Assembly: GCA_001817915.1 (NCBI GenBank)
Contig: MHJJ01000006.1
Location: 1 to 53,033 of the forward strand
Source of the DNA: Candidatus Harrisonbacteria bacterium RIFCSPLOWO2_01_FULL_44_18
GTDB taxonomy: Bacteria; Patescibacteriota; Minisyncoccia; UBA6257; WO2-44-18
DNA: 53,033 bases
Direction: 5' to 3'
Both the position numbers and the translations under genes were made by a program. This document shows, piece by piece, positions 1 to 53,033 of this stretch (position 1 is its first letter; each line of letters starts with the position of its first letter). Under the pieces are notes generated by a model that was given only the letters and a program-made list of their open reading frames with translations, was not told the origin of the DNA and did no database searches.

Positions 1-5
1 AAAAA

Positions 6-301
6 CTAAACCCGCCAAATGTGCCTGCCTAAAACAAGCTTTTCTTTGAGTTTCTCAACAAGCTGCCCAATCACATTCTCGCGATATTCCTTACACAAAA
101 CTTCATAATTCGGGCTGTTTATAAGTTGTTCCGCGCTTATGCCATGGTATTTCGCAATCACCATATTTAGATCTTTCTTTTCGGCGGGGCATAACTTACT
201 TAATTCGTCATTGATCTCATCTAACTTAGTTTTATCAAACTTATCAGCGTCTAAACCTAGTAGTGCAGAACGTAATTCTAAGTCAGTATATGGAATTTCC
301 A
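6..301 (-). CDS. small hypothetical protein (start likely MEIPYTDLE...)
   Basis: ORF preceded on the minus strand by GAAAGGAGGTGGCTAGG-ATG (strong SD). Confidence 0.55.
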
Positions 302-395
302 TCCTAGCCACCTCCTTTCAAAGAACATAAACTGCCTAGAATCCATCCCAAAAATACATCCGCTCGCGATATGAGTCAAATTTTCCGAACAAGCG

Positions 396-521
396 AAGTA
401 TCTTCTCAAAGAAGGAAGCGTGATTGAGAAACGTGAGTTGTTATCTAACCTCAAAAGTGGCCTGAAGTTGAAGAATAAGCAGATTGTGATAGAGGGGAAA
501 TATATTGAAAAGATTCTGTAA
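396..521 (+). pseudogene. 3' fragment resembling the C-terminus of a serine site-specific recombinase
   Basis: 41 codons to a stop: KYLLKEGSVIEKRELLSNLKSGLKLKNKQIVIEGKYIEKIL*; resembles recombinase C-terminal tails; no intact gene around it. Confidence 0.35.
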
Positions 522-523
522 AC

Positions 524-985
524 TTAGTAACTTACGTAATAATCGTTAGTTTTGCTGTCGGGAGAGAATCGGAAAAACTTAATATTACCATAGCTGAAAA
601 ATTCCTTTGATACGCCGGGAAAAATTTCTCCCTCCTTAAACCAATTAATCGTTATATTTCTTCCGTCTGGATAGAATGCGTCGGGTAATTTCGTGGCAAC
701 TCCTGTTTCAATATCAAACTCATAGGCGGGTGAGAAATTATATCTGGATGTCGGTTTATAAGTATTTGATGTGTTGCTTTGAGTGACAATCAGCTGGCCG
801 GTTCTTACTAGCGCTTCGTCTGTATGGTTAGAAAGATATGGCGGAATGCTTCTAGATAAGTAGACCTTGCCGTCGTGGGTCGCAAAAATACTTCTGATAT
901 TTTCTAATTCACCGCTGGCTGATTTGATGAGGTTATAACTGCCAGACTTGGTGTCAATTTGATAAAATCCGGTTGAGGAATGCGG
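524..985 (-). pseudogene. C-terminal fragment of a hypothetical (possibly propeller-like) protein, 5' end replaced by IS30 sequence
   Basis: ORF 524..1036; its first ~17 codons read IS30 sequence in another frame, protein-like only from ~TGFYQIDTKSG onward. Confidence 0.45.
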
Positions 986-999
986 CTTCGGTGAACTTT

Positions 1000-1215
1000 G
1001 CGACCACTTTTCTTTTTTCGCTTTGTTCGTTTCCATGGCAAGTATTCAAAAAGATGGAAATGGGCATTCTCTGGCGCGTAAATATATTGATAGATAGCTT
1101 CATGGCTGATCAGACGATGTCCATATTTTTTCTCCAGTCGCCCAGCTTTTTGACATACCCGTATAGTATCAAATCTATACAAGTGGTCGGATTCCATTTT
1201 GAACTTTCTCGGCAA
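1000..1215 (-). mobile_element. IS30-family transposase fragment
   Basis: ORF 904..1215 contains GHRLISHEAIYQYIYAPENAHFHLFEYLPWKRTKRKKKSGRKVHRSRIPQ, typical of IS30 transposases; truncated at both ends. Confidence 0.75.
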
Positions 1216-1256
1216 AACCCGGGGCCTCTCGGTCTCTCGATAAAAAATGTTGACTG

Positions 1257-1327
1257 CGGGGGCACAAGGAATCGAACCCTGATCTGCTCTTTTGGAGAGA
1301 GTTATTCTGCCGTTGAACTATGCCCCC
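1257..1327 (-). tRNA. tRNA-Trp(CCA)
   Basis: GGGGGCA...TGCCCCC acceptor, T-arm GGTTCGATTCC, anticodon loop CTCCAAA, discriminator G. Confidence 0.85.
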
Positions 1328-1472
1328 AATCTTTTCTTAAACAATATAACAAAAATCGGTTGCGTCGCGCAACCGACATTTAAAAATACAAGTTTATTCT
1401 AATGTTCTCAAGAACATTGGAATAACTCCTCTTCGCTGTTTTTGCTGATAATTCTATTTTATGAATAAATGC

Positions 1473-1500
1473 TTGCGCAGAACTGTGAATTTGCTATTCT
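1473..1500 (+). promoter_or_regulatory. putative sigma70-like promoter for 1571..1849
   Basis: TTGCGC - 16 bp - TATTCT. Confidence 0.4.
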
Positions 1501-1570
1501 AAAAGAGGCTCATTGAAAGCTCGCTTTCGTCCTGCTTGGTGAGGACTACAACAAGGCAAAGGAGGTGGCT

Positions 1571-1849
1571 ATGCCGCGAGAATCTCGCCGCTATTATGAA
1601 TACTCTATTATCGGAGCAAGCGGCAAGGTTAGAAAAAATAAAATCTATGAACTGACGGAGAAAGAAGCCGCAAATTGTGGATTGATCGGCACAGCCTCGG
1701 GACAAGATTTTCCCCACTGCCTATATCTTGCCGCCAGATACGGCGGCAAAGATTTCCATGAACGAGTCTACGGATACCGCCGCGCAATGTCTTCAGCGCC
1801 CAAAAATTGCGCGCTAAGTATTTCTTTTTACGAAGAACCCCGGAAATAA
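1571..1849 (+). CDS. hypothetical protein, stand-alone accessory gene
   Basis: ORF with CAAAGGAGGTGGCTATG leader and an overlapping terminator hairpin. Confidence 0.65.
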   Translation: MPRESRRYYEYSIIGASGKVRKNKIYELTEKEAANCGLIGTASGQDFPHCLYLAARYGGKDFHERVYGYRRAMSSAPKNCALSISFYEEPRK

Positions 1850-1867
1850 ACCGGGGTTATTTTTTTG
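1836..1867 (+). terminator. Rho-independent terminator
   Basis: AACCCCGG-AAATAAA-CCGGGGTT followed by ATTTTTTT. Confidence 0.85.
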
Positions 1868-1959
1868 ATGTTTTGCCTCATGGGATTTTATACGGATCTT
1901 GCCTTTATCGATATTTTAATTTAAGCTGGGGGTGTTGTTTGAAAATCAAATAAGGAGGT

Positions 1960-2186
1960 AGCCACCTCCTTTCACATAAATCTCTGACGCGTTGTTAGCC
2001 GACATCCGATATCCCAAAGATTGGGCATCCTTTGCCGCAGGCAATCCCGCCATCGGCGGGACGGATATCGGATGTCGCGATATTGATTCAACTAATCCGT
2101 ATTTCAATTTTTCGATTCCCGAAATCCTACGCGAATACTGCTTAATATTTGGGATTTCGGGAATCAAAAAATGAAACGGATTACGT
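1960..2186. repeat. modular palindromic element E1
   Basis: Terminus AGCCACCTCCTTTCACATAAATCTCTGACGCGTTGTTAGCC; internal hairpins GACATCCGATATCC/GGATATCGGATGTC and GATTCCCGAAATCC/GGATTTCGGGAATC; 1977-2139 matches 50072-50234. Confidence 0.85.
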
Positions 2187-2429
2187 AAGAAATATGAATA
2201 CGGCCCTCGATTTTCATCGGGGGCTTTTTTCGTTCTATCTTTTAGATTCTTTATGGACTGTGTGTTTACGACACCAGCGACAATATTTAGATAATCCAAT
2301 CTTGCGCTCGACTAATTTTTTATTTTTCCGCGTATAATAATTCACCCGCTTGCAGGCCTCGCATTTCAACTTTATTAAATTAGCGCTGAATTTTGATGAC
2401 ATTGATAAATATCTTAACCCATTTAATCG

Positions 2430-2463
2430 GCGAGTTCAAGTCTATCCTGAGCTTGCCGAAGGA
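2430..2463. repeat. interspersed repeat of the 'TATCCTGAGCTTGCCGAAGGA' type
   Basis: ggcgagttcaagtctatcctgagcttgccgaagga; related motif ttcgacaagctcac at 12985-13044. Confidence 0.5.
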
Positions 2464-2465
2464 TG

Positions 2466-2740
2466 AGCCGATGGTCGGGATTGAACCGACGACCTACTCC
2501 TTCGCTTACACCTCCATTTCTCCCGCTTAACGGAATTATAGAAGGACTAGACTGTATCTTACTCCGAATTAAAGACGGAGCCCCTTGTCAGTCGTTCGGG
2601 TCCCGCTTAGCGGGGCCACGGTCTTGTCCATTTAAAATGGATATTAACCGTAATTCGGGATTCACACTATTATTACTAAAAGTGTGGGCAGGGATCTTGC
2701 GACCCACCATGGAGTTGCTCTACCACTGAGCTACATCGGC
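2466..2740 (-). tRNA. tRNA-Thr(GGU) interrupted by a group I intron
   Basis: 5' exon 2706-2740 GCCGATGTAGCTCAGTGGTAGAGCAACTCCATGGT; 3' exon 2466-2502 AAGGAGTAGGTCGTCGGTTCAATCCCGACCATCGGCT; exons form a complete cloverleaf with loop ATGGTAA. Confidence 0.88.
2503..2705 (-). other. group I intron (~203 nt, no ORF) between tRNA positions 36 and 37
   Basis: U at the 5' splice site, terminal G; P7 GACUG/CAGUC with S-element AAGAUACAGUCU, P8 CUCCG...CGGAG, P4 ACGGU/ACCGU, P5 CCAUUU/AAAUGG, P6 CCCGC/GCGGG. Confidence 0.88.
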
Positions 2741-2855
2741 TTATTTTTAAATCAGTGCCCCGCCAACGGCGGTGGCTACATCGGCAAGGTATAACTAAAA
2801 TTAATATATCATTGATCGTCTATAAAAAGAAGTAGACTCGAATACATTGATGTAG

Positions 2856-2927
2856 AGCCGCCCCCCGGATTCGAACCGGGAACCTTCACTTTACAAAAGT
2901 GTTGCTCTGCCATTAAGCTAGGGCGGC
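2856..2927 (-). tRNA. tRNA-Thr(UGU)
   Basis: GCCGCCC...GGGCGGC acceptor, loop TTTGTAA, T-arm CCCGGTTCGAATCCGGG. Confidence 0.92.
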
Positions 2928-2981
2928 AAAAAATAGAGTCTATTTTCTTTTGGCACTGTAAGGCACAAATTTAGAATATAA

Positions 2982-3008
2982 AAATAAGTTGCTTTGCGCA
3001 ACTTATTA
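2982..3008 (-). terminator. putative terminator for 3011..3241
   Basis: AATAAGTTGC-TTT-GCGCAACTTATT just after the stop codon. Confidence 0.55.
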
Positions 3009-3010
3009 AT

Positions 3011-3241
3011 TTAATGCCAACCTCTGCAAGCGCACAGACCACCTATTACATCACATTTAATTCCGCCGCTAACACCCAAATCAACATACTCCTGATGAAC
3101 ACCAATTAGAGAAAAAATGACAATGCCATCAATAGTACAACAGATTATTAGATCATTGAGATTATGTCTGTGTTTGTTGGGGTGCAACTTGATATCTTTA
3201 AGAATACCGGCCTTTGTTCGCGCAACTTTCTTTCGCAACAT
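3011..3241 (-). CDS. small hypothetical protein with Cys-containing C-terminus (...GGIKCDVIGGLCACRGWH)
   Basis: ORF with GGGAGGGCGTGG-ATG start context and downstream hairpin. Confidence 0.5.
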   Translation of the reverse strand: MLRKKVARTKAGILKDIKLHPNKHRHNLNDLIICCTIDGIVIFSLIGVHQEYVDLGVSGGIKCDVIGGLCACRGWH

Positions 3242-3319
3242 CCACGCCCTCCCAAAAAAATTCTAAGGTTCTAGTAACAAATGGTAGAAAAATAATCGTT
3301 TCTTGTCAAATCAAATTTG

Positions 3320-3402
3320 TGGGTGCGGCAGGACTCGAACCTGCGTAGCCATAAAGGCGCCACGTCTACAGCGTGGTGCAATTGCCGCTATGCGACGCAC
3401 CC
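3320..3402 (-). tRNA. tRNA-Tyr(GUA)
   Basis: GGGTGCG...CGCACCC acceptor, CCACG-CTGTAGA-CGTGG anticodon arm, long variable arm, T-arm GCAGGTTCGAGTCCTGC. Confidence 0.92.
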
Positions 3403-3407
3403 GTTTG

Positions 3408-3788
3408 CTAATTTTTAGGTTCTCCGGAGTTTTTGGAATCCGATGCCGCGTTATCAAACAAGTTAGTTCCGTTTTTAGAGCCGTTTAATCCTTTTCCGTT
3501 CCCGTTAACCTTTCTAATTTTATTAATATACATATTCAAAAGATTATCAACCTTCATCACGACGACTTTCGATTTTCTAAGAAACTTCTCAAAAAATGAA
3601 TTAAGAGCGGCGTCAATCTTGGAAAGCGGAAGCCGAGAACCAAGACGATCGAAATAACTGCGAAGACTGGAGGGCTTGCCCACATTTTCCTCGCCGCTAT
3701 CGCTAACCCGCGGAATAGCTCTCGCGAACAAATAAATAATTACTCCCAAACTAAGAACGGCAACGATTTGAAGAAAAAAATTGTACAT
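3408..3788 (-). CDS. hypothetical single-pass membrane protein
   Basis: ORF with N-terminal TM segment FFLQIVAVLSLGVIIYLFARA. Confidence 0.5.
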   Translation of the reverse strand: MYNFFLQIVAVLSLGVIIYLFARAIPRVSDSGEENVGKPSSLRSYFDRLGSRLPLSKIDAALNSFFEKFLRKSKVVVMKVDNLLNMYINKIRKVNGNGKGLNGSKNGTNLFDNAASDSKNSGEPKN

Positions 3789-3801
3789 TGCTAGCCACTA
3801 A

Positions 3802-4242
3802 TTATAGTTCGTATCTGCAAAACCTTTCTATGCGAATATTTTCTCCGGTTTTGGCAACAACTCCTTTTATCAAATTTTCTACTGTCATTGATTCGTCTTT
3901 AATAAAGGGCTGTTTTAATAATTCTTCAACATTCTCCGGGTCCATAGCGGCAATCTGCATTGCCAGATTTTTTGCCAATTCTTTGAATGGATCAGAATGC
4001 GCCACAAAATCGGTTTCGCATCTTAACTCCAATAAAACTCCGACTCGGCCGTTATGAATGTACAACTCCAAAAAACCGGCGCCAGTCGCGCGCGTCGCCT
4101 TTTTTTCCGCTTTTATCAGTCCTCGCTCATTGATTAACTTGAGCGCCTCATCAAAATTTCCCCGGACATCCGCGAGAGCTTTTTTACACTCCATCACTCC
4201 AGCGCCGGTAATTTCACGAAGTCTTTGAATGTCTTTAGTCAT
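3802..4242 (-). CDS. tsf: elongation factor Ts (short form)
   Basis: [23 protein letters not shown]...[10 protein letters not shown]. Confidence 0.95.
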
Positions 4243-4249
4243 AAGATGT

Positions 4250-5080
4250 CTATGCCGCTGGCTGTTGCGCGACTGGCGGTTGCTCAACCGCTTTCTGCAA
4301 TTTAGCTTCTTCAATGGCTTTATCAATTTTATTCAATATCCAAGCAATCGCCGAACGCGCCGAATCATTTGCCGGTATAGGATAAACGATAGCATCGGGG
4401 TCGGCATTGCTATTGATTATCCCCACGATAGGAATCTTGAGGCGGTTCGCTTCTCTTACCGCGGTAAGATGATTTTTGTAAGTCGTATCTACCACCAATA
4501 AAGCGTCCGGCAATTGAGAAAGACTCTCAATTCCTCCAAAAAAACGATTGAATTTTTCTATCTGCTTGTCCATTTCCAATCTTTCTTTCTTTGTGTATTT
4601 CTCAAGTTTTCCCGCGGCTTTGTCCGCTTTTAAATTCTTGAAGTGTTCAATTCGTTTGGAAATCGTTTTGAAATTGGTCAAAGTGCCGCCCAGCCAACGT
4701 TCTATTACGTAAGGCATATTGAATTTCTCCGCTAATTCTTTTACTAAATTCTGCGCCGCCGGCCTTGTCCCCACAATCAAAATCCGGCCGCCTTTTCCAA
4801 TAACTCCTTTGATAAAATCAGCGGCTTTATCGAGCATTTCCAATGTCTGCGGCAAATCAAAAATCTCGATCCCGTTGCGGATAGTAAAAATATACCTCTT
4901 CATCTTGGGATTAGTCTTGCTTTTCTTCCGGCCGTACATCGCGCCGGCTCGCATCATTTCTTCCAAAACCGCCGGGTCCGCGGACGGCCCCTGAGCCGCT
5001 TCCGAAACCTCTTGTTCGACGCCTGTTGTTATTTCATTGTTGGCGTCTAAATCAGACGCCGCATCTTCATTGTTCGACAT
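4250..5080 (-). CDS. rpsB: 30S ribosomal protein S2
   Basis: [20 protein letters not shown]...[13 protein letters not shown]...[13 protein letters not shown]. Confidence 0.95.
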
Positions 5081-5149
5081 ATTAGGAGTGCGGGACTCTA
5101 GGTTCAAATCCTGCGCTCTAGAAAGTATATAGCAAATCCCATCAAAAAG

Positions 5150-6238
5150 TCAAAATTTTTTTACCGCATCAAGAAATTGCCTTTTGAAATTCTCTCTTGA
5201 GAATTTTTGAACAGATTGGCTGATCTTTTGCCAATCAAAACGCATTTTTTCAAATCGCTGAATAGTAGCAACTAAACTTTCCGGTGTCTGTTGATCAAAA
5301 AATATGCCGCTTATGCCATCTTTAATAGTTTCCAAAGCGCCGCCTTTGGCATAGGCAATCACCGACGTACCGCGAGCCATTGCTTCAACCGGCGCGATCC
5401 CAAAATCTTCAACTTGCGGCATTAAAAAGGCTTTCGCGTTGGCAAGATAAAAATCCCGTCTTTCGTCATTTAATCCTCCTAGAAACTCCGTATGTTTGCC
5501 GGCTAATTTTTTAAGCCGCGCGAAATCCCGCCCGACTCCAATGATTTTAAGATTCCTGCCAATGGATTCGCAGGCCTTTATGGCGATATCAATTCTTTTA
5601 TAAGGAATCAGCCGCGAAACAATCAGATAAAATGGCTGTGTAATTCCTAATTCATAATTCTTAATTCTTAATTCTGCGCAGACTGGCGGATAAATCACTT
5701 TTTCGGTCTGGCGCCGATATTTTTCTCGCGCTTCCTTTTTTATATGCCGCGAGATCGGGATAAGAACATCCGGCCTTTGCGCGGCCGCGAAATCCCATTT
5801 TCTAAGACCTCCGACTGCTAGTCTTGCCAATGGCCTTAAAAACACCGGCAGTTCTTCATTGATCCGCTGTTCGGATTCATCCCACAAAAATCTGGTCGGC
5901 GTTAAGAGATAACAAAGATGCCTAGTCGGCGGCTTTGTCTTAACGCCTTTAGCAAAAGACGCGCTGATTGAAATAACCAAATCAAAATCGGAAAAATCCC
6001 ACCACTCAACCGCGAACGGCATCAACGGAAAAAACCAGCGATGGTGTTTCGCGGCTCCGGGAAAAAAATTTAAAAACGAAGCGATGATTTTTCTCCCTTC
6101 AAATTTGCCGCAGGTGCGCGCCGAATCGTATAAAAGCGCGTAAATCGGCGCTTCCGGAAAAATCTCCATCAAAACCTCCAAAACTCTTTCACCGCCGCCA
6201 TATTGATTCAAATAATCATAGACTAATGCCACACGCAT
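5150..6238 (-). CDS. glycosyltransferase family 4-like protein
   Basis: MRVALVYDYLNQYGGGERVLE...SRLIPYKRIDIAI...VEDFGIAPVEAMARGTSVIAY. Confidence 0.9.
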   Translation of the reverse strand: MRVALVYDYLNQYGGGERVLEVLMEIFPEAPIYALLYDSARTCGKFEGRKIIASFLNFFPGAAKHHRWFFPLMPFAVEWWDFSDFDLVISISASFAKGVKTKPPTRHLCYLLTPTRFLWDESEQRINEELPVFLRPLARLAVGGLRKWDFAAAQRPDVLIPISRHIKKEAREKYRRQTEKVIYPPVCAELRIKNYELGITQPFYLIVSRLIPYKRIDIAIKACESIGRNLKIIGVGRDFARLKKLAGKHTEFLGGLNDERRDFYLANAKAFLMPQVEDFGIAPVEAMARGTSVIAYAKGGALETIKDGISGIFFDQQTPESLVATIQRFEKMRFDWQKISQSVQKFSRENFKRQFLDAVKKF

Positions 6239-6260
6239 AAAGATGTTATATAATTTTATT

Positions 6261-6863
6261 ATGCGCTATAAATCGGTAAAACGCATAATTGATATTTTGG
6301 GTTCGGGTTTTGGACTTTTATTGACAGCTCCGTTATGGCCCATTATTGCCTTGGCAATCAAATTAGACAGCCGCGGGCCGATGCTGGTAAAACTTGACCG
6401 AGTCAGCGATGGCCGGATTATAAAAGTTTATAAATTCCGTTCAATGATTGATAAGGCCCATAATTATAAACCGATTCTCAACCACCTTAATGAACGGCGC
6501 GATGGTCCGTTTTTCAAAATCAAAAATGATCCGCGCGTTACCAGAGTCGGGAAAATTCTGCGCCGTTTTCGCTTGGATGAAATACCTCAATTTATAAATG
6601 TGTTAAAAGACGACCTGGCTTTAGTCGGCCCAAGACCGCATGAACCGGAAGAAGTAATCCATTACCCGGGCGAACATAAACATCTTCTTTTGGCAAAAGC
6701 CGGGGCCACCGGACTTTCGCAAGTTAACGGCGCCTCAGCCTTGCCGTTTTTAAAAGAATTGGAATTTGACAGCCATTATGTAAAAAATCAGTCATTGCGG
6801 CTGGATGCCAAAATAATCGCCAAAACCGTTTCTATAATCTTTTTTGACCCAACCGCGGTTTAA
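6261..6863 (+). CDS. bacterial sugar transferase (undecaprenyl-phosphate sugar phosphotransferase family)
   Basis: KRIIDILGSGFGLLLTAPLW...VYKFRSM...RRFRLDEIPQFINVLKDDLALVGPRPHEPEE. Confidence 0.93.
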   Translation: MRYKSVKRIIDILGSGFGLLLTAPLWPIIALAIKLDSRGPMLVKLDRVSDGRIIKVYKFRSMIDKAHNYKPILNHLNERRDGPFFKIKNDPRVTRVGKILRRFRLDEIPQFINVLKDDLALVGPRPHEPEEVIHYPGEHKHLLLAKAGATGLSQVNGASALPFLKELEFDSHYVKNQSLRLDAKIIAKTVSIIFFDPTAV

Positions 6864-6890
6864 ATTCAGAAATATGCTAAAATAATAAAG

Positions 6891-7718
6891 ATGCGTAAAA
6901 ATTCCGGCTTATCGTTGATTGAGCTTTTAATTTATGTGGGCGTATTTTCCGTTGTCGCGGGACTTCTTTCAAGTATGCTGATTATCGTCACGCGGGTGCA
7001 AAATCAACAAACTGCCGCGGCGGAAGTCGGCAGTCAATTGAATTTTGTATTGCAAGTCATCCAAAGAATAATTAGACAATCAAGCGTCATTATAGTTAAC
7101 AACGATGGCAATCCGAACAATGACGCGCCCCCATTAGGTTCGTCTTACCCAAATCTGGTATTGAGAATGTCGGATCCAACTACGGATCCAACGAAAATTT
7201 ATTTATTAAATAATAAAATTTATCTCCAAACCGGCAACGGCGCCCCTACTCCGTTAACAACGGACAGAATTTTGGCGGATAGTCTTCAGTTTACCAAATA
7301 CGCCAATTATCCCGGCCACGATACGGTTTCAATTGATATCACTTTGAGTTTTAACACCCAAAATCCCCAGCTCGCTCTTTCGCGGACGCTCCGCTCGGCA
7401 ATCAGCAGGGTTTCGGCCGCAACCTTTGATTCCTCTTTAGTGCCGGGCGCGGGAAACGCATATGACGTTGGACAATCCACCGCTCGCTGGCGGAATGGCA
7501 ATTTCTCCGGAAGTGTTGATGTCGCCGAAGATTTAACCGTAGGCGCGGCTAATGGCTCCAGCGGGTATTTACAATTTAGAAGATTCGGCTCTGGAGCGCC
7601 GACTGATACTTGCACAGATACCGAACGAGGCCGCTTATATATCGATACCCTGAATAATCGCCTTTATCTTTGCAACGGCGACGCGCGCGGATGGGATTAT
7701 ATTCCGCTTGTAAACTAG
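6891..7718 (+). CDS. prepilin-type N-terminal cleavage/methylation domain protein
   Basis: MRKNSGLSLIELLIYVGVFSVVAGLLSSMLI class III signal. Confidence 0.85.
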   Translation: MRKNSGLSLIELLIYVGVFSVVAGLLSSMLIIVTRVQNQQTAAAEVGSQLNFVLQVIQRIIRQSSVIIVNNDGNPNNDAPPLGSSYPNLVLRMSDPTTDPTKIYLLNNKIYLQTGNGAPTPLTTDRILADSLQFTKYANYPGHDTVSIDITLSFNTQNPQLALSRTLRSAISRVSAATFDSSLVPGAGNAYDVGQSTARWRNGNFSGSVDVAEDLTVGAANGSSGYLQFRRFGSGAPTDTCTDTERGRLYIDTLNNRLYLCNGDARGWDYIPLVN

Positions 7719-7837
7719 AACCCATCTCAAAAATACCTCCAGCCCGATGTACTTTTGAAATAAATTCTAATAATTTGACCCTTTTCGTCAATCTGATAAT
7801 CTCAAGATAATTTACTGTTCTTTGAACAAGGTGGCAA

Positions 7838-8173
7838 ATGGCAGAGCCGGCAAGACCATTGATACCATGGGATTCGGAAGACGCAAACCATCCGAAACTT
7901 ATCTGGAGAAATAAGATTGATAAAAGATTCCTTATTGAAGTGCGTCGCGCCGGAAATTATTCCGCCAAACTTTTTATTTTTGACCACCAAAAGAACGATC
8001 GGCCAATTGCTTGCTGGAGAGTTAGTTTGGCTTACGGAGCTATGTTTGGACCTGAGGTCGCGGATGTCAACGAATGGCAAGAAAAAGTAGTAAATTTCAT
8101 CGATAAGGCTTACCTTAAGCGGAAAAAAAACGGAAAAATCGGTAACAATCTTCCCCGCTTCACGCTGGCATAA
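7838..8173 (+). CDS. hypothetical protein, stand-alone accessory gene
   Basis: ORF with GTTCTTTGAACAAGGTGGCAA-ATG leader and terminator. Confidence 0.6.
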   Translation: MAEPARPLIPWDSEDANHPKLIWRNKIDKRFLIEVRRAGNYSAKLFIFDHQKNDRPIACWRVSLAYGAMFGPEVADVNEWQEKVVNFIDKAYLKRKKNGKIGNNLPRFTLA

Positions 8174-8190
8174 ATGCCAGCTTTTTCTTT
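8164..8190 (+). terminator. Rho-independent terminator
   Basis: GCTGGCA-TAAA-TGCCAGC followed by TTTTTCTTTT. Confidence 0.8.
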
Positions 8191-8241
8191 TCCTCACGCC
8201 CCATGGCACTTCTATTACTTACTGACCAAGTCGCAGGAGTT

Positions 8242-8550
8242 TCATCTTAAGCCGGATTGTTTTCTTCGTTCTTCAATAATGCGCTCTTGCTCTAATTTTC
8301 TTCTTTCAACATCTTTATCAATTTCTTCCAATATTTTTGTTGCTCCTTCTTTGTGATTTGAGCAGTAAAATGATCCTTCGATAAACCATCCTTCTCTGTA
8401 AAATTGAAAATTAGTACCCCTGTCCATACACTTATCACATTGCCTGGATTCATCTTCTGACAACTGCGCTCTTTCAATTTGATAGCCCCTCTCACGAAGC
8501 TTTTCTTCCAAACTTTTCTCAATTTTTAGTTCTTTTTCCATATTTCTCAT
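8242..8550 (-). CDS. hypothetical protein with two CxxC/CxxH-like motifs
   Basis: ORF MRNMEKELKIEKSLEEKLRERGYQ...CDKCMDRG...FYCSNH. Confidence 0.55.
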   Translation of the reverse strand: MRNMEKELKIEKSLEEKLRERGYQIERAQLSEDESRQCDKCMDRGTNFQFYREGWFIEGSFYCSNHKEGATKILEEIDKDVERRKLEQERIIEERRKQSGLR

Positions 8551-8562
8551 AATATCACTTCC

Positions 8563-8601
8563 TCATGACCCATGACACCTTTTACATTTCTTCCCGCTGC
8601 C
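8563..8601 (-). pseudogene. orphan SecA-type C-terminal (SEC-C) coding tail
   Basis: GSGKKCKRCHGS* encoded downstream of the secA stop; second copy of the secA terminal motif KYKRCHGP*. Confidence 0.6.
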
Positions 8602-8625
8602 GTCCGCCTTCTCCGCCAGCTGGCG

Positions 8626-11277
8626 TTATGGACCATGACAACGCTTATACTTGATCGAATGCCCATTTTCATCCTTCGCTCCGCAAGGACAAGGATCATT
8701 GCGCCCCACTTTTTCAATGTTTAATGTTGAATGTGCCATGTTAAATGTATTATTAACCGCGGTATTTTTCATATGGTCCGTACTATTTTCCTTGGCGCTC
8801 GGCACATTTAACTTTTCTTTATTTTCACCAACCCATTGGTCAAAGTCATGTAAAAGTTGCTGGAACAATAGGTGCCCTTCCCTTCGATACTCCACCAGCG
8901 GGTCATGCTGGCCATACGCTCGCAATCTTACTGATTCGGCTAGCGCTTCCATATTTTCCAAATGCGACATCCACAAAAAATCCAGCATTTGTAAAACTCG
9001 CGGCGCTACTCCATGGGATAGCGCTATCTTATGAGATAGTACCGTTCCTCCGTTTTCCTGTTTACTGTTTACTAATACCTTGTTACCTTCCAAAATTTCT
9101 TGCCGTTTTTTATAAATTGTCTGCCGCTGTTTGTTTAAAACATCGTCGTAATCAAGCAAGTGCTTACGGGCGTCAAAATTAAAGCCCTCCACCTTACTTT
9201 GAGCTTGCCCTATTGCTCGCGAAAGCATTCCGGAACGGATCGGCATATCCTCGGGAACATTCAAAGTTTCCATTAATTTTTTAATCCGTCCGCCGCCAAA
9301 AATTCGCATCAAATCGTCTTCTAAAGACAAAAAGAATTGCGAAGAGCCGGGATCGCCTTGGCGGCCGGCTCGGCCGCGAAGCTGATTGTCAATTCGTCGC
9401 GCTTCATGACGTTCAGTGCCAATCACATGCAAGCCTCCAAGGTCTTTCACTTTCTGCGCTTCTAAGATATCGGGTGGATTTCCTCCTAAAATTATGTCCA
9501 CGCCGCGGCCAGCCATATTAGTCGCGACCGTAACTGCTCCGGGTTTTCCGGTTTGAGCAATTATCGCACCTTCGCGTTCGTGATTCTTCGCGTTCAATAC
9601 TTCATGTCTTATACCCGCTTCTTTAAAAAACCGCGAAAGCACTTCGTTCTTTTCAATCGAAACCGTGCCCACCAAAACCGGCTGGCCTTTTTTCTGCTTT
9701 TCTTTAATGTCGTCAACTATCGCCCGATACTTTGCCTCAATGGTTTTATAAATCAAATCCGGATTGTCAGCCCTAATCATCAGCTGGTTAGTCGGAATGC
9801 TCGCTACTTCTAATCCATAAACTTTATCAAATTCTTCAGCGGAAGTTTGAGCAGTCCCCGTCATGCCAGCCAGCTTTTTATACAAACGGAAATAATTCTG
9901 AATAGAAATTTGCGCGTAGGTGCGCGACTCATTTTGAACCGCGACTCCTTCTTTTGCTTCAATCGCTTGGTGCAACCCCCCAGAATAACGCCGCCCCAGC
10001 ATCAATCGCCCCGTGAATTGATCGACAATGATAATTTCATTATTCTTTACAACATAATCGCGGTCTTTTAAAAATAGGGCTTTGGCGCGGAGACATTCCT
10101 GCAAATAATGAGTCAGGCGCAAATTCTCCGGAGCATATAAGTTTTTTATATTCAAAACTTTCTCAACTTTATCAATGCCCTCTTGAGTAATATCCACGGA
10201 TCGCAATTTTTCATCAACTAAATAGTCCGCCTCCTTTTCAAGTCGGTCTGCCACGCGCGCGAAAGTTTTATAAAATTGACTTGACTCGGCATCGGGCGCG
10301 GAAATAATCAGCGGCGTCCGAGCTTCATCAATTAAAATGCTGTCTACTTCATCAATCACAGAAAAACTGCGCGCTGATTCACGCTGATTAGTACGCGGAT
10401 TTACGCGGCATTGAACTTGATCCTCTAAGCGATAAACCAAATTATCACGCAGATAGTCAAAGCCGAATTCGTGATTTGTGCCGTAAGTAACATCAGCTTG
10501 ATATGCCTCGCGCCGACTGATTGGCCGCAGATATTCTTCTTGAACTAAATAACTGCCGGTTATGTCCCGTTCTTTATCCAAAAGTGCCGATTCTTCATGT
10601 CCGTCATTGCGAGGAGCCCCGTCACTGCGGGGCGACACGGCAATCCTGTGTGATTGCTTCGCTTCGCTCGCAATGACATTGCCGCGGAAATGCGGATCAT
10701 AAATCAACGCCCCCTCATGAACTAAACACGCCACACCTAGACCGAGCGCGTGATAAATCTGCCCCATCCAAACAGTATCGCGTTTAGCCAAGTATTCGTT
10801 GACTGTTATGATATGAACTCCTTTGCCAGCAAGCGCGTTCAGGTAGGCTGGCGCGGTGGCGGCAAGAGTTTTTCCTTCGCCGGTTCTCATTTCCGCGATC
10901 TTTCCTTGATGAAGCGCGATGCCGCCCATCAACTGAACATCAAAATGCCGCTGGCCCAAAGTGCGTTTAGCCACTTCCCTGACCAATGCAAAAGCCCGTG
11001 GCAGGAGTTGGTCCAAAATAATCTTTTGATGATTATCGTCGGTGGCAAGCTGGGCTTCTTTTTTAAGCAAACCGCTTTCCTGCAAAATCTGTTCTTCGTT
11101 TAATAACTTAACATCATGCTCCAGGGCATTGATTTGCTCAATAATTCTCCGCGATTCTCGATCGAATTTTCCGCCAAAGGCGGAAAATAATTTAAAAAAC
11201 CACTTGAACATGCCAAATTTGTATAAATTTTCTAGCTCAATTTGTAGCGACGAAAATTTATCTACAAATTTGAGCAC
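8626..11277 (-). CDS. secA: preprotein translocase subunit SecA
   Basis: MRTGEGKT, TYGTNHEFGFDYLRDN, VIDEVDSILIDEARTPLIIS, GTERHEARRIDNQLRGRAGRQGDPG, GRNDPCPCG...KYKRCHG. Confidence 0.98.
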   Translation of the reverse strand: MLKFVDKFSSLQIELENLYKFGMFKWFFKLFSAFGGKFDRESRRIIEQINALEHDVKLLNEEQILQESGLLKKEAQLATDDNHQKIILDQLLPRAFALVREVAKRTLGQRHFDVQLMGGIALHQGKIAEMRTGEGKTLAATAPAYLNALAGKGVHIITVNEYLAKRDTVWMGQIYHALGLGVACLVHEGALIYDPHFRGNVIASEAKQSHRIAVSPRSDGAPRNDGHEESALLDKERDITGSYLVQEEYLRPISRREAYQADVTYGTNHEFGFDYLRDNLVYRLEDQVQCRVNPRTNQRESARSFSVIDEVDSILIDEARTPLIISAPDAESSQFYKTFARVADRLEKEADYLVDEKLRSVDITQEGIDKVEKVLNIKNLYAPENLRLTHYLQECLRAKALFLKDRDYVVKNNEIIIVDQFTGRLMLGRRYSGGLHQAIEAKEGVAVQNESRTYAQISIQNYFRLYKKLAGMTGTAQTSAEEFDKVYGLEVASIPTNQLMIRADNPDLIYKTIEAKYRAIVDDIKEKQKKGQPVLVGTVSIEKNEVLSRFFKEAGIRHEVLNAKNHEREGAIIAQTGKPGAVTVATNMAGRGVDIILGGNPPDILEAQKVKDLGGLHVIGTERHEARRIDNQLRGRAGRQGDPGSSQFFLSLEDDLMRIFGGGRIKKLMETLNVPEDMPIRSGMLSRAIGQAQSKVEGFNFDARKHLLDYDDVLNKQRQTIYKKRQEILEGNKVLVNSKQENGGTVLSHKIALSHGVAPRVLQMLDFLWMSHLENMEALAESVRLRAYGQHDPLVEYRREGHLLFQQLLHDFDQWVGENKEKLNVPSAKENSTDHMKNTAVNNTFNMAHSTLNIEKVGRNDPCPCGAKDENGHSIKYKRCHGP
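8714..8748. repeat. AT-rich repeat in the secA C-terminal linker
   Basis: tcaatgtttaatgttgaatgtgccatgttaaatgt encodes TFNMAHSTLNIE. Confidence 0.55.
10369..10409. repeat. CGCGGAT/TTACGCGG-type repeat inside secA
   Basis: gcgcgctgattcacgctgattagtacgcggatttacgcgg encodes extra VNPRTNQRESAR before VIDEVDS. Confidence 0.65.
10603..10677. repeat. 75-bp palindromic repeat inserted in frame in secA
   Basis: Ends GTCATTGCGAG ... CTCGCAATGAC; encodes VIASEAKQSHRIAVSPRSDGAPRND. Confidence 0.85.
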
Positions 11278-11415
11278 CCCGTACGTTTTACGAGACTGGC
11301 TTCACATTAACACAATCAAAGCCGGAGGCGTCTTGTTAGCAGAAACATCTCACTAAGAAAAACTTTTAAGAAAACGGTGCGGGGTTGATATGATTATACC
11401 CCCGAGTATGCGCAC

Positions 11416-11443
11416 TTGACAAATCTTATGGGTATGCTATACT
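11416..11443 (+). promoter_or_regulatory. sigma70-like promoter
   Basis: TTGACA - 16 bp - TATACT upstream of 11510..12058. Confidence 0.65.
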
Positions 11444-11509
11444 GGTAGAATACTTGGGTCATGTGACTCGAGTGGAATCAGCTCTTTGGCAAAGTTTTTT
11501 GGAGGCGCT

Positions 11510-12058
11510 ATGATCACCGTGACGCCGACCAGAGTCAAGTCTGGCGAACACTTCGACTTCGGAGCGCGCCAGCTGACCACGGAACAAGCCATGGAATCGC
11601 TCGTGAAATACGAGCTCGGCTACGGTGGCAGGATCACCGAGGCTTCGCCAACCCGTATCGTGGTTCAAACCCGCGTCTTGGGACACTGTCTGGACACCAC
11701 GATCTTCGAGGGCTCAGAGGAAGAGATGCGCCCCCTGCGCGCGGCGACTTACTACTTTCTCCGAGCTTGCGGGGAACAGATGACAGACCTCGTCTTCGAG
11801 CAGGCATTCACCGATCTATCCAGGAAGGATGGGACGGCATTGCAGGCAATTGTCGCCTGGGCCGGCCCTTTGATCATCGGCCGACACCGAGTTCGAGTCG
11901 CCATGATGCTCGCCATCGGAATCACCTCCGAGGAAGACATCAAGGCGGCGCTCGCAATCCCGGATGGCGACTTCGTAGCCACGTTGGAGCTTCACTCCGC
12001 GAATCCCAACATGCCCCTCCGAGACATCATCCACCAGACAATGCCCAGCGCCGCCTAA
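11510..12058 (+). CDS. hypothetical protein with atypically GC-rich coding sequence
   Basis: ORF from MITVTPTRVKSGEHFDFGARQ after TTTTTTGGAGGCGCT-ATG; promoter upstream, terminator downstream. Confidence 0.75.
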   Translation: MITVTPTRVKSGEHFDFGARQLTTEQAMESLVKYELGYGGRITEASPTRIVVQTRVLGHCLDTTIFEGSEEEMRPLRAATYYFLRACGEQMTDLVFEQAFTDLSRKDGTALQAIVAWAGPLIIGRHRVRVAMMLAIGITSEEDIKAALAIPDGDFVATLELHSANPNMPLRDIIHQTMPSAA

Positions 12059-12065
12059 AGCGACC

Positions 12066-12100
12066 GAGGCCCGTACACTGTGTACGGGCCTCATTTATTT
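12066..12100 (+). terminator. Rho-independent terminator
   Basis: GAGGCCCGTACAC-TGTGTACGGGCCTC then ATTTATTTT. Confidence 0.85.
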
Positions 12101-12148
12101 TCCTCTCAACTTCCTTAATTCTTTCTGTCCTCCAGAATCTTGCCAGGT
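12101..12148 (-). pseudogene. orphan hpf C-terminal coding tail
   Basis: Encodes QDSGGQKELRKLRGK* (own TAA), homologous to QDSNGQRKIRDLRGKL* of the adjacent hpf. Confidence 0.7.
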
Positions 12149-12605
12149 AGTAGAAACTCGACCTTAATTTTTCAACCTTTTTGAATAAAAGTATTCTTTG
12201 AGCATTCGCTTTAATAATCTTGCGCCCTGATTAGTTTTTAAATAACGCTCTCTTCTTACAGCGTCATCTCCATTAAGAAATGCTTCACAATAAACGATAC
12301 GCCAAGGTTTATGAGACTTGGTTGAAAAATTTAAACCGCGATTATGTTCTTGCAACCTGGTTTTCAAATTCTTTGTAAGACCCACGTACAAGCTACTATT
12401 TTTGAGACTTTCTAAAACATAAACGTAGTGAAACATAATCGCGCAGTCGAGTTTTCACTAACCTGGCATACTAGGTAGTGAAAACTCGATTGCTCCGCCT
12501 TCGGTGGAGAAGGCTATCTGGCAAGGCGTTGTTTCCGAGGCAAACAAAGTTAAATAAACAAGTCGTAATTATTACTAATTAAAATCGAGTTTCTACTACC
12601 TGGCA
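12143..12605. mobile_element. putative GIY-YIG cassette bounded by 21-bp inverted repeats
   Basis: TGCCAGGTAGTAGAAACTCGA at 12143-12163 and its reverse complement at 12585-12605; internal variant inverted pair at ~12447-12488. Confidence 0.75.
12164..12436 (-). CDS. GIY-YIG nuclease family protein
   Basis: MFHYVYVLESLKNSSLYVGLTKNLKTRLQEHNRG...SHKPWRIVYCEAF. Confidence 0.93.
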   Translation of the reverse strand: MFHYVYVLESLKNSSLYVGLTKNLKTRLQEHNRGLNFSTKSHKPWRIVYCEAFLNGDDAVRRERYLKTNQGARLLKRMLKEYFYSKRLKN

Positions 12606-12611
12606 TGCGGC

Positions 12612-12986
12612 CTATAGTTTTCCACGCAAATCTCGGATCTTCCTTTGTCCATTAGAATCCTGCGGTCTGATTTTAGACATATATTTTTTAATCTCTTGCT
12701 GAAGTTCTTTTTTTATCTCATCAATACAGCGGCGAACGTCCCAGTCCTCGTGCGCGGCGCGCAAAAGCTTTCCGGGCAAAACGATATTGCATTCAGCTCG
12801 ATAAACCAAACCTTTTCGGTGATGTCTGGTGGTACGGCCAATTTCCACGTCAATATCAACACCCCCTTTTGTTTCGAGGTCTTGTAAAAATTTTTTCAGC
12901 GACCCAATCTTATCGTAAATATAATTCACAATCGATTGCGGCAAATCAATTCCTGTGGCTTTAAATTTTATATCGTGGCTAAACAT
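12612..12986 (-). CDS. hpf: ribosome hibernation promoting factor / RaiA family
   Basis: IKFKATGIDLPQSIVNYIYDKIGSLKKFL...VEIGRTTRHHRKGLVYRAECNI. Confidence 0.88.
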   Translation of the reverse strand: MFSHDIKFKATGIDLPQSIVNYIYDKIGSLKKFLQDLETKGGVDIDVEIGRTTRHHRKGLVYRAECNIVLPGKLLRAAHEDWDVRRCIDEIKKELQQEIKKYMSKIRPQDSNGQRKIRDLRGKL

Positions 12987-13044
12987 AGTTCGACAAGCTC
13001 ACTATAAATAAATTATAGTTCGACAAGCTCACTATAAATAAATT
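12985..13044. repeat. two tandem 30-bp repeats
   Basis: atagttcgacaagctcactataaataaatt x2 between hpf and murB. Confidence 0.9.
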
Positions 13045-14024
13045 ATTTCCTCTTCTAATTCTACGCCGAATTTTTTCTTCACTTCTAATTTTACCAAATT
13101 TATAAGAGCTTTAACATCTACAGCCTTGGCATTCAAAACATTAACGATAAAATTCGGATGCTTCGGTGAAATCATCGCTCCCCCCCGGCTCACACCCTTG
13201 AGGCCGCATTCTGAAATTAGGTAAGCAGTCGGAACAACTGGAAAGGGATCCGTCTTCATCGGCGCGGTGAACGCGGACTTACGCGGACTTGAACGCGGAC
13301 TTACGCGGACTGTATCGCTATTAATCTGTGTTATTTGCGCTTTTAGATCCGCAATGATCTGCGCTAAAGGCACATTTTTAAAAATACTACCTATATTGGG
13401 ATAATCCAGCGGCTGGCGTTCTTGCCGATATTTGATCTTTTCTTCGGCGGCATCGCGGATTTCTTTTTTGTCGCCTTTTTTTATCGCCAAAGTCGCTTCT
13501 AAGATAATTTCCTTACCGTCGCGCATTTTAAATATGCTATTTCGATAGCCAAATTTACATTGCGCATTATTGCGTTTTACTAGCTTTGGCCGCTTACCGG
13601 AAATATCTAAACTAACAACTTCTTTTATAGAATCTTTAATTTCTCCGCCAAAAGCTCCGGCATTGCCGCGTATCGCGCCGCCAAGAGTTCCGGGCAAGCC
13701 GCCGGCCCATTCTAAACCGGAGAGAGATTTGGTTATTACGCAATTAAGTAATTGGGATACCGAAACGCCGGCGCCTACCTTGATTATATTGCCTTCAGTT
13801 TTTAACAAATTAATTTCTGGTTTAAGAACTAAGCCGTTAAAGCCTTCATCGCTTATCAAAAGGTTGGTTCCTCCTCCCAATACAAAAACAGGCAGTTGAA
13901 ACTGCCTTGCTTTTTCAATTGAGCGAATCAGCTGTTCTACGTTTTTTGCCCGATAAAAGTATCTTGCTAACCCGCCAATTTTATAATTGCTGTAATTGCT
14001 TAAATTGATTGACTGACTAAACAT
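13032..14024 (-). CDS. murB: UDP-N-acetylmuramate dehydrogenase (UDP-N-acetylenolpyruvoylglucosamine reductase)
   Basis: YKIGGLARYFYRAKN...VLGGGTNLLISDEGFNGLVL...GLPGTLGGAIRGNAGAFGGEI...YLISECGLKG. Confidence 0.95.
   Translation of the reverse strand: MFSQSINLSNYSNYKIGGLARYFYRAKNVEQLIRSIEKARQFQLPVFVLGGGTNLLISDEGFNGLVLKPEINLLKTEGNIIKVGAGVSVSQLLNCVITKSLSGLEWAGGLPGTLGGAIRGNAGAFGGEIKDSIKEVVSLDISGKRPKLVKRNNAQCKFGYRNSIFKMRDGKEIILEATLAIKKGDKKEIRDAAEEKIKYRQERQPLDYPNIGSIFKNVPLAQIIADLKAQITQINSDTVRVSPRSSPRKSAFTAPMKTDPFPVVPTAYLISECGLKGVSRGGAMISPKHPNFIVNVLNAKAVDVKALINLVKLEVKKKFGVELEEEIIYL
13269..13311. repeat. GAACGCGGACTTACGCGGACTT x2 inside murB
   Basis: Encodes extra VRVSPRSSPRKSAF before PFPVVPTAYLISE. 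Confidence 0.75.
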
Positions 14025-14036
14025 AAATGAATTGGG

Positions 14037-14092
14037 CACTGCCGCTCCACTCTTTCCATAAATGCCATTCTGGAAAGGGTGGAGCGGCAGTG
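14037..14092. repeat. long hairpin just upstream of the murB start
   Basis: CACTGCCGCTCCACTCTTTCCA - loop - TGGAAAGGGTGGAGCGGCAGTG. Confidence 0.8.
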
Positions 14093-14195
14093 GTGACCTC
14101 CAATTCTTCTGTGTTGAATGAGTGCTCTCCTGCCACTCCACTTATAAATGTAATTTATTTTAAACAAAAATACAAACCCCATATAATACAAAACT

Positions 14196-14222
14196 AAAAC
14201 CCCGACTTGCGTCGGGGTTTTA
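14196..14222. terminator. bidirectional Rho-independent terminator
   Basis: AAAACCCCGAC-TTGC-GTCGGGGTTTT. Confidence 0.85.
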
Positions 14223-14319
14223 GCCACAGAAGAGGAAGGACAATCCTTAATCGATATCATCGTTAAGGGCTGTTCAGCGCTCATTCTAATCCCATTATAG
14301 CGCAAGAGCGCTAGAAAAG

Positions 14320-14964
14320 TCAAGACGCGATGGCGGGGGGATCCATCGAGTGAAATTTGGGTTTAAATACAAAAAACTTGTAGCCAAAAAAATTCCATAA
14401 AATGGCCACTGGCACGCCGATGAGCTTGGCTACATTTTCCCAAAACGCCGGAGATATACCGCCCGGCGAACCAATCAAGGTGGTCAAAATATAAACAATG
14501 GCGGTATTTATCAGTGCGCCGATGAAAGTTACAGATATAAAATACCAGTATTCCGATGCTCTGAGTTTATTTCTTTGCTCAAACGCCCAATATTTATTCC
14601 AGAAATAACTATTGGTCACGGCGATTGAAAAAGAAATTACATTAAAAAAGGCCAGCCATAAACCATGATAAATCCCAAAAATAGCGCTCAAAAAATTCAA
14701 GATTCCCAGATCTAAAAATGAATTAAAAGATCCGACGGCCGCGTATTTTGCAAACTGCCATATTGACGGCATCCAGCGCGCTAAAAAACCAGCGACACCA
14801 AGAGAAAAAATAGCGAAAAGTCCGAATCCTATGGCCAAGCCGATGATGCTGAAAAAACTAATCCTCCAAAAAGCCGGCTGAATATTCTCAAAAATTGGAA
14901 TAAAAAACAGGCCAAAGCCCACGCCAAGTATAAAGACCAAAAAATAATCTTTTTTTGTAGCCAC
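14320..14964 (-). CDS. GtrA family membrane protein
   Basis: QFAKYAAVGSFNSFLDLGILNFL...ISFSIAVTNSYFWNKYWAF. Confidence 0.85.
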   Translation of the reverse strand: MATKKDYFLVFILGVGFGLFFIPIFENIQPAFWRISFFSIIGLAIGFGLFAIFSLGVAGFLARWMPSIWQFAKYAAVGSFNSFLDLGILNFLSAIFGIYHGLWLAFFNVISFSIAVTNSYFWNKYWAFEQRNKLRASEYWYFISVTFIGALINTAIVYILTTLIGSPGGISPAFWENVAKLIGVPVAILWNFFGYKFFVFKPKFHSMDPPAIAS

Positions 14965-14975
14965 AAAATTAGCCG

Positions 14976-15725
14976 CTAATTATTTAAAAAACTAAAAATC
15001 TTGTCTATTACATCCGGTTGGTTTTCTAAAATAGCCGTGCCGTGGCCGCCGGTTTCATAAACAACCAGATCTTTAACAACGCCCTTCGGCGCCAAATCCG
15101 CCAATATTTCATTCATATTAACATTGTTGCCTCCGCTGCGGTCATCATCTCGAGCGGAAACAAGCATTATTTTTTGTCCTTTAGAAAGTTTTTTAACCAA
15201 TGGTTCTGTTTTAATGCCTCGATAATCCAATCCGGCGGAAAGAAGAACGGCTTTCTTATATTCCGGATTTTCCGCCAGATATTGAAGGCTTAAATTTGCT
15301 CCGATTGACGCGCCGATAAAATAAATTTTTTCTGGCGACGCGCCCCGCTCTTTCAAAAAATCCACAGCCGTCTGCAAATCCAAAATACTCTTTTGATGCT
15401 CGGTGTCGGAGAAATTTATGTAACCATTTGGGCCGCCATCGGATTCGCCGTGCCCGCGCAAATCAACGGCTATGCTCGAATAATTATTTTCCCGCGCTAA
15501 AACGGCGAAATCCTGCCATGACTCTTTAACGGCTGGCATCATATGAACCAATACCAAATAAGCCCTTGGCTTTTCCGCCGAATATAAATCGTAAGCAATT
15601 TTAAAATTGTCAGCGGCGGTAAAAAACATGTTCCCGTTAAACCTTACTATAGCCATTACCATGACTATAACAACGGCGATTACGCCAATTGCCAACGAAA
15701 GCGATGACCATTTAATCGTAGTCAT
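14976..15725 (-). CDS. alpha/beta hydrolase
   Basis: SIAVDLRGHGESDG, FIGASIGANLSLQYLAE, ETGGHGTAIL. Confidence 0.85.
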   Translation of the reverse strand: MTTIKWSSLSLAIGVIAVVIVMVMAIVRFNGNMFFTAADNFKIAYDLYSAEKPRAYLVLVHMMPAVKESWQDFAVLARENNYSSIAVDLRGHGESDGGPNGYINFSDTEHQKSILDLQTAVDFLKERGASPEKIYFIGASIGANLSLQYLAENPEYKKAVLLSAGLDYRGIKTEPLVKKLSKGQKIMLVSARDDDRSGGNNVNMNEILADLAPKGVVKDLVVYETGGHGTAILENQPDVIDKIFSFLNN

Positions 15726-15735
15726 TTGTCATCGG

Positions 15736-16488
15736 TTATCGTATCTCATATGTCACGCTCACCTGCAGTGTAACTTCCTGCGTGCCCGGCTCAATGGTTG
15801 GCGCCAGAGGCGACGACAATTCCCCGCCAATCTCGCTCTTGGCGTAAAGCGGCATCGGGGAATAACCCTGCGACTCGTAGAAATTAACTACCCTTTTTAA
15901 TCTCACGCCATTTTGTTTCGCCATTGATTCCGCTTTGACGCGCGCTTTTTCAAACGCTTCTTTACGAGCTTCATTTAGATATTGATCCGGCTCATCCACG
16001 TCAAACTGCAGTTGGCCAATTTCGTTTATTCCCAGTTCCGGCAACCCGCCTAAAATAGCCGAGATTTTAGAAAAATCGCGCAATTTTAATGAAATATTCT
16101 GACGCAATTCATAGCCGACAATCAATGATCGCCGAAGCTTTTCGTCATACTCATAACGGGGCGCGAGATTATATTGAGCGGTTTTTATATCCTCCGCTTC
16201 CACGCCCTGACTTTTTATAAATTCAAGAGCGCCGTTAACTTTTTTAGCATTATCAGTTTGAAGGTCAACCGGATTAGCGCCTTCGGAGATTACTCCGAAA
16301 TTTATTTTCGCGACATCCGGGATGACAACTGATTTTCCTTCAGCCGAAACTGAAATAACTCGCGCGGGATTCAAAGAGCGACTATAAAAACTGGCTGCTT
16401 TGATTCCATAAATTAATCCAACGACTAAAACTGCTAAAGCTACGTTTAATAAGACCCAAAATATCTTTTTTGCATCAAAACTAGGCAT
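15736..16488 (-). CDS. SIMPL domain (DUF541) protein
   Basis: VISVSAEGKSVVIPDVAKINFGVISEG...VEAEDIKTAQYNLAPRYEY...VTLQVSVTYEIR. Confidence 0.85.
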   Translation of the reverse strand: MPSFDAKKIFWVLLNVALAVLVVGLIYGIKAASFYSRSLNPARVISVSAEGKSVVIPDVAKINFGVISEGANPVDLQTDNAKKVNGALEFIKSQGVEAEDIKTAQYNLAPRYEYDEKLRRSLIVGYELRQNISLKLRDFSKISAILGGLPELGINEIGQLQFDVDEPDQYLNEARKEAFEKARVKAESMAKQNGVRLKRVVNFYESQGYSPMPLYAKSEIGGELSSPLAPTIEPGTQEVTLQVSVTYEIR

Positions 16489-17209
16489 ATTTTTTTGAAA
16501 TTTCTACTATTTTTTTAATTTCTTCCGCATCAAGACTGGCGCCTCCAACTAAAGCGCCTTCAATTTCTTTGTGCTTTAAAAAATCTTTGGCATTCTTACT
16601 ATTCACCGAACCGCCGTAAATAATAATAGGGTTTAGGGTATAGCCACTAGCCAATAGGGTTTTTTTTATAAACTTTGCCATTTCTACTGTATTTTCCGGT
16701 TTGTCAGGAACGCCAGTGCCGATTGCCCAGATGGGCTCGTAGGCGATTATAATAGGGTTTAGGGTATAGCCACTAGCCACCAGAGAAAGATCGATCCTTA
16801 CTTCTTTTTCGAGAACTTCTTTTGTTTTGCCGGAAGCACGTTCCTTTTTTGATTCACCGACGCATAAAATCGGCGTTAGGCCGGTCTTAACCGCGGCCAC
16901 GATTTTTTTAGCTGCCATTTCATCGGTTTCCCCCAGTTTTCGTCTTTCGGAATGGCCGATTATTACATATTCAACCCCTAAATCTTTTAATTGAGCGCCG
17001 GAAACTTCTCCGGTGTAAGGACCTTCCTCTTCCCAAAATAAATCCTGCGCGCCAAGTTCCGCTTTTTTAATAACCTTTCCCGCTACTTTCAAAAATGGAA
17101 AAGGCGGGCAAATAACCAAACCTTCAATATCGCTTTCTTCGGCTAATTTTGTCGCGCGTCCTGTCGAATCCGGATTCATCTTCCAGTTGGCTATAATAAT
17201 CTTTCGCAT
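16481..17209 (-). CDS. tpiA: triosephosphate isomerase
   Basis: MRKIIIANWKMNP...YVIIGHSERR...IIAYEPIWAIGTG...IYGGSVNSKNA. Confidence 0.97.
   Translation of the reverse strand: MRKIIIANWKMNPDSTGRATKLAEESDIEGLVICPPFPFLKVAGKVIKKAELGAQDLFWEEEGPYTGEVSGAQLKDLGVEYVIIGHSERRKLGETDEMAAKKIVAAVKTGLTPILCVGESKKERASGKTKEVLEKEVRIDLSLVASGYTLNPIIIAYEPIWAIGTGVPDKPENTVEMAKFIKKTLLASGYTLNPIIIYGGSVNSKNAKDFLKHKEIEGALVGGASLDAEEIKKIVEISKKYA
16621..16651. repeat. 31-bp repeat copy in tpiA
   Basis: ataatagggtttagggtatagccactagcca; identical at 16749-16779. Confidence 0.9.
16749..16779. repeat. 31-bp repeat copy in tpiA
   Basis: ataatagggtttagggtatagccactagcca; identical at 16621-16651. Confidence 0.9.
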
Positions 17210-17236
17210 ACTTTTCTAAGTTTAACATAAAATATA

Positions 17237-17260
17237 AACCCTCGCAGTGAAACGAGGGTT
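17237..17260 (-). terminator. putative terminator for 17259..17816
   Basis: AACCCTCG-CAGTGAAA-CGAGGGTT next to the stop codon. Confidence 0.7.
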
Positions 17261-17816
17261 ATTGAGCGGCAAAAGTCGCGGAACCGAATTTAACCTGGGG
17301 CGTCCCTTTTCTTCTATCCAAACAGGTTAAGAAAGTCGTCCCCTTGTGTATCACTAAGGCAGGAGTGTCGCTTATATAATGCGTGGTGCCGGGCAACTCA
17401 ACCCAATGATGGAAAAGCGCTCCGCGATGCTCTCGGACAATCGCCAATCCTTCGGTTACGGTTGCCGGCGCTCGCTTTGCTTTTTGGCAAGACGCCAAAA
17501 CGACTTGCGGATGGTCGCCAAGCACATTGCTGCCGTCGTCAAAATCATAACGCCAGTAAAGATCGTCCGCGGGCGGATCAAAAAGATCAACGCAATAATC
17601 CAAATCTATGCTGCTAAAATCCACATTAAGCAATCCGCACTGCTTTGCCAAACTTATAAATTTTGAAGAAACTACTAAAAGCGGATTTGGCCTGTTCGGC
17701 GTTGGCAAAGGTATTCGATCCATAAAGATTTTCCCCGTCAGCCCCGCCGCCTTATGAAAACTCCTGCCGAGAAGATGCTGGCCTTGATTGTTCTTTTCAA
17801 GCTCTTCCGGCGTCAT
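17259..17816 (-). CDS. hypothetical protein, stand-alone accessory gene
   Basis: ORF from MTPEELEKNNQG; SD GTGAAAGGAGGTGGCT-ATG lies in the end of palindromic element E2. Confidence 0.65.
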   Translation of the reverse strand: MTPEELEKNNQGQHLLGRSFHKAAGLTGKIFMDRIPLPTPNRPNPLLVVSSKFISLAKQCGLLNVDFSSIDLDYCVDLFDPPADDLYWRYDFDDGSNVLGDHPQVVLASCQKAKRAPATVTEGLAIVREHRGALFHHWVELPGTTHYISDTPALVIHKGTTFLTCLDRRKGTPQVKFGSATFAAQ

Positions 17817-18083
17817 AGCCACCTCCTTTCACATAAGCTCCCGACGCGATACTGGCTAGTTTGCTGGATAACAAGGCGCGAAAGCGAAGGTGTATAAGCA
17901 TACTCCAAGCCTAAGCAACGAAGTTAGCCGGCAAACTAGCCGCATCCCGAAGGGTTGTTGCCAAAATTGTCCATCGCGACGTCGTTTCTCCTCGGAGTGT
18001 GCTTACACACCTTTGTCGTCACTCCTTGCGCTGAACAATTTTGGCTAACAACGCGTCAGGGATTTATGTGAAAGGAGGTGGCT
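17817..18083. repeat. modular palindromic element E2 (267 bp)
   Basis: ~32-bp imperfect terminal inverted repeat AGCCACCTCCTTTCACATAA...GACGCG / CGCGTC...TTATGTGAAAGGAGGTGGCT; internal hairpins GGCTAGTTTGC/GCAAACTAGCC and GCCAAAATTGT/ACAATTTTGGC. Confidence 0.9.
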
Positions 18084-18135
18084 GCCGCTCCGTGAAATTT
18101 TTTTGAAGAACCAGTATCACTATAAAGTGAACTCG

Positions 18136-18621
18136 TTAGAAAGGCAAGGCCACTATGCCTTTAATAGCCGCGAGAACAATCAACCCGGATGTCAGAACTC
18201 CCAAACCAATTGCTAAAGCCGCTCGCCAAATGGGTATGCCGAAGACAAACGCCACTACCGAACCGCTCCAGGCGCCGGTAAAAGGCAGGGGTATGGCCAC
18301 AAAAACAAACAGTGCCCAGAATTCCAGCAACGGCCGCCAATGATGATGGTGATGATAATCAAATTTCTGCTGGTGCTTATCCCGAGTGTATCGGAATAAC
18401 CAACCAAAAAATCGATTAAAGAAAAATGATTTTTGCGTCAAAAAATTGCTTAATTTATACAAAACCAGCAAAGCCGGAATAACAGGAAGAAAATTGCCCA
18501 AGACACTCCAAAAATAAGCCTCCGCGGCCGTGAATCTAAAAATTCCCATAGCTATCGGTATGGCGCCGCGAAGCTCCAAAACAGGAGAAGCTCCCAAAAG
18601 CATTGTAAGAAATTCGTTCAT
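18136..18621 (-). CDS. small multidrug export protein-like membrane protein (COG2426-type)
   Basis: MNEFLTMLLGASPVLELRGAIPIAMGIF...IPLPFTGAWSGSVVAFVFG. Confidence 0.85.
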   Translation of the reverse strand: MNEFLTMLLGASPVLELRGAIPIAMGIFRFTAAEAYFWSVLGNFLPVIPALLVLYKLSNFLTQKSFFFNRFFGWLFRYTRDKHQQKFDYHHHHHWRPLLEFWALFVFVAIPLPFTGAWSGSVVAFVFGIPIWRAALAIGLGVLTSGLIVLAAIKGIVALPF

Positions 18622-19616
18622 TTTTTCACGAGTAGTTTTGCTGCTGTATCTGGATCAATAGAATTAATTTCAACTCCGGTGCCTAATTCAAAACCGGCAT
18701 AGATGGCAACCTTAGGTAAAATTTCTATGTGCCAATGATAATGTTTATAATCTTCTTTATTTTTTAGCGGCGCCGTGTGAATGAAAAAATTATAATCAGG
18801 ATCTTTAAGATTTTTGTAAATGAGCTTTAGGGTGTTTTGAAGCGCGTCAACCACGGCGGCCACATCATGGTCATAAGTATTTTCAAAAAACGGCAGGTGC
18901 TTTTTGGGAAACACGCGCGCCTCAAAGGGACTGCGCGAAACATAGGGCGCAATAGCGATAGCGCCGTCGTTTTCATAAATTATCCGCTTTTTCTCCTTCC
19001 GTTCCCATTCAATCATCAAACAATGCACGCATTTTTTGTGCTTGTCAAAATATTTTCGCGAACCGTTCAACGAATGCGTCACGTCCGGCGGCACCACGGG
19101 GATCGCGATCAACTGATAGTGAGGATGATAAATAGACGCGCCGGCGGTCGGCCCCCAATTGTGAAATATGGAAATATATTCCAGACATTTGTCGTTAAAA
19201 AGCGCCAAATAGCGATCGCGCATCGCTTGAAAAACTAAATTAGCTTCCGATTTTGTCAATTTGGGAAAGTTTTTGTTATGGTCGCGAGTAATAATAATAT
19301 CATGGTGACCAAAGCCCGGTTGAATCGCGTAAGGGCCGCGCCGAGAAACAACGCTGCATTTTTCGCCCAAATGCCGCACGGCTGGATATTTATTTTCCAC
19401 AATCTGAATAGCCCAAGTGTGCTTATTGGGATAAACAAGATATGGTTCAGTGTCATTATTCTCCGGGGAATTCTCAAACGGGCAGTTTTTAATCGGGGCT
19501 TTTTCGCGCGGCGCGTCACGGCGAATAAAATCGCGCGGGCGCTTGACGCGCCCCGGAGCAATAACAATCCAATCGCCGGAAACAAGATCTTGCCGCAATT
19601 CGGAATTTTTAATCAT
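18618..19616 (-). CDS. galT: galactose-1-phosphate uridylyltransferase family
   Basis: ELRQDLVSGDWIVIAPGR...NWGPTAGASIYHPHYQLIAIP...HYHWHIEILPK. Confidence 0.92.
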   Translation of the reverse strand: MIKNSELRQDLVSGDWIVIAPGRVKRPRDFIRRDAPREKAPIKNCPFENSPENNDTEPYLVYPNKHTWAIQIVENKYPAVRHLGEKCSVVSRRGPYAIQPGFGHHDIIITRDHNKNFPKLTKSEANLVFQAMRDRYLALFNDKCLEYISIFHNWGPTAGASIYHPHYQLIAIPVVPPDVTHSLNGSRKYFDKHKKCVHCLMIEWERKEKKRIIYENDGAIAIAPYVSRSPFEARVFPKKHLPFFENTYDHDVAAVVDALQNTLKLIYKNLKDPDYNFFIHTAPLKNKEDYKHYHWHIEILPKVAIYAGFELGTGVEINSIDPDTAAKLLVKK

Positions 19617-19666
19617 AGTTAGATGGGGTATTAAATTTCCACGCCCTATACGCTAAACTCTAGTCG

Positions 19667-21583
19667 CTAGCGGCTAGTCGCTAATCTATTATCATAGTAC
19701 CATTCAAAAACATCTCTAGCGATCGGGACGGCATTAAGGCTTCCTTCTCGGGCATTTTCTATTAATACTAAAATCGCGATTTGCGGATTATCGGTCGGAC
19801 CATAACCAACAAAAAAAGCGTTAGTGCGCGTATTATCGGCGACTTGAGCGCTTCCGGTTTTTCCGGCGGTTTTAAAAGATAAATCAGAAAGCGTATAAGC
19901 AGTTCCGTATGGTTCGCCTACGGCGTCTTCCAATCCCCTTTGGACTTCTTTAATATCGCCGTCTAAATCGTCTAAATCAACGTAATTGGTTAACTCCTCT
20001 GCTTCAGTTTGTTTGATTAACTTCTGATTCGGGTCAATGACGCGTTTCACCAAAAACGGGCGGTAAATCTTTCCGCCATTGCCGATCGAAGCGGTAAAAT
20101 TTAAAAGCTGAAGCGGCGTCACCAAAATATCGCCCTGACCGATACTGACGTTATAAGTATCGCCAATGCGCCAAATCTGCCCGGTGCGTTTTTCTTTTTC
20201 TTCGGCGCCGGGTAAGAATCCGCTATTTTCGGCAGGTAAATCGATTCCGGTCTTCAAACCAAAAACGAATTTCTCCCAATAATGCCGAAGTTTATCTATG
20301 CCCAAGCCTTTGATGCTGTTAAAATCGCGGGTGGGGGCAAGATCGGCGCGAGGCAGGCCGCCGCCGACCGCATAAAAATAAATATTGCTGGACCTCGCCA
20401 AAGCCGAATAAAGATCTACCCAGCCGTGAGCTTTCCAATCCAAAAAACGACTGGGCTTTTCCGGATCGTAAGGATTGGGTATTTCCAAAGATCCAGACGA
20501 ATAAATCTGATCTGTCGCGTCAACGATATTTTCTTCAAGGGCGGCTAAAGCCACCAACGGTTTGATGGCGGAACCAGGGTTATAAACGCCGGAAATAGCC
20601 CGATTAAATAACGGCTTGTTGGCTGCCGCCAAAATTTTTTTGCGCTGATCATTAAGTCCGCCGGCGACAAAAATATTATTATCAAAACTGGGCAGACTAA
20701 TCAAAGACAAAATTTCTCCATTTTGAGGATTAAGCGCTATTCCGACCCCCGAATCACGGCCCAAAAATTCCAGAGCCGTTTTCAAGCGATTATAAAAATA
20801 ATTTTGCAGCTCCGCGTCAATCGTCGTTTCTAAACGATAGCCCGATCGCGGCTCCTCCGCCGCCTTTTCCTCAAGCGGCCGCGCTCGAGCATCGCGATAA
20901 ATTATGCGCTTGCCGTCAACGCCCTTCAACCAGTCGTCATAATAAGCCTCCAGTCCGGATTTACCGACAATGCCGCTTCCTTGATCGGCCATGCCGGTAT
21001 AACCAGTAATGTGGGCGAAGGCCGATCCACTGGGATATTTTCTGGTGTAATCATCAATAATTTCAACCGCCGGCAATTCAAGACCTTTTAAGGCAATGGC
21101 TTCCTCGGTGGCGATATTTCGATCAATGATTATTGAGCTGGTTTTTTCCAAATCAGCGTCATCAACCGCCCGAAACAAGAGTTGTTCATCAATGCTCAAA
21201 ACTTCGCTCAAGGTTTTCAATACGCCAGCCAACGAATCGGATTTGTCTTTAACCAATTCATTGATATTTAAAGAAACGCTGAAAGCCGGCGCGTTCTCCG
21301 CCAAAACATCGCCAAAACGATCAACGATAATTCCCCGGTTGGCCATCAAATTTATTTCTTTATGGACATTAGAATCGGCTCGGCTCTGATAAAAATTCTT
21401 TTTAAAAACATTCAAATAAAAAACACGCCCTAAGGCGATAAAACTAACTAAAAAAGCCAAGACGGCAACTAAAATAAAAGCTCTCTTGGATAAAGGCTGT
21501 TCCAGACTATCAAACCCGCGCGCAAAGTCATCAAAAACCACTTCATCAAAATCGAGATCTGATTGTTTTAATTTTTTTACCAT
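19667..21583 (-). CDS. mrdA: penicillin-binding protein 2 (peptidoglycan transpeptidase)
   Basis: YNPGSAIKPLVALAALEE, ARSSNIYFYAVGGGL, FKTAGKTGSAQV; next to mreD-mreC-mreB. Confidence 0.92.
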   Translation of the reverse strand: MVKKLKQSDLDFDEVVFDDFARGFDSLEQPLSKRAFILVAVLAFLVSFIALGRVFYLNVFKKNFYQSRADSNVHKEINLMANRGIIVDRFGDVLAENAPAFSVSLNINELVKDKSDSLAGVLKTLSEVLSIDEQLLFRAVDDADLEKTSSIIIDRNIATEEAIALKGLELPAVEIIDDYTRKYPSGSAFAHITGYTGMADQGSGIVGKSGLEAYYDDWLKGVDGKRIIYRDARARPLEEKAAEEPRSGYRLETTIDAELQNYFYNRLKTALEFLGRDSGVGIALNPQNGEILSLISLPSFDNNIFVAGGLNDQRKKILAAANKPLFNRAISGVYNPGSAIKPLVALAALEENIVDATDQIYSSGSLEIPNPYDPEKPSRFLDWKAHGWVDLYSALARSSNIYFYAVGGGLPRADLAPTRDFNSIKGLGIDKLRHYWEKFVFGLKTGIDLPAENSGFLPGAEEKEKRTGQIWRIGDTYNVSIGQGDILVTPLQLLNFTASIGNGGKIYRPFLVKRVIDPNQKLIKQTEAEELTNYVDLDDLDGDIKEVQRGLEDAVGEPYGTAYTLSDLSFKTAGKTGSAQVADNTRTNAFFVGYGPTDNPQIAILVLIENAREGSLNAVPIARDVFEWYYDNRLATSR

Positions 21584-22020
21584 ATCTTCTTATAAGTTCC
21601 TGCCCAAAATAAAACCGCGCCTAAGATAAGATTATACGCCGCCTCTGAAATAAAAATACCGACGCCGCGCGAAATAAAAGCCGGATCAATTAAAAGATAA
21701 AGCAGTAAAGTGCCGGCGAAAATCAATATTAAATTGTTGAGGGACGCGCGCCAAGGAAGCAATCGCCGGAGAAAATAAAATATGGCGGGAATCGCCGCGA
21801 AAACGATTATCGAAATTTCAAAACCAGCCGCGGTTTTTATTAATAACGCGCTAATAAGAATTAGAATCAGGTAGTCGGTGAATTTGTTGATAAAAAATCC
21901 TAAAACTATCAGCGCCGCCAAACTTAAATTAGGTTTGACGCCAGCTATGTTCAGCAAATCGGTATTTTGCAGGATGCCGGCGGCTATAACTAACAAAATG
22001 GCCGAAGCTAATCTAATCAT
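21577..22020 (-). CDS. mreD: MreD-like membrane protein
   Basis: Polytopic ~147 aa protein between mreC and PBP2. Confidence 0.65.
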   Translation of the reverse strand: MIRLASAILLVIAAGILQNTDLLNIAGVKPNLSLAALIVLGFFINKFTDYLILILISALLIKTAAGFEISIIVFAAIPAIFYFLRRLLPWRASLNNLILIFAGTLLLYLLIDPAFISRGVGIFISEAAYNLILGAVLFWAGTYKKIW

Positions 22021-22720
22021 GCACGTAAAGCTCGTCGAGATCGCTGAAATTATAAGACAAGTCCAATTCAGCTTCCTGAAACACCTCGGTTGGAGCTGTT
22101 TTTATATTTTTCACTTCTCCCAGCTTAATTCCATACGGGAAATCTTTACCGACAGAATACACTTCTTGCCCATTCTCTAAGACTTTATCTTTGGCGATCA
22201 TTGTGAGGCGCGGCAAGAGGCCTCCGACCATCAACGCCGTAATCCGTTCGTCTCCGATCTTAACCGACAGTCGCCAATCAGCGTCAAAAATGGTCCGGGT
22301 AACGCTGTAATCGTCAAAAACCTCAAGCACTTGTCCGAATAAAATATTTTCTCCCGCGGTAACCGGCGCTAATTCTTTAATGCCGGCCCGCCTGCCGGCG
22401 TTAATCGTTATCCGGCTTTGATTGTTAAGGGGATAGGTGGAATAAATTTTTACGAGAAGTTTCCGATGATCGCCGCCGCTTAAAATCTTAGCGGAATTTT
22501 TCAGCTGCGAAATCTGAGATTTTAAATTTTCATTTTCTAAATTCAGCGCGATGAATTCTTGGTAATTATTCGCGCCGATAAATAATGTCTTTATCAAAAG
22601 AATCGGCAGGGCGAAAGTTTGAGTCACCCTAGAAACAAAGATTCCTTTTTGAACAATAAAAAAATTTCCGTAAAAGAAAAGTAATAGTAGCGCCGCGACT
22701 ATAACAATTCGCAAAATCAT
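22013..22720 (-). CDS. mreC: rod shape-determining protein MreC
   Basis: N-terminal TM, coiled coil, VTAGENILFGQVLEVFDDYSVTRTIFD. Confidence 0.85.
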   Translation of the reverse strand: MILRIVIVAALLLLFFYGNFFIVQKGIFVSRVTQTFALPILLIKTLFIGANNYQEFIALNLENENLKSQISQLKNSAKILSGGDHRKLLVKIYSTYPLNNQSRITINAGRRAGIKELAPVTAGENILFGQVLEVFDDYSVTRTIFDADWRLSVKIGDERITALMVGGLLPRLTMIAKDKVLENGQEVYSVGKDFPYGIKLGEVKNIKTAPTEVFQEAELDLSYNFSDLDELYVHD

Positions 22721-22777
22721 TTTATTACCCGCTTACCAATTCCTAGTTCCTAGTTCCTAGTTACCAGTTACCAGTTC

Positions 22778-23824
22778 CTAAGTCCTAATATCTCTTGGTA
22801 TCAAAGGATTATCTAAAATCTGCTTGTATTGATCAAAATTCTCTACCGCTATGCCCGTGCCTCGCGCCACGCAAGTCAACGGATCGTCAACAACCGCCGC
22901 ATTAACAGTTAAATCTTTGGCAATAAGCTGGTCTACACCCCTAAGCAAGCTTCCGCCGCCGCAAAGATAAATTCCTCTTCGTAAAACATCTCCTACCAAT
23001 TCCGGAGGAGAAACTTCTACGACCTCCTTAACGGCTTCTACAATGGCTTTAAGCGACTTGGCGAGCGCGGCTCGAATATGAGTGTCTTTAACCAGTATTT
23101 CCTTGGGCAAGCCAGTCGCCAAATCTCTGCCGCGAATAGTCATTTCCAATTTTTGATCTACCGGAACTGCCGAACCGATAGTTGACTTTAATTCTTCGGC
23201 AGTCGGCTCGCCGATCGCCAAACTAAATTCATCGCGGATAAAACGGATGATGTCTTCGTTGAATTTATCGCCGGCCACTTTAAGACTTTTGGAAGTTACG
23301 GTGCCGCCCATGGAAATCACTGCGATTTCCGTTGTGCCGCCGCCAATGTCAATAATCATATTCGCCGTCGGCTCGTTAATCGGCAATCGCGCTCCAAGAG
23401 CGGCCGCCAAAGGTTCTTCAATCGTATAGGCCTTGGAAACGCCGGCGCCAACAATAGCGTCCTCCACGGATTTTCTTTCAACTTCGGTCAAATTGCTTGG
23501 CACGCCGATAACCGCGCGGCGATAATTCAAAAACGCGCCGGAACCGCCGATTTTTTTCAAAAAATAACGCAGCATCTCTTGAGTCATATCAAAATCAGAA
23601 ATGACTCCGTTGATCAAAGGTTTAATGACATTAATATGTTGAGGCGTTCGGCCCAGCATATTTTTCGCTTCTGTCCCGATAGCCAAAATCTGGCTAGTCT
23701 TATTGTTTAGGGCCGCGATCGACGGCTCATTAATAACAATGCCTCGGCCGGCCAGATAAACCAATGAATTAGTCGTTCCCAAATCAATCCCGATGTCTTT
23801 TGAAAAATAATTGAATAGAAACAT
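22778..23824 (-). CDS. mreB: rod shape-determining protein MreB (paralog 1)
   Basis: DIGIDLGTTNSLVYLAGRGIVINEPSIAA...IDIGGGTTEIAVISMGG. Confidence 0.96.
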   Translation of the reverse strand: MFLFNYFSKDIGIDLGTTNSLVYLAGRGIVINEPSIAALNNKTSQILAIGTEAKNMLGRTPQHINVIKPLINGVISDFDMTQEMLRYFLKKIGGSGAFLNYRRAVIGVPSNLTEVERKSVEDAIVGAGVSKAYTIEEPLAAALGARLPINEPTANMIIDIGGGTTEIAVISMGGTVTSKSLKVAGDKFNEDIIRFIRDEFSLAIGEPTAEELKSTIGSAVPVDQKLEMTIRGRDLATGLPKEILVKDTHIRAALAKSLKAIVEAVKEVVEVSPPELVGDVLRRGIYLCGGGSLLRGVDQLIAKDLTVNAAVVDDPLTCVARGTGIAVENFDQYKQILDNPLIPRDIRT

Positions 23825-23827
23825 GAG

Positions 23828-25128
23828 TTAGTTGGCTAGTTGGTTGGTTAGTCGCGCAAGAGTAACTAGTTTAACGTTCTTCTGATTCCTTGCCTTGACC
23901 TCTATTTTGCTTCCGGTTTTCTCGCTGACTACCAGTCGATAGGGAATCCCGATTAAATCCGCGTCAGCAAACTTCTCTCCGGCTGACGCGTCTCTTTCAT
24001 CAAAAAGTATCTCAACGCCGGCTTTTTGTAAAGTATTGTAAATTTTTTCCGCTTTTTTCCTAATTTCTAATTTCTCATCTTGCCTGCCGGCAGACAGGTT
24101 TCTAATTTCTAACAAATGAGCTTTATACGGCGCAACAGACTCCGGCCAAACGATACCGCGCTCGTCATTATAAATTTCAACTAGCGTGCCCATCAATCTT
24201 GTAGGACCGATGCCGTAAGAACCCATGATCACCGGTCTTGAACTGCCGTCTTTATCGCGGAATTTTAAACCATAGGCGTCTGAATAACGAGTGCCTAATT
24301 TAAAAACATTGGCGACCTCAATTCCGCGCGATTCCTTAATTTCTCCGCCGCACCGCGGACATTTCAACATTTCGACATTTCGATATTTCGACGTATCAAC
24401 TATTTCTTTATTTTGAGAAAAATCACACTGCGCACAATGAAAAATAGTATCTTCGCCTGCCGGCGATAAAACTTGGAATTCATGCGTATATTCTTTGGTA
24501 AAAGCTCCGCCGGCGGCTTCGGTAATTTTTGCGTCAAGCGAAAGTCTTTTTATAATTTTTTTATAAGCGGTAATTACTTTTTGATAATAATTGTCTAAAT
24601 CCTCCTTGCCGGCATGAAAACTGTAAAGATCTTTCATTAAAAATTCGCGGCCGCGCAATAATCCGTTTTTGGCGCGCGGCTCATTGCGGAATTTAGTTTG
24701 AATCTGATAAGCGCCCAACGGCAAGTCCTTGTAAGAATGGATGAAATCGGTGGCAATGTGAGTTATAGCTTCTTCGTGAGTCCAACCAAGGCCAAAACTT
24801 GGTAATTGGTAACCTGCCTGCCGGTAGGCAAGGTTGGTAATTGGTTAATTTTAAACATAATATCCGCGTCCCATCTGCCAGATTTTTCCCAGTATTCTTT
24901 AGCAACCAACGAGGGCATCATAAGCTCTTCCGCGCCGATGGCGTTCATTTCTTCGCGGATTATATTATTTATTTTCCCAAGCACCCGCCAACCGAGCGGC
25001 AAATAGGCGTAAACACCGGCTGAAAGTTTGCGAATAAAACCCGCCTTAATCAAAAGTCGAGCGTTAATTGCTTCCTCGTCTCTGGGAAAAGTTTTTGAGG
25101 TTTTAGTAAAAAGTTGGGACTGTTTCAT
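23828..25128 (-). pseudogene. proS: prolyl-tRNA synthetase, reading frame disrupted near 24800-24850 by repeat sequence
   Basis: N-term ORF 24763..25128 (INARLLIKAGFIRKLSAGVYAYLPLGWRVL); C-term ORF 23828..24724 (YQIQTKFRNEPRAKNGLLRGREFLMKDLYSFH); bridging SFGLGWTHEEAITHIATDFIHSYKDLPLGA is intact but in a different frame from the N-terminal ORF. Confidence 0.85.
24798..24848. repeat. composite repeat in proS
   Basis: ggtaattggtaacCTGCCTGCCGGTAGGCAAGGttggtaattggtta; related LSAGRQ-encoding copy at ~24079-24098. Confidence 0.75.
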
Positions 25129-25130
25129 AA

Positions 25131-25164
25131 CTTGATATTTCGATATATCGATATGTCAATATAT
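25131..25164. repeat. CGATATATCGATATGTC-type repeat
   Basis: Related copies at 25347-25372, 25637-25674 and 24365-24400. Confidence 0.8.
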
Positions 25165-25168
25165 CGAG

Positions 25169-25636
25169 TTACTCTTCTCCATACATCCTCTCATAAACTT
25201 CCGGCGCGTATTGCTTTATTAATTCTTTCGCCGGATCTGCTTTTGGGATATGTTTGAACTGCAACCCGCGCCTTGATCCGCCTTTAACTTTTTCTGAAAA
25301 ACTTTGAATTAACCGCGAACATTCATCTGTTAATTTTAAACCATCTCGAAATTTCGATATATCGATATATCGTCTGTCGCTTGCTATGTACAATTGACTT
25401 CTTACTTCGCCAACTTCGCCTTTAGCAATAAATAACGCGTCAACAAACTCAGCTTGGGTGCCACGATCAAATCCCTCGGCAATATTTGACATTGGAGAAG
25501 TCGCCGCTCGCCTTATTTGACGCTTCAAATCCGGATCGCGAAATTTTGAATCGTCGGTAATATCATAAACGAAATTTGCAAGCGCTTTTGCTTTCTGCCA
25601 ACAAATCAAATCTTCAAATTTTTGAATAGAAGCCAT
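25169..25636 (-). CDS. four-helix bundle protein, 23S rRNA intervening-sequence (IVP/S23) family
   Basis: MASIQKFEDLICWQKAKALANFVYDITDDSKFRDPDLKRQIRRAATSPMSNIAEGFDRGT...FIAKGEVGEVRSQLYIA. Confidence 0.88.
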   Translation of the reverse strand: MASIQKFEDLICWQKAKALANFVYDITDDSKFRDPDLKRQIRRAATSPMSNIAEGFDRGTQAEFVDALFIAKGEVGEVRSQLYIASDRRYIDISKFRDGLKLTDECSRLIQSFSEKVKGGSRRGLQFKHIPKADPAKELIKQYAPEVYERMYGEE

Positions 25637-25748
25637 ACTCGATATTTCGACATATCGATATTTCGATATATCAATTGTCTTGAGTATATAGTCTTTTAAG
25701 ATAAAAAAAAAGCCTCGCGTCAAAAGGCGGCAGGGGGCAAGAAAAGAA

Positions 25749-26633
25749 CTAAACAGCGCCTGACTCGACTCGCTTATTGTACGACTTGTATGACGACCGC
25801 CGGCCGAGTTCGTAAAGAAGGCTTAGGATATTTGTGGCGTAATAAGCGACAATACCCCAAGACAAAACCGGGTGCGCAGAGAAAAAAATAATGAAATCGT
25901 TCAGTTCAAGGACGTCGGATACCGCTATCAACGATAGCGCCAATAACAAAAGTGTGACAAGACTAATGACTGCTATGGGCGGTATAAAACAGACGCAATC
26001 ATCATGATAAGCGCCGACGTTGTGTTCCTTGTCACACTTGCGCTTAACCGTAGCGGTAAAAAACGATCGCAGTACAAACTTCGTTGTGCCACTCAATGTA
26101 TACTTGATAATCGTAAAAAGTTCGATAAACGGATAGCTGACCGGCAAGAGAATCGGCTTGAGGGGTTTAAGCACAAACGCGGAAAGCAGAGCTAGCGGCC
26201 AAAAGATGATATATCGCAACATCCCGATGAGACTTACGACGCTCACGCTAACAATTGCCAATACCAGCGATAAATACGCCAAGTTGACATGCGCTAGGAC
26301 TTGATTAGGTGTAGACATCTCTGAAATCAAAACGGAATCAACTCCTCCAGTTGGTCTTGATTCCAGATCCAAGATACCAACGCCGTGCAAAAAAAAATAC
26401 AGGAAAAAGATGGCCGGAGCAAGAATGACGACGGCGGCCGTAAAAGGGCTAAGACCGGGCTTACCAGCAATTGCCGGCTCTGGATACAAAAGCTCTGCCG
26501 AAGGCGGATTCGGTTGCTCCGGATTAACAGAAGCTTGAATCGCAATATGCAGTTCCTGATGACGCTCGCAAAAAGGGCAAGTTTCATCAAATCCCGGATT
26601 ATGACACAAGACGTGAGAAATGTACACAAGCAA
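25749..26633 (-). CDS. hypothetical multi-pass membrane protein with N-terminal CPFC motif
   Basis: ORF with several hydrophobic segments; FDETCPFCERHQEL. Confidence 0.6.
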   Translation of the reverse strand: MLVYISHVLCHNPGFDETCPFCERHQELHIAIQASVNPEQPNPPSAELLYPEPAIAGKPGLSPFTAAVVILAPAIFFLYFFLHGVGILDLESRPTGGVDSVLISEMSTPNQVLAHVNLAYLSLVLAIVSVSVVSLIGMLRYIIFWPLALLSAFVLKPLKPILLPVSYPFIELFTIIKYTLSGTTKFVLRSFFTATVKRKCDKEHNVGAYHDDCVCFIPPIAVISLVTLLLLALSLIAVSDVLELNDFIIFFSAHPVLSWGIVAYYATNILSLLYELGRRSSYKSYNKRVESGAV

Positions 26634-26649
26634 TCGAAACCGCCTACGG

Positions 26650-26935
26650 CAGACGGCGGTGAATCAATTTTGGAACTCCCGGAAGCGGGGTCAATATTTG
26701 GGATTTCGGAAATCCGCTGGATTCCCGAAATCCACTATCCGTTTCGAGAATCACCAAATTGAATTACGTTCAATATTAATTACAATTCAATATTTGTCTC
26801 CCTGCAGGAGATGTCCCGCAGGGACAGGATTTCGGGAACCTGTGGAAAAATTTCGATCGTAGATTCATGGATTCCCGAAACCAATAGATACCTCTATTGG
26901 TTTCGGGAATCCCAAAATCCCAAATATTAAAAAAG
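26650..26935. repeat. intergenic palindrome cluster E4
   Basis: Repeated GGATTTCGGGAA / TTCCCGAAATCC modules; caatatttgtctccctgcaggagatgtcccgcagggacaggatttcgggaa shared with E3. Confidence 0.8.
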
Positions 26936-27949
26936 CGCAGCGACGTCTTTAATGGTAATTGCCAGCATTAAAGCAAGCAGAAAAGCAAGGCCAAGGCCGT
27001 TGGCTACCGCTTCTAAACGGGGCGCCATAGGAGAACCTTTGATTTTTTCAATTATGATAAATAGCAAACGTCCGCCGTCTAGCGCCGGAAACGGAAAAAT
27101 GTTTAAAACAAAAAGATTCAGCGAGATAATACCGATTAACTGCAAAAGATAGATGTAGCCGAGTTGTCCCGCTTGAGTCGCGACCCCGAAAATTCCCACA
27201 GGCCCAACAAGGTTTTCAAAAACCCGCGCGCCGGTAAAAACGCCGATGATTAACGATAGAAGCCCGGTAAATATCGCGCTTACTATCTGGATTGAAGTTT
27301 TAAATCCTTCAAACAAACTTCCGAAAAAAGATTTTTGAGGGAAACCAGTTTCCGTAATGGCCACGCCCAGCGCTCCCTCGCCCTCGGGAACATTGACTCG
27401 AGGAACGACTAAAACATTTAAAATTTCCCCTCCTCGCCTTATGTTCAAATTCACTTCTTCACCTTTGCGCGCGTCGACAAAACTAATAAATTCATCGGCG
27501 GTTTTAAAATCCGACAGTTGATCTCCCGACTTCAAGCCGGCAATCGCCGCCGGAGTATCCTGCAAAACATTAGTCACTAAAAGCGCGCTAGGCGCGCCAA
27601 CCATAAATATGAATGAAACAATTAGCCAGCCGATAAAAAAATTCATCAAGACGCCGGCGATGATAATGAGAGTTCGCTTGCCGGCGTTCTGACTGGAAAA
27701 ACTCCGGTGTTTTTCCGTTTCCGGAACCGGCGCCGCCGGACTTTCTCCTAAAAGCTTTACAAACCCGCCTAACGGCAAAAGATTGATGCTATATTTCGTC
27801 TCACCAACTTGTTTATAAAACAATCGTGGCGGAAATCCAAAGCCGAATTCTTCCACTTTAACGTTAAAAAACTTGGCCGCCAAAAAATGCCCCAATTCAT
27901 GAACCAGTATTAATATGGAAATTCCCAGTACGACTAATAAAATGGTCAT
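26927..27949 (-). CDS. rseP: M50 site-2 protease (RseP family)
   Basis: LVHELGHFLAAKFFNVKVEEFGFGFPPRL...LNIFPFPALDGGRLLFI. Confidence 0.93.
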   Translation of the reverse strand: MTILLVVLGISILILVHELGHFLAAKFFNVKVEEFGFGFPPRLFYKQVGETKYSINLLPLGGFVKLLGESPAAPVPETEKHRSFSSQNAGKRTLIIIAGVLMNFFIGWLIVSFIFMVGAPSALLVTNVLQDTPAAIAGLKSGDQLSDFKTADEFISFVDARKGEEVNLNIRRGGEILNVLVVPRVNVPEGEGALGVAITETGFPQKSFFGSLFEGFKTSIQIVSAIFTGLLSLIIGVFTGARVFENLVGPVGIFGVATQAGQLGYIYLLQLIGIISLNLFVLNIFPFPALDGGRLLFIIIEKIKGSPMAPRLEAVANGLGLAFLLALMLAITIKDVAALF

Positions 27950-28503
27950 TGTTCATTTATCTCTTTAGTTTTTGCTTCCAGCAGATTTTCTATTTCTTTA
28001 TTGATTTTATCAATCGCGTCCTGAATTTGTTTTTTAAGTTTAAATTTCTGATCTTCGCTGATTTTTTTATCTTTGAAGGTCTGCTCTATTTTTTTGTTAG
28101 CATCGTCGCGCAAATTCCGAACTTTTATTTTTGTTTGCTCGGTTACTGATTTTACCAATCTTGTAAGCTCCTGCCTTCGCTCATCGGTCAAAGTCGGCAA
28201 ATTAATTCTGATCAAATTGCCGTCAATGTTGGCGCTGACACCTAAACTCGACGCCTCAATGGCTTTAGCAACTGGAGCAACGGCATTTTTATCCCAAACT
28301 TGAATATTAATTTCTCTCGGCGGCACAACGCTGATTGATCCCAATTGCTTGACCGTCAGTTTTTGATCAAAATAATCAACTTTAATATCTTCCACTAATT
28401 TGGGGCTTGGCCGATTCGTCCGAAGAGTAATAAATTCCTGCTTCAAGGCGCCAAACAGCGGCCGTATTCGATTTTCTAAATCTTTTAAAACTTCATCATT
28501 CAT
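27946..28503 (-). CDS. frr: ribosome recycling factor
   Basis: RTNRPSPKLVEDIKVDYFDQKLTVKQLGSISVVPPREINIQVWDKN...RNLRDDANKKI. Confidence 0.96.
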   Translation of the reverse strand: MNDEVLKDLENRIRPLFGALKQEFITLRTNRPSPKLVEDIKVDYFDQKLTVKQLGSISVVPPREINIQVWDKNAVAPVAKAIEASSLGVSANIDGNLIRINLPTLTDERRQELTRLVKSVTEQTKIKVRNLRDDANKKIEQTFKDKKISEDQKFKLKKQIQDAIDKINKEIENLLEAKTKEINEQ

Positions 28504-28690
28504 ATAGGATAGACTTAGCTTATGGGATCCAAGAAACCCGGGCAGGATCAATATTCGGGATTTCGGTCCCGTCGTGGCGGGACCGAAATCCGCTATCAGT
28601 TTACGGCTTGCAAACTAACGGCAAAAAATACAAAAGTATGCCGGCAAAGACTACGAATAAAATTATAATAAGGGCTTTATCCATACGCTT

Positions 28691-28775
28691 ACTAATTACA
28701 AATGAAAACTAATTAGGCGAATGGCAAATAACATTATTAGCCATTAGCTTAATTCGGTCAGTATTCGTAATTGGT
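28691..28775. repeat. 85-bp palindromic repeat
   Basis: Near-identical (2 differences by eye) to 38283-38367. Confidence 0.9.
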
Positions 28776-29463
28776 TAAGGGCGGCTTCTAGCTGTAATCT
28801 CTTATTTGTATTATATCGCCTAATTAATGTCCAGCGTTTAAGCAGTTCTTTAATAGTCCGCCAGTTATTCATTGTATCACGGCGCAATTCGCTTATTAAG
28901 CCGGTAACAAAATCTTCCAGCTTTCCATCGTCTTCAATGACCTCTTTAATGATTTCTTTGCGCCTCGCCGGCGAAGCTTTTAAAAATTCTTTAGCGATCT
29001 TGTTCGCGTCATTCGCGTTTTCCTTCGTATTTTTCGCGTCGGTAAAGTATATTTTCTGAAATCGCGAAACCACGGTTGGCAACAACGTCTCAAGATTATT
29101 GATCAAAAGAATGATAAGCGCGTGTGCCGGCGGCTCTTCGGCGACTTTTAAAATCGCGTTTTGGGCTTCCGGGGTCAAATTTCTCGCGTCCGGTATTATG
29201 AGAGTTTTACGCGGAGATCTAACCGGCTTTTGCCACAAAAAATTTATGCCCGCCCGAACGTCGTCTATCCCGTTGCCTATTATTCTAAAATCTAAAAGCG
29301 GCGCGGATGATTTTCCCCATCGGTTATTCTCTAAAAAATTAGCTAAGCCGTTGGCAAAATCTAATTTCTCCGCCGATTCTCCAAAAAAAATATAGCCGTG
29401 AAATAAATTTCCCTTTTTCAATAAACGGGTGAAATCTTTTTTAAGCTCTGGTACGCTTGCCAT
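28744..29463 (-). CDS. holB: DNA polymerase III delta' subunit-like protein
   Basis: HGYIFFGESAEKLDFANGLANFLE...RSPRKTLIIPDARNLTPEAQNAILKVAEEPPAHALIILLINNLETLLPTVVSRFQ. Confidence 0.88.
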   Translation of the reverse strand: MASVPELKKDFTRLLKKGNLFHGYIFFGESAEKLDFANGLANFLENNRWGKSSAPLLDFRIIGNGIDDVRAGINFLWQKPVRSPRKTLIIPDARNLTPEAQNAILKVAEEPPAHALIILLINNLETLLPTVVSRFQKIYFTDAKNTKENANDANKIAKEFLKASPARRKEIIKEVIEDDGKLEDFVTGLISELRRDTMNNWRTIKELLKRWTLIRRYNTNKRLQLEAALNQLRILTELS

Positions 29464-29499
29464 TTATTACATTTTATCGGTACCACCTTTTGCAGAACC

Positions 29500-30510
29500 C
29501 TACCTCTTATTCAAAAGAGTCCTCTTATAAACATCCAAATGATTTAAGATCAGGCCGGTGCCTTTGGCAACGCAAAAAAGCGGCTCCTCGGCTATATAAG
29601 TTTGAACGCCGCCGCTCATTCTTTTGAAAAATTCGTCAATGTAACGGAGATGGGCTCCGCCGCCCGACAAAATAATCCCCTTTTCCATAATATCAGCCAC
29701 CAATTCGGGCGGAGTGCTGTTAAAAACATTTTGAACCGAAGCGGCAATGTCCAACAAATGGGGCTTTAACGCTTCGGCTACTTCATTGGCATTAATCACT
29801 AAATCTTTTGGCAGACCGGACATCAAATCTCTGCCTCTTATTTGAAACTCTAATTTTTCCTTAGTGGGAAGAGCGGCGCCTATTTCAAATTTGATATTTT
29901 CCGCCATCTGCTCGCCGATGGATATGGCATACTTCTTTTTAACATAATCCGTAATGGCCTGATCAAATTTATTGCCGGCTACCCGCAAACTGGACCAAGA
30001 AACAATGCCCCCTAGAGAAACAACGGCCACTTCGGAAGTGCCGCCGCCAATGTTAATTATCATATTGCCGGAAGGAGAATTGATGGGAATGCCCGCGCCC
30101 AAAGCCGCTAAAATCGGTTCCTTAACAATGTAAGCTTCGCGAGCGCCGGCATCGAGCGCGGCATTAAGCACCGCCCTTCTTTCCGTCGGAGTAATTCCGG
30201 CGGGTACTGAAATCACGACTTCCGGTTTAAAGATATTTAATGAACCGACTGCTTTGGCAACGAAATATTTCAACATCGCCCGGGTAATATAGTAATCGGC
30301 GATTACTCCGTCTTTAAGAGGACGGTAGGCGACAATGTCGTCGGGCGTCCGACCAATCATTTCTTTTGCTTCTTTCCCAACGGCAAGCACGGTATTGTCG
30401 GGCAAACTTAAAGCCACGATTGTAGGTTCGTTAATAATAAAACCGCGGCTCGGCACAAAGACGATGGTATTAGCAGTTCCAAGATCTATTCCTATTTGAC
30501 GGGTAAACAT
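29500..30510 (-). CDS. mreB: MreB/Mbl family protein (paralog 2)
   Basis: RQIGIDLGTANTIVFVPSRGFIINEPTIVALS...NIGGGTSEVAVVSLGG. Confidence 0.95.
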   Translation of the reverse strand: MFTRQIGIDLGTANTIVFVPSRGFIINEPTIVALSLPDNTVLAVGKEAKEMIGRTPDDIVAYRPLKDGVIADYYITRAMLKYFVAKAVGSLNIFKPEVVISVPAGITPTERRAVLNAALDAGAREAYIVKEPILAALGAGIPINSPSGNMIINIGGGTSEVAVVSLGGIVSWSSLRVAGNKFDQAITDYVKKKYAISIGEQMAENIKFEIGAALPTKEKLEFQIRGRDLMSGLPKDLVINANEVAEALKPHLLDIAASVQNVFNSTPPELVADIMEKGIILSGGGAHLRYIDEFFKRMSGGVQTYIAEEPLFCVAKGTGLILNHLDVYKRTLLNKR

Positions 30511-30565
30511 GATGTTACATGCGAATGACTAGTGCGAATGTTTGCGAATTATATACGAATATCGG

Positions 30566-31861
30566 CTAATGGACTCGTTTTATATCTGCTCCCAATTGCC
30601 CTAATCTTTCATCTATTCTTTCATATCCTCTGTCAATTTCTTCAACTCCGCTGATAACTGATTCCCCTTCGGCGATCAACGCGGCGATTATGTGCGCGAT
30701 TCCAGACCGCAGATCTCTTACCTCAAGATTCGCCGCTTTTAACGGGGTCGGGCCGTTTATCAGCGCGCTATGCTGATAATTTTCGCCGCTAAACCGGCAA
30801 GAAAGTTCGCCTAGACACTTCGTAAACACTGTAATATCCGCGCCCATTAAATTCAAGTCCTTGGTATAACCAAAGCGATCCTCGTAGATAGTCTCGTGAA
30901 TAATAGAATTTCCTTTTGCCTGCGTCAGCAAAATAGTGAACGGCTGCTGCCAATCGGTCATAAAGCCGGGATGCGTGTCCGTTTCTACTTCGACGCCGCG
31001 CAAATTATCGCGCCGGTAAAAAGCAATGCCGTCGTCTAAAACATCGTACTCTCCGCCAACTCGCCGAAGCATATTCAGGAATGTTATTAAATCATCCTGA
31101 CGCGCGCCTTTTACTAAAATTCTCCCGCCGGTCGCGACAGCAAGGCAAGCGAAAGAAACTGCTTCATTGCGATCGGGCAAGATCCGATGCCGCGCGCCGC
31201 GCAGTTTATCAACGCCGTCAATGTAAATGGTTCGGTTTGTTCCCAAAGAAATAATCGCGCCCATTTTTTGAAGCATCTTTATCAAATCCGTAATTTCCGG
31301 TTCGGTGGCGGCATTTTGAATAATTGTTCTGCCCTTTGCCAAAACCGCGGCCAAAATCGTATTCTCTGTCGCGCCAACGCTGGGAAACCGCAAAGCAATT
31401 TTCGCGCCATGAAGGCCGTTTTTCGCTTCCGCCGCGTAACTATTCTGATTAATTTTGATAGCGGCGCCCATAACCCGCAAAGCGTCCAAATGGATGTCCA
31501 CCGGACGGGGGCCAATTTTATCACCGCCCAAAATCGGCACCTCGGCTTTGCCAACGCGCGCCAAAAGCGGCCCCAAAGCTAAAATCGGAATGCGATTTCT
31601 TCTGGTCAAAGAGGTGACGCGAAAAGTTTTAATTTCCGGCGTATGAATGTCCAATCTGCCCGATTGAATATCTACTTTACTGCCCACCGACCTGCAAAGT
31701 TCGGCCGTAATGTGTCCATCGCCGATCTCGGGAAAATTTTCTAAAGAGCAGGCCTCTTCGGTCAATAAAGACGCAACCATCATTTTTGTGGCCGCGTTTT
31801 TCGCGCCGGACAAACTAATTTCTCCGTTCAATTTTCTCCCGCCCTTAATAACAAACTTCAT
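30566..31861 (-). CDS. murA: UDP-N-acetylglucosamine 1-carboxyvinyltransferase
   Basis: LNGEISLSGAKNAATKMMVASLL...PSVGATENTILAAVLA...TDTHPGFMTDWQQPF. Confidence 0.96.
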   Translation of the reverse strand: MKFVIKGGRKLNGEISLSGAKNAATKMMVASLLTEEACSLENFPEIGDGHITAELCRSVGSKVDIQSGRLDIHTPEIKTFRVTSLTRRNRIPILALGPLLARVGKAEVPILGGDKIGPRPVDIHLDALRVMGAAIKINQNSYAAEAKNGLHGAKIALRFPSVGATENTILAAVLAKGRTIIQNAATEPEITDLIKMLQKMGAIISLGTNRTIYIDGVDKLRGARHRILPDRNEAVSFACLAVATGGRILVKGARQDDLITFLNMLRRVGGEYDVLDDGIAFYRRDNLRGVEVETDTHPGFMTDWQQPFTILLTQAKGNSIIHETIYEDRFGYTKDLNLMGADITVFTKCLGELSCRFSGENYQHSALINGPTPLKAANLEVRDLRSGIAHIIAALIAEGESVISGVEEIDRGYERIDERLGQLGADIKRVH

Positions 31862-32087
31862 ACGCTTGCGCTATCGTAATACTAATATACTAATTCATTC
31901 GAATGATACTAATGGCTACAAATATTATTAGTATTTATCCGTATAATTAACATGAATTCGCAGATTAGTATTTTCATAAGTATCATTAGTATGCATTCGT
32001 ATATTGGTATCGCATTACAAATATACCTAAATTCAAAAAAATAGCCAACGGCACGTAGCGTTTCTTATTCTTAAGTTCTCAAGAACA

Positions 32088-32552
32088 TTAGAATAAAAAT
32101 TTTTTCGCGCTAAGCGCGTAAAATGCCAAGGCGGCAAGAATTCCACCGGCGAAGTCCAAGAAAAGATCAGATAAGGTATCCACTCCCCACTCGGCCGTGC
32201 CGACCCAATGGTCCTGAAAAATAAATCCGACGGCGTATTCAAAAAATTCCCAGACAATCCCAACAAGCGCCACGAAACTTAAAACGAAAAAAGCCGTCAG
32301 CCAGCGATTTTGATAAATATTGAAAAGGCGCAGCCGATTAATAAAAAAATATAAAAAAATCGTCGCCATCCAAACGCCTCCAAAAAAATGCAACAACTGA
32401 TCCCAAATATCCCAACGGAGTCGAGCTCCGGTTGTCTCTCCGATCGATTGAAAAACAAAGATAAAAATTGTGAGCCCAATGAGGATATAACCCAAAATCC
32501 CGTCTTTACCGCTTTGCCCACTGGGGGGCCCGCCTTGCTTTTTTAAGTCCAT
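32088..32552 (-). CDS. hypothetical membrane protein (VanZ/DUF2238-like layout)
   Basis: Hydrophobic segments with DQLLHFFGGVWMA, WEFFEYAVG, DTLSDLFLDFAGGI. Confidence 0.55.
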   Translation of the reverse strand: MDLKKQGGPPSGQSGKDGILGYILIGLTIFIFVFQSIGETTGARLRWDIWDQLLHFFGGVWMATIFLYFFINRLRLFNIYQNRWLTAFFVLSFVALVGIVWEFFEYAVGFIFQDHWVGTAEWGVDTLSDLFLDFAGGILAALAFYALSAKKFLF

Positions 32553-32967
32553 ATTTTTTGCGCTCCACCATCCTGGAATCTCGAGTTAAAAACCCAACTC
32601 GACGCAATCGCTTCTTAAAATTATCGTTAAACTTAACCAGGGCGCGCGAAAGTCCATGACGAACCGCCTCTGCTTGAGCCGTCAATCCACCGCCGGACAC
32701 CTTAACCGTCGCGCCCAAAGTATCAGTCATTTTCATTGTCTCAAGCGGAGCAATGACAATTTGTTGATGTTTGGGCGCCTTAAAATATTCCCGAAAATCT
32801 TTATCGTTGATTAAAATTCCTGTCCGCTTGCTGTAAAGCCGCACTCTGGCAATCGCGGTTTTGCGTCCGCCTCTTGCCTCGTAATATCGCTCCTTAACAA
32901 CCGGCTTCTCATGCGCCGCCGGTTTAATCCTTTTAGCTTGGGGTTCGGCTGTTTTCGGCTTTGCCAT
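32506..32967 (-). CDS. rpsI: 30S ribosomal protein S9
   Basis: YYEARGGRKTAIARVRLY...GLSRALVKF...LTRDSRMVERKKYGLKKARRAPQWAKR. Confidence 0.95.
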   Translation of the reverse strand: MAKPKTAEPQAKRIKPAAHEKPVVKERYYEARGGRKTAIARVRLYSKRTGILINDKDFREYFKAPKHQQIVIAPLETMKMTDTLGATVKVSGGGLTAQAEAVRHGLSRALVKFNDNFKKRLRRVGFLTRDSRMVERKKYGLKKARRAPQWAKR

Positions 32968-32968
32968 T

Positions 32969-33310
32969 TTATTTTTTAACAATTAATCTTTTCAATCTTT
33001 CCGCCCTTAACTTATTCTTGGGCAGCATATTATAAACGGCCGTCCATAAAACCTTTTCCGGAGATTTAGCAAATGCCTCGCGATAGCTCTTTTCCTTTAA
33101 ATGCCCCATATAGCCGGTATGGCGATAATAAATTTTCTTTTCAAATTTTTTCCCCGTCACCTCAATCTTAGAAATATTTTCAACAATAACTCTGTCCTTA
33201 CCGGCAAGACGCGGCTCGTAGTCGGGCCGCAGCTTTCCTTGTAAAATCAACGCTATTTTTGAAGCTAAACGTCCCAATTTTTGATTTGTGGCGTCAATAG
33301 TATAATCCAT
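32969..33310 (-). CDS. rplM: 50S ribosomal protein L13
   Basis: DATNQKLGRLASKIALILQGK...YYRHTGYMGHLK...AVYNMLPKN. Confidence 0.95.
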   Translation of the reverse strand: MDYTIDATNQKLGRLASKIALILQGKLRPDYEPRLAGKDRVIVENISKIEVTGKKFEKKIYYRHTGYMGHLKEKSYREAFAKSPEKVLWTAVYNMLPKNKLRAERLKRLIVKK

Positions 33311-33325
33311 AGGTTGTGCCAGTTG

Positions 33326-33673
33326 CTATCGAATGAATTCTATTGTCGCTAATGGCGCGCCGTCGCGTTTTCTCGCCCTAGCTTCTTTAATAATGCGGAG
33401 ATAGCCGCCTTTCCGTTCTTTATAGCGAGGCGCCAGATCGTAATAAAGTTTTTGGGCGGCGTCTTTGGGAAGACGGGAAAGCAAAAGGCGCAAACCGGCC
33501 AAGTTCTGTTTTTTGGCTAAGGTTACCGATTTCTCCACTAACGAACGGATTTCCTTTGCCCGCGCTTCTGTCGTTTCAATTTTCTCTTTCAGTATTAAAT
33601 TATTCGCCAGTCCTTTCAAAAAAGACCGGCGAGGTCCGCGTTTGCGATGAAACTTGCGCATAAATCTAGCCAC
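33326..33673 (-). CDS. rplQ: 50S ribosomal protein L17
   Basis: FHRKRGPRRSFLKGLANNLILKEKIETTEARAKEIR...GGYLRIIK. Confidence 0.95.
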   Translation of the reverse strand: MARFMRKFHRKRGPRRSFLKGLANNLILKEKIETTEARAKEIRSLVEKSVTLAKKQNLAGLRLLLSRLPKDAAQKLYYDLAPRYKERKGGYLRIIKEARARKRDGAPLATIEFIR

Positions 33674-33725
33674 TAGCCACTAGCCACTAGTATCTTTCTA
33701 GTCGCTAAGCACTAGCCGCTCACTA

Positions 33726-34502
33726 TTATTTCTTCGCTGCCTTTTTTGCTTTCTTGGTTTTTTTAGCCGATTTGGTTTTACTTTCCGGAACTGCTGTCTC
33801 TGACTCTTTTACTTCTATCTGCGATATCTTGCTAAAATGATCCTGTAAAATATTGCTTGCCTTGCGGAGGGCGGCCGAAGGAGTAATGCTCCCGTCGGTT
33901 TCTATCGTCAACCTTAAACGGTTGTAATCCGTTCGTTCTCCGACGCGCATGTTTTCCACCGAGAAATTAGCTTTTACCACCGGGGAAAAAAACGCGTCCA
34001 ACGCGACCACGCCTATGGGCAACTTTTCCGCTTTTCTCGCTTCTATCGGTACATATCCAAGCCCTCGTTCAAGAGTTAATTCCATTTCTAATTCAGCGCT
34101 CCTGCTGGTTAAAGTGGCAATATGAACATCGGGGGTGATGAGCTCGACTTGCGCGTTAGTCTTAATATCCGCCGCGGTTACCGCTTTTTCTCCCCCTGCT
34201 TTCAAAGTTAAAATCTGGGATTCATTGGTATGAATCCTGAATCGAATTTTTTTAAGATTAAGAGTGATCTCCACTATGTCTTCCACGACATTGGGCAAAG
34301 TAGAAAATTCATGGCCCACCCCCTTAATCTTTATTTGAGTAATGGCGGCGCCGGGCAAAGAAGAAAATAAAACTCGGCGGAGGGCATTGCCGATTGTTAT
34401 GCCATACCCGGAATACAATCCCTCGATTTCAAAAACTCCCTCTCTGTCTATCTCCGAGACTTTTTTAATTGTTACGTTATCGCTAAGATAAACTATTTCC
34501 AT
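33726..34502 (-). CDS. rpoA: DNA-directed RNA polymerase subunit alpha
   Basis: EIEGLYSGYGITIGNALRRVLFSSLPGAAITQIKIKGVGHEFSTLPNVVEDIVEI. Confidence 0.96.
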   Translation of the reverse strand: MEIVYLSDNVTIKKVSEIDREGVFEIEGLYSGYGITIGNALRRVLFSSLPGAAITQIKIKGVGHEFSTLPNVVEDIVEITLNLKKIRFRIHTNESQILTLKAGGEKAVTAADIKTNAQVELITPDVHIATLTSRSAELEMELTLERGLGYVPIEARKAEKLPIGVVALDAFFSPVVKANFSVENMRVGERTDYNRLRLTIETDGSITPSAALRKASNILQDHFSKISQIEVKESETAVPESKTKSAKKTKKAKKAAKK

Positions 34503-34505
34503 AAT

Positions 34506-35126
34506 TTATTGTATTTTAGAATAGTAATCTACGACCTTGTTAACGTCAAATGATATGTCGGAATCGCGAGGCAAAGAAATCACCCGTCCTTCAATTTTTT
34601 CTTTATCAAGATTAAGCCAGACGGGGGGGTCATATTTTTTAATGCTCGCCGCCAAATCATTAAAAACCGGGTGATCCTTCGATTGCGGCCTGATTGAAAT
34701 GATGTCATTCACTTTGACCCGATAAGAAGGAATGGTGACTTTGCGATTATTGACTAGAATATGGCCGTGCCCCGTCAACTGTCTCGCGACTGACCTGCTC
34801 GGCGCCAAACCAAGCCTAAAAACGACATTGTCAAGGCGCCGCTCCAATAAATTGACGATCATCTCGCCGGTTACTCCCGGATTTTTCACCGCCGCCGAAA
34901 AAATCTTTCTCATTTGGGCCTCCCGAATGCCATAAGTAAATCTGAACTTCTGTTTTTCCTGAAGCTGTTGTCCCATTTCTGAAAGCGCGCGCCGCCGCGC
35001 TTTACCATGAACACCCGGCCGTTGCGGCCGTCTTACCGTAACGCATTTGGGAGAATTACAGCGGTTCGCTTTCAAAAAAAGCTTGGTGCCCAGAGATCGT
35101 TCTTTTTTTTCTTTGGTATCAAACAT
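34506..35126 (-). CDS. rpsD: 30S ribosomal protein S4
   Basis: RPGVHGKARRRALSEMGQQLQEKQKFRFTYGIREAQMRKIF...LERRLDNVVFRLGLAPSR. Confidence 0.96.
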   Translation of the reverse strand: MFDTKEKKERSLGTKLFLKANRCNSPKCVTVRRPQRPGVHGKARRRALSEMGQQLQEKQKFRFTYGIREAQMRKIFSAAVKNPGVTGEMIVNLLERRLDNVVFRLGLAPSRSVARQLTGHGHILVNNRKVTIPSYRVKVNDIISIRPQSKDHPVFNDLAASIKKYDPPVWLNLDKEKIEGRVISLPRDSDISFDVNKVVDYYSKIQ

Positions 35127-35165
35127 TTCGCGATATTTAAATATTTAAATGTTTAAATATTAAAG

Positions 35166-35615
35166 TTATACTCTTCGAACCTTCTTCGGTCTTGGACCGT
35201 TATGCGGGATCGACGTCACGTCTTTAATTGATAGCAAATTAAAACCTTGATTGGCCAAAGTGCGAACAGCCGAATCCCGACCGCTGCCGATGCCGTTCAC
35301 GAATACTCGGACGCTGGAAGGACCGGACTTTCTAAGTTTTTCGGCAAGAGCGGCAACTACCTTGGAAGCGGCAAAAGGAGTCGATTTTTTAGGTCCTGAA
35401 AAACCGAGCGCTCCGGCAGACGACCAAGCAATCAAATTCCCCTTGTCGTCCGTAACAGAAACAACAGTATTGTTGTACGACGCGTGTACGTAAACCCGGC
35501 CGGTTTCAAACTTTTTAGCCACGGTCTTGCCGGTTTTGGCCATCGCCGTTTCTAGCGTTTCTTTTTCTTTTAACGCTTCTTCTTGCGTTTGTTGAGTGAT
35601 TTTTTTCTTTCCCAT
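35166..35615 (-). CDS. rpsK: 30S ribosomal protein S11
   Basis: GRVYVHASYNNTVVSVTDDKGNLIAWSSAGALGFSGPKKSTPFAA. Confidence 0.96.
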   Translation of the reverse strand: MGKKKITQQTQEEALKEKETLETAMAKTGKTVAKKFETGRVYVHASYNNTVVSVTDDKGNLIAWSSAGALGFSGPKKSTPFAASKVVAALAEKLRKSGPSSVRVFVNGIGSGRDSAVRTLANQGFNLLSIKDVTSIPHNGPRPKKVRRV

Positions 35616-35635
35616 TGTTCGCTATCGCTCACCGC

Positions 35636-35712
35636 TGACTTACGCCGACTTTACGCGGACTTGCGCTGAAAAAATTTCTGCGTAGTTCTGCGTTCATTCT
35701 GCGTCGGTCTGC
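35636..35712. repeat. intergenic ACGCGGACTT / TCTGCG-type repeat cluster
   Basis: gctgacttacgccgactttacgcggacttgcgctg...ctgcgtcggtctgcgg; same family as repeats in murB and secA. Confidence 0.7.
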
Positions 35713-35731
35713 GGTTTTACGAAGTAAAACA

Positions 35732-36115
35732 TTATTTCAGCTCAACCTTCCTTTTTCCGCTGCCGGCTGTCTTGCGAACATTGCCCCGAACCGTCCTGGA
35801 ATTAGTTCTGGTTCGCTGGCCTCTAACCGGCAAATGTCTCATATGTCTTATGCCTCGATAAGTCTGGAGGTCTTTTAAAAGATTTATATTTTGTTTAATA
35901 ACTTGCCTCAATTCGCCCTCGATTTTATAGTTTTTCTCCGCGTATTCTTTGATTTTATTAATCTCCAGCGGCGTCAAATCCTTTGCTCTTTTATTCAAAT
36001 CAATCTTGCTCCCCGTCAAGATTTTACGCGACAAAGAAGGGCCAATCCCGTAAATATAGGTTAGGGCCACTTCAATTCTTTTATGGTCGGGGATATTTAT
36101 ACCGATAATCCTCAT
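35732..36115 (-). CDS. rpsM: 30S ribosomal protein S13
   Basis: MRIIGINIPDHKRIEVALTYIYGIG...YRGIRHMRHLPVRGQRTRTNSRT. Confidence 0.96.
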   Translation of the reverse strand: MRIIGINIPDHKRIEVALTYIYGIGPSLSRKILTGSKIDLNKRAKDLTPLEINKIKEYAEKNYKIEGELRQVIKQNINLLKDLQTYRGIRHMRHLPVRGQRTRTNSRTVRGNVRKTAGSGKRKVELK

Positions 36116-36205
36116 GGTGTTACATGCAAATGACTGGCGCGAATCTTTGCGAATTTTATGCGAATATTGGCATATCATTCGCATCGCATATATATTCGCG
36201 TGTCA

Positions 36206-36319
36206 CTAGCCTTGTCTTTGTTTATGTTTCGGATTTTTGCAAACGACATAAATCCTGCCCTTCCGTCGAACGGTCTTGCACGATATACAAATTGTTTTAA
36301 CTGATGAACGTACTTTCAT
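36206..36319 (-). CDS. rpmJ: 50S ribosomal protein L36 (below ORF-track cutoff)
   Basis: [37 protein letters not shown] read from sequence. Confidence 0.95.
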
Positions 36320-36409
36320 CGAAGTGTTCGCTAATAATACTAATTTCAGCAAATAATGCGAATTCGCGTTATTTTGAAGCGGATTCGCGTTGTTCGCGAT
36401 TACTCCGTT

Positions 36410-36628
36410 TTATAGTCTTCTTACTATCCTTCCTCGTTTTGTGTCGTAGGGGCTTAACTCCACCGTAACCCTATCGCCGGGCAAAATCTTAATATAATAT
36501 ATCCTCATCTTTCCGGAAAGATGCGCCAAAACTTCCTGCCCGTCGGCGAACCGAACCCTAAAAGTGGTTGCCGGAAGCGCTTCCGTAACTATTCCATCTA
36601 CTCGCTTAACATTCTTATTATTGGGCAT
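36410..36628 (-). CDS. infA: translation initiation factor IF-1
   Basis: [33 protein letters not shown]...[18 protein letters not shown]. Confidence 0.93.
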
Positions 36629-36669
36629 TGATTACAAATGGTAGCATATCGCGCAATTGAAAGTCAAAT

Positions 36670-38271
36670 TTATTCAATGACAATCTTCACTTTATTCTTA
36701 TCATTGGGAACTTTCTTTACCCAAAACGGCCAAAGGGAAATCTGCGCGCTTTCCAATCCGGGCAAGGCGAAAATTAAAGATTTAAGATCTATTTCTGATT
36801 TCCCCAAGACCCGTTCTCTTAAAAGTTCAACGTCAACTTGCCTGGCCGCGACGCCCTTAAAATCAATCGGAAAAGTTATCTTCCCGGCGCCGAAATCCCC
36901 TCTGGCAACGCCGTACGTCAATTCGGAACTGTTAAATTTATAATCTTCGCCCAACTCCTTTTTAACTCTGCCTGCCAGCATTGACAAAACATCCTCTTCT
37001 CGAAAAGCAACCAACTCCATCTCTCCTTCAACAAATACGCCGAAATTGCCGGATTCATCGACTTCAGAATTAACCTCCTGTTTTGTCAAATCAAACCGGC
37101 TGGCGCCTTCAATCGCTTTAAATTCTTTAGGCGCTTGAGCGAATAACGCTATCTTGGCCGCGTCTTCTAGGGTCTTGGCGGTTTCTGTTTCTGCTTTTTT
37201 AATATCCCCTTCGGTCGGATAAGCGACCTCGCCGATAAATCCGCCGCTCATTGATTTTTTAGTCTCACCGTAAAATCCCGCGTATTTAGGAGTATCTTTA
37301 AAGCCGGGTATGCTGAAATAATTGACTGGCCCGATATTATAGTCCTCGCCGGGCTTGTCAGCGACTACCTGCGTTTCAATGTTTGAGGGAACAATTTTGC
37401 CCTCCACGATCTTGGCGCCGGGAACCGTAATATTCGCGGTCAGTCTAAAAACTTTGCCATCCGGGGTGACAAAGCGGGTTCGCGCCACCAACGGTTGCGG
37501 GTCAGAACTATAGGCGTTGTAAACTATCATCGCGCCGCCGGCCGCTTTCTCAACTTTTTTCTTCCCGGTGGCCCGAAAAGAAATTTGAGCGTTTTTCTTT
37601 TGAACAAAAACTTGACCGGGAATTTTGGCCGCGGCGGCGTCAATAACAGCCGTTGATTTTTCAGCAGCCACTGAATCTTTATAAGCCCAATTAGTTTTTT
37701 GCGTAACAATTTTTATTTCCGCTCGCGGTAACACCTTTACGGCAAACAAAACCGCTAATGCCGCGACAATCAAACTGGCGCCGACAAAAATCGCGGCTCG
37801 GCCGGGGATTTTAAAACTCGGCATCTTCCATTGTTTCCGCGTTTTTTGGGATTCTTTTTCCGGCTCCTCAACTACCTCTTTGATTTTCTCTTCTTTTTTA
37901 CTGCTTTTCATTTGTTCGCCGCGAACCTCTTCCATCCCGCGCGTAACGTTTCTACGAGCCGGATCCATCCCGCGTTTTGTTCCGGGAGCGGCAATATCAG
38001 AAAATTGCTTCTGCGATTTGGCAAAAAACGGGTTGATCGCATCTAGCCCGCTCATCTCGGCCAACTCCACAACGCGATCATCGACAGATTCAATAATAAT
38101 TTTTTTGCCCAAGGCCTCGGCCTCTCTTTTTATCAAATGAAAATTGCTTAATGAATCGGCTAAATGGGAAAATTTAGGAATATTCAAAACGATTTCCTTA
38201 GAATCGGAATCAATAATTTTTTCCGCGACTAACGCGACTTCATCGCTTTTATTGGTATAGATCTTCTTCAT
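36670..38271 (-). CDS. conserved hypothetical protein, one central TM segment, large extracytoplasmic region
   Basis: 533-aa ORF; basic/acidic linker then AAIFVGASLIVAALAVLFAV. Confidence 0.65.
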   Translation of the reverse strand: MKKIYTNKSDEVALVAEKIIDSDSKEIVLNIPKFSHLADSLSNFHLIKREAEALGKKIIIESVDDRVVELAEMSGLDAINPFFAKSQKQFSDIAAPGTKRGMDPARRNVTRGMEEVRGEQMKSSKKEEKIKEVVEEPEKESQKTRKQWKMPSFKIPGRAAIFVGASLIVAALAVLFAVKVLPRAEIKIVTQKTNWAYKDSVAAEKSTAVIDAAAAKIPGQVFVQKKNAQISFRATGKKKVEKAAGGAMIVYNAYSSDPQPLVARTRFVTPDGKVFRLTANITVPGAKIVEGKIVPSNIETQVVADKPGEDYNIGPVNYFSIPGFKDTPKYAGFYGETKKSMSGGFIGEVAYPTEGDIKKAETETAKTLEDAAKIALFAQAPKEFKAIEGASRFDLTKQEVNSEVDESGNFGVFVEGEMELVAFREEDVLSMLAGRVKKELGEDYKFNSSELTYGVARGDFGAGKITFPIDFKGVAARQVDVELLRERVLGKSEIDLKSLIFALPGLESAQISLWPFWVKKVPNDKNKVKIVIE

Positions 38272-38282
38272 GCGCTTACGCC

Positions 38283-38367
38283 ACTAATTACAAATGAAAA
38301 CTAATTAGGCGAATGGCGAATAACATTATTGGCCATTAGCTTAATTCGGTCAGTATTCGTAATTGGT
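38283..38367. repeat. 85-bp palindromic repeat
   Basis: Near-identical to 28691-28775. Confidence 0.9.
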
Positions 38368-38369
38368 AT

Positions 38370-39584
38370 CTATGGTAATAACCATCTAACTCTTCTTCGG
38401 GCCATCCTGCTTATTTTATCATTTTGCGGCGAAAGATGGGATTCAAGCAAAGTGGCTAGAGTCGCGAATTTATTATTCATCTTGAGACCCTTCTTAAATT
38501 TTACCTTAATACCGAGTTTTTCGCCAAAAAAGTCAGAGGAGGCAAGATCCATTCGAATCGGTTTGTCAAAAACCCCGCGGAACCCCGACGAAAATACAAC
38601 CGGCGGTAAATTATAAAATGAATTTAAATAAACAAACTTAGCGTCGGTTTTATTCGTCGCCGTTTCAAGATGTTTTGCTAAAACTCGTAGCTCTTCCATA
38701 AGCACTTTTTCAATCTTTTTAATAAATGCCGGCGATCCTTTGTTCTCAAAGTAGATTTTAAAAATCGCGCTGGATGTTTCGGGAGAAACCGCCAAATGCC
38801 TTGCTAAAACCGAATGAAGATTTTTTTCTCCCCAACCAATATGCCCCCAATGGCAAACTCTGCCGTCATCCGCGTGGAACAAAGACGTCTGCTCGGGAAA
38901 TAAATTAACCAGTAAAAAACTTCCACTTTCCTCGGATTTCAACAAAACATTAGACCAAGCCGCTCCCGCTTCAGTAACAAACAGCAACCGATCTTCCGGT
39001 AAAAACTCTTTAAGTTCTTTTATGAAAGCGCGAGGGGCGAAAGTCTGGCTAAGATAAAACTCCACGGACTTGGCTTGAAATCCGAGAGGATTAATCACTC
39101 GATGGCCGTCTAATTTAATTCCCCGAATACGGACATCAGTCAATAAAACATCAACATCGCTGATTTTCATTTTTACCGCCACTCGATTTCGCTGGCGATC
39201 AAAAAATTTCCAGATGGCTTGAGAAATTAAATTATCCAGTTCGGCTTCGTCAATCGGCTCTTTAGTATGCTGATGAACCAAGGCGGAGGAAGAATAAACC
39301 GTGGTCGCCAAACTGGAATCCAAACTCAAAATAATCCGATATTTGGATAGATTTTTAATCTTGAGTAAAAATTTTCTAATCGCGTCTAGCGGGTTTTGAT
39401 TATTTTCAAGAGAAATTGGCGTTTGCCAAACTTTTTTGACAAAAATTTCCTTATTGGCAAAATCGGCGTTGATTGAAGCGGCGCGCAGTTCGTGGTGTAA
39501 AATTTCGACAACTAAAAACCTATCTTCGTTTTGAAATAACGACAAAAAATTTGAAAATAGTTCTTTAAAATTGACTAATCTCAC
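38370..39584 (-). CDS. conserved hypothetical protein
   Basis: 404-aa ORF, intact, codon use like neighbours. Confidence 0.6.
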   Translation of the reverse strand: MRLVNFKELFSNFLSLFQNEDRFLVVEILHHELRAASINADFANKEIFVKKVWQTPISLENNQNPLDAIRKFLLKIKNLSKYRIILSLDSSLATTVYSSSALVHQHTKEPIDEAELDNLISQAIWKFFDRQRNRVAVKMKISDVDVLLTDVRIRGIKLDGHRVINPLGFQAKSVEFYLSQTFAPRAFIKELKEFLPEDRLLFVTEAGAAWSNVLLKSEESGSFLLVNLFPEQTSLFHADDGRVCHWGHIGWGEKNLHSVLARHLAVSPETSSAIFKIYFENKGSPAFIKKIEKVLMEELRVLAKHLETATNKTDAKFVYLNSFYNLPPVVFSSGFRGVFDKPIRMDLASSDFFGEKLGIKVKFKKGLKMNNKFATLATLLESHLSPQNDKISRMARRRVRWLLP

Positions 39585-39708
39585 TACCCTTATTATAACA
39601 CAATTTAAAAAGAAAAAGCCGCGGAGAAAAACATTTCTCGCAAGCTAGTGACCCAAGTTAATAACCATATTCTGGTATTCTGCAGAATACCAGAATATGC
39701 TTAAAAAA

Positions 39709-41487
39709 TTATGGAAATACGGCGGCGCGGATGCGACGCGCTCCCGCGCCCACTGCCTCCTCCTTTATTATCTTAAATTTTCCTATAACAAGCGTGTTTC
39801 CAACATGCGGGCCGCCGCAAAATTCTTTGGAAAAAGCGTCTTTTAGCGAATGACCGACATAATAAACTTTTACACGCTCCGGGTATTTTTCTCCGCCTCC
39901 ACCGGAGGTCGATCCTCCTTCGGAGGAAGAGGCGGAGAAAAAATGCAACGCCCCGGTTTTCTTAGCTTCCTCAAGCGGCATTTCAACAAAACCCACCGGC
40001 AAATCTTTCTGGATAACCTCATTCACCAAATTTTCCGCCTTTTTAATTTCTTCCTGCGTGAGTTTCCGAGAAAAAGTAAAATCAAAACGCGTACGCTCGA
40101 CAGTAATGTCAGAACCCATTTGCTTTACTTCCGGCCCCAAGATTTTTCGCAAAGCCGCTTGAAGCAAATGAGTAGCGGTATGAAGCCGCGTAACTTTTTT
40201 AAGTTCTTCTTCGTCTTTAGCTTTAAGTTCGCCTGTATTAAACAACAGTCCGTGACCGCCGAATTTTTTCTCCGCTCCTGCTCGAGAAATTTCCTGATGT
40301 TTTTTAAATTCCTTTTCAAAATCTTTATATTCCAAATCTTTAACTGCTCCCGGCGGCGCCAATTCTTTGATCAATTCAAACGGCAAACCAAAAGTCTCAT
40401 ATAAATAAAAAGCGTCCTGCGCGGAAATTTTGTCGCGCTTTTTCAATTCGAACAATCCCGCGGCGATTGCTTTTTGGAATTTATTTTTTTCACCTTCAAA
40501 AACTTCTCCGATTTCCTGAGTTTTTTTAACTTCAAGATAAAATGGGCCAAATTTATCTTTTATAAATTTTAACGCTTCCGAAAATAGATCGGCGTGAATG
40601 TCATATTTTATCTGATAGGCCAAAGTCCTGCGCAATAAACGGCGCAAAATGTAGCCGGCTTCCTTATTTGACGGACGGACGCCATCGGCGGTCAAAAAGA
40701 TCGCGGCGCGCAAATGGTCGGCAAAAACTCTTACTTCTCTGTCCTTCAAATGCGGGGCGATTTCGTTAATTTTTTTGATTATCAGCTCAAAAATATCAGT
40801 TTGAAAAACATTTTCAACGCCCTGCGTAACCTTCACGATTCTTTCAAATCCCCAACCAACATCTACGCCTTTCTTAGGTAACGGTTTTAAAGTTTTGTCT
40901 GGCAAACAATAAAATTCCATAAAAACTAAAGTAGCCACCTCCATATCATCAACGTAAACCTCATTAGCGGCGCCGCAAGGACCCTCGCTACCGGCAGGAC
41001 CCCAAAAATTATCTTTTCTCTGTCCTTTGCGAATTTTGGAATGCGACAAAAACTTGGACCAAGCGTCAAAAGATTCTTTATCAAAAGCCACCGCTTCATC
41101 GCCAGTAAAAACAGTCGCGGATATTCTCTCGGGCTGGACGCCGAATGCTTCGGTCAGTAATTGATAGGTCCATTCTATGGTTTCCTTTTTGAAATAACCG
41201 CCGAATGAAAAATGGCCCAGCATTTCAAAAAAAGTCAGATGGGTTTTATCGCCCACTTCATCAATATCCGAAGTCCGGAAGCATTTTTGGATTGAAACGG
41301 TATTTTTACCGCCGAAATCTTTTTGCGCGTCCAGCTCGCCGGTGAAATATCGCCTGAATTGCTGCATGCCGGCGGTAGTCAAAAGCACCGACGGATCATC
41401 GGGCATTAGCGAAGAAGAGGGCACTATTACATGCCCTCTTTCTCGAAAAAACTCTAAAAATTTTTTACGGATTTCTTCGCTTTCCAT
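39709..41487 (-). CDS. alaS: alanyl-tRNA synthetase, short form lacking the C-Ala domain
   Basis: SEEIRKKFLEFFRERGHVIVPSSSLMPDDPSVLLTTAGMQQF...LHTATHLLQAALR...SKEFCGGPHVGNT, ends at RRIRAAVFP. Confidence 0.95.
   Translation of the reverse strand: MESEEIRKKFLEFFRERGHVIVPSSSLMPDDPSVLLTTAGMQQFRRYFTGELDAQKDFGGKNTVSIQKCFRTSDIDEVGDKTHLTFFEMLGHFSFGGYFKKETIEWTYQLLTEAFGVQPERISATVFTGDEAVAFDKESFDAWSKFLSHSKIRKGQRKDNFWGPAGSEGPCGAANEVYVDDMEVATLVFMEFYCLPDKTLKPLPKKGVDVGWGFERIVKVTQGVENVFQTDIFELIIKKINEIAPHLKDREVRVFADHLRAAIFLTADGVRPSNKEAGYILRRLLRRTLAYQIKYDIHADLFSEALKFIKDKFGPFYLEVKKTQEIGEVFEGEKNKFQKAIAAGLFELKKRDKISAQDAFYLYETFGLPFELIKELAPPGAVKDLEYKDFEKEFKKHQEISRAGAEKKFGGHGLLFNTGELKAKDEEELKKVTRLHTATHLLQAALRKILGPEVKQMGSDITVERTRFDFTFSRKLTQEEIKKAENLVNEVIQKDLPVGFVEMPLEEAKKTGALHFFSASSSEGGSTSGGGGEKYPERVKVYYVGHSLKDAFSKEFCGGPHVGNTLVIGKFKIIKEEAVGAGARRIRAAVFP
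39886..39942. repeat. hairpin repeat inside alaS
   Basis: TTTTTCTCCGCCTC ... GAGGCGGAGAAAAA with inner CCTCCTTCGGAGG; encodes SASSSEGGSTSGGGGE. Confidence 0.75.
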
Positions 41488-41590
41488 TATTTATACTCCA
41501 CCAATATGGCTAATCTAGCGCCAATATACAAATGCGCGAATTCGTTATATTGGTATATCCGTGCTTGATTCGTATATTAGTGGAGTTTAT
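41488..41590. repeat. ~100-bp intergenic palindromic repeat upstream of alaS
   Basis: actccaccaatatggctaatctagcgc...gcttgattcgtatattagtggagttta; related to 45250-45349. Confidence 0.8.
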
Positions 41591-44004
41591 TCAACTACCT
41601 CAATTATGCCCGTATTGCCCGGATTTAAATGATCGTGATACTTCCAAGAACCTACTTTATCAAAAATAAATGAGTATGTTTTGCCAGGATTTATTTCACC
41701 AAGAGCGTCAAAACCGGGATAAACAGTATGGGTCGGGTGAATAGCTGAAGCCGGCCAAACCGATTTTTGACTCTTGTTGGTCCAAGTTACTTTGCCGCCT
41801 TTTTTGACTTTCACCGTGGTGGGCGAAAACTGACCGCTTTCATCAATGGCCACGAAAACATCAAAGAAACTATCTATAGGAGTAACGGCGGCTGGCGTTG
41901 GCGCCGGAGCGCCGCCAGCGGTTCCGGCAGACGGTTCTTTACATTCCCCCTTAAATTGAATCTTAACATCGCTTGCGTTGGCAACGCATTCATTGGAATA
42001 AGTTTTACCATTGACGCCGCAAACCGGACTATAATCCTGCGCGCAAACCTCTGTCGCTGAAGGCGAAACGGGAACTGGGAGCGCCGATGTTGGAAGCGGA
42101 GCCGAAGATGGAACCGACTCCTTTTCGCAAGTTGAAAGTTCTTTTTTCAACGATTCGTATTTTAGCTTGTAGTCTTGTTCGCTAATCCGTCCAGCTTTTA
42201 GCAACTCGTCCAGCTCATTAAGATTTCGTTTGACGGCTTCACATCTTGAAACAACTCTTTGAGGAGCCGCGGAGGGTTGAGCGGGGGCCGGAGCGACTGC
42301 CGGAACGGGCGCGACGCCAAACAACTCTCGAAGCAATTGCTCAATAGTTGACAAGTGTAACTTTACATTCCTGATCGCGTCAACAATTTTGGCGGGGTCG
42401 GCTTTGGCATTGATCAGATTGGAAAGTTCAAGAAGTTGCCTTTCCGCTTCGGCAACAAGCGCGAAAAGTTTTGGATATTTTTCCTCTGAAAGATTTAATT
42501 CCTGGATCTTCTTTATTAATGAATCGTAATAATTCTTCAAGCTTGCAATATCCCGAGAATAATCTTCGGCCGTAGTAGTCAACGGCCTTAACGCGTTTTT
42601 AGCCGCTACTGCCGCCGCGTTTGCCTGACCAAAAGCATTGCCGTACTTTTGAGCGTCGTAAGCGGCGCGAGCTTGATTAAGTTGAAACTCAGCCCTTTCC
42701 AACAGTTGCCGCACGGCATTAGAAATATCCCCCTCGCGAGCGCTTACCGCGCCCCGAAGTTCGTTAATCAGGCGCTCGGCTTCCAAAATCATTTTTTTAG
42801 CTTCTTCGGCGCCAATCTCTTTTTGCTCTTCGGCCTGGCGAAGAACATCTTGTCTGGCGACGTTAAGCTGGCTTTTTACGCTGGGACTCGCTTTTTCCCT
42901 GACTTCATCTAAAAGCTTTAAGCGGCGCGACTGATCGCCGGATAGATCTCGTAAATCCTGAATGGTTGTTTGAAGCGGCGCGGGCGCCACGGGCGTCGGA
43001 GCTGCGGCCGCTTCCGCTCTAATAATTTCCTGCGCCTCCAAACGAGCGCCGAATTTCGATACAAAATTGTCCTTTAAAGCAGAAATCTCATTTCTTAATT
43101 TGGCGTTTTCTTCCCGAATTTTAGCCAATTCTTCTTTTAGTTTAGCGATGTCTTCCGGCACGGCCTTTTCAACTTTTTCCCCAATCTCAACTAGTTTTTT
43201 CTCGGTATTTTCCACGAATTTTTCTTCCAGGCGGTCAACAAGTTCTGCCGCTCTTAATTCCCTGAATTCTCCTTTCTGACTTTGGACTACATTTTCAAGT
43301 CTCTGTCCAAATTTAGCGATATCCTCAAATTTTTCCGGAACAACCGCGACTGCCGTCAAAATCGCCTCTTGGGCCTTGCTAGCTCCTTCGACAAATTCCG
43401 CGTTGTTCTCAAATTTAACCTTTAATTCATCAAAAAGCTCTTGATGTTTTAGGCTGCGATCGGCTAATTGATCCGCGAGTCTGGCAATATTCGGATTTTC
43501 GCTGGTTTCCTGAAGTCCATCAAGGCGCGCTTTCAACCGCTCAACATTCTTTTGATAATTAGCGGTCGCCTTGGTAATCGCTTCAATATTTTGAGGCGCG
43601 ACGCTTTTTAATTTTTCAATTTCGGTAGCTCTTTGATTGGCAATTTCCAGTTCAAGTTCGGCTTTTTTAACCGGATTAAAAGTAAAAACTTGGCGAATGG
43701 TTCTTGTCCAATTTTTGAAGAAATAAAATGGGTTAGTCGGCAAAAGGCCCGCGTTTTCAACTTCGAGATCCTGCGCGGTTACCCCTTCTACCGCCCGCGT
43801 CCCGCTGCACGGATCAGGATCATCATCGCAGGTTGTCCCATTGCCGGCATACCTAACTCCGCCGGAATTAGTGCAATTCTGCGCGGTAGTTGCTTCAGCG
43901 CATTCACCGCCGCTAAAACAACAAGCGCCAGAAGCGCCGACGCTATTAACCGCGCCCACCAATAAAAACATCGCTACGACCAAAACTATAAAAATTTTCT
44001 TCAT
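41587..44004 (-). CDS. secreted protein: signal peptide, long helical region, Kazal-type domain, C-terminal cupredoxin-like domain
   Basis: MKKIFIVLVVAMFLLVGAVNSVGAS; CAQDYSPVCGVNGKTYSNECVANASDVKIQFKGEC; FSPTTVKVKKGGKVTWTNKSQKSVWPAS...GSWKYHDHLNPGNTGIIEV. Confidence 0.88.
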   Translation of the reverse strand: MKKIFIVLVVAMFLLVGAVNSVGASGACCFSGGECAEATTAQNCTNSGGVRYAGNGTTCDDDPDPCSGTRAVEGVTAQDLEVENAGLLPTNPFYFFKNWTRTIRQVFTFNPVKKAELELEIANQRATEIEKLKSVAPQNIEAITKATANYQKNVERLKARLDGLQETSENPNIARLADQLADRSLKHQELFDELKVKFENNAEFVEGASKAQEAILTAVAVVPEKFEDIAKFGQRLENVVQSQKGEFRELRAAELVDRLEEKFVENTEKKLVEIGEKVEKAVPEDIAKLKEELAKIREENAKLRNEISALKDNFVSKFGARLEAQEIIRAEAAAAPTPVAPAPLQTTIQDLRDLSGDQSRRLKLLDEVREKASPSVKSQLNVARQDVLRQAEEQKEIGAEEAKKMILEAERLINELRGAVSAREGDISNAVRQLLERAEFQLNQARAAYDAQKYGNAFGQANAAAVAAKNALRPLTTTAEDYSRDIASLKNYYDSLIKKIQELNLSEEKYPKLFALVAEAERQLLELSNLINAKADPAKIVDAIRNVKLHLSTIEQLLRELFGVAPVPAVAPAPAQPSAAPQRVVSRCEAVKRNLNELDELLKAGRISEQDYKLKYESLKKELSTCEKESVPSSAPLPTSALPVPVSPSATEVCAQDYSPVCGVNGKTYSNECVANASDVKIQFKGECKEPSAGTAGGAPAPTPAAVTPIDSFFDVFVAIDESGQFSPTTVKVKKGGKVTWTNKSQKSVWPASAIHPTHTVYPGFDALGEINPGKTYSFIFDKVGSWKYHDHLNPGNTGIIEVVE

Positions 44005-44056
44005 ATTTATATTTTTCTTAACTATTTTTCCGACTATTTTTAAGCATAACACAAAT

Positions 44057-45250
44057 CTAATATCCTTCCAAAGTATGCGACTTCTCGTGATCTTTTATCC
44101 GCGTAATGGCCTTGGCCTCAATTTGCCGAATTCTTTCCCTGGTCACGCCGAATTCTTTTCCCACTTCTTCCAGGGTATGGGTTATGCCATCTTCCAAACC
44201 AAACCTCATTCTCAAAATCTTTTGCTCTCTGGGCGTTAAATCTACCAAAATCTCTTTTATCCTTTCTTTCAAAAGCGTTTGCGAAGCAATTTGAGAAGGA
44301 GTGAGGTTGCGCTCATCCTGAATAAATTCTGAAAGCGTTGAATCCTCGTCATCGTCGCCGACGGGCGATTCCAAAGAAACGACATCCTGGGAAATTTTTT
44401 GAATATGATGAATTTTATCAAGCGGTATTCCCATCTCAATGGAAATTTCCTCGGCTAACGGCTCGCGCCCCAATTCTTGAACTAATCGCCTTTTGACTTG
44501 AGTAAATTTGGAAATCGTTTCCACCATATGAACCGGAATTCGAATAGTTCTTGATTGATCGGCCAAAGCCCGAGTAATGGCCTGCCGAATCCACCAAGTG
44601 GCGTAAGTTGAAAACTTAAAACCGCGGCGGTAGTCAAATTTATCAACTGCCCGCGAAAGGCCGATATTTCCTTCCTGAATCAAATCTAAAATGCTCAAAT
44701 TGGGAGTGCGATTAACATAACGTTTGGCGATAGACACCACCAATCTCAAATTGGCTTGTATAAATCGTTGACGCGCTTCTTCGTCGCCTTTTTCATGTTT
44801 TTTGGCCAACTCCTTTTCGTCGGCAGAAGTTAAAAGCGGAGTCCGGCCTATCTCTTTTAGATACATCTGAACCGCGTCGGGCAACTCTCCTTCAATCCTG
44901 GTAGCCTCCGCTAATTCTTTGGCGCTGATTTCTTCGCCGGGCATCTCAATCAACTGACTGGTCTCAATGACTTTAATGTTGACTTTATCCAAGCGGTCAT
45001 AAATCTCTTCAAGAAAACTGACATCTTCTTCAATGCGCGGGAAAAAATGCAAAACCTCCGTGTCGGTAACAAAGCCCCTGCCTCGGCCGCGATCAATAAG
45101 TTCCTCGAGCGCCTGCAAATCTAACGCGTGCTTTTTTTCTTTTCCGGTTAGCTCTTTTTTCTTCGGTCTTCTAATTCTTTTAGATTTGCCGGTTTTTTTA
45201 GACTTTCTAACCGAGGTTTTTCGCAACTTTTTTCTTTTAGATTTTTGCAT
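44057..45250 (-). CDS. rpoD: RNA polymerase primary sigma factor
   Basis: [53 protein letters not shown]...[21 protein letters not shown]. Confidence 0.97.
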
Positions 45251-45349
45251 AATAGACTACACTAATATAACGAATCTAGCGCGGATATTCCAATATACGA
45301 ATTTGTAAATTAGTATATCGGCGCTTGATTGGCATATTGGTGGAGTTTA
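45250..45349. repeat. ~100-bp intergenic palindromic repeat upstream of rpoD
   Basis: actacactaatataacgaatctagcgcgg...gcgcttgattggcatattggtggagttta; related to 41488-41590. Confidence 0.8.
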
Positions 45350-47041
45350 AATATTCTGCATCATTTTTGAAACTTGGTCAAATTCTTTGAGCGCCTCCTG
45401 CAGAGCTGTTTCATTGTTTGAGGCCTCGGCTTTTTTAATGCGCTCGCCAATCAATTGCCGCTGTTCCTTAAAATGTTCCCGCTTTAATTGCTTGGTTAGG
45501 GCGCTAAATTCATCCTGAATCTTTTTTTCATCAAGATTCGCGGCCATCAAACTGGAACGAAGACTTGCCAAATTTATCAGATTTTTAGTGTCGGCCGACG
45601 CCGCCTGATATTGAAATGGCAAATATGGCTTGAGCTTCGGCATTTCATCCATCAACTCTTTTTTTGCCAAAACCAAACTGATAATTCTTTGAGCGATAAC
45701 GTCTTTTCGGGAAATTTCGGCTTCTTCATCCGGCTTTTGAAAATTCTCGGCAGACAAACGTTGGGGCGCGATTTTTAACGCCTCCATCTCTTCAAACAAA
45801 GGACGCTCGTCAATGTTAATTAAAATAGACAATTGCTTTAACCAGTGCGACCTCTCTACCGGACTATAAATGTTTTTAATTTTCGCCAAAACCGCGCGGA
45901 TGTTCTTCTTAAAACCAACCGGCCCTTTATCCTCCGCTTTTTTTATCAGATATCGATCAAAATAAAACTCCATTGCCGATCTTGCCTTAGTTATCAAAGC
46001 CGCCATTAACCCGGGACTTTCTTTGACCACATCGGCCGGATCTTTCGCCTGCATTTCCAAAACTTTTACGGAAAAGTCGCTTGCTTCAGCCAAATCAATG
46101 GTTCTTTCGGCCGCCGTTTGTCCGGCTTCATCGCTGTCAAAACTCAAAACCAGTTCGTCGGCATAACGTTTCAAAACTTTAAGATGGTCGCCGGTCACGG
46201 CGGTGCCGGAAGTAGCAACGGCATTTTTAACGCCGTCTTGCCACATCATCAAAAAATCCATTTGCCCTTCCACCAACACTGCGGATCGCGAATCGCGAAT
46301 CGCGTCTTTTGATTTATGCAGGCCATAAAGCAATTTTGATTTATTAAAAATCGGCGTCTCGGGGGAATTAACATATTTACCGACATTTTCATTTTCATAT
46401 CCGGGCATAATCCGACCAGTAAACCCCGCCACTTTCCCAAAATGATTATATAAAGGAAACATCAGTCGGTTTCGGAAACGATCCCAATACAAACCTTTTT
46501 CCGATTTAACAACCAAACCGGCTTTTTCCGCGTCAACGATATTAAAGCCGGATTTTATCAGATGTTTTAGTAAGGCATCGAATTCTTTTGTTGAAAGTCC
46601 CAATTCGAATTCTTTAACAGTTTCCTCTTTAAGACCTCGCTCTTTTAAATATTTAAAGACGGCGCCATCGGCATAAAAATTTTTTTGAAAAAAATTTTTG
46701 GCCGCTTCATTGATTTCATAAAGAACGTTATATCGCTTGTAATCCTGTCCGCCGCTGGTTTTAAAATCAACGCCGGCTTTTTCGGCCAAAATTTTCAGCG
46801 CTTCGACAAACTCCAAGTTTTCATAACGCATCAAAAATTTGATAACATCGCCGCCATCGCCGCAGCCGCCGAAACAATGCCAAATTCCCCGATCGGGCGA
46901 AACAACAAAAGAAGGAGTTTTTTCTTTATGAAAAGGACAAAGGGCTTTGTAATTTTTTCCCGCCGGCGTTAATGTCACATATTGCCGGACAAATTCTATG
47001 ATATCCAACCGCTCTTTAATTTCTTGAACAATATCTTTCAT
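45347..47041 (-). CDS. dnaG: DNA primase
   Basis: YKALCPFHKEKTPSFVVSPDRGIWHCFGGCGDGGDVIKFLM...SFDSDEAGQTAAERT. Confidence 0.97.
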   Translation of the reverse strand: MKDIVQEIKERLDIIEFVRQYVTLTPAGKNYKALCPFHKEKTPSFVVSPDRGIWHCFGGCGDGGDVIKFLMRYENLEFVEALKILAEKAGVDFKTSGGQDYKRYNVLYEINEAAKNFFQKNFYADGAVFKYLKERGLKEETVKEFELGLSTKEFDALLKHLIKSGFNIVDAEKAGLVVKSEKGLYWDRFRNRLMFPLYNHFGKVAGFTGRIMPGYENENVGKYVNSPETPIFNKSKLLYGLHKSKDAIRDSRSAVLVEGQMDFLMMWQDGVKNAVATSGTAVTGDHLKVLKRYADELVLSFDSDEAGQTAAERTIDLAEASDFSVKVLEMQAKDPADVVKESPGLMAALITKARSAMEFYFDRYLIKKAEDKGPVGFKKNIRAVLAKIKNIYSPVERSHWLKQLSILINIDERPLFEEMEALKIAPQRLSAENFQKPDEEAEISRKDVIAQRIISLVLAKKELMDEMPKLKPYLPFQYQAASADTKNLINLASLRSSLMAANLDEKKIQDEFSALTKQLKREHFKEQRQLIGERIKKAEASNNETALQEALKEFDQVSKMMQNI

Positions 47042-47150
47042 CCCGTTAGAAGTGGGACCAATTTTGACGCGAACCTTTAATCATCGTTTTATTACCAAGC
47101 ATATCCCGTATAGTTACAGCGGCCGCGTTGGGCGCCACTTCTAACGGGAT
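47040..47150. repeat. 16-bp perfect inverted repeat with ~80-bp spacer spanning the dnaG start
   Basis: ATCCCGTTAGAAGTGG (47040-47055) and CCACTTCTAACGGGAT (47135-47150). Confidence 0.85.
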
Positions 47151-47189
47151 GAGTCGCTTTAACAGTATAACTCTTTGTGGGGTTTTTCA

Positions 47190-47217
47190 ATAAAAAAGCG
47201 GCTCATTATCGAGCCGC
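47190..47217 (-). terminator. Rho-independent terminator for 47224..48072
   Basis: Minus strand GCGGCTC-GATAAT-GAGCCGC-TTTTTTATT. Confidence 0.85.
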
Positions 47218-47223
47218 AATCGT

Positions 47224-48072
47224 CTATCGTTTCTTTATAAATTCTAGCCACGCCCTTGACCACTCTCGACGCTCCAACTCATTCTCTAATTTGCGCCAAT
47301 TACAAACCACTTTCTCTCGTGAATCTTTGCGCAGCGCCGTTAAAACTTTTTTAATAATCGCGTCGGATCCTCGAAGCCTAGCCGCGCGACGAGCTAAAAA
47401 GGCTGCGTCAATCGGCCAATCAAAAACCATTTGATTATACCAAAGGGTTTTTAAAGCTTTTTCGATATTTGAAGACATCGGGTCAATGGACAATAAAGCA
47501 CTAAACGCGTAGGCGGACAAATTAGGAACTCTAAGAAGAGACTTCAAAAAAGAAATGTCAATCGCGTTAGTGTAGCCGCAGTACGCCCTCATGGCCGCTT
47601 GGAGAATACCAGGACATATATTAACATTCCGACTCTGATTCATAAGCGTAGCCATCAAACACCGAGCGTAATTCTCTAATTCTGGAGGCGACACTATGTC
47701 TATAATCCAACAAAATCTAATAAAAACATCCGAGCTATTTTTAGCTCTGGCGTTCCTCAAACGATTATCATTAAATTCGCCCAGAATCATCCAATCAACT
47801 ATCTTGGCGTAAATATCCCCGCAGCCTTTCATGATGGCCTCGCGAACATTTCCAGGAAGCTCACTGTCGCGTAAAAGTTGAATAATCAATTCCTCGCTTG
47901 GTTCGTCGTCTCCGAAACCGCAACCATAGAATACGGAATAAATATCTGCCCCCAAAATACGATCTCTCGTTAATTTTCTAATCCTGCCATTAGTCATATT
48001 TTTAATGTACAATCGGGCTTGATCTTTCAATGTCATCACGGCAACTCCTTCAAAAGTCTTGCCAGAACCCAT
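47224..48072 (-). CDS. hypothetical protein (start likely MGSGKTFEG)
   Basis: ORF preceded by GCGGAGGTATTTTTGAA-ATG and followed by a terminator. Confidence 0.65.
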   Translation of the reverse strand: MGSGKTFEGVAVMTLKDQARLYIKNMTNGRIRKLTRDRILGADIYSVFYGCGFGDDEPSEELIIQLLRDSELPGNVREAIMKGCGDIYAKIVDWMILGEFNDNRLRNARAKNSSDVFIRFCWIIDIVSPPELENYARCLMATLMNQSRNVNICPGILQAAMRAYCGYTNAIDISFLKSLLRVPNLSAYAFSALLSIDPMSSNIEKALKTLWYNQMVFDWPIDAAFLARRAARLRGSDAIIKKVLTALRKDSREKVVCNWRKLENELERREWSRAWLEFIKKR

Positions 48073-48152
48073 TTCAAAAATACCTCCGCTCGCAATATTA
48101 GTCAATTTCCGCATTTGCTAAATTGCTGTTTATCTATTATTCTTAATCAAAT

Positions 48153-48338
48153 ATGAGACATTGTTCCAATTGCGGTAAAACTTCTATTATGGCCGGTACC
48201 CGGCGTTTGCTTAGGGGCCACTACAATCCGACGAACTGGAGCCGCAAATATCCCAATCTGCAAAAAACTAAACTGCCGAACGGCAAGAGAGTTTTGGTTT
48301 GCGTAAAATGCCTTAAGGGCCTCGCAAAGAGCAAATAG
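48153..48338 (+). CDS. rpmB: 50S ribosomal protein L28
   Basis: CSNCGKTSIMAGTRRLLRGHYNPTNWSRKYPNLQKTKLPNGKRVLVCVKCLKGL. Confidence 0.85.
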   Translation: MRHCSNCGKTSIMAGTRRLLRGHYNPTNWSRKYPNLQKTKLPNGKRVLVCVKCLKGLAKSK

Positions 48339-48497
48339 CAAATAGTTAACGTGTTTAGATATGTATAAAAAGGCTGCGTTACTAATTAGGAAAGTGCGCG
48401 GTTTTAGTCATCCGTTAAAATAACCATTGGCAATTTGCCATTTACGATTTGCAGTAAGACGGGCGTTAAAACGGGCTATAGTATAAAAGCAGTATAC

Positions 48498-48866
48498 ATG
48501 CATGGGGTGCATGAGGCCCCGGAGCATTACCGGGTAGCCCGACAAATGCGATTATATTTAGAAGACAAAACAAAAACTAAAAATCCGGCGGCGCTTTTGC
48601 GGCAAGCCGACTATCATCAGGAAACCGATCGAAAAACGGGTGAAGTTTCTTTTGTTAAAAATATTGACGGCCGCGACTTCCCTCGTTTTCACATTTACGC
48701 CGAAGAAAAAGAAGGCGGCTGGCAAATCAATCTCCATCTTGATCAAAAACGGCCGTCATACAGCGGCACTTCCGCGCATGCCGGAGAATACGACGGCGAA
48801 GTTATAGAAAAGGAGGCTGGCCGCATAAAAACAATTATTCCGCAATTGCAAATTTTAAACGGCTGA
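48498..48866 (+). CDS. hypothetical protein (start likely MHGVHEAPEHYR)
   Basis: ORF 48435..48866, intact. Confidence 0.6.
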   Translation: MHGVHEAPEHYRVARQMRLYLEDKTKTKNPAALLRQADYHQETDRKTGEVSFVKNIDGRDFPRFHIYAEEKEGGWQINLHLDQKRPSYSGTSAHAGEYDGEVIEKEAGRIKTIIPQLQILNG

Positions 48867-48902
48867 TTTATATTAAAATCAGTCCATTGAAATGAGGTCA
48901 TC

Positions 48903-49469
48903 GTGGCAAAACCAAAGATAGTCAACGCGACAAACAAAGTGATCCCGCCAAAAAAATTAAAAATTGTTGAACAAAAACAGTCCAGTACCTGCGGCCCGGC
49001 GGCGCTAAGGATTCTGCTTTCCTTTTTTGATATTGACAAGTCCGAAACATACTTGGCGCGGCTTTGCCGAACAACAAAAAGAGACGGCACTCATCCATGG
49101 CAGCTGGTTACGGCTTTAAAAAAGATTGGCTTCAGAACCAAATCTGAAAAGTGGGGGACGTGGGAAAAACTTGATTACTGGATTAATAAACGCGGCTTGC
49201 CGGTAATCGTTGACTGGTATTCTCCGGCCGACGATCTGCACGACAGCGATGGCCATTATTCCGTGGCTTATCGTCTGTCAAAAACCCACATCTGGTTAGC
49301 CGACCCCAAAGAGCACCTTCGGAAAGAGCGCAGGCGGAAACTATCTTGGGACGACTTTCAGCGGCACTGGTTTGATTTCGAAGGCAACTACATTCGCCGC
49401 CTAAAGGATATGGAAGTCCGCTGGTGGCTGGCGGCTTATCCAGCTCCGCTTTCAAAAATTAAAAAATAA
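48903..49469 (+). CDS. C39-like peptidase family protein
   Basis: EQKQSSTCGPAALRILLSFF...GLPVIVDWYSP...DGHYSVAYRLSKTHIWLADP. Confidence 0.8.
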   Translation: MAKPKIVNATNKVIPPKKLKIVEQKQSSTCGPAALRILLSFFDIDKSETYLARLCRTTKRDGTHPWQLVTALKKIGFRTKSEKWGTWEKLDYWINKRGLPVIVDWYSPADDLHDSDGHYSVAYRLSKTHIWLADPKEHLRKERRRKLSWDDFQRHWFDFEGNYIRRLKDMEVRWWLAAYPAPLSKIKK

Positions 49470-49498
49470 CCCCTCCCGAATCACCAGAGGGGTTTTTT
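49468..49498. terminator. Rho-independent terminator
   Basis: AACCCCTC-CCGAATCACCA-GAGGGGTTTTTT. Confidence 0.85.
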
Positions 49499-50053
49499 AA
49501 TCTCTAAATTCTTTAAACCGTAAGATGTGGCAAACAAAGCCAGTTTGCCAATTTTCCGGCTGGTATAATACAAGTCTTGCTTCTTGACAAGAAACATCAA
49601 ACCAGTGAAAGGCGCCGGCGCGGTAGGCATAAAAACTGTGCAAAGTATTGCCTTGTCGCCATTCTTATCAACAACTTCTTGTTCGTTCGTTACGGCCCCG
49701 GGCACCCACATATATTCATTCCATTTTACAAGCACTTCATCGAATTCATTTTTTCTCAACTTATTTTCGTCAGGAAAAACAAATTCGACGAAGATTGAAA
49801 TGACGGGTATTTTACCTAAAATCGTTCGGATCCCGCTCCTCAACCAGCCCAGCCAAGATCTTTCCAAAAACCAGCCAACAAAATAGGCAATCACTATTAG
49901 TCCAAGCAGATTAACCGCGAAATTCAAAAAAACATTGCCAAAAAAAGCCCAAGAAGTCAGCAAATTCCAAATCCACTTAAAAATCAGCGCTAGAATAAAT
50001 ACCGGTATAAGAGCAATCAAACCGGCCTTGAGGGTAGAACCAAGCTTTTTCAC
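49481..50053 (-). CDS. DUF502 family membrane protein
   Basis: ALIPVFILALIFKWIWNLL...IPVISIFVEFVFPDENK...CTVFMPTAPAPFTGLMFLV; GTG start after GGAAGGAGGTGGCTA. Confidence 0.85.
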   Translation of the reverse strand: MKKLGSTLKAGLIALIPVFILALIFKWIWNLLTSWAFFGNVFLNFAVNLLGLIVIAYFVGWFLERSWLGWLRSGIRTILGKIPVISIFVEFVFPDENKLRKNEFDEVLVKWNEYMWVPGAVTNEQEVVDKNGDKAILCTVFMPTAPAPFTGLMFLVKKQDLYYTSRKIGKLALFATSYGLKNLEIKKPLW

Positions 50054-50054
50054 T

Positions 50055-50361
50055 AGCCACCTCCTTCCGTGTAAATCTCTGACGCGTTGTTAGCCGACAT
50101 CCGATATCCCAAAGATTGGGCATCCTTTGCCGCAGGCAATCCCGCCATCGGCGGGACGGATATCGGATGTCGCGATATTGATTCAACTAATCCGTATTTC
50201 AATTTTTCGATTCCCGAAATCCTACGCGAATACTACGCAATATTTGTCTCCTTTCGGTCATCCCTTCGGGAGATATCCCGTAGAGATAGAGATGTCCCGC
50301 AGGGACAGGATTTCGGGAATCAATCAGCATCGCATCGGGAGCTTACATGGAAGGAGGTGGC
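50055..50361. repeat. modular palindromic element E3 (307 bp)
   Basis: Termini AGCCACCTCCTTCCGTGTAAATCTCTGACGCG / CGCATCGGGAGCTTACATGGAAGGAGGTGGC; core 50072-50234 matches E1 1977-2139. Confidence 0.92.
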
Positions 50362-50400
50362 AACCACCTCCTTTTTGAATGTGCCGAGAGGCCGACGGCG

Positions 50401-50925
50401 CTAAACCTTATCAGGCCGTGGTAATATCCATCTTATAATAACTGCGCTTGTAAGCGCAACTAGCGCTCCAGCTAAGATGTCAAGCGGCCAATGGACGCCG
50501 ACAAAAATCCTTGCTAATCCCATTAAGACCGTGACAGCCAAAAACCATAAAAACCAGCGCCTATCAATAAACCAAACGGCAAAAGCCAGGGCGAAAAAAA
50601 CGGCGGCATGTCCGGATGGAAATGCCCAGCCAGCCGGGGGACTGATTAAGGGCGCGAAACCAAGCTCTACGAATGGACGGGGGCGATTATAAACAAAGCG
50701 GATTATTTCGGTAATTACCCATCGAGATAAAAGAACGGATAGGGCTATCAAAGATAAGTAAAAAAATCGCGAACGCCAATCTTTTTTTAAAAACAGCAAA
50801 ACCAAAACGGCCAAAATTAAAAAATAGCCAACATAGTTAGCTAAAAAAATACCGACAAAATCTAAGAACTTGGACTGCCTAGATAAACTGTAAATTGCTT
50901 CAAAAACTGCCCGATCGTAAAACAC
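50401..50925 (-). CDS. PAP2 family phosphatase
   Basis: YNRPRPF...FPSGHAAVFFALAFAVW...RIFVGVHWPLDILAG. Confidence 0.92.
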   Translation of the reverse strand: MFYDRAVFEAIYSLSRQSKFLDFVGIFLANYVGYFLILAVLVLLFLKKDWRSRFFYLSLIALSVLLSRWVITEIIRFVYNRPRPFVELGFAPLISPPAGWAFPSGHAAVFFALAFAVWFIDRRWFLWFLAVTVLMGLARIFVGVHWPLDILAGALVALTSAVIIRWILPRPDKV

Positions 50926-51054
50926 AAAATTCTCATGATATTAAGTTATTAAGAAATTAGGTTATTAAGAAATTGAAAATTTCAAAAAGTTTATTTCTGA
51001 AATTCATTTTTCTCAATAACCCAATAACCAATCACTTAATAACTGTTAAAATAT

Positions 51055-51264
51055 TTATCTTCTCACAAAAGGCAATAATCCCATAAAACGGGCTCGTTTT
51101 ACGGCTTTGGCCAACTTGCGCTGATGTTTAGCGCACGTGCCGGTATAGCGAGGATCTATGATTTTTGCTTGCCCTGAAGTAAACCTCTTGAGAAGTCCGT
51201 GTTCTTTATAATCAACCTCTTCTAAATTTTGCGAACAAAAGAAACATTGAGTCATTTGTTTCAA
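51055..51264 (-). CDS. rpsR: 30S ribosomal protein S18
   Basis: CFFCSQNLEEVDYKEHGLLKRFTSGQAKIIDPRYTGTCAKHQRKLAKAVKRARFMGLLPFV. Confidence 0.96.
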   Translation of the reverse strand: MKQMTQCFFCSQNLEEVDYKEHGLLKRFTSGQAKIIDPRYTGTCAKHQRKLAKAVKRARFMGLLPFVRR

Positions 51265-51297
51265 AATAATAGGTTCGCGTTGTTCGCGATTACTTCG

Positions 51298-51756
51298 TTA
51301 AAACGGCAGATCTTCCGCCTTCACTTCTTCTTCGTCTAAATTAATTGTTGGCACCTCGCCGGATTGCTTGGCATCTTCCGCCGCCCCATCTCTCGCCGCC
51401 TCGCTTGACGAAGCGGACCTCGCCCCTCCGGGGCGGGGGCCTAACTGCATTCTCTCGGCAACGATCTCGGTGGTTTTTCGACTTTGTCCTTGTTTGTCCT
51501 CCCAACTTCTAGTCTGGAGCCGTCCTTCGATCAAAACTAAACTGCCTTTCTTCAAAAATTGACTGGCAATCTCCGCTTGCCGAGCCCAAACAACAACATT
51601 GTGAAATTCAACCGATTCTTGCTTAGCTCCGGCTTTATCCGTCCAGACACGATTGGTGGCAACTGAAAAACTGGCCACCGATTGGCCGCCCGAGGTTGTC
51701 CTCAACTGGGGATCGGCCGTCAACCGACCCAATATAAATACTTTGTTTAAATTCAT
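51298..51756 (-). CDS. ssb: single-stranded DNA-binding protein
   Basis: MNLNKVFILGRLTADPQLRTTSGGQSVASFSVATNRVW...GSLVLIEGRLQTRSW...EDLPF. Confidence 0.96.
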   Translation of the reverse strand: MNLNKVFILGRLTADPQLRTTSGGQSVASFSVATNRVWTDKAGAKQESVEFHNVVVWARQAEIASQFLKKGSLVLIEGRLQTRSWEDKQGQSRKTTEIVAERMQLGPRPGGARSASSSEAARDGAAEDAKQSGEVPTINLDEEEVKAEDLPF

Positions 51757-51846
51757 ACGCCTACGCTTAATATAATACAAATCTACAAATTCATACAAAT
51801 GCTACGAATATATTTGTGGCATTCGTGTTTCATTTGTAGATTAGTA

Positions 51847-52287
51847 TTACTTCAAAATTTCTTCTAATTTTTCTTCCAATAATTCATTGCTTAAAATTTC
51901 TTGTCTTGGCGGTTTGATGTCAATCTCCGCGGGCGCCGCCGCTGGTTTAACCGGAGCGCTCGGCCTAGGAGCGCGGCGGCCGGCGTCAGTTTTTGATTGA
52001 ACAGGAGGCGTTATCAGCAAATATCTCAATACTGACGGCTTTAAAAGCAAAAACTCGCTGACTTTTTGGGCATCTTCCGGCTGGCCGCGAAAATAACAAA
52101 AACCAAAATAAGCCGAACTCTGCTTCTTAATCGGATAAGCCAATTTAATCTCGGAAACGGGACTTTTCTCGAATATCTCTAGCTGATGCTGGCTTAAAAC
52201 ATCCGCGATTTCTGTTTCTGCCTCCGGCATCTTCAGCAGAAAAGAAAGTTCATAATCTCTTTTTTGTAATTCAATATCTTGCGCCAT
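51847..52287 (-). CDS. rpsF: 30S ribosomal protein S6
   Basis: YELSFLLKMPEAETEIADVLSQHQLEIFEKSPVSEIKLAYPIKKQSSAYFGFCYF. Confidence 0.9.
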   Translation of the reverse strand: MAQDIELQKRDYELSFLLKMPEAETEIADVLSQHQLEIFEKSPVSEIKLAYPIKKQSSAYFGFCYFRGQPEDAQKVSEFLLLKPSVLRYLLITPPVQSKTDAGRRAPRPSAPVKPAAAPAEIDIKPPRQEILSNELLEEKLEEILK

Positions 52288-52377
52288 AGGATAGTAGTTA
52301 GTAGTTAGTGGGTAGTGGGTAGTGGGTAACGACTGGTGGCTGATGGCTATTATTGAAATAATAAAGATTTACGGCCA

Positions 52378-53033
52378 TTAGTCAATTCCTTTTTCCTCCG
52401 GTTTTTTAAGGCCCGTGCCGACGGGAATTTTGCGGCCGATAATAACATTTTCCTTCAAGCCGCGAAGAATATCAACTTTGCCTTCGGTCGCCGCGTTAAT
52501 TAAAACTCTGGCGGTTTCCTGAAAAGACGCCGCCGACAAAAAGCTCTCGGTCGAAAGCGCGACTTTTGTAATTCCCATTAACAACTGCAGACCCGTTGCC
52601 GGTTGCCCGCCGGATTTTTTAATTTGGCGGTTGGCCTCCAAAAACTTCGATTTTTCAAGAACGTCGCCCGCGACAAAATCACTGTCGCCTGAATCTTTTA
52701 TTTTTATCCTGGAAAACATTTGCCTGATAATAATTTCCAGATGTTTATTATTAATAGAAGCGCCTTCAGACAGATAAATTTTCTGAACTTCTTTGATAAT
52801 ATAACGCTCCACGGCCCGAGTGCCGCCAAGCCCGAACAATTCTTTAAGATCCAAGTGGCCCTCGCAAAGCTGATCGCCTTTCTTAACCGCGTCATTAACC
52901 TTGAAGAATATTTCGGTCGTTCGAGAAACGGGATATTCAAAAATTTTCGCTTTTTTCAATCGGCCGCTTTTCGCTTTCACCTTGATAATTTTGAGCGACC
53001 CCTTTTCTTCAATGACATCTATTATTCCGTCTT
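52378..53033 (-). CDS. rpoC: RNA polymerase subunit beta' C-terminal part (runs off the window end)
   Basis: GGTRAVERYIIKEVQKIYLSEGASINNKHLEIIIRQMFSRIKI...GITKVALSTESFLSAASFQETARVLINAA. Confidence 0.95.
   Translation of the reverse strand, partial: DGIIDVIEEKGSLKIIKVKAKSGRLKKAKIFEYPVSRTTEIFFKVNDAVKKGDQLCEGHLDLKELFGLGGTRAVERYIIKEVQKIYLSEGASINNKHLEIIIRQMFSRIKIKDSGDSDFVAGDVLEKSKFLEANRQIKKSGGQPATGLQLLMGITKVALSTESFLSAASFQETARVLINAATEGKVDILRGLKENVIIGRKIPVGTGLKKPEEKGID

Follow-up and report, generated by a model that had tools for sequence, protein, structure and literature searches.

The window, a stretch of 53,033 nucleotides from the genome of Candidatus Harrisonbacteria bacterium RIFCSPLOWO2_01_FULL_44_18, carries a GIY-YIG nuclease gene between two versions of the 3′-end of hpf. 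The features of the locus are as follows.

13032..14141, minus strand: murB, the upstream neighbour; best match in a genome of the same family (G003), 73%
12612..12986, minus strand: hpf, ribosome hibernation promoting factor, complete ORF (Pfam Ribosomal_S30AE, E = 9.3e-11)
12612..12662, minus strand: tail 1, the 3′ part of the complete hpf ORF, QDSNGQRKIRDLRGKL followed by the stop; diverged from the family tail
12604..12607, minus strand: flank CATG on the hpf-to-element side; the opposite outer flank is CAAG (3/4 bases equal)
12471..12603, plus strand: 133-bp non-coding element with the ends CTAGGTAGTGAAAACTCGA / TCGAGTTTCTACTACCTGG; similar copies elsewhere in the genome
12467..12470, minus strand: TATG common to both abutting elements
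12143..12466, minus strand: 324-bp GIY-YIG element with the terminal inverted repeats CCAGGTTAGTGAAAACTCGA ... TCGAGTTTCTACTACCTGG
12164..12436, minus strand: GIY-YIG nuclease, intact ORF of 90 aa (Pfam GIY-YIG, E = 1.2e-16)
12095..12142, minus strand: tail 2, orphan native hpf C-terminus, QDSGGQKELRKLRGK followed by the stop TAA; 48 nt, startless
8626..11277, minus strand: secA, the downstream neighbour; the hpf-secA order is kept in relatives

Re-reading of the sequence showed that the tail duplication, the inverted repeats, and the GIY-YIG gene all lie where the first-pass annotation had placed them. The hpf stop is TAG at 12614-12612, and six nucleotides (GCCGCA) separate it from a perfect 21-bp inverted repeat, TGCCAGGTAGTAGAAACTCGA. 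The segment bounded by this repeat is 465 bp (12141-12605) rather than 463 bp, and it is not the single cassette that had been described. The end motif CCAGGTAGT(GA/AG)AAACTCGA is present four times in it and delimits two head-to-head elements (12471-12603 and 12143-12466), each with its own end repeats. The hpf gene scored above the cut-off of the NCBIfam equivalog yfiA, and the nuclease ORF belongs to the GIY-YIG superfamily with 61.1 bits against a Pfam cut-off of 22.6. The gene order at the locus is thus hpf with an alternative C-terminus, the nuclease ORF, and an orphan C-terminus, which is the order of the mobile-ORF (mORF) type.

Several other features were noted in the neighbouring genes. 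A G+C-rich gene of 190 aa (11486-12058, plus strand) lies within 11400-12095, between secA and the orphan hpf tail; it has a promoter-like sequence and a hairpin terminator, and showed no match in Pfam, NCBIfam, or PHROGs. On the minus strand, secA contains an in-frame insertion at 10603-10677 encoding about NVIASEAKQSHRIAVSPRSDGAPRND (DNA GTCATTGCGAGCGAAGCGAAGCAATC...CGCAATGAC), which is missing or much shorter in the SecA of relatives and resembles a protein-inserted palindromic repeat element. Palindromic repeat elements inserted in proteins are known in Rickettsia. The murB gene has a tandem 22-bp repeat (13268-13311) inside an in-frame insertion of about 21 residues that is absent from the MurB of relatives.

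Tail 2 has 15/15 aa identity to the hpf tail of two genomes of the same family (G001 and G003), and tail 1 has 10/15. The hpf tails in the family are QDSGGQKELRKLRGK (G001, G003), QDSRGQKELRKLRGK (G006), QDGRGQEKLRNLRGK (G007), and QDSGSQEKLRKLRGK (G005); families outside it mostly have no such tail, with the exception of one genome (G381, locus L099) that has the variant QDSKQKNKLRELRGK. Tail 2 was taken as native and tail 1 as the newcomer because tail 2 matches the tails of the same family, and since the hpf-secA order is conserved, tail 2 occupies the native place. Comparison with the family tails thus identifies the original hpf tail as the displaced one and the tail in current use as the probable newcomer. 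A chance peptide or a decayed copy of tail 1 was ruled out as the source of tail 2, which equals the family tail. When upstream gene tails were set against downstream peptides in an end-anchored test, hpf reached 55, which exceeds chance; the control (re-paired flanks, 20 shuffles) gave maxima of 23-37, except for one value of 149 whose source was not traced.

The two tails had been described as aligning residue for residue with different codons. They do align, and 4/10 of the identical residues use another codon, but 5/15 residues differ; tails 1 and 2 are divergent homologues and not purely silent recodings. The codon differences and the restored completeness of the gene favour the model in the first-pass annotation, in which a permanent cassette of nuclease and recoded hpf tail homes into hpf and the recoding prevents self-cleavage and recombinational loss. 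We consider this model improbable. About 80 other hpf loci, several of which share a genome, were examined; none has a GIY-YIG gene nearby, and a second hpf occupied by this element was not found among them.

The hpf body has only 48% identity to the hpf of G003 (residual −2.2 SD), and the neighbouring murB has 73%; murB is closest to this genome of the same family, and the murB side is therefore native. In the hpf tree, the six other family members form a clade that does not include the hpf of the window (support 85/93), and in the fusA tree its genome groups with a member of the family, G004 (98/94). These comparisons suggest that the import may cover more than the tail, perhaps all of hpf. 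A foreign origin of the whole gene was not accepted as proven: the trees lean that way, yet the clade test on the hpf body does not reject a native origin (p-AU 0.225). A 30-bp tandem repeat, ATAGTTCGACAAGCTCACTATAAATAAATT, lies at 12985-13044 between murB and hpf, where an imported hpf may have its left limit.

The genome of the window contains 18 copies of the element end motif (control 0). It has five GIY-YIG genes, and only the one in the window has ends of this repeat family. Throughout the class, related nucleases are encoded in elements of about 300-350 bp, which lie at unrelated sites. The flanking 4-mers were identical in 19 TATG-type pairs and in 5/12 other pairs, against 0.5 expected on shuffling. 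These identical 4-mers are target-site duplications of 4 bp. Because of them and the terminal repeats, the repeat family behaves as a transposon with non-autonomous derivatives; terminal inverted repeats together with target-site duplications of fixed length are the mark of a DNA transposon. The element in the window has no recognised transposase, and the GIY-YIG ORF is its sole gene. A search of five elements (L001, L040, L096, L265, and L281) against Rfam gave no match at the gathering score; on this ground, group I introns and other known mobile RNAs were rejected as an explanation.

A repeated element could also mislead an assembler. With 18 ends in the genome and an assembly of 14 contigs, contigs of two strains might have been joined at the element to give a chimera. 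The order murB-hpf-secA is conserved on both sides, and one parent would still need an element inside its hpf tail, so we regard this as very improbable.

About 20 further copies with the GIY-YIG gene were checked for duplicated gene tails; none has one, and they insert with 4-bp target duplications. The claim that the element restores its host gene with a recoded C-terminus is supported in part. The far tail is the original one, and the idea extends to other GIY-YIG elements, but the tail is not a standing part of this element. The first-pass annotation had named, as an observation that would speak against it, copies showing no association with gene 3′-ends, and this is largely what was seen. 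There is a modest excess beside 3′-ends, as 8/35 elements of the repeat family lie within 20 nt of one, compared with 131/2014 random points outside ORFs. Since the other members of the family have no tail duplication, the nuclease may be a passenger.

This leads to the main rival of the reading that we prefer, which is presented below. Natural transformation could have introduced a foreign allele of hpf that was already followed by the element, joined by homology on one side and illegitimately on the other (homology-facilitated illegitimate recombination), with no part for the nuclease. The product would be the same as that of a homing-like import. Such passive import fits an element family that is otherwise transposon-like, with 4-bp target duplications and no tails, and it fits an hpf body that also looks foreign and a right junction with a 3-bp match. 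A passenger role, however, leaves unexplained why other GIY-YIG elements are found repeatedly and exactly at such duplications, and we think passive import fairly unlikely.

GIY-YIG genes were sought in the order and class (loci through L456). Of 302 nuclease genes tested, three besides the one at hpf flank recoded C-termini (fusA, uvrA, and uvrB) and two flank N-termini. At L096, fusA (named by Pfam) ends in EFDSYTEAPQNVAQQIIEGKK and a stop, followed by the GIY-YIG gene and then by EFDSYTEAPANVAKEIIEGKK and a stop; 18/21 residues of the two tails are identical, and 13/18 of these have another codon. The C-terminus of UvrB is repeated at L281 (17/23 identical, 11/17 recoded) and that of UvrA at L265 (32/33 identical, recoding mainly at the end), both genes being named from the sequence by eye. 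L270 and L277 are the mirror image: the complete gene lies downstream there, and a remnant of the N-terminus upstream. These five loci have common ends like TGTCCCGATTT ... AATCGGGACA. Many high-scoring matches in the first flank screen were tRNA fragments or DNA repeats and not protein tails. L287, L284, L329, L441, and L456 were left out of the protein cases as tRNA-adjacent, and L402, L453, L308, and L328 were likewise left out of the count. Duplicated gene parts recur at other GIY-YIG elements of the class.

The fusA, uvrA, and uvrB cases are analogous to what the permanent-cassette model of the first-pass annotation describes. That model is opposed by the relatives of the window's nuclease, which lie at unrelated sites without tails, and by the bases beside the insertion points in fusA and uvrA. 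These bases are nearly unchanged, so recoding for immunity is not favoured.

The survey of tRNA genes covered 243 classified GIY-YIG genes with a tRNA window of 150 nt. Among the 20 genes of the window's type, one tRNA was found within this distance. The other 223 included 108 with a tRNA within 150 nt, 106 of them on the same strand; the comparison figure beside these counts is that of other ORFs in the same tRNA-enriched loci (42/310). For 36 genes of the 243-gene set, all among these 223, a complete tRNA on one side of the nuclease is matched by a fragment of it on the far side, the fragment being mostly the 5′ part and the complete tRNA lying downstream. At L226, L235, L220, L253, and L255, palindromes (for example TCCGTCAGCTGACGGA) are inserted into the D-arm/anticodon region of the tRNA remnants beside the GIY-YIG genes. 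In four genomes (L260, L261, L263, and L264), a related GIY-YIG gene lies directly upstream of tRNA-Ala(cgc), which suggests repeated homing to one site.

We propose that a homing-like transfer left its scar at the hpf locus when the hpf 3′-end of a related lineage was copied together with the elements into the native hpf. We hold this reading to be evenly poised between right and wrong. In the donor, an hpf of a related lineage, the stop codon would already have been followed closely by the GIY-YIG element and its non-coding partner. A break in the native hpf between the codons for Arg-Pro and Gln-Asp would have been repaired by copying the donor 3′-end, possibly the whole hpf, plus the elements. 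One junction would have formed by homology between the two hpf genes, and the other by the 3-bp match GCA between the element flank and the native tail. The outcome would be a gene completed by the imported tail, with the native tail orphaned behind the element. GCA is present at both junctions, as noted before; the left flank is CATG and the right flank is CAAG, and the native sequence is CCG-CAAG-ATTC. These flanks fit a donor copy behind the stop that was joined to the native CCG-CAAG-ATTC at GCA. We infer that the GIY-YIG nuclease made a double-strand break, in which direction the transfer went, and how far the import extends. The nuclease is seen as the break-maker because the arrangement recurs with other GIY-YIG elements.

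The homing-like import is supported by the same architecture at fusA, uvrA, uvrB, two N-termini, and 36 tRNA sites. It is also supported by murB being family-like and the hpf body not, by tail 2 being the family tail and tail 1 not, by the conserved hpf-secA order, and by a precedent in fungal mitochondria. The p-AU of 0.225 for a native body, the tail length of only 15 residues, and the tail-less relatives in the repeat family, by which the nuclease may be a passenger, count against it. No donor genome with tail 1 plus the element was found, which also speaks against it.

More tentatively, and with somewhat less than an even chance of being right, we suggest that the element in the window is a minimal transposon of ~320 bp that uses its 90-aa GIY-YIG nuclease as transposase, and that this nuclease also moves the non-coding copies with the same ends. 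The same suggestion holds that a homing system, widespread in tRNA genes and essential protein genes of bacteria, is made up of the other GIY-YIG elements of the class, with targets kept whole by a carried duplicate of the severed part. The repeat family would then be a candidate for a transposon family driven by a GIY-YIG nuclease. The scar may allow recent gene transfer between uncultured Patescibacteria to be read. The loci at hpf, fusA, uvrA, uvrB, two N-termini, and dozens of tRNAs provide a concrete set for the study of cleavage, immunity, and interspecies transfer. They point to an intron-free lifestyle of selfish nucleases inside essential genes of bacterial chromosomes, earlier known mainly from fungal mitochondria.

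In the literature searched, which left most subscription journals outside, we found no report of a terminal-repeat transposon with GIY-YIG as its sole gene, or of GIY-YIG elements in bacterial chromosomes that restore parts of tRNA or protein genes. The same searches gave no earlier account from CPR of GIY-YIG elements that have terminal repeats or duplicate tRNAs. The element resembles insertion sequences with MITE derivatives in its terminal inverted repeats, 4-bp target duplications, and short non-autonomous copies sharing its ends, whereas it has no known transposase and the GIY-YIG nuclease is its only gene. Some integrases reconstitute the 3′-end of their target gene, such as that of element e14 in icd. 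There, as here, the occupied gene receives a variant 3′-end from the element, but the window's element has no integrase gene.

The rRNA genes of CPR contain insertions with homing endonucleases, many of them intron-like, removed from transcripts, and mainly LAGLIDADG, and GIY-YIG was judged to lie outside the spread by homing (PMC11270868). The window shares with them the bacterial group and selfish nuclease genes inside conserved genes, and differs in that no RNA family was recognised and a duplicated part keeps the gene whole. The closest known system is the C-terminal duplication by mORFs in fungal mitochondrial DNA, in Allomyces atp6 and in Glomus atp6, atp9, cox2, and nad3 (PMC3630166). 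Their order is an inserted C-terminus, an endonuclease ORF (GIY-YIG in atp9), and a native C-terminus that matches relatives (PMC3630166). The hpf locus differs in lying on a bacterial chromosome, in its very small nuclease (90 aa) within an element with terminal inverted repeats, in the adjoining second, non-coding element, and in being known from sequence alone. Both systems have a diverged inserted C-terminus that completes the host gene, an endonuclease ORF, and a native C-terminus like that of relatives.
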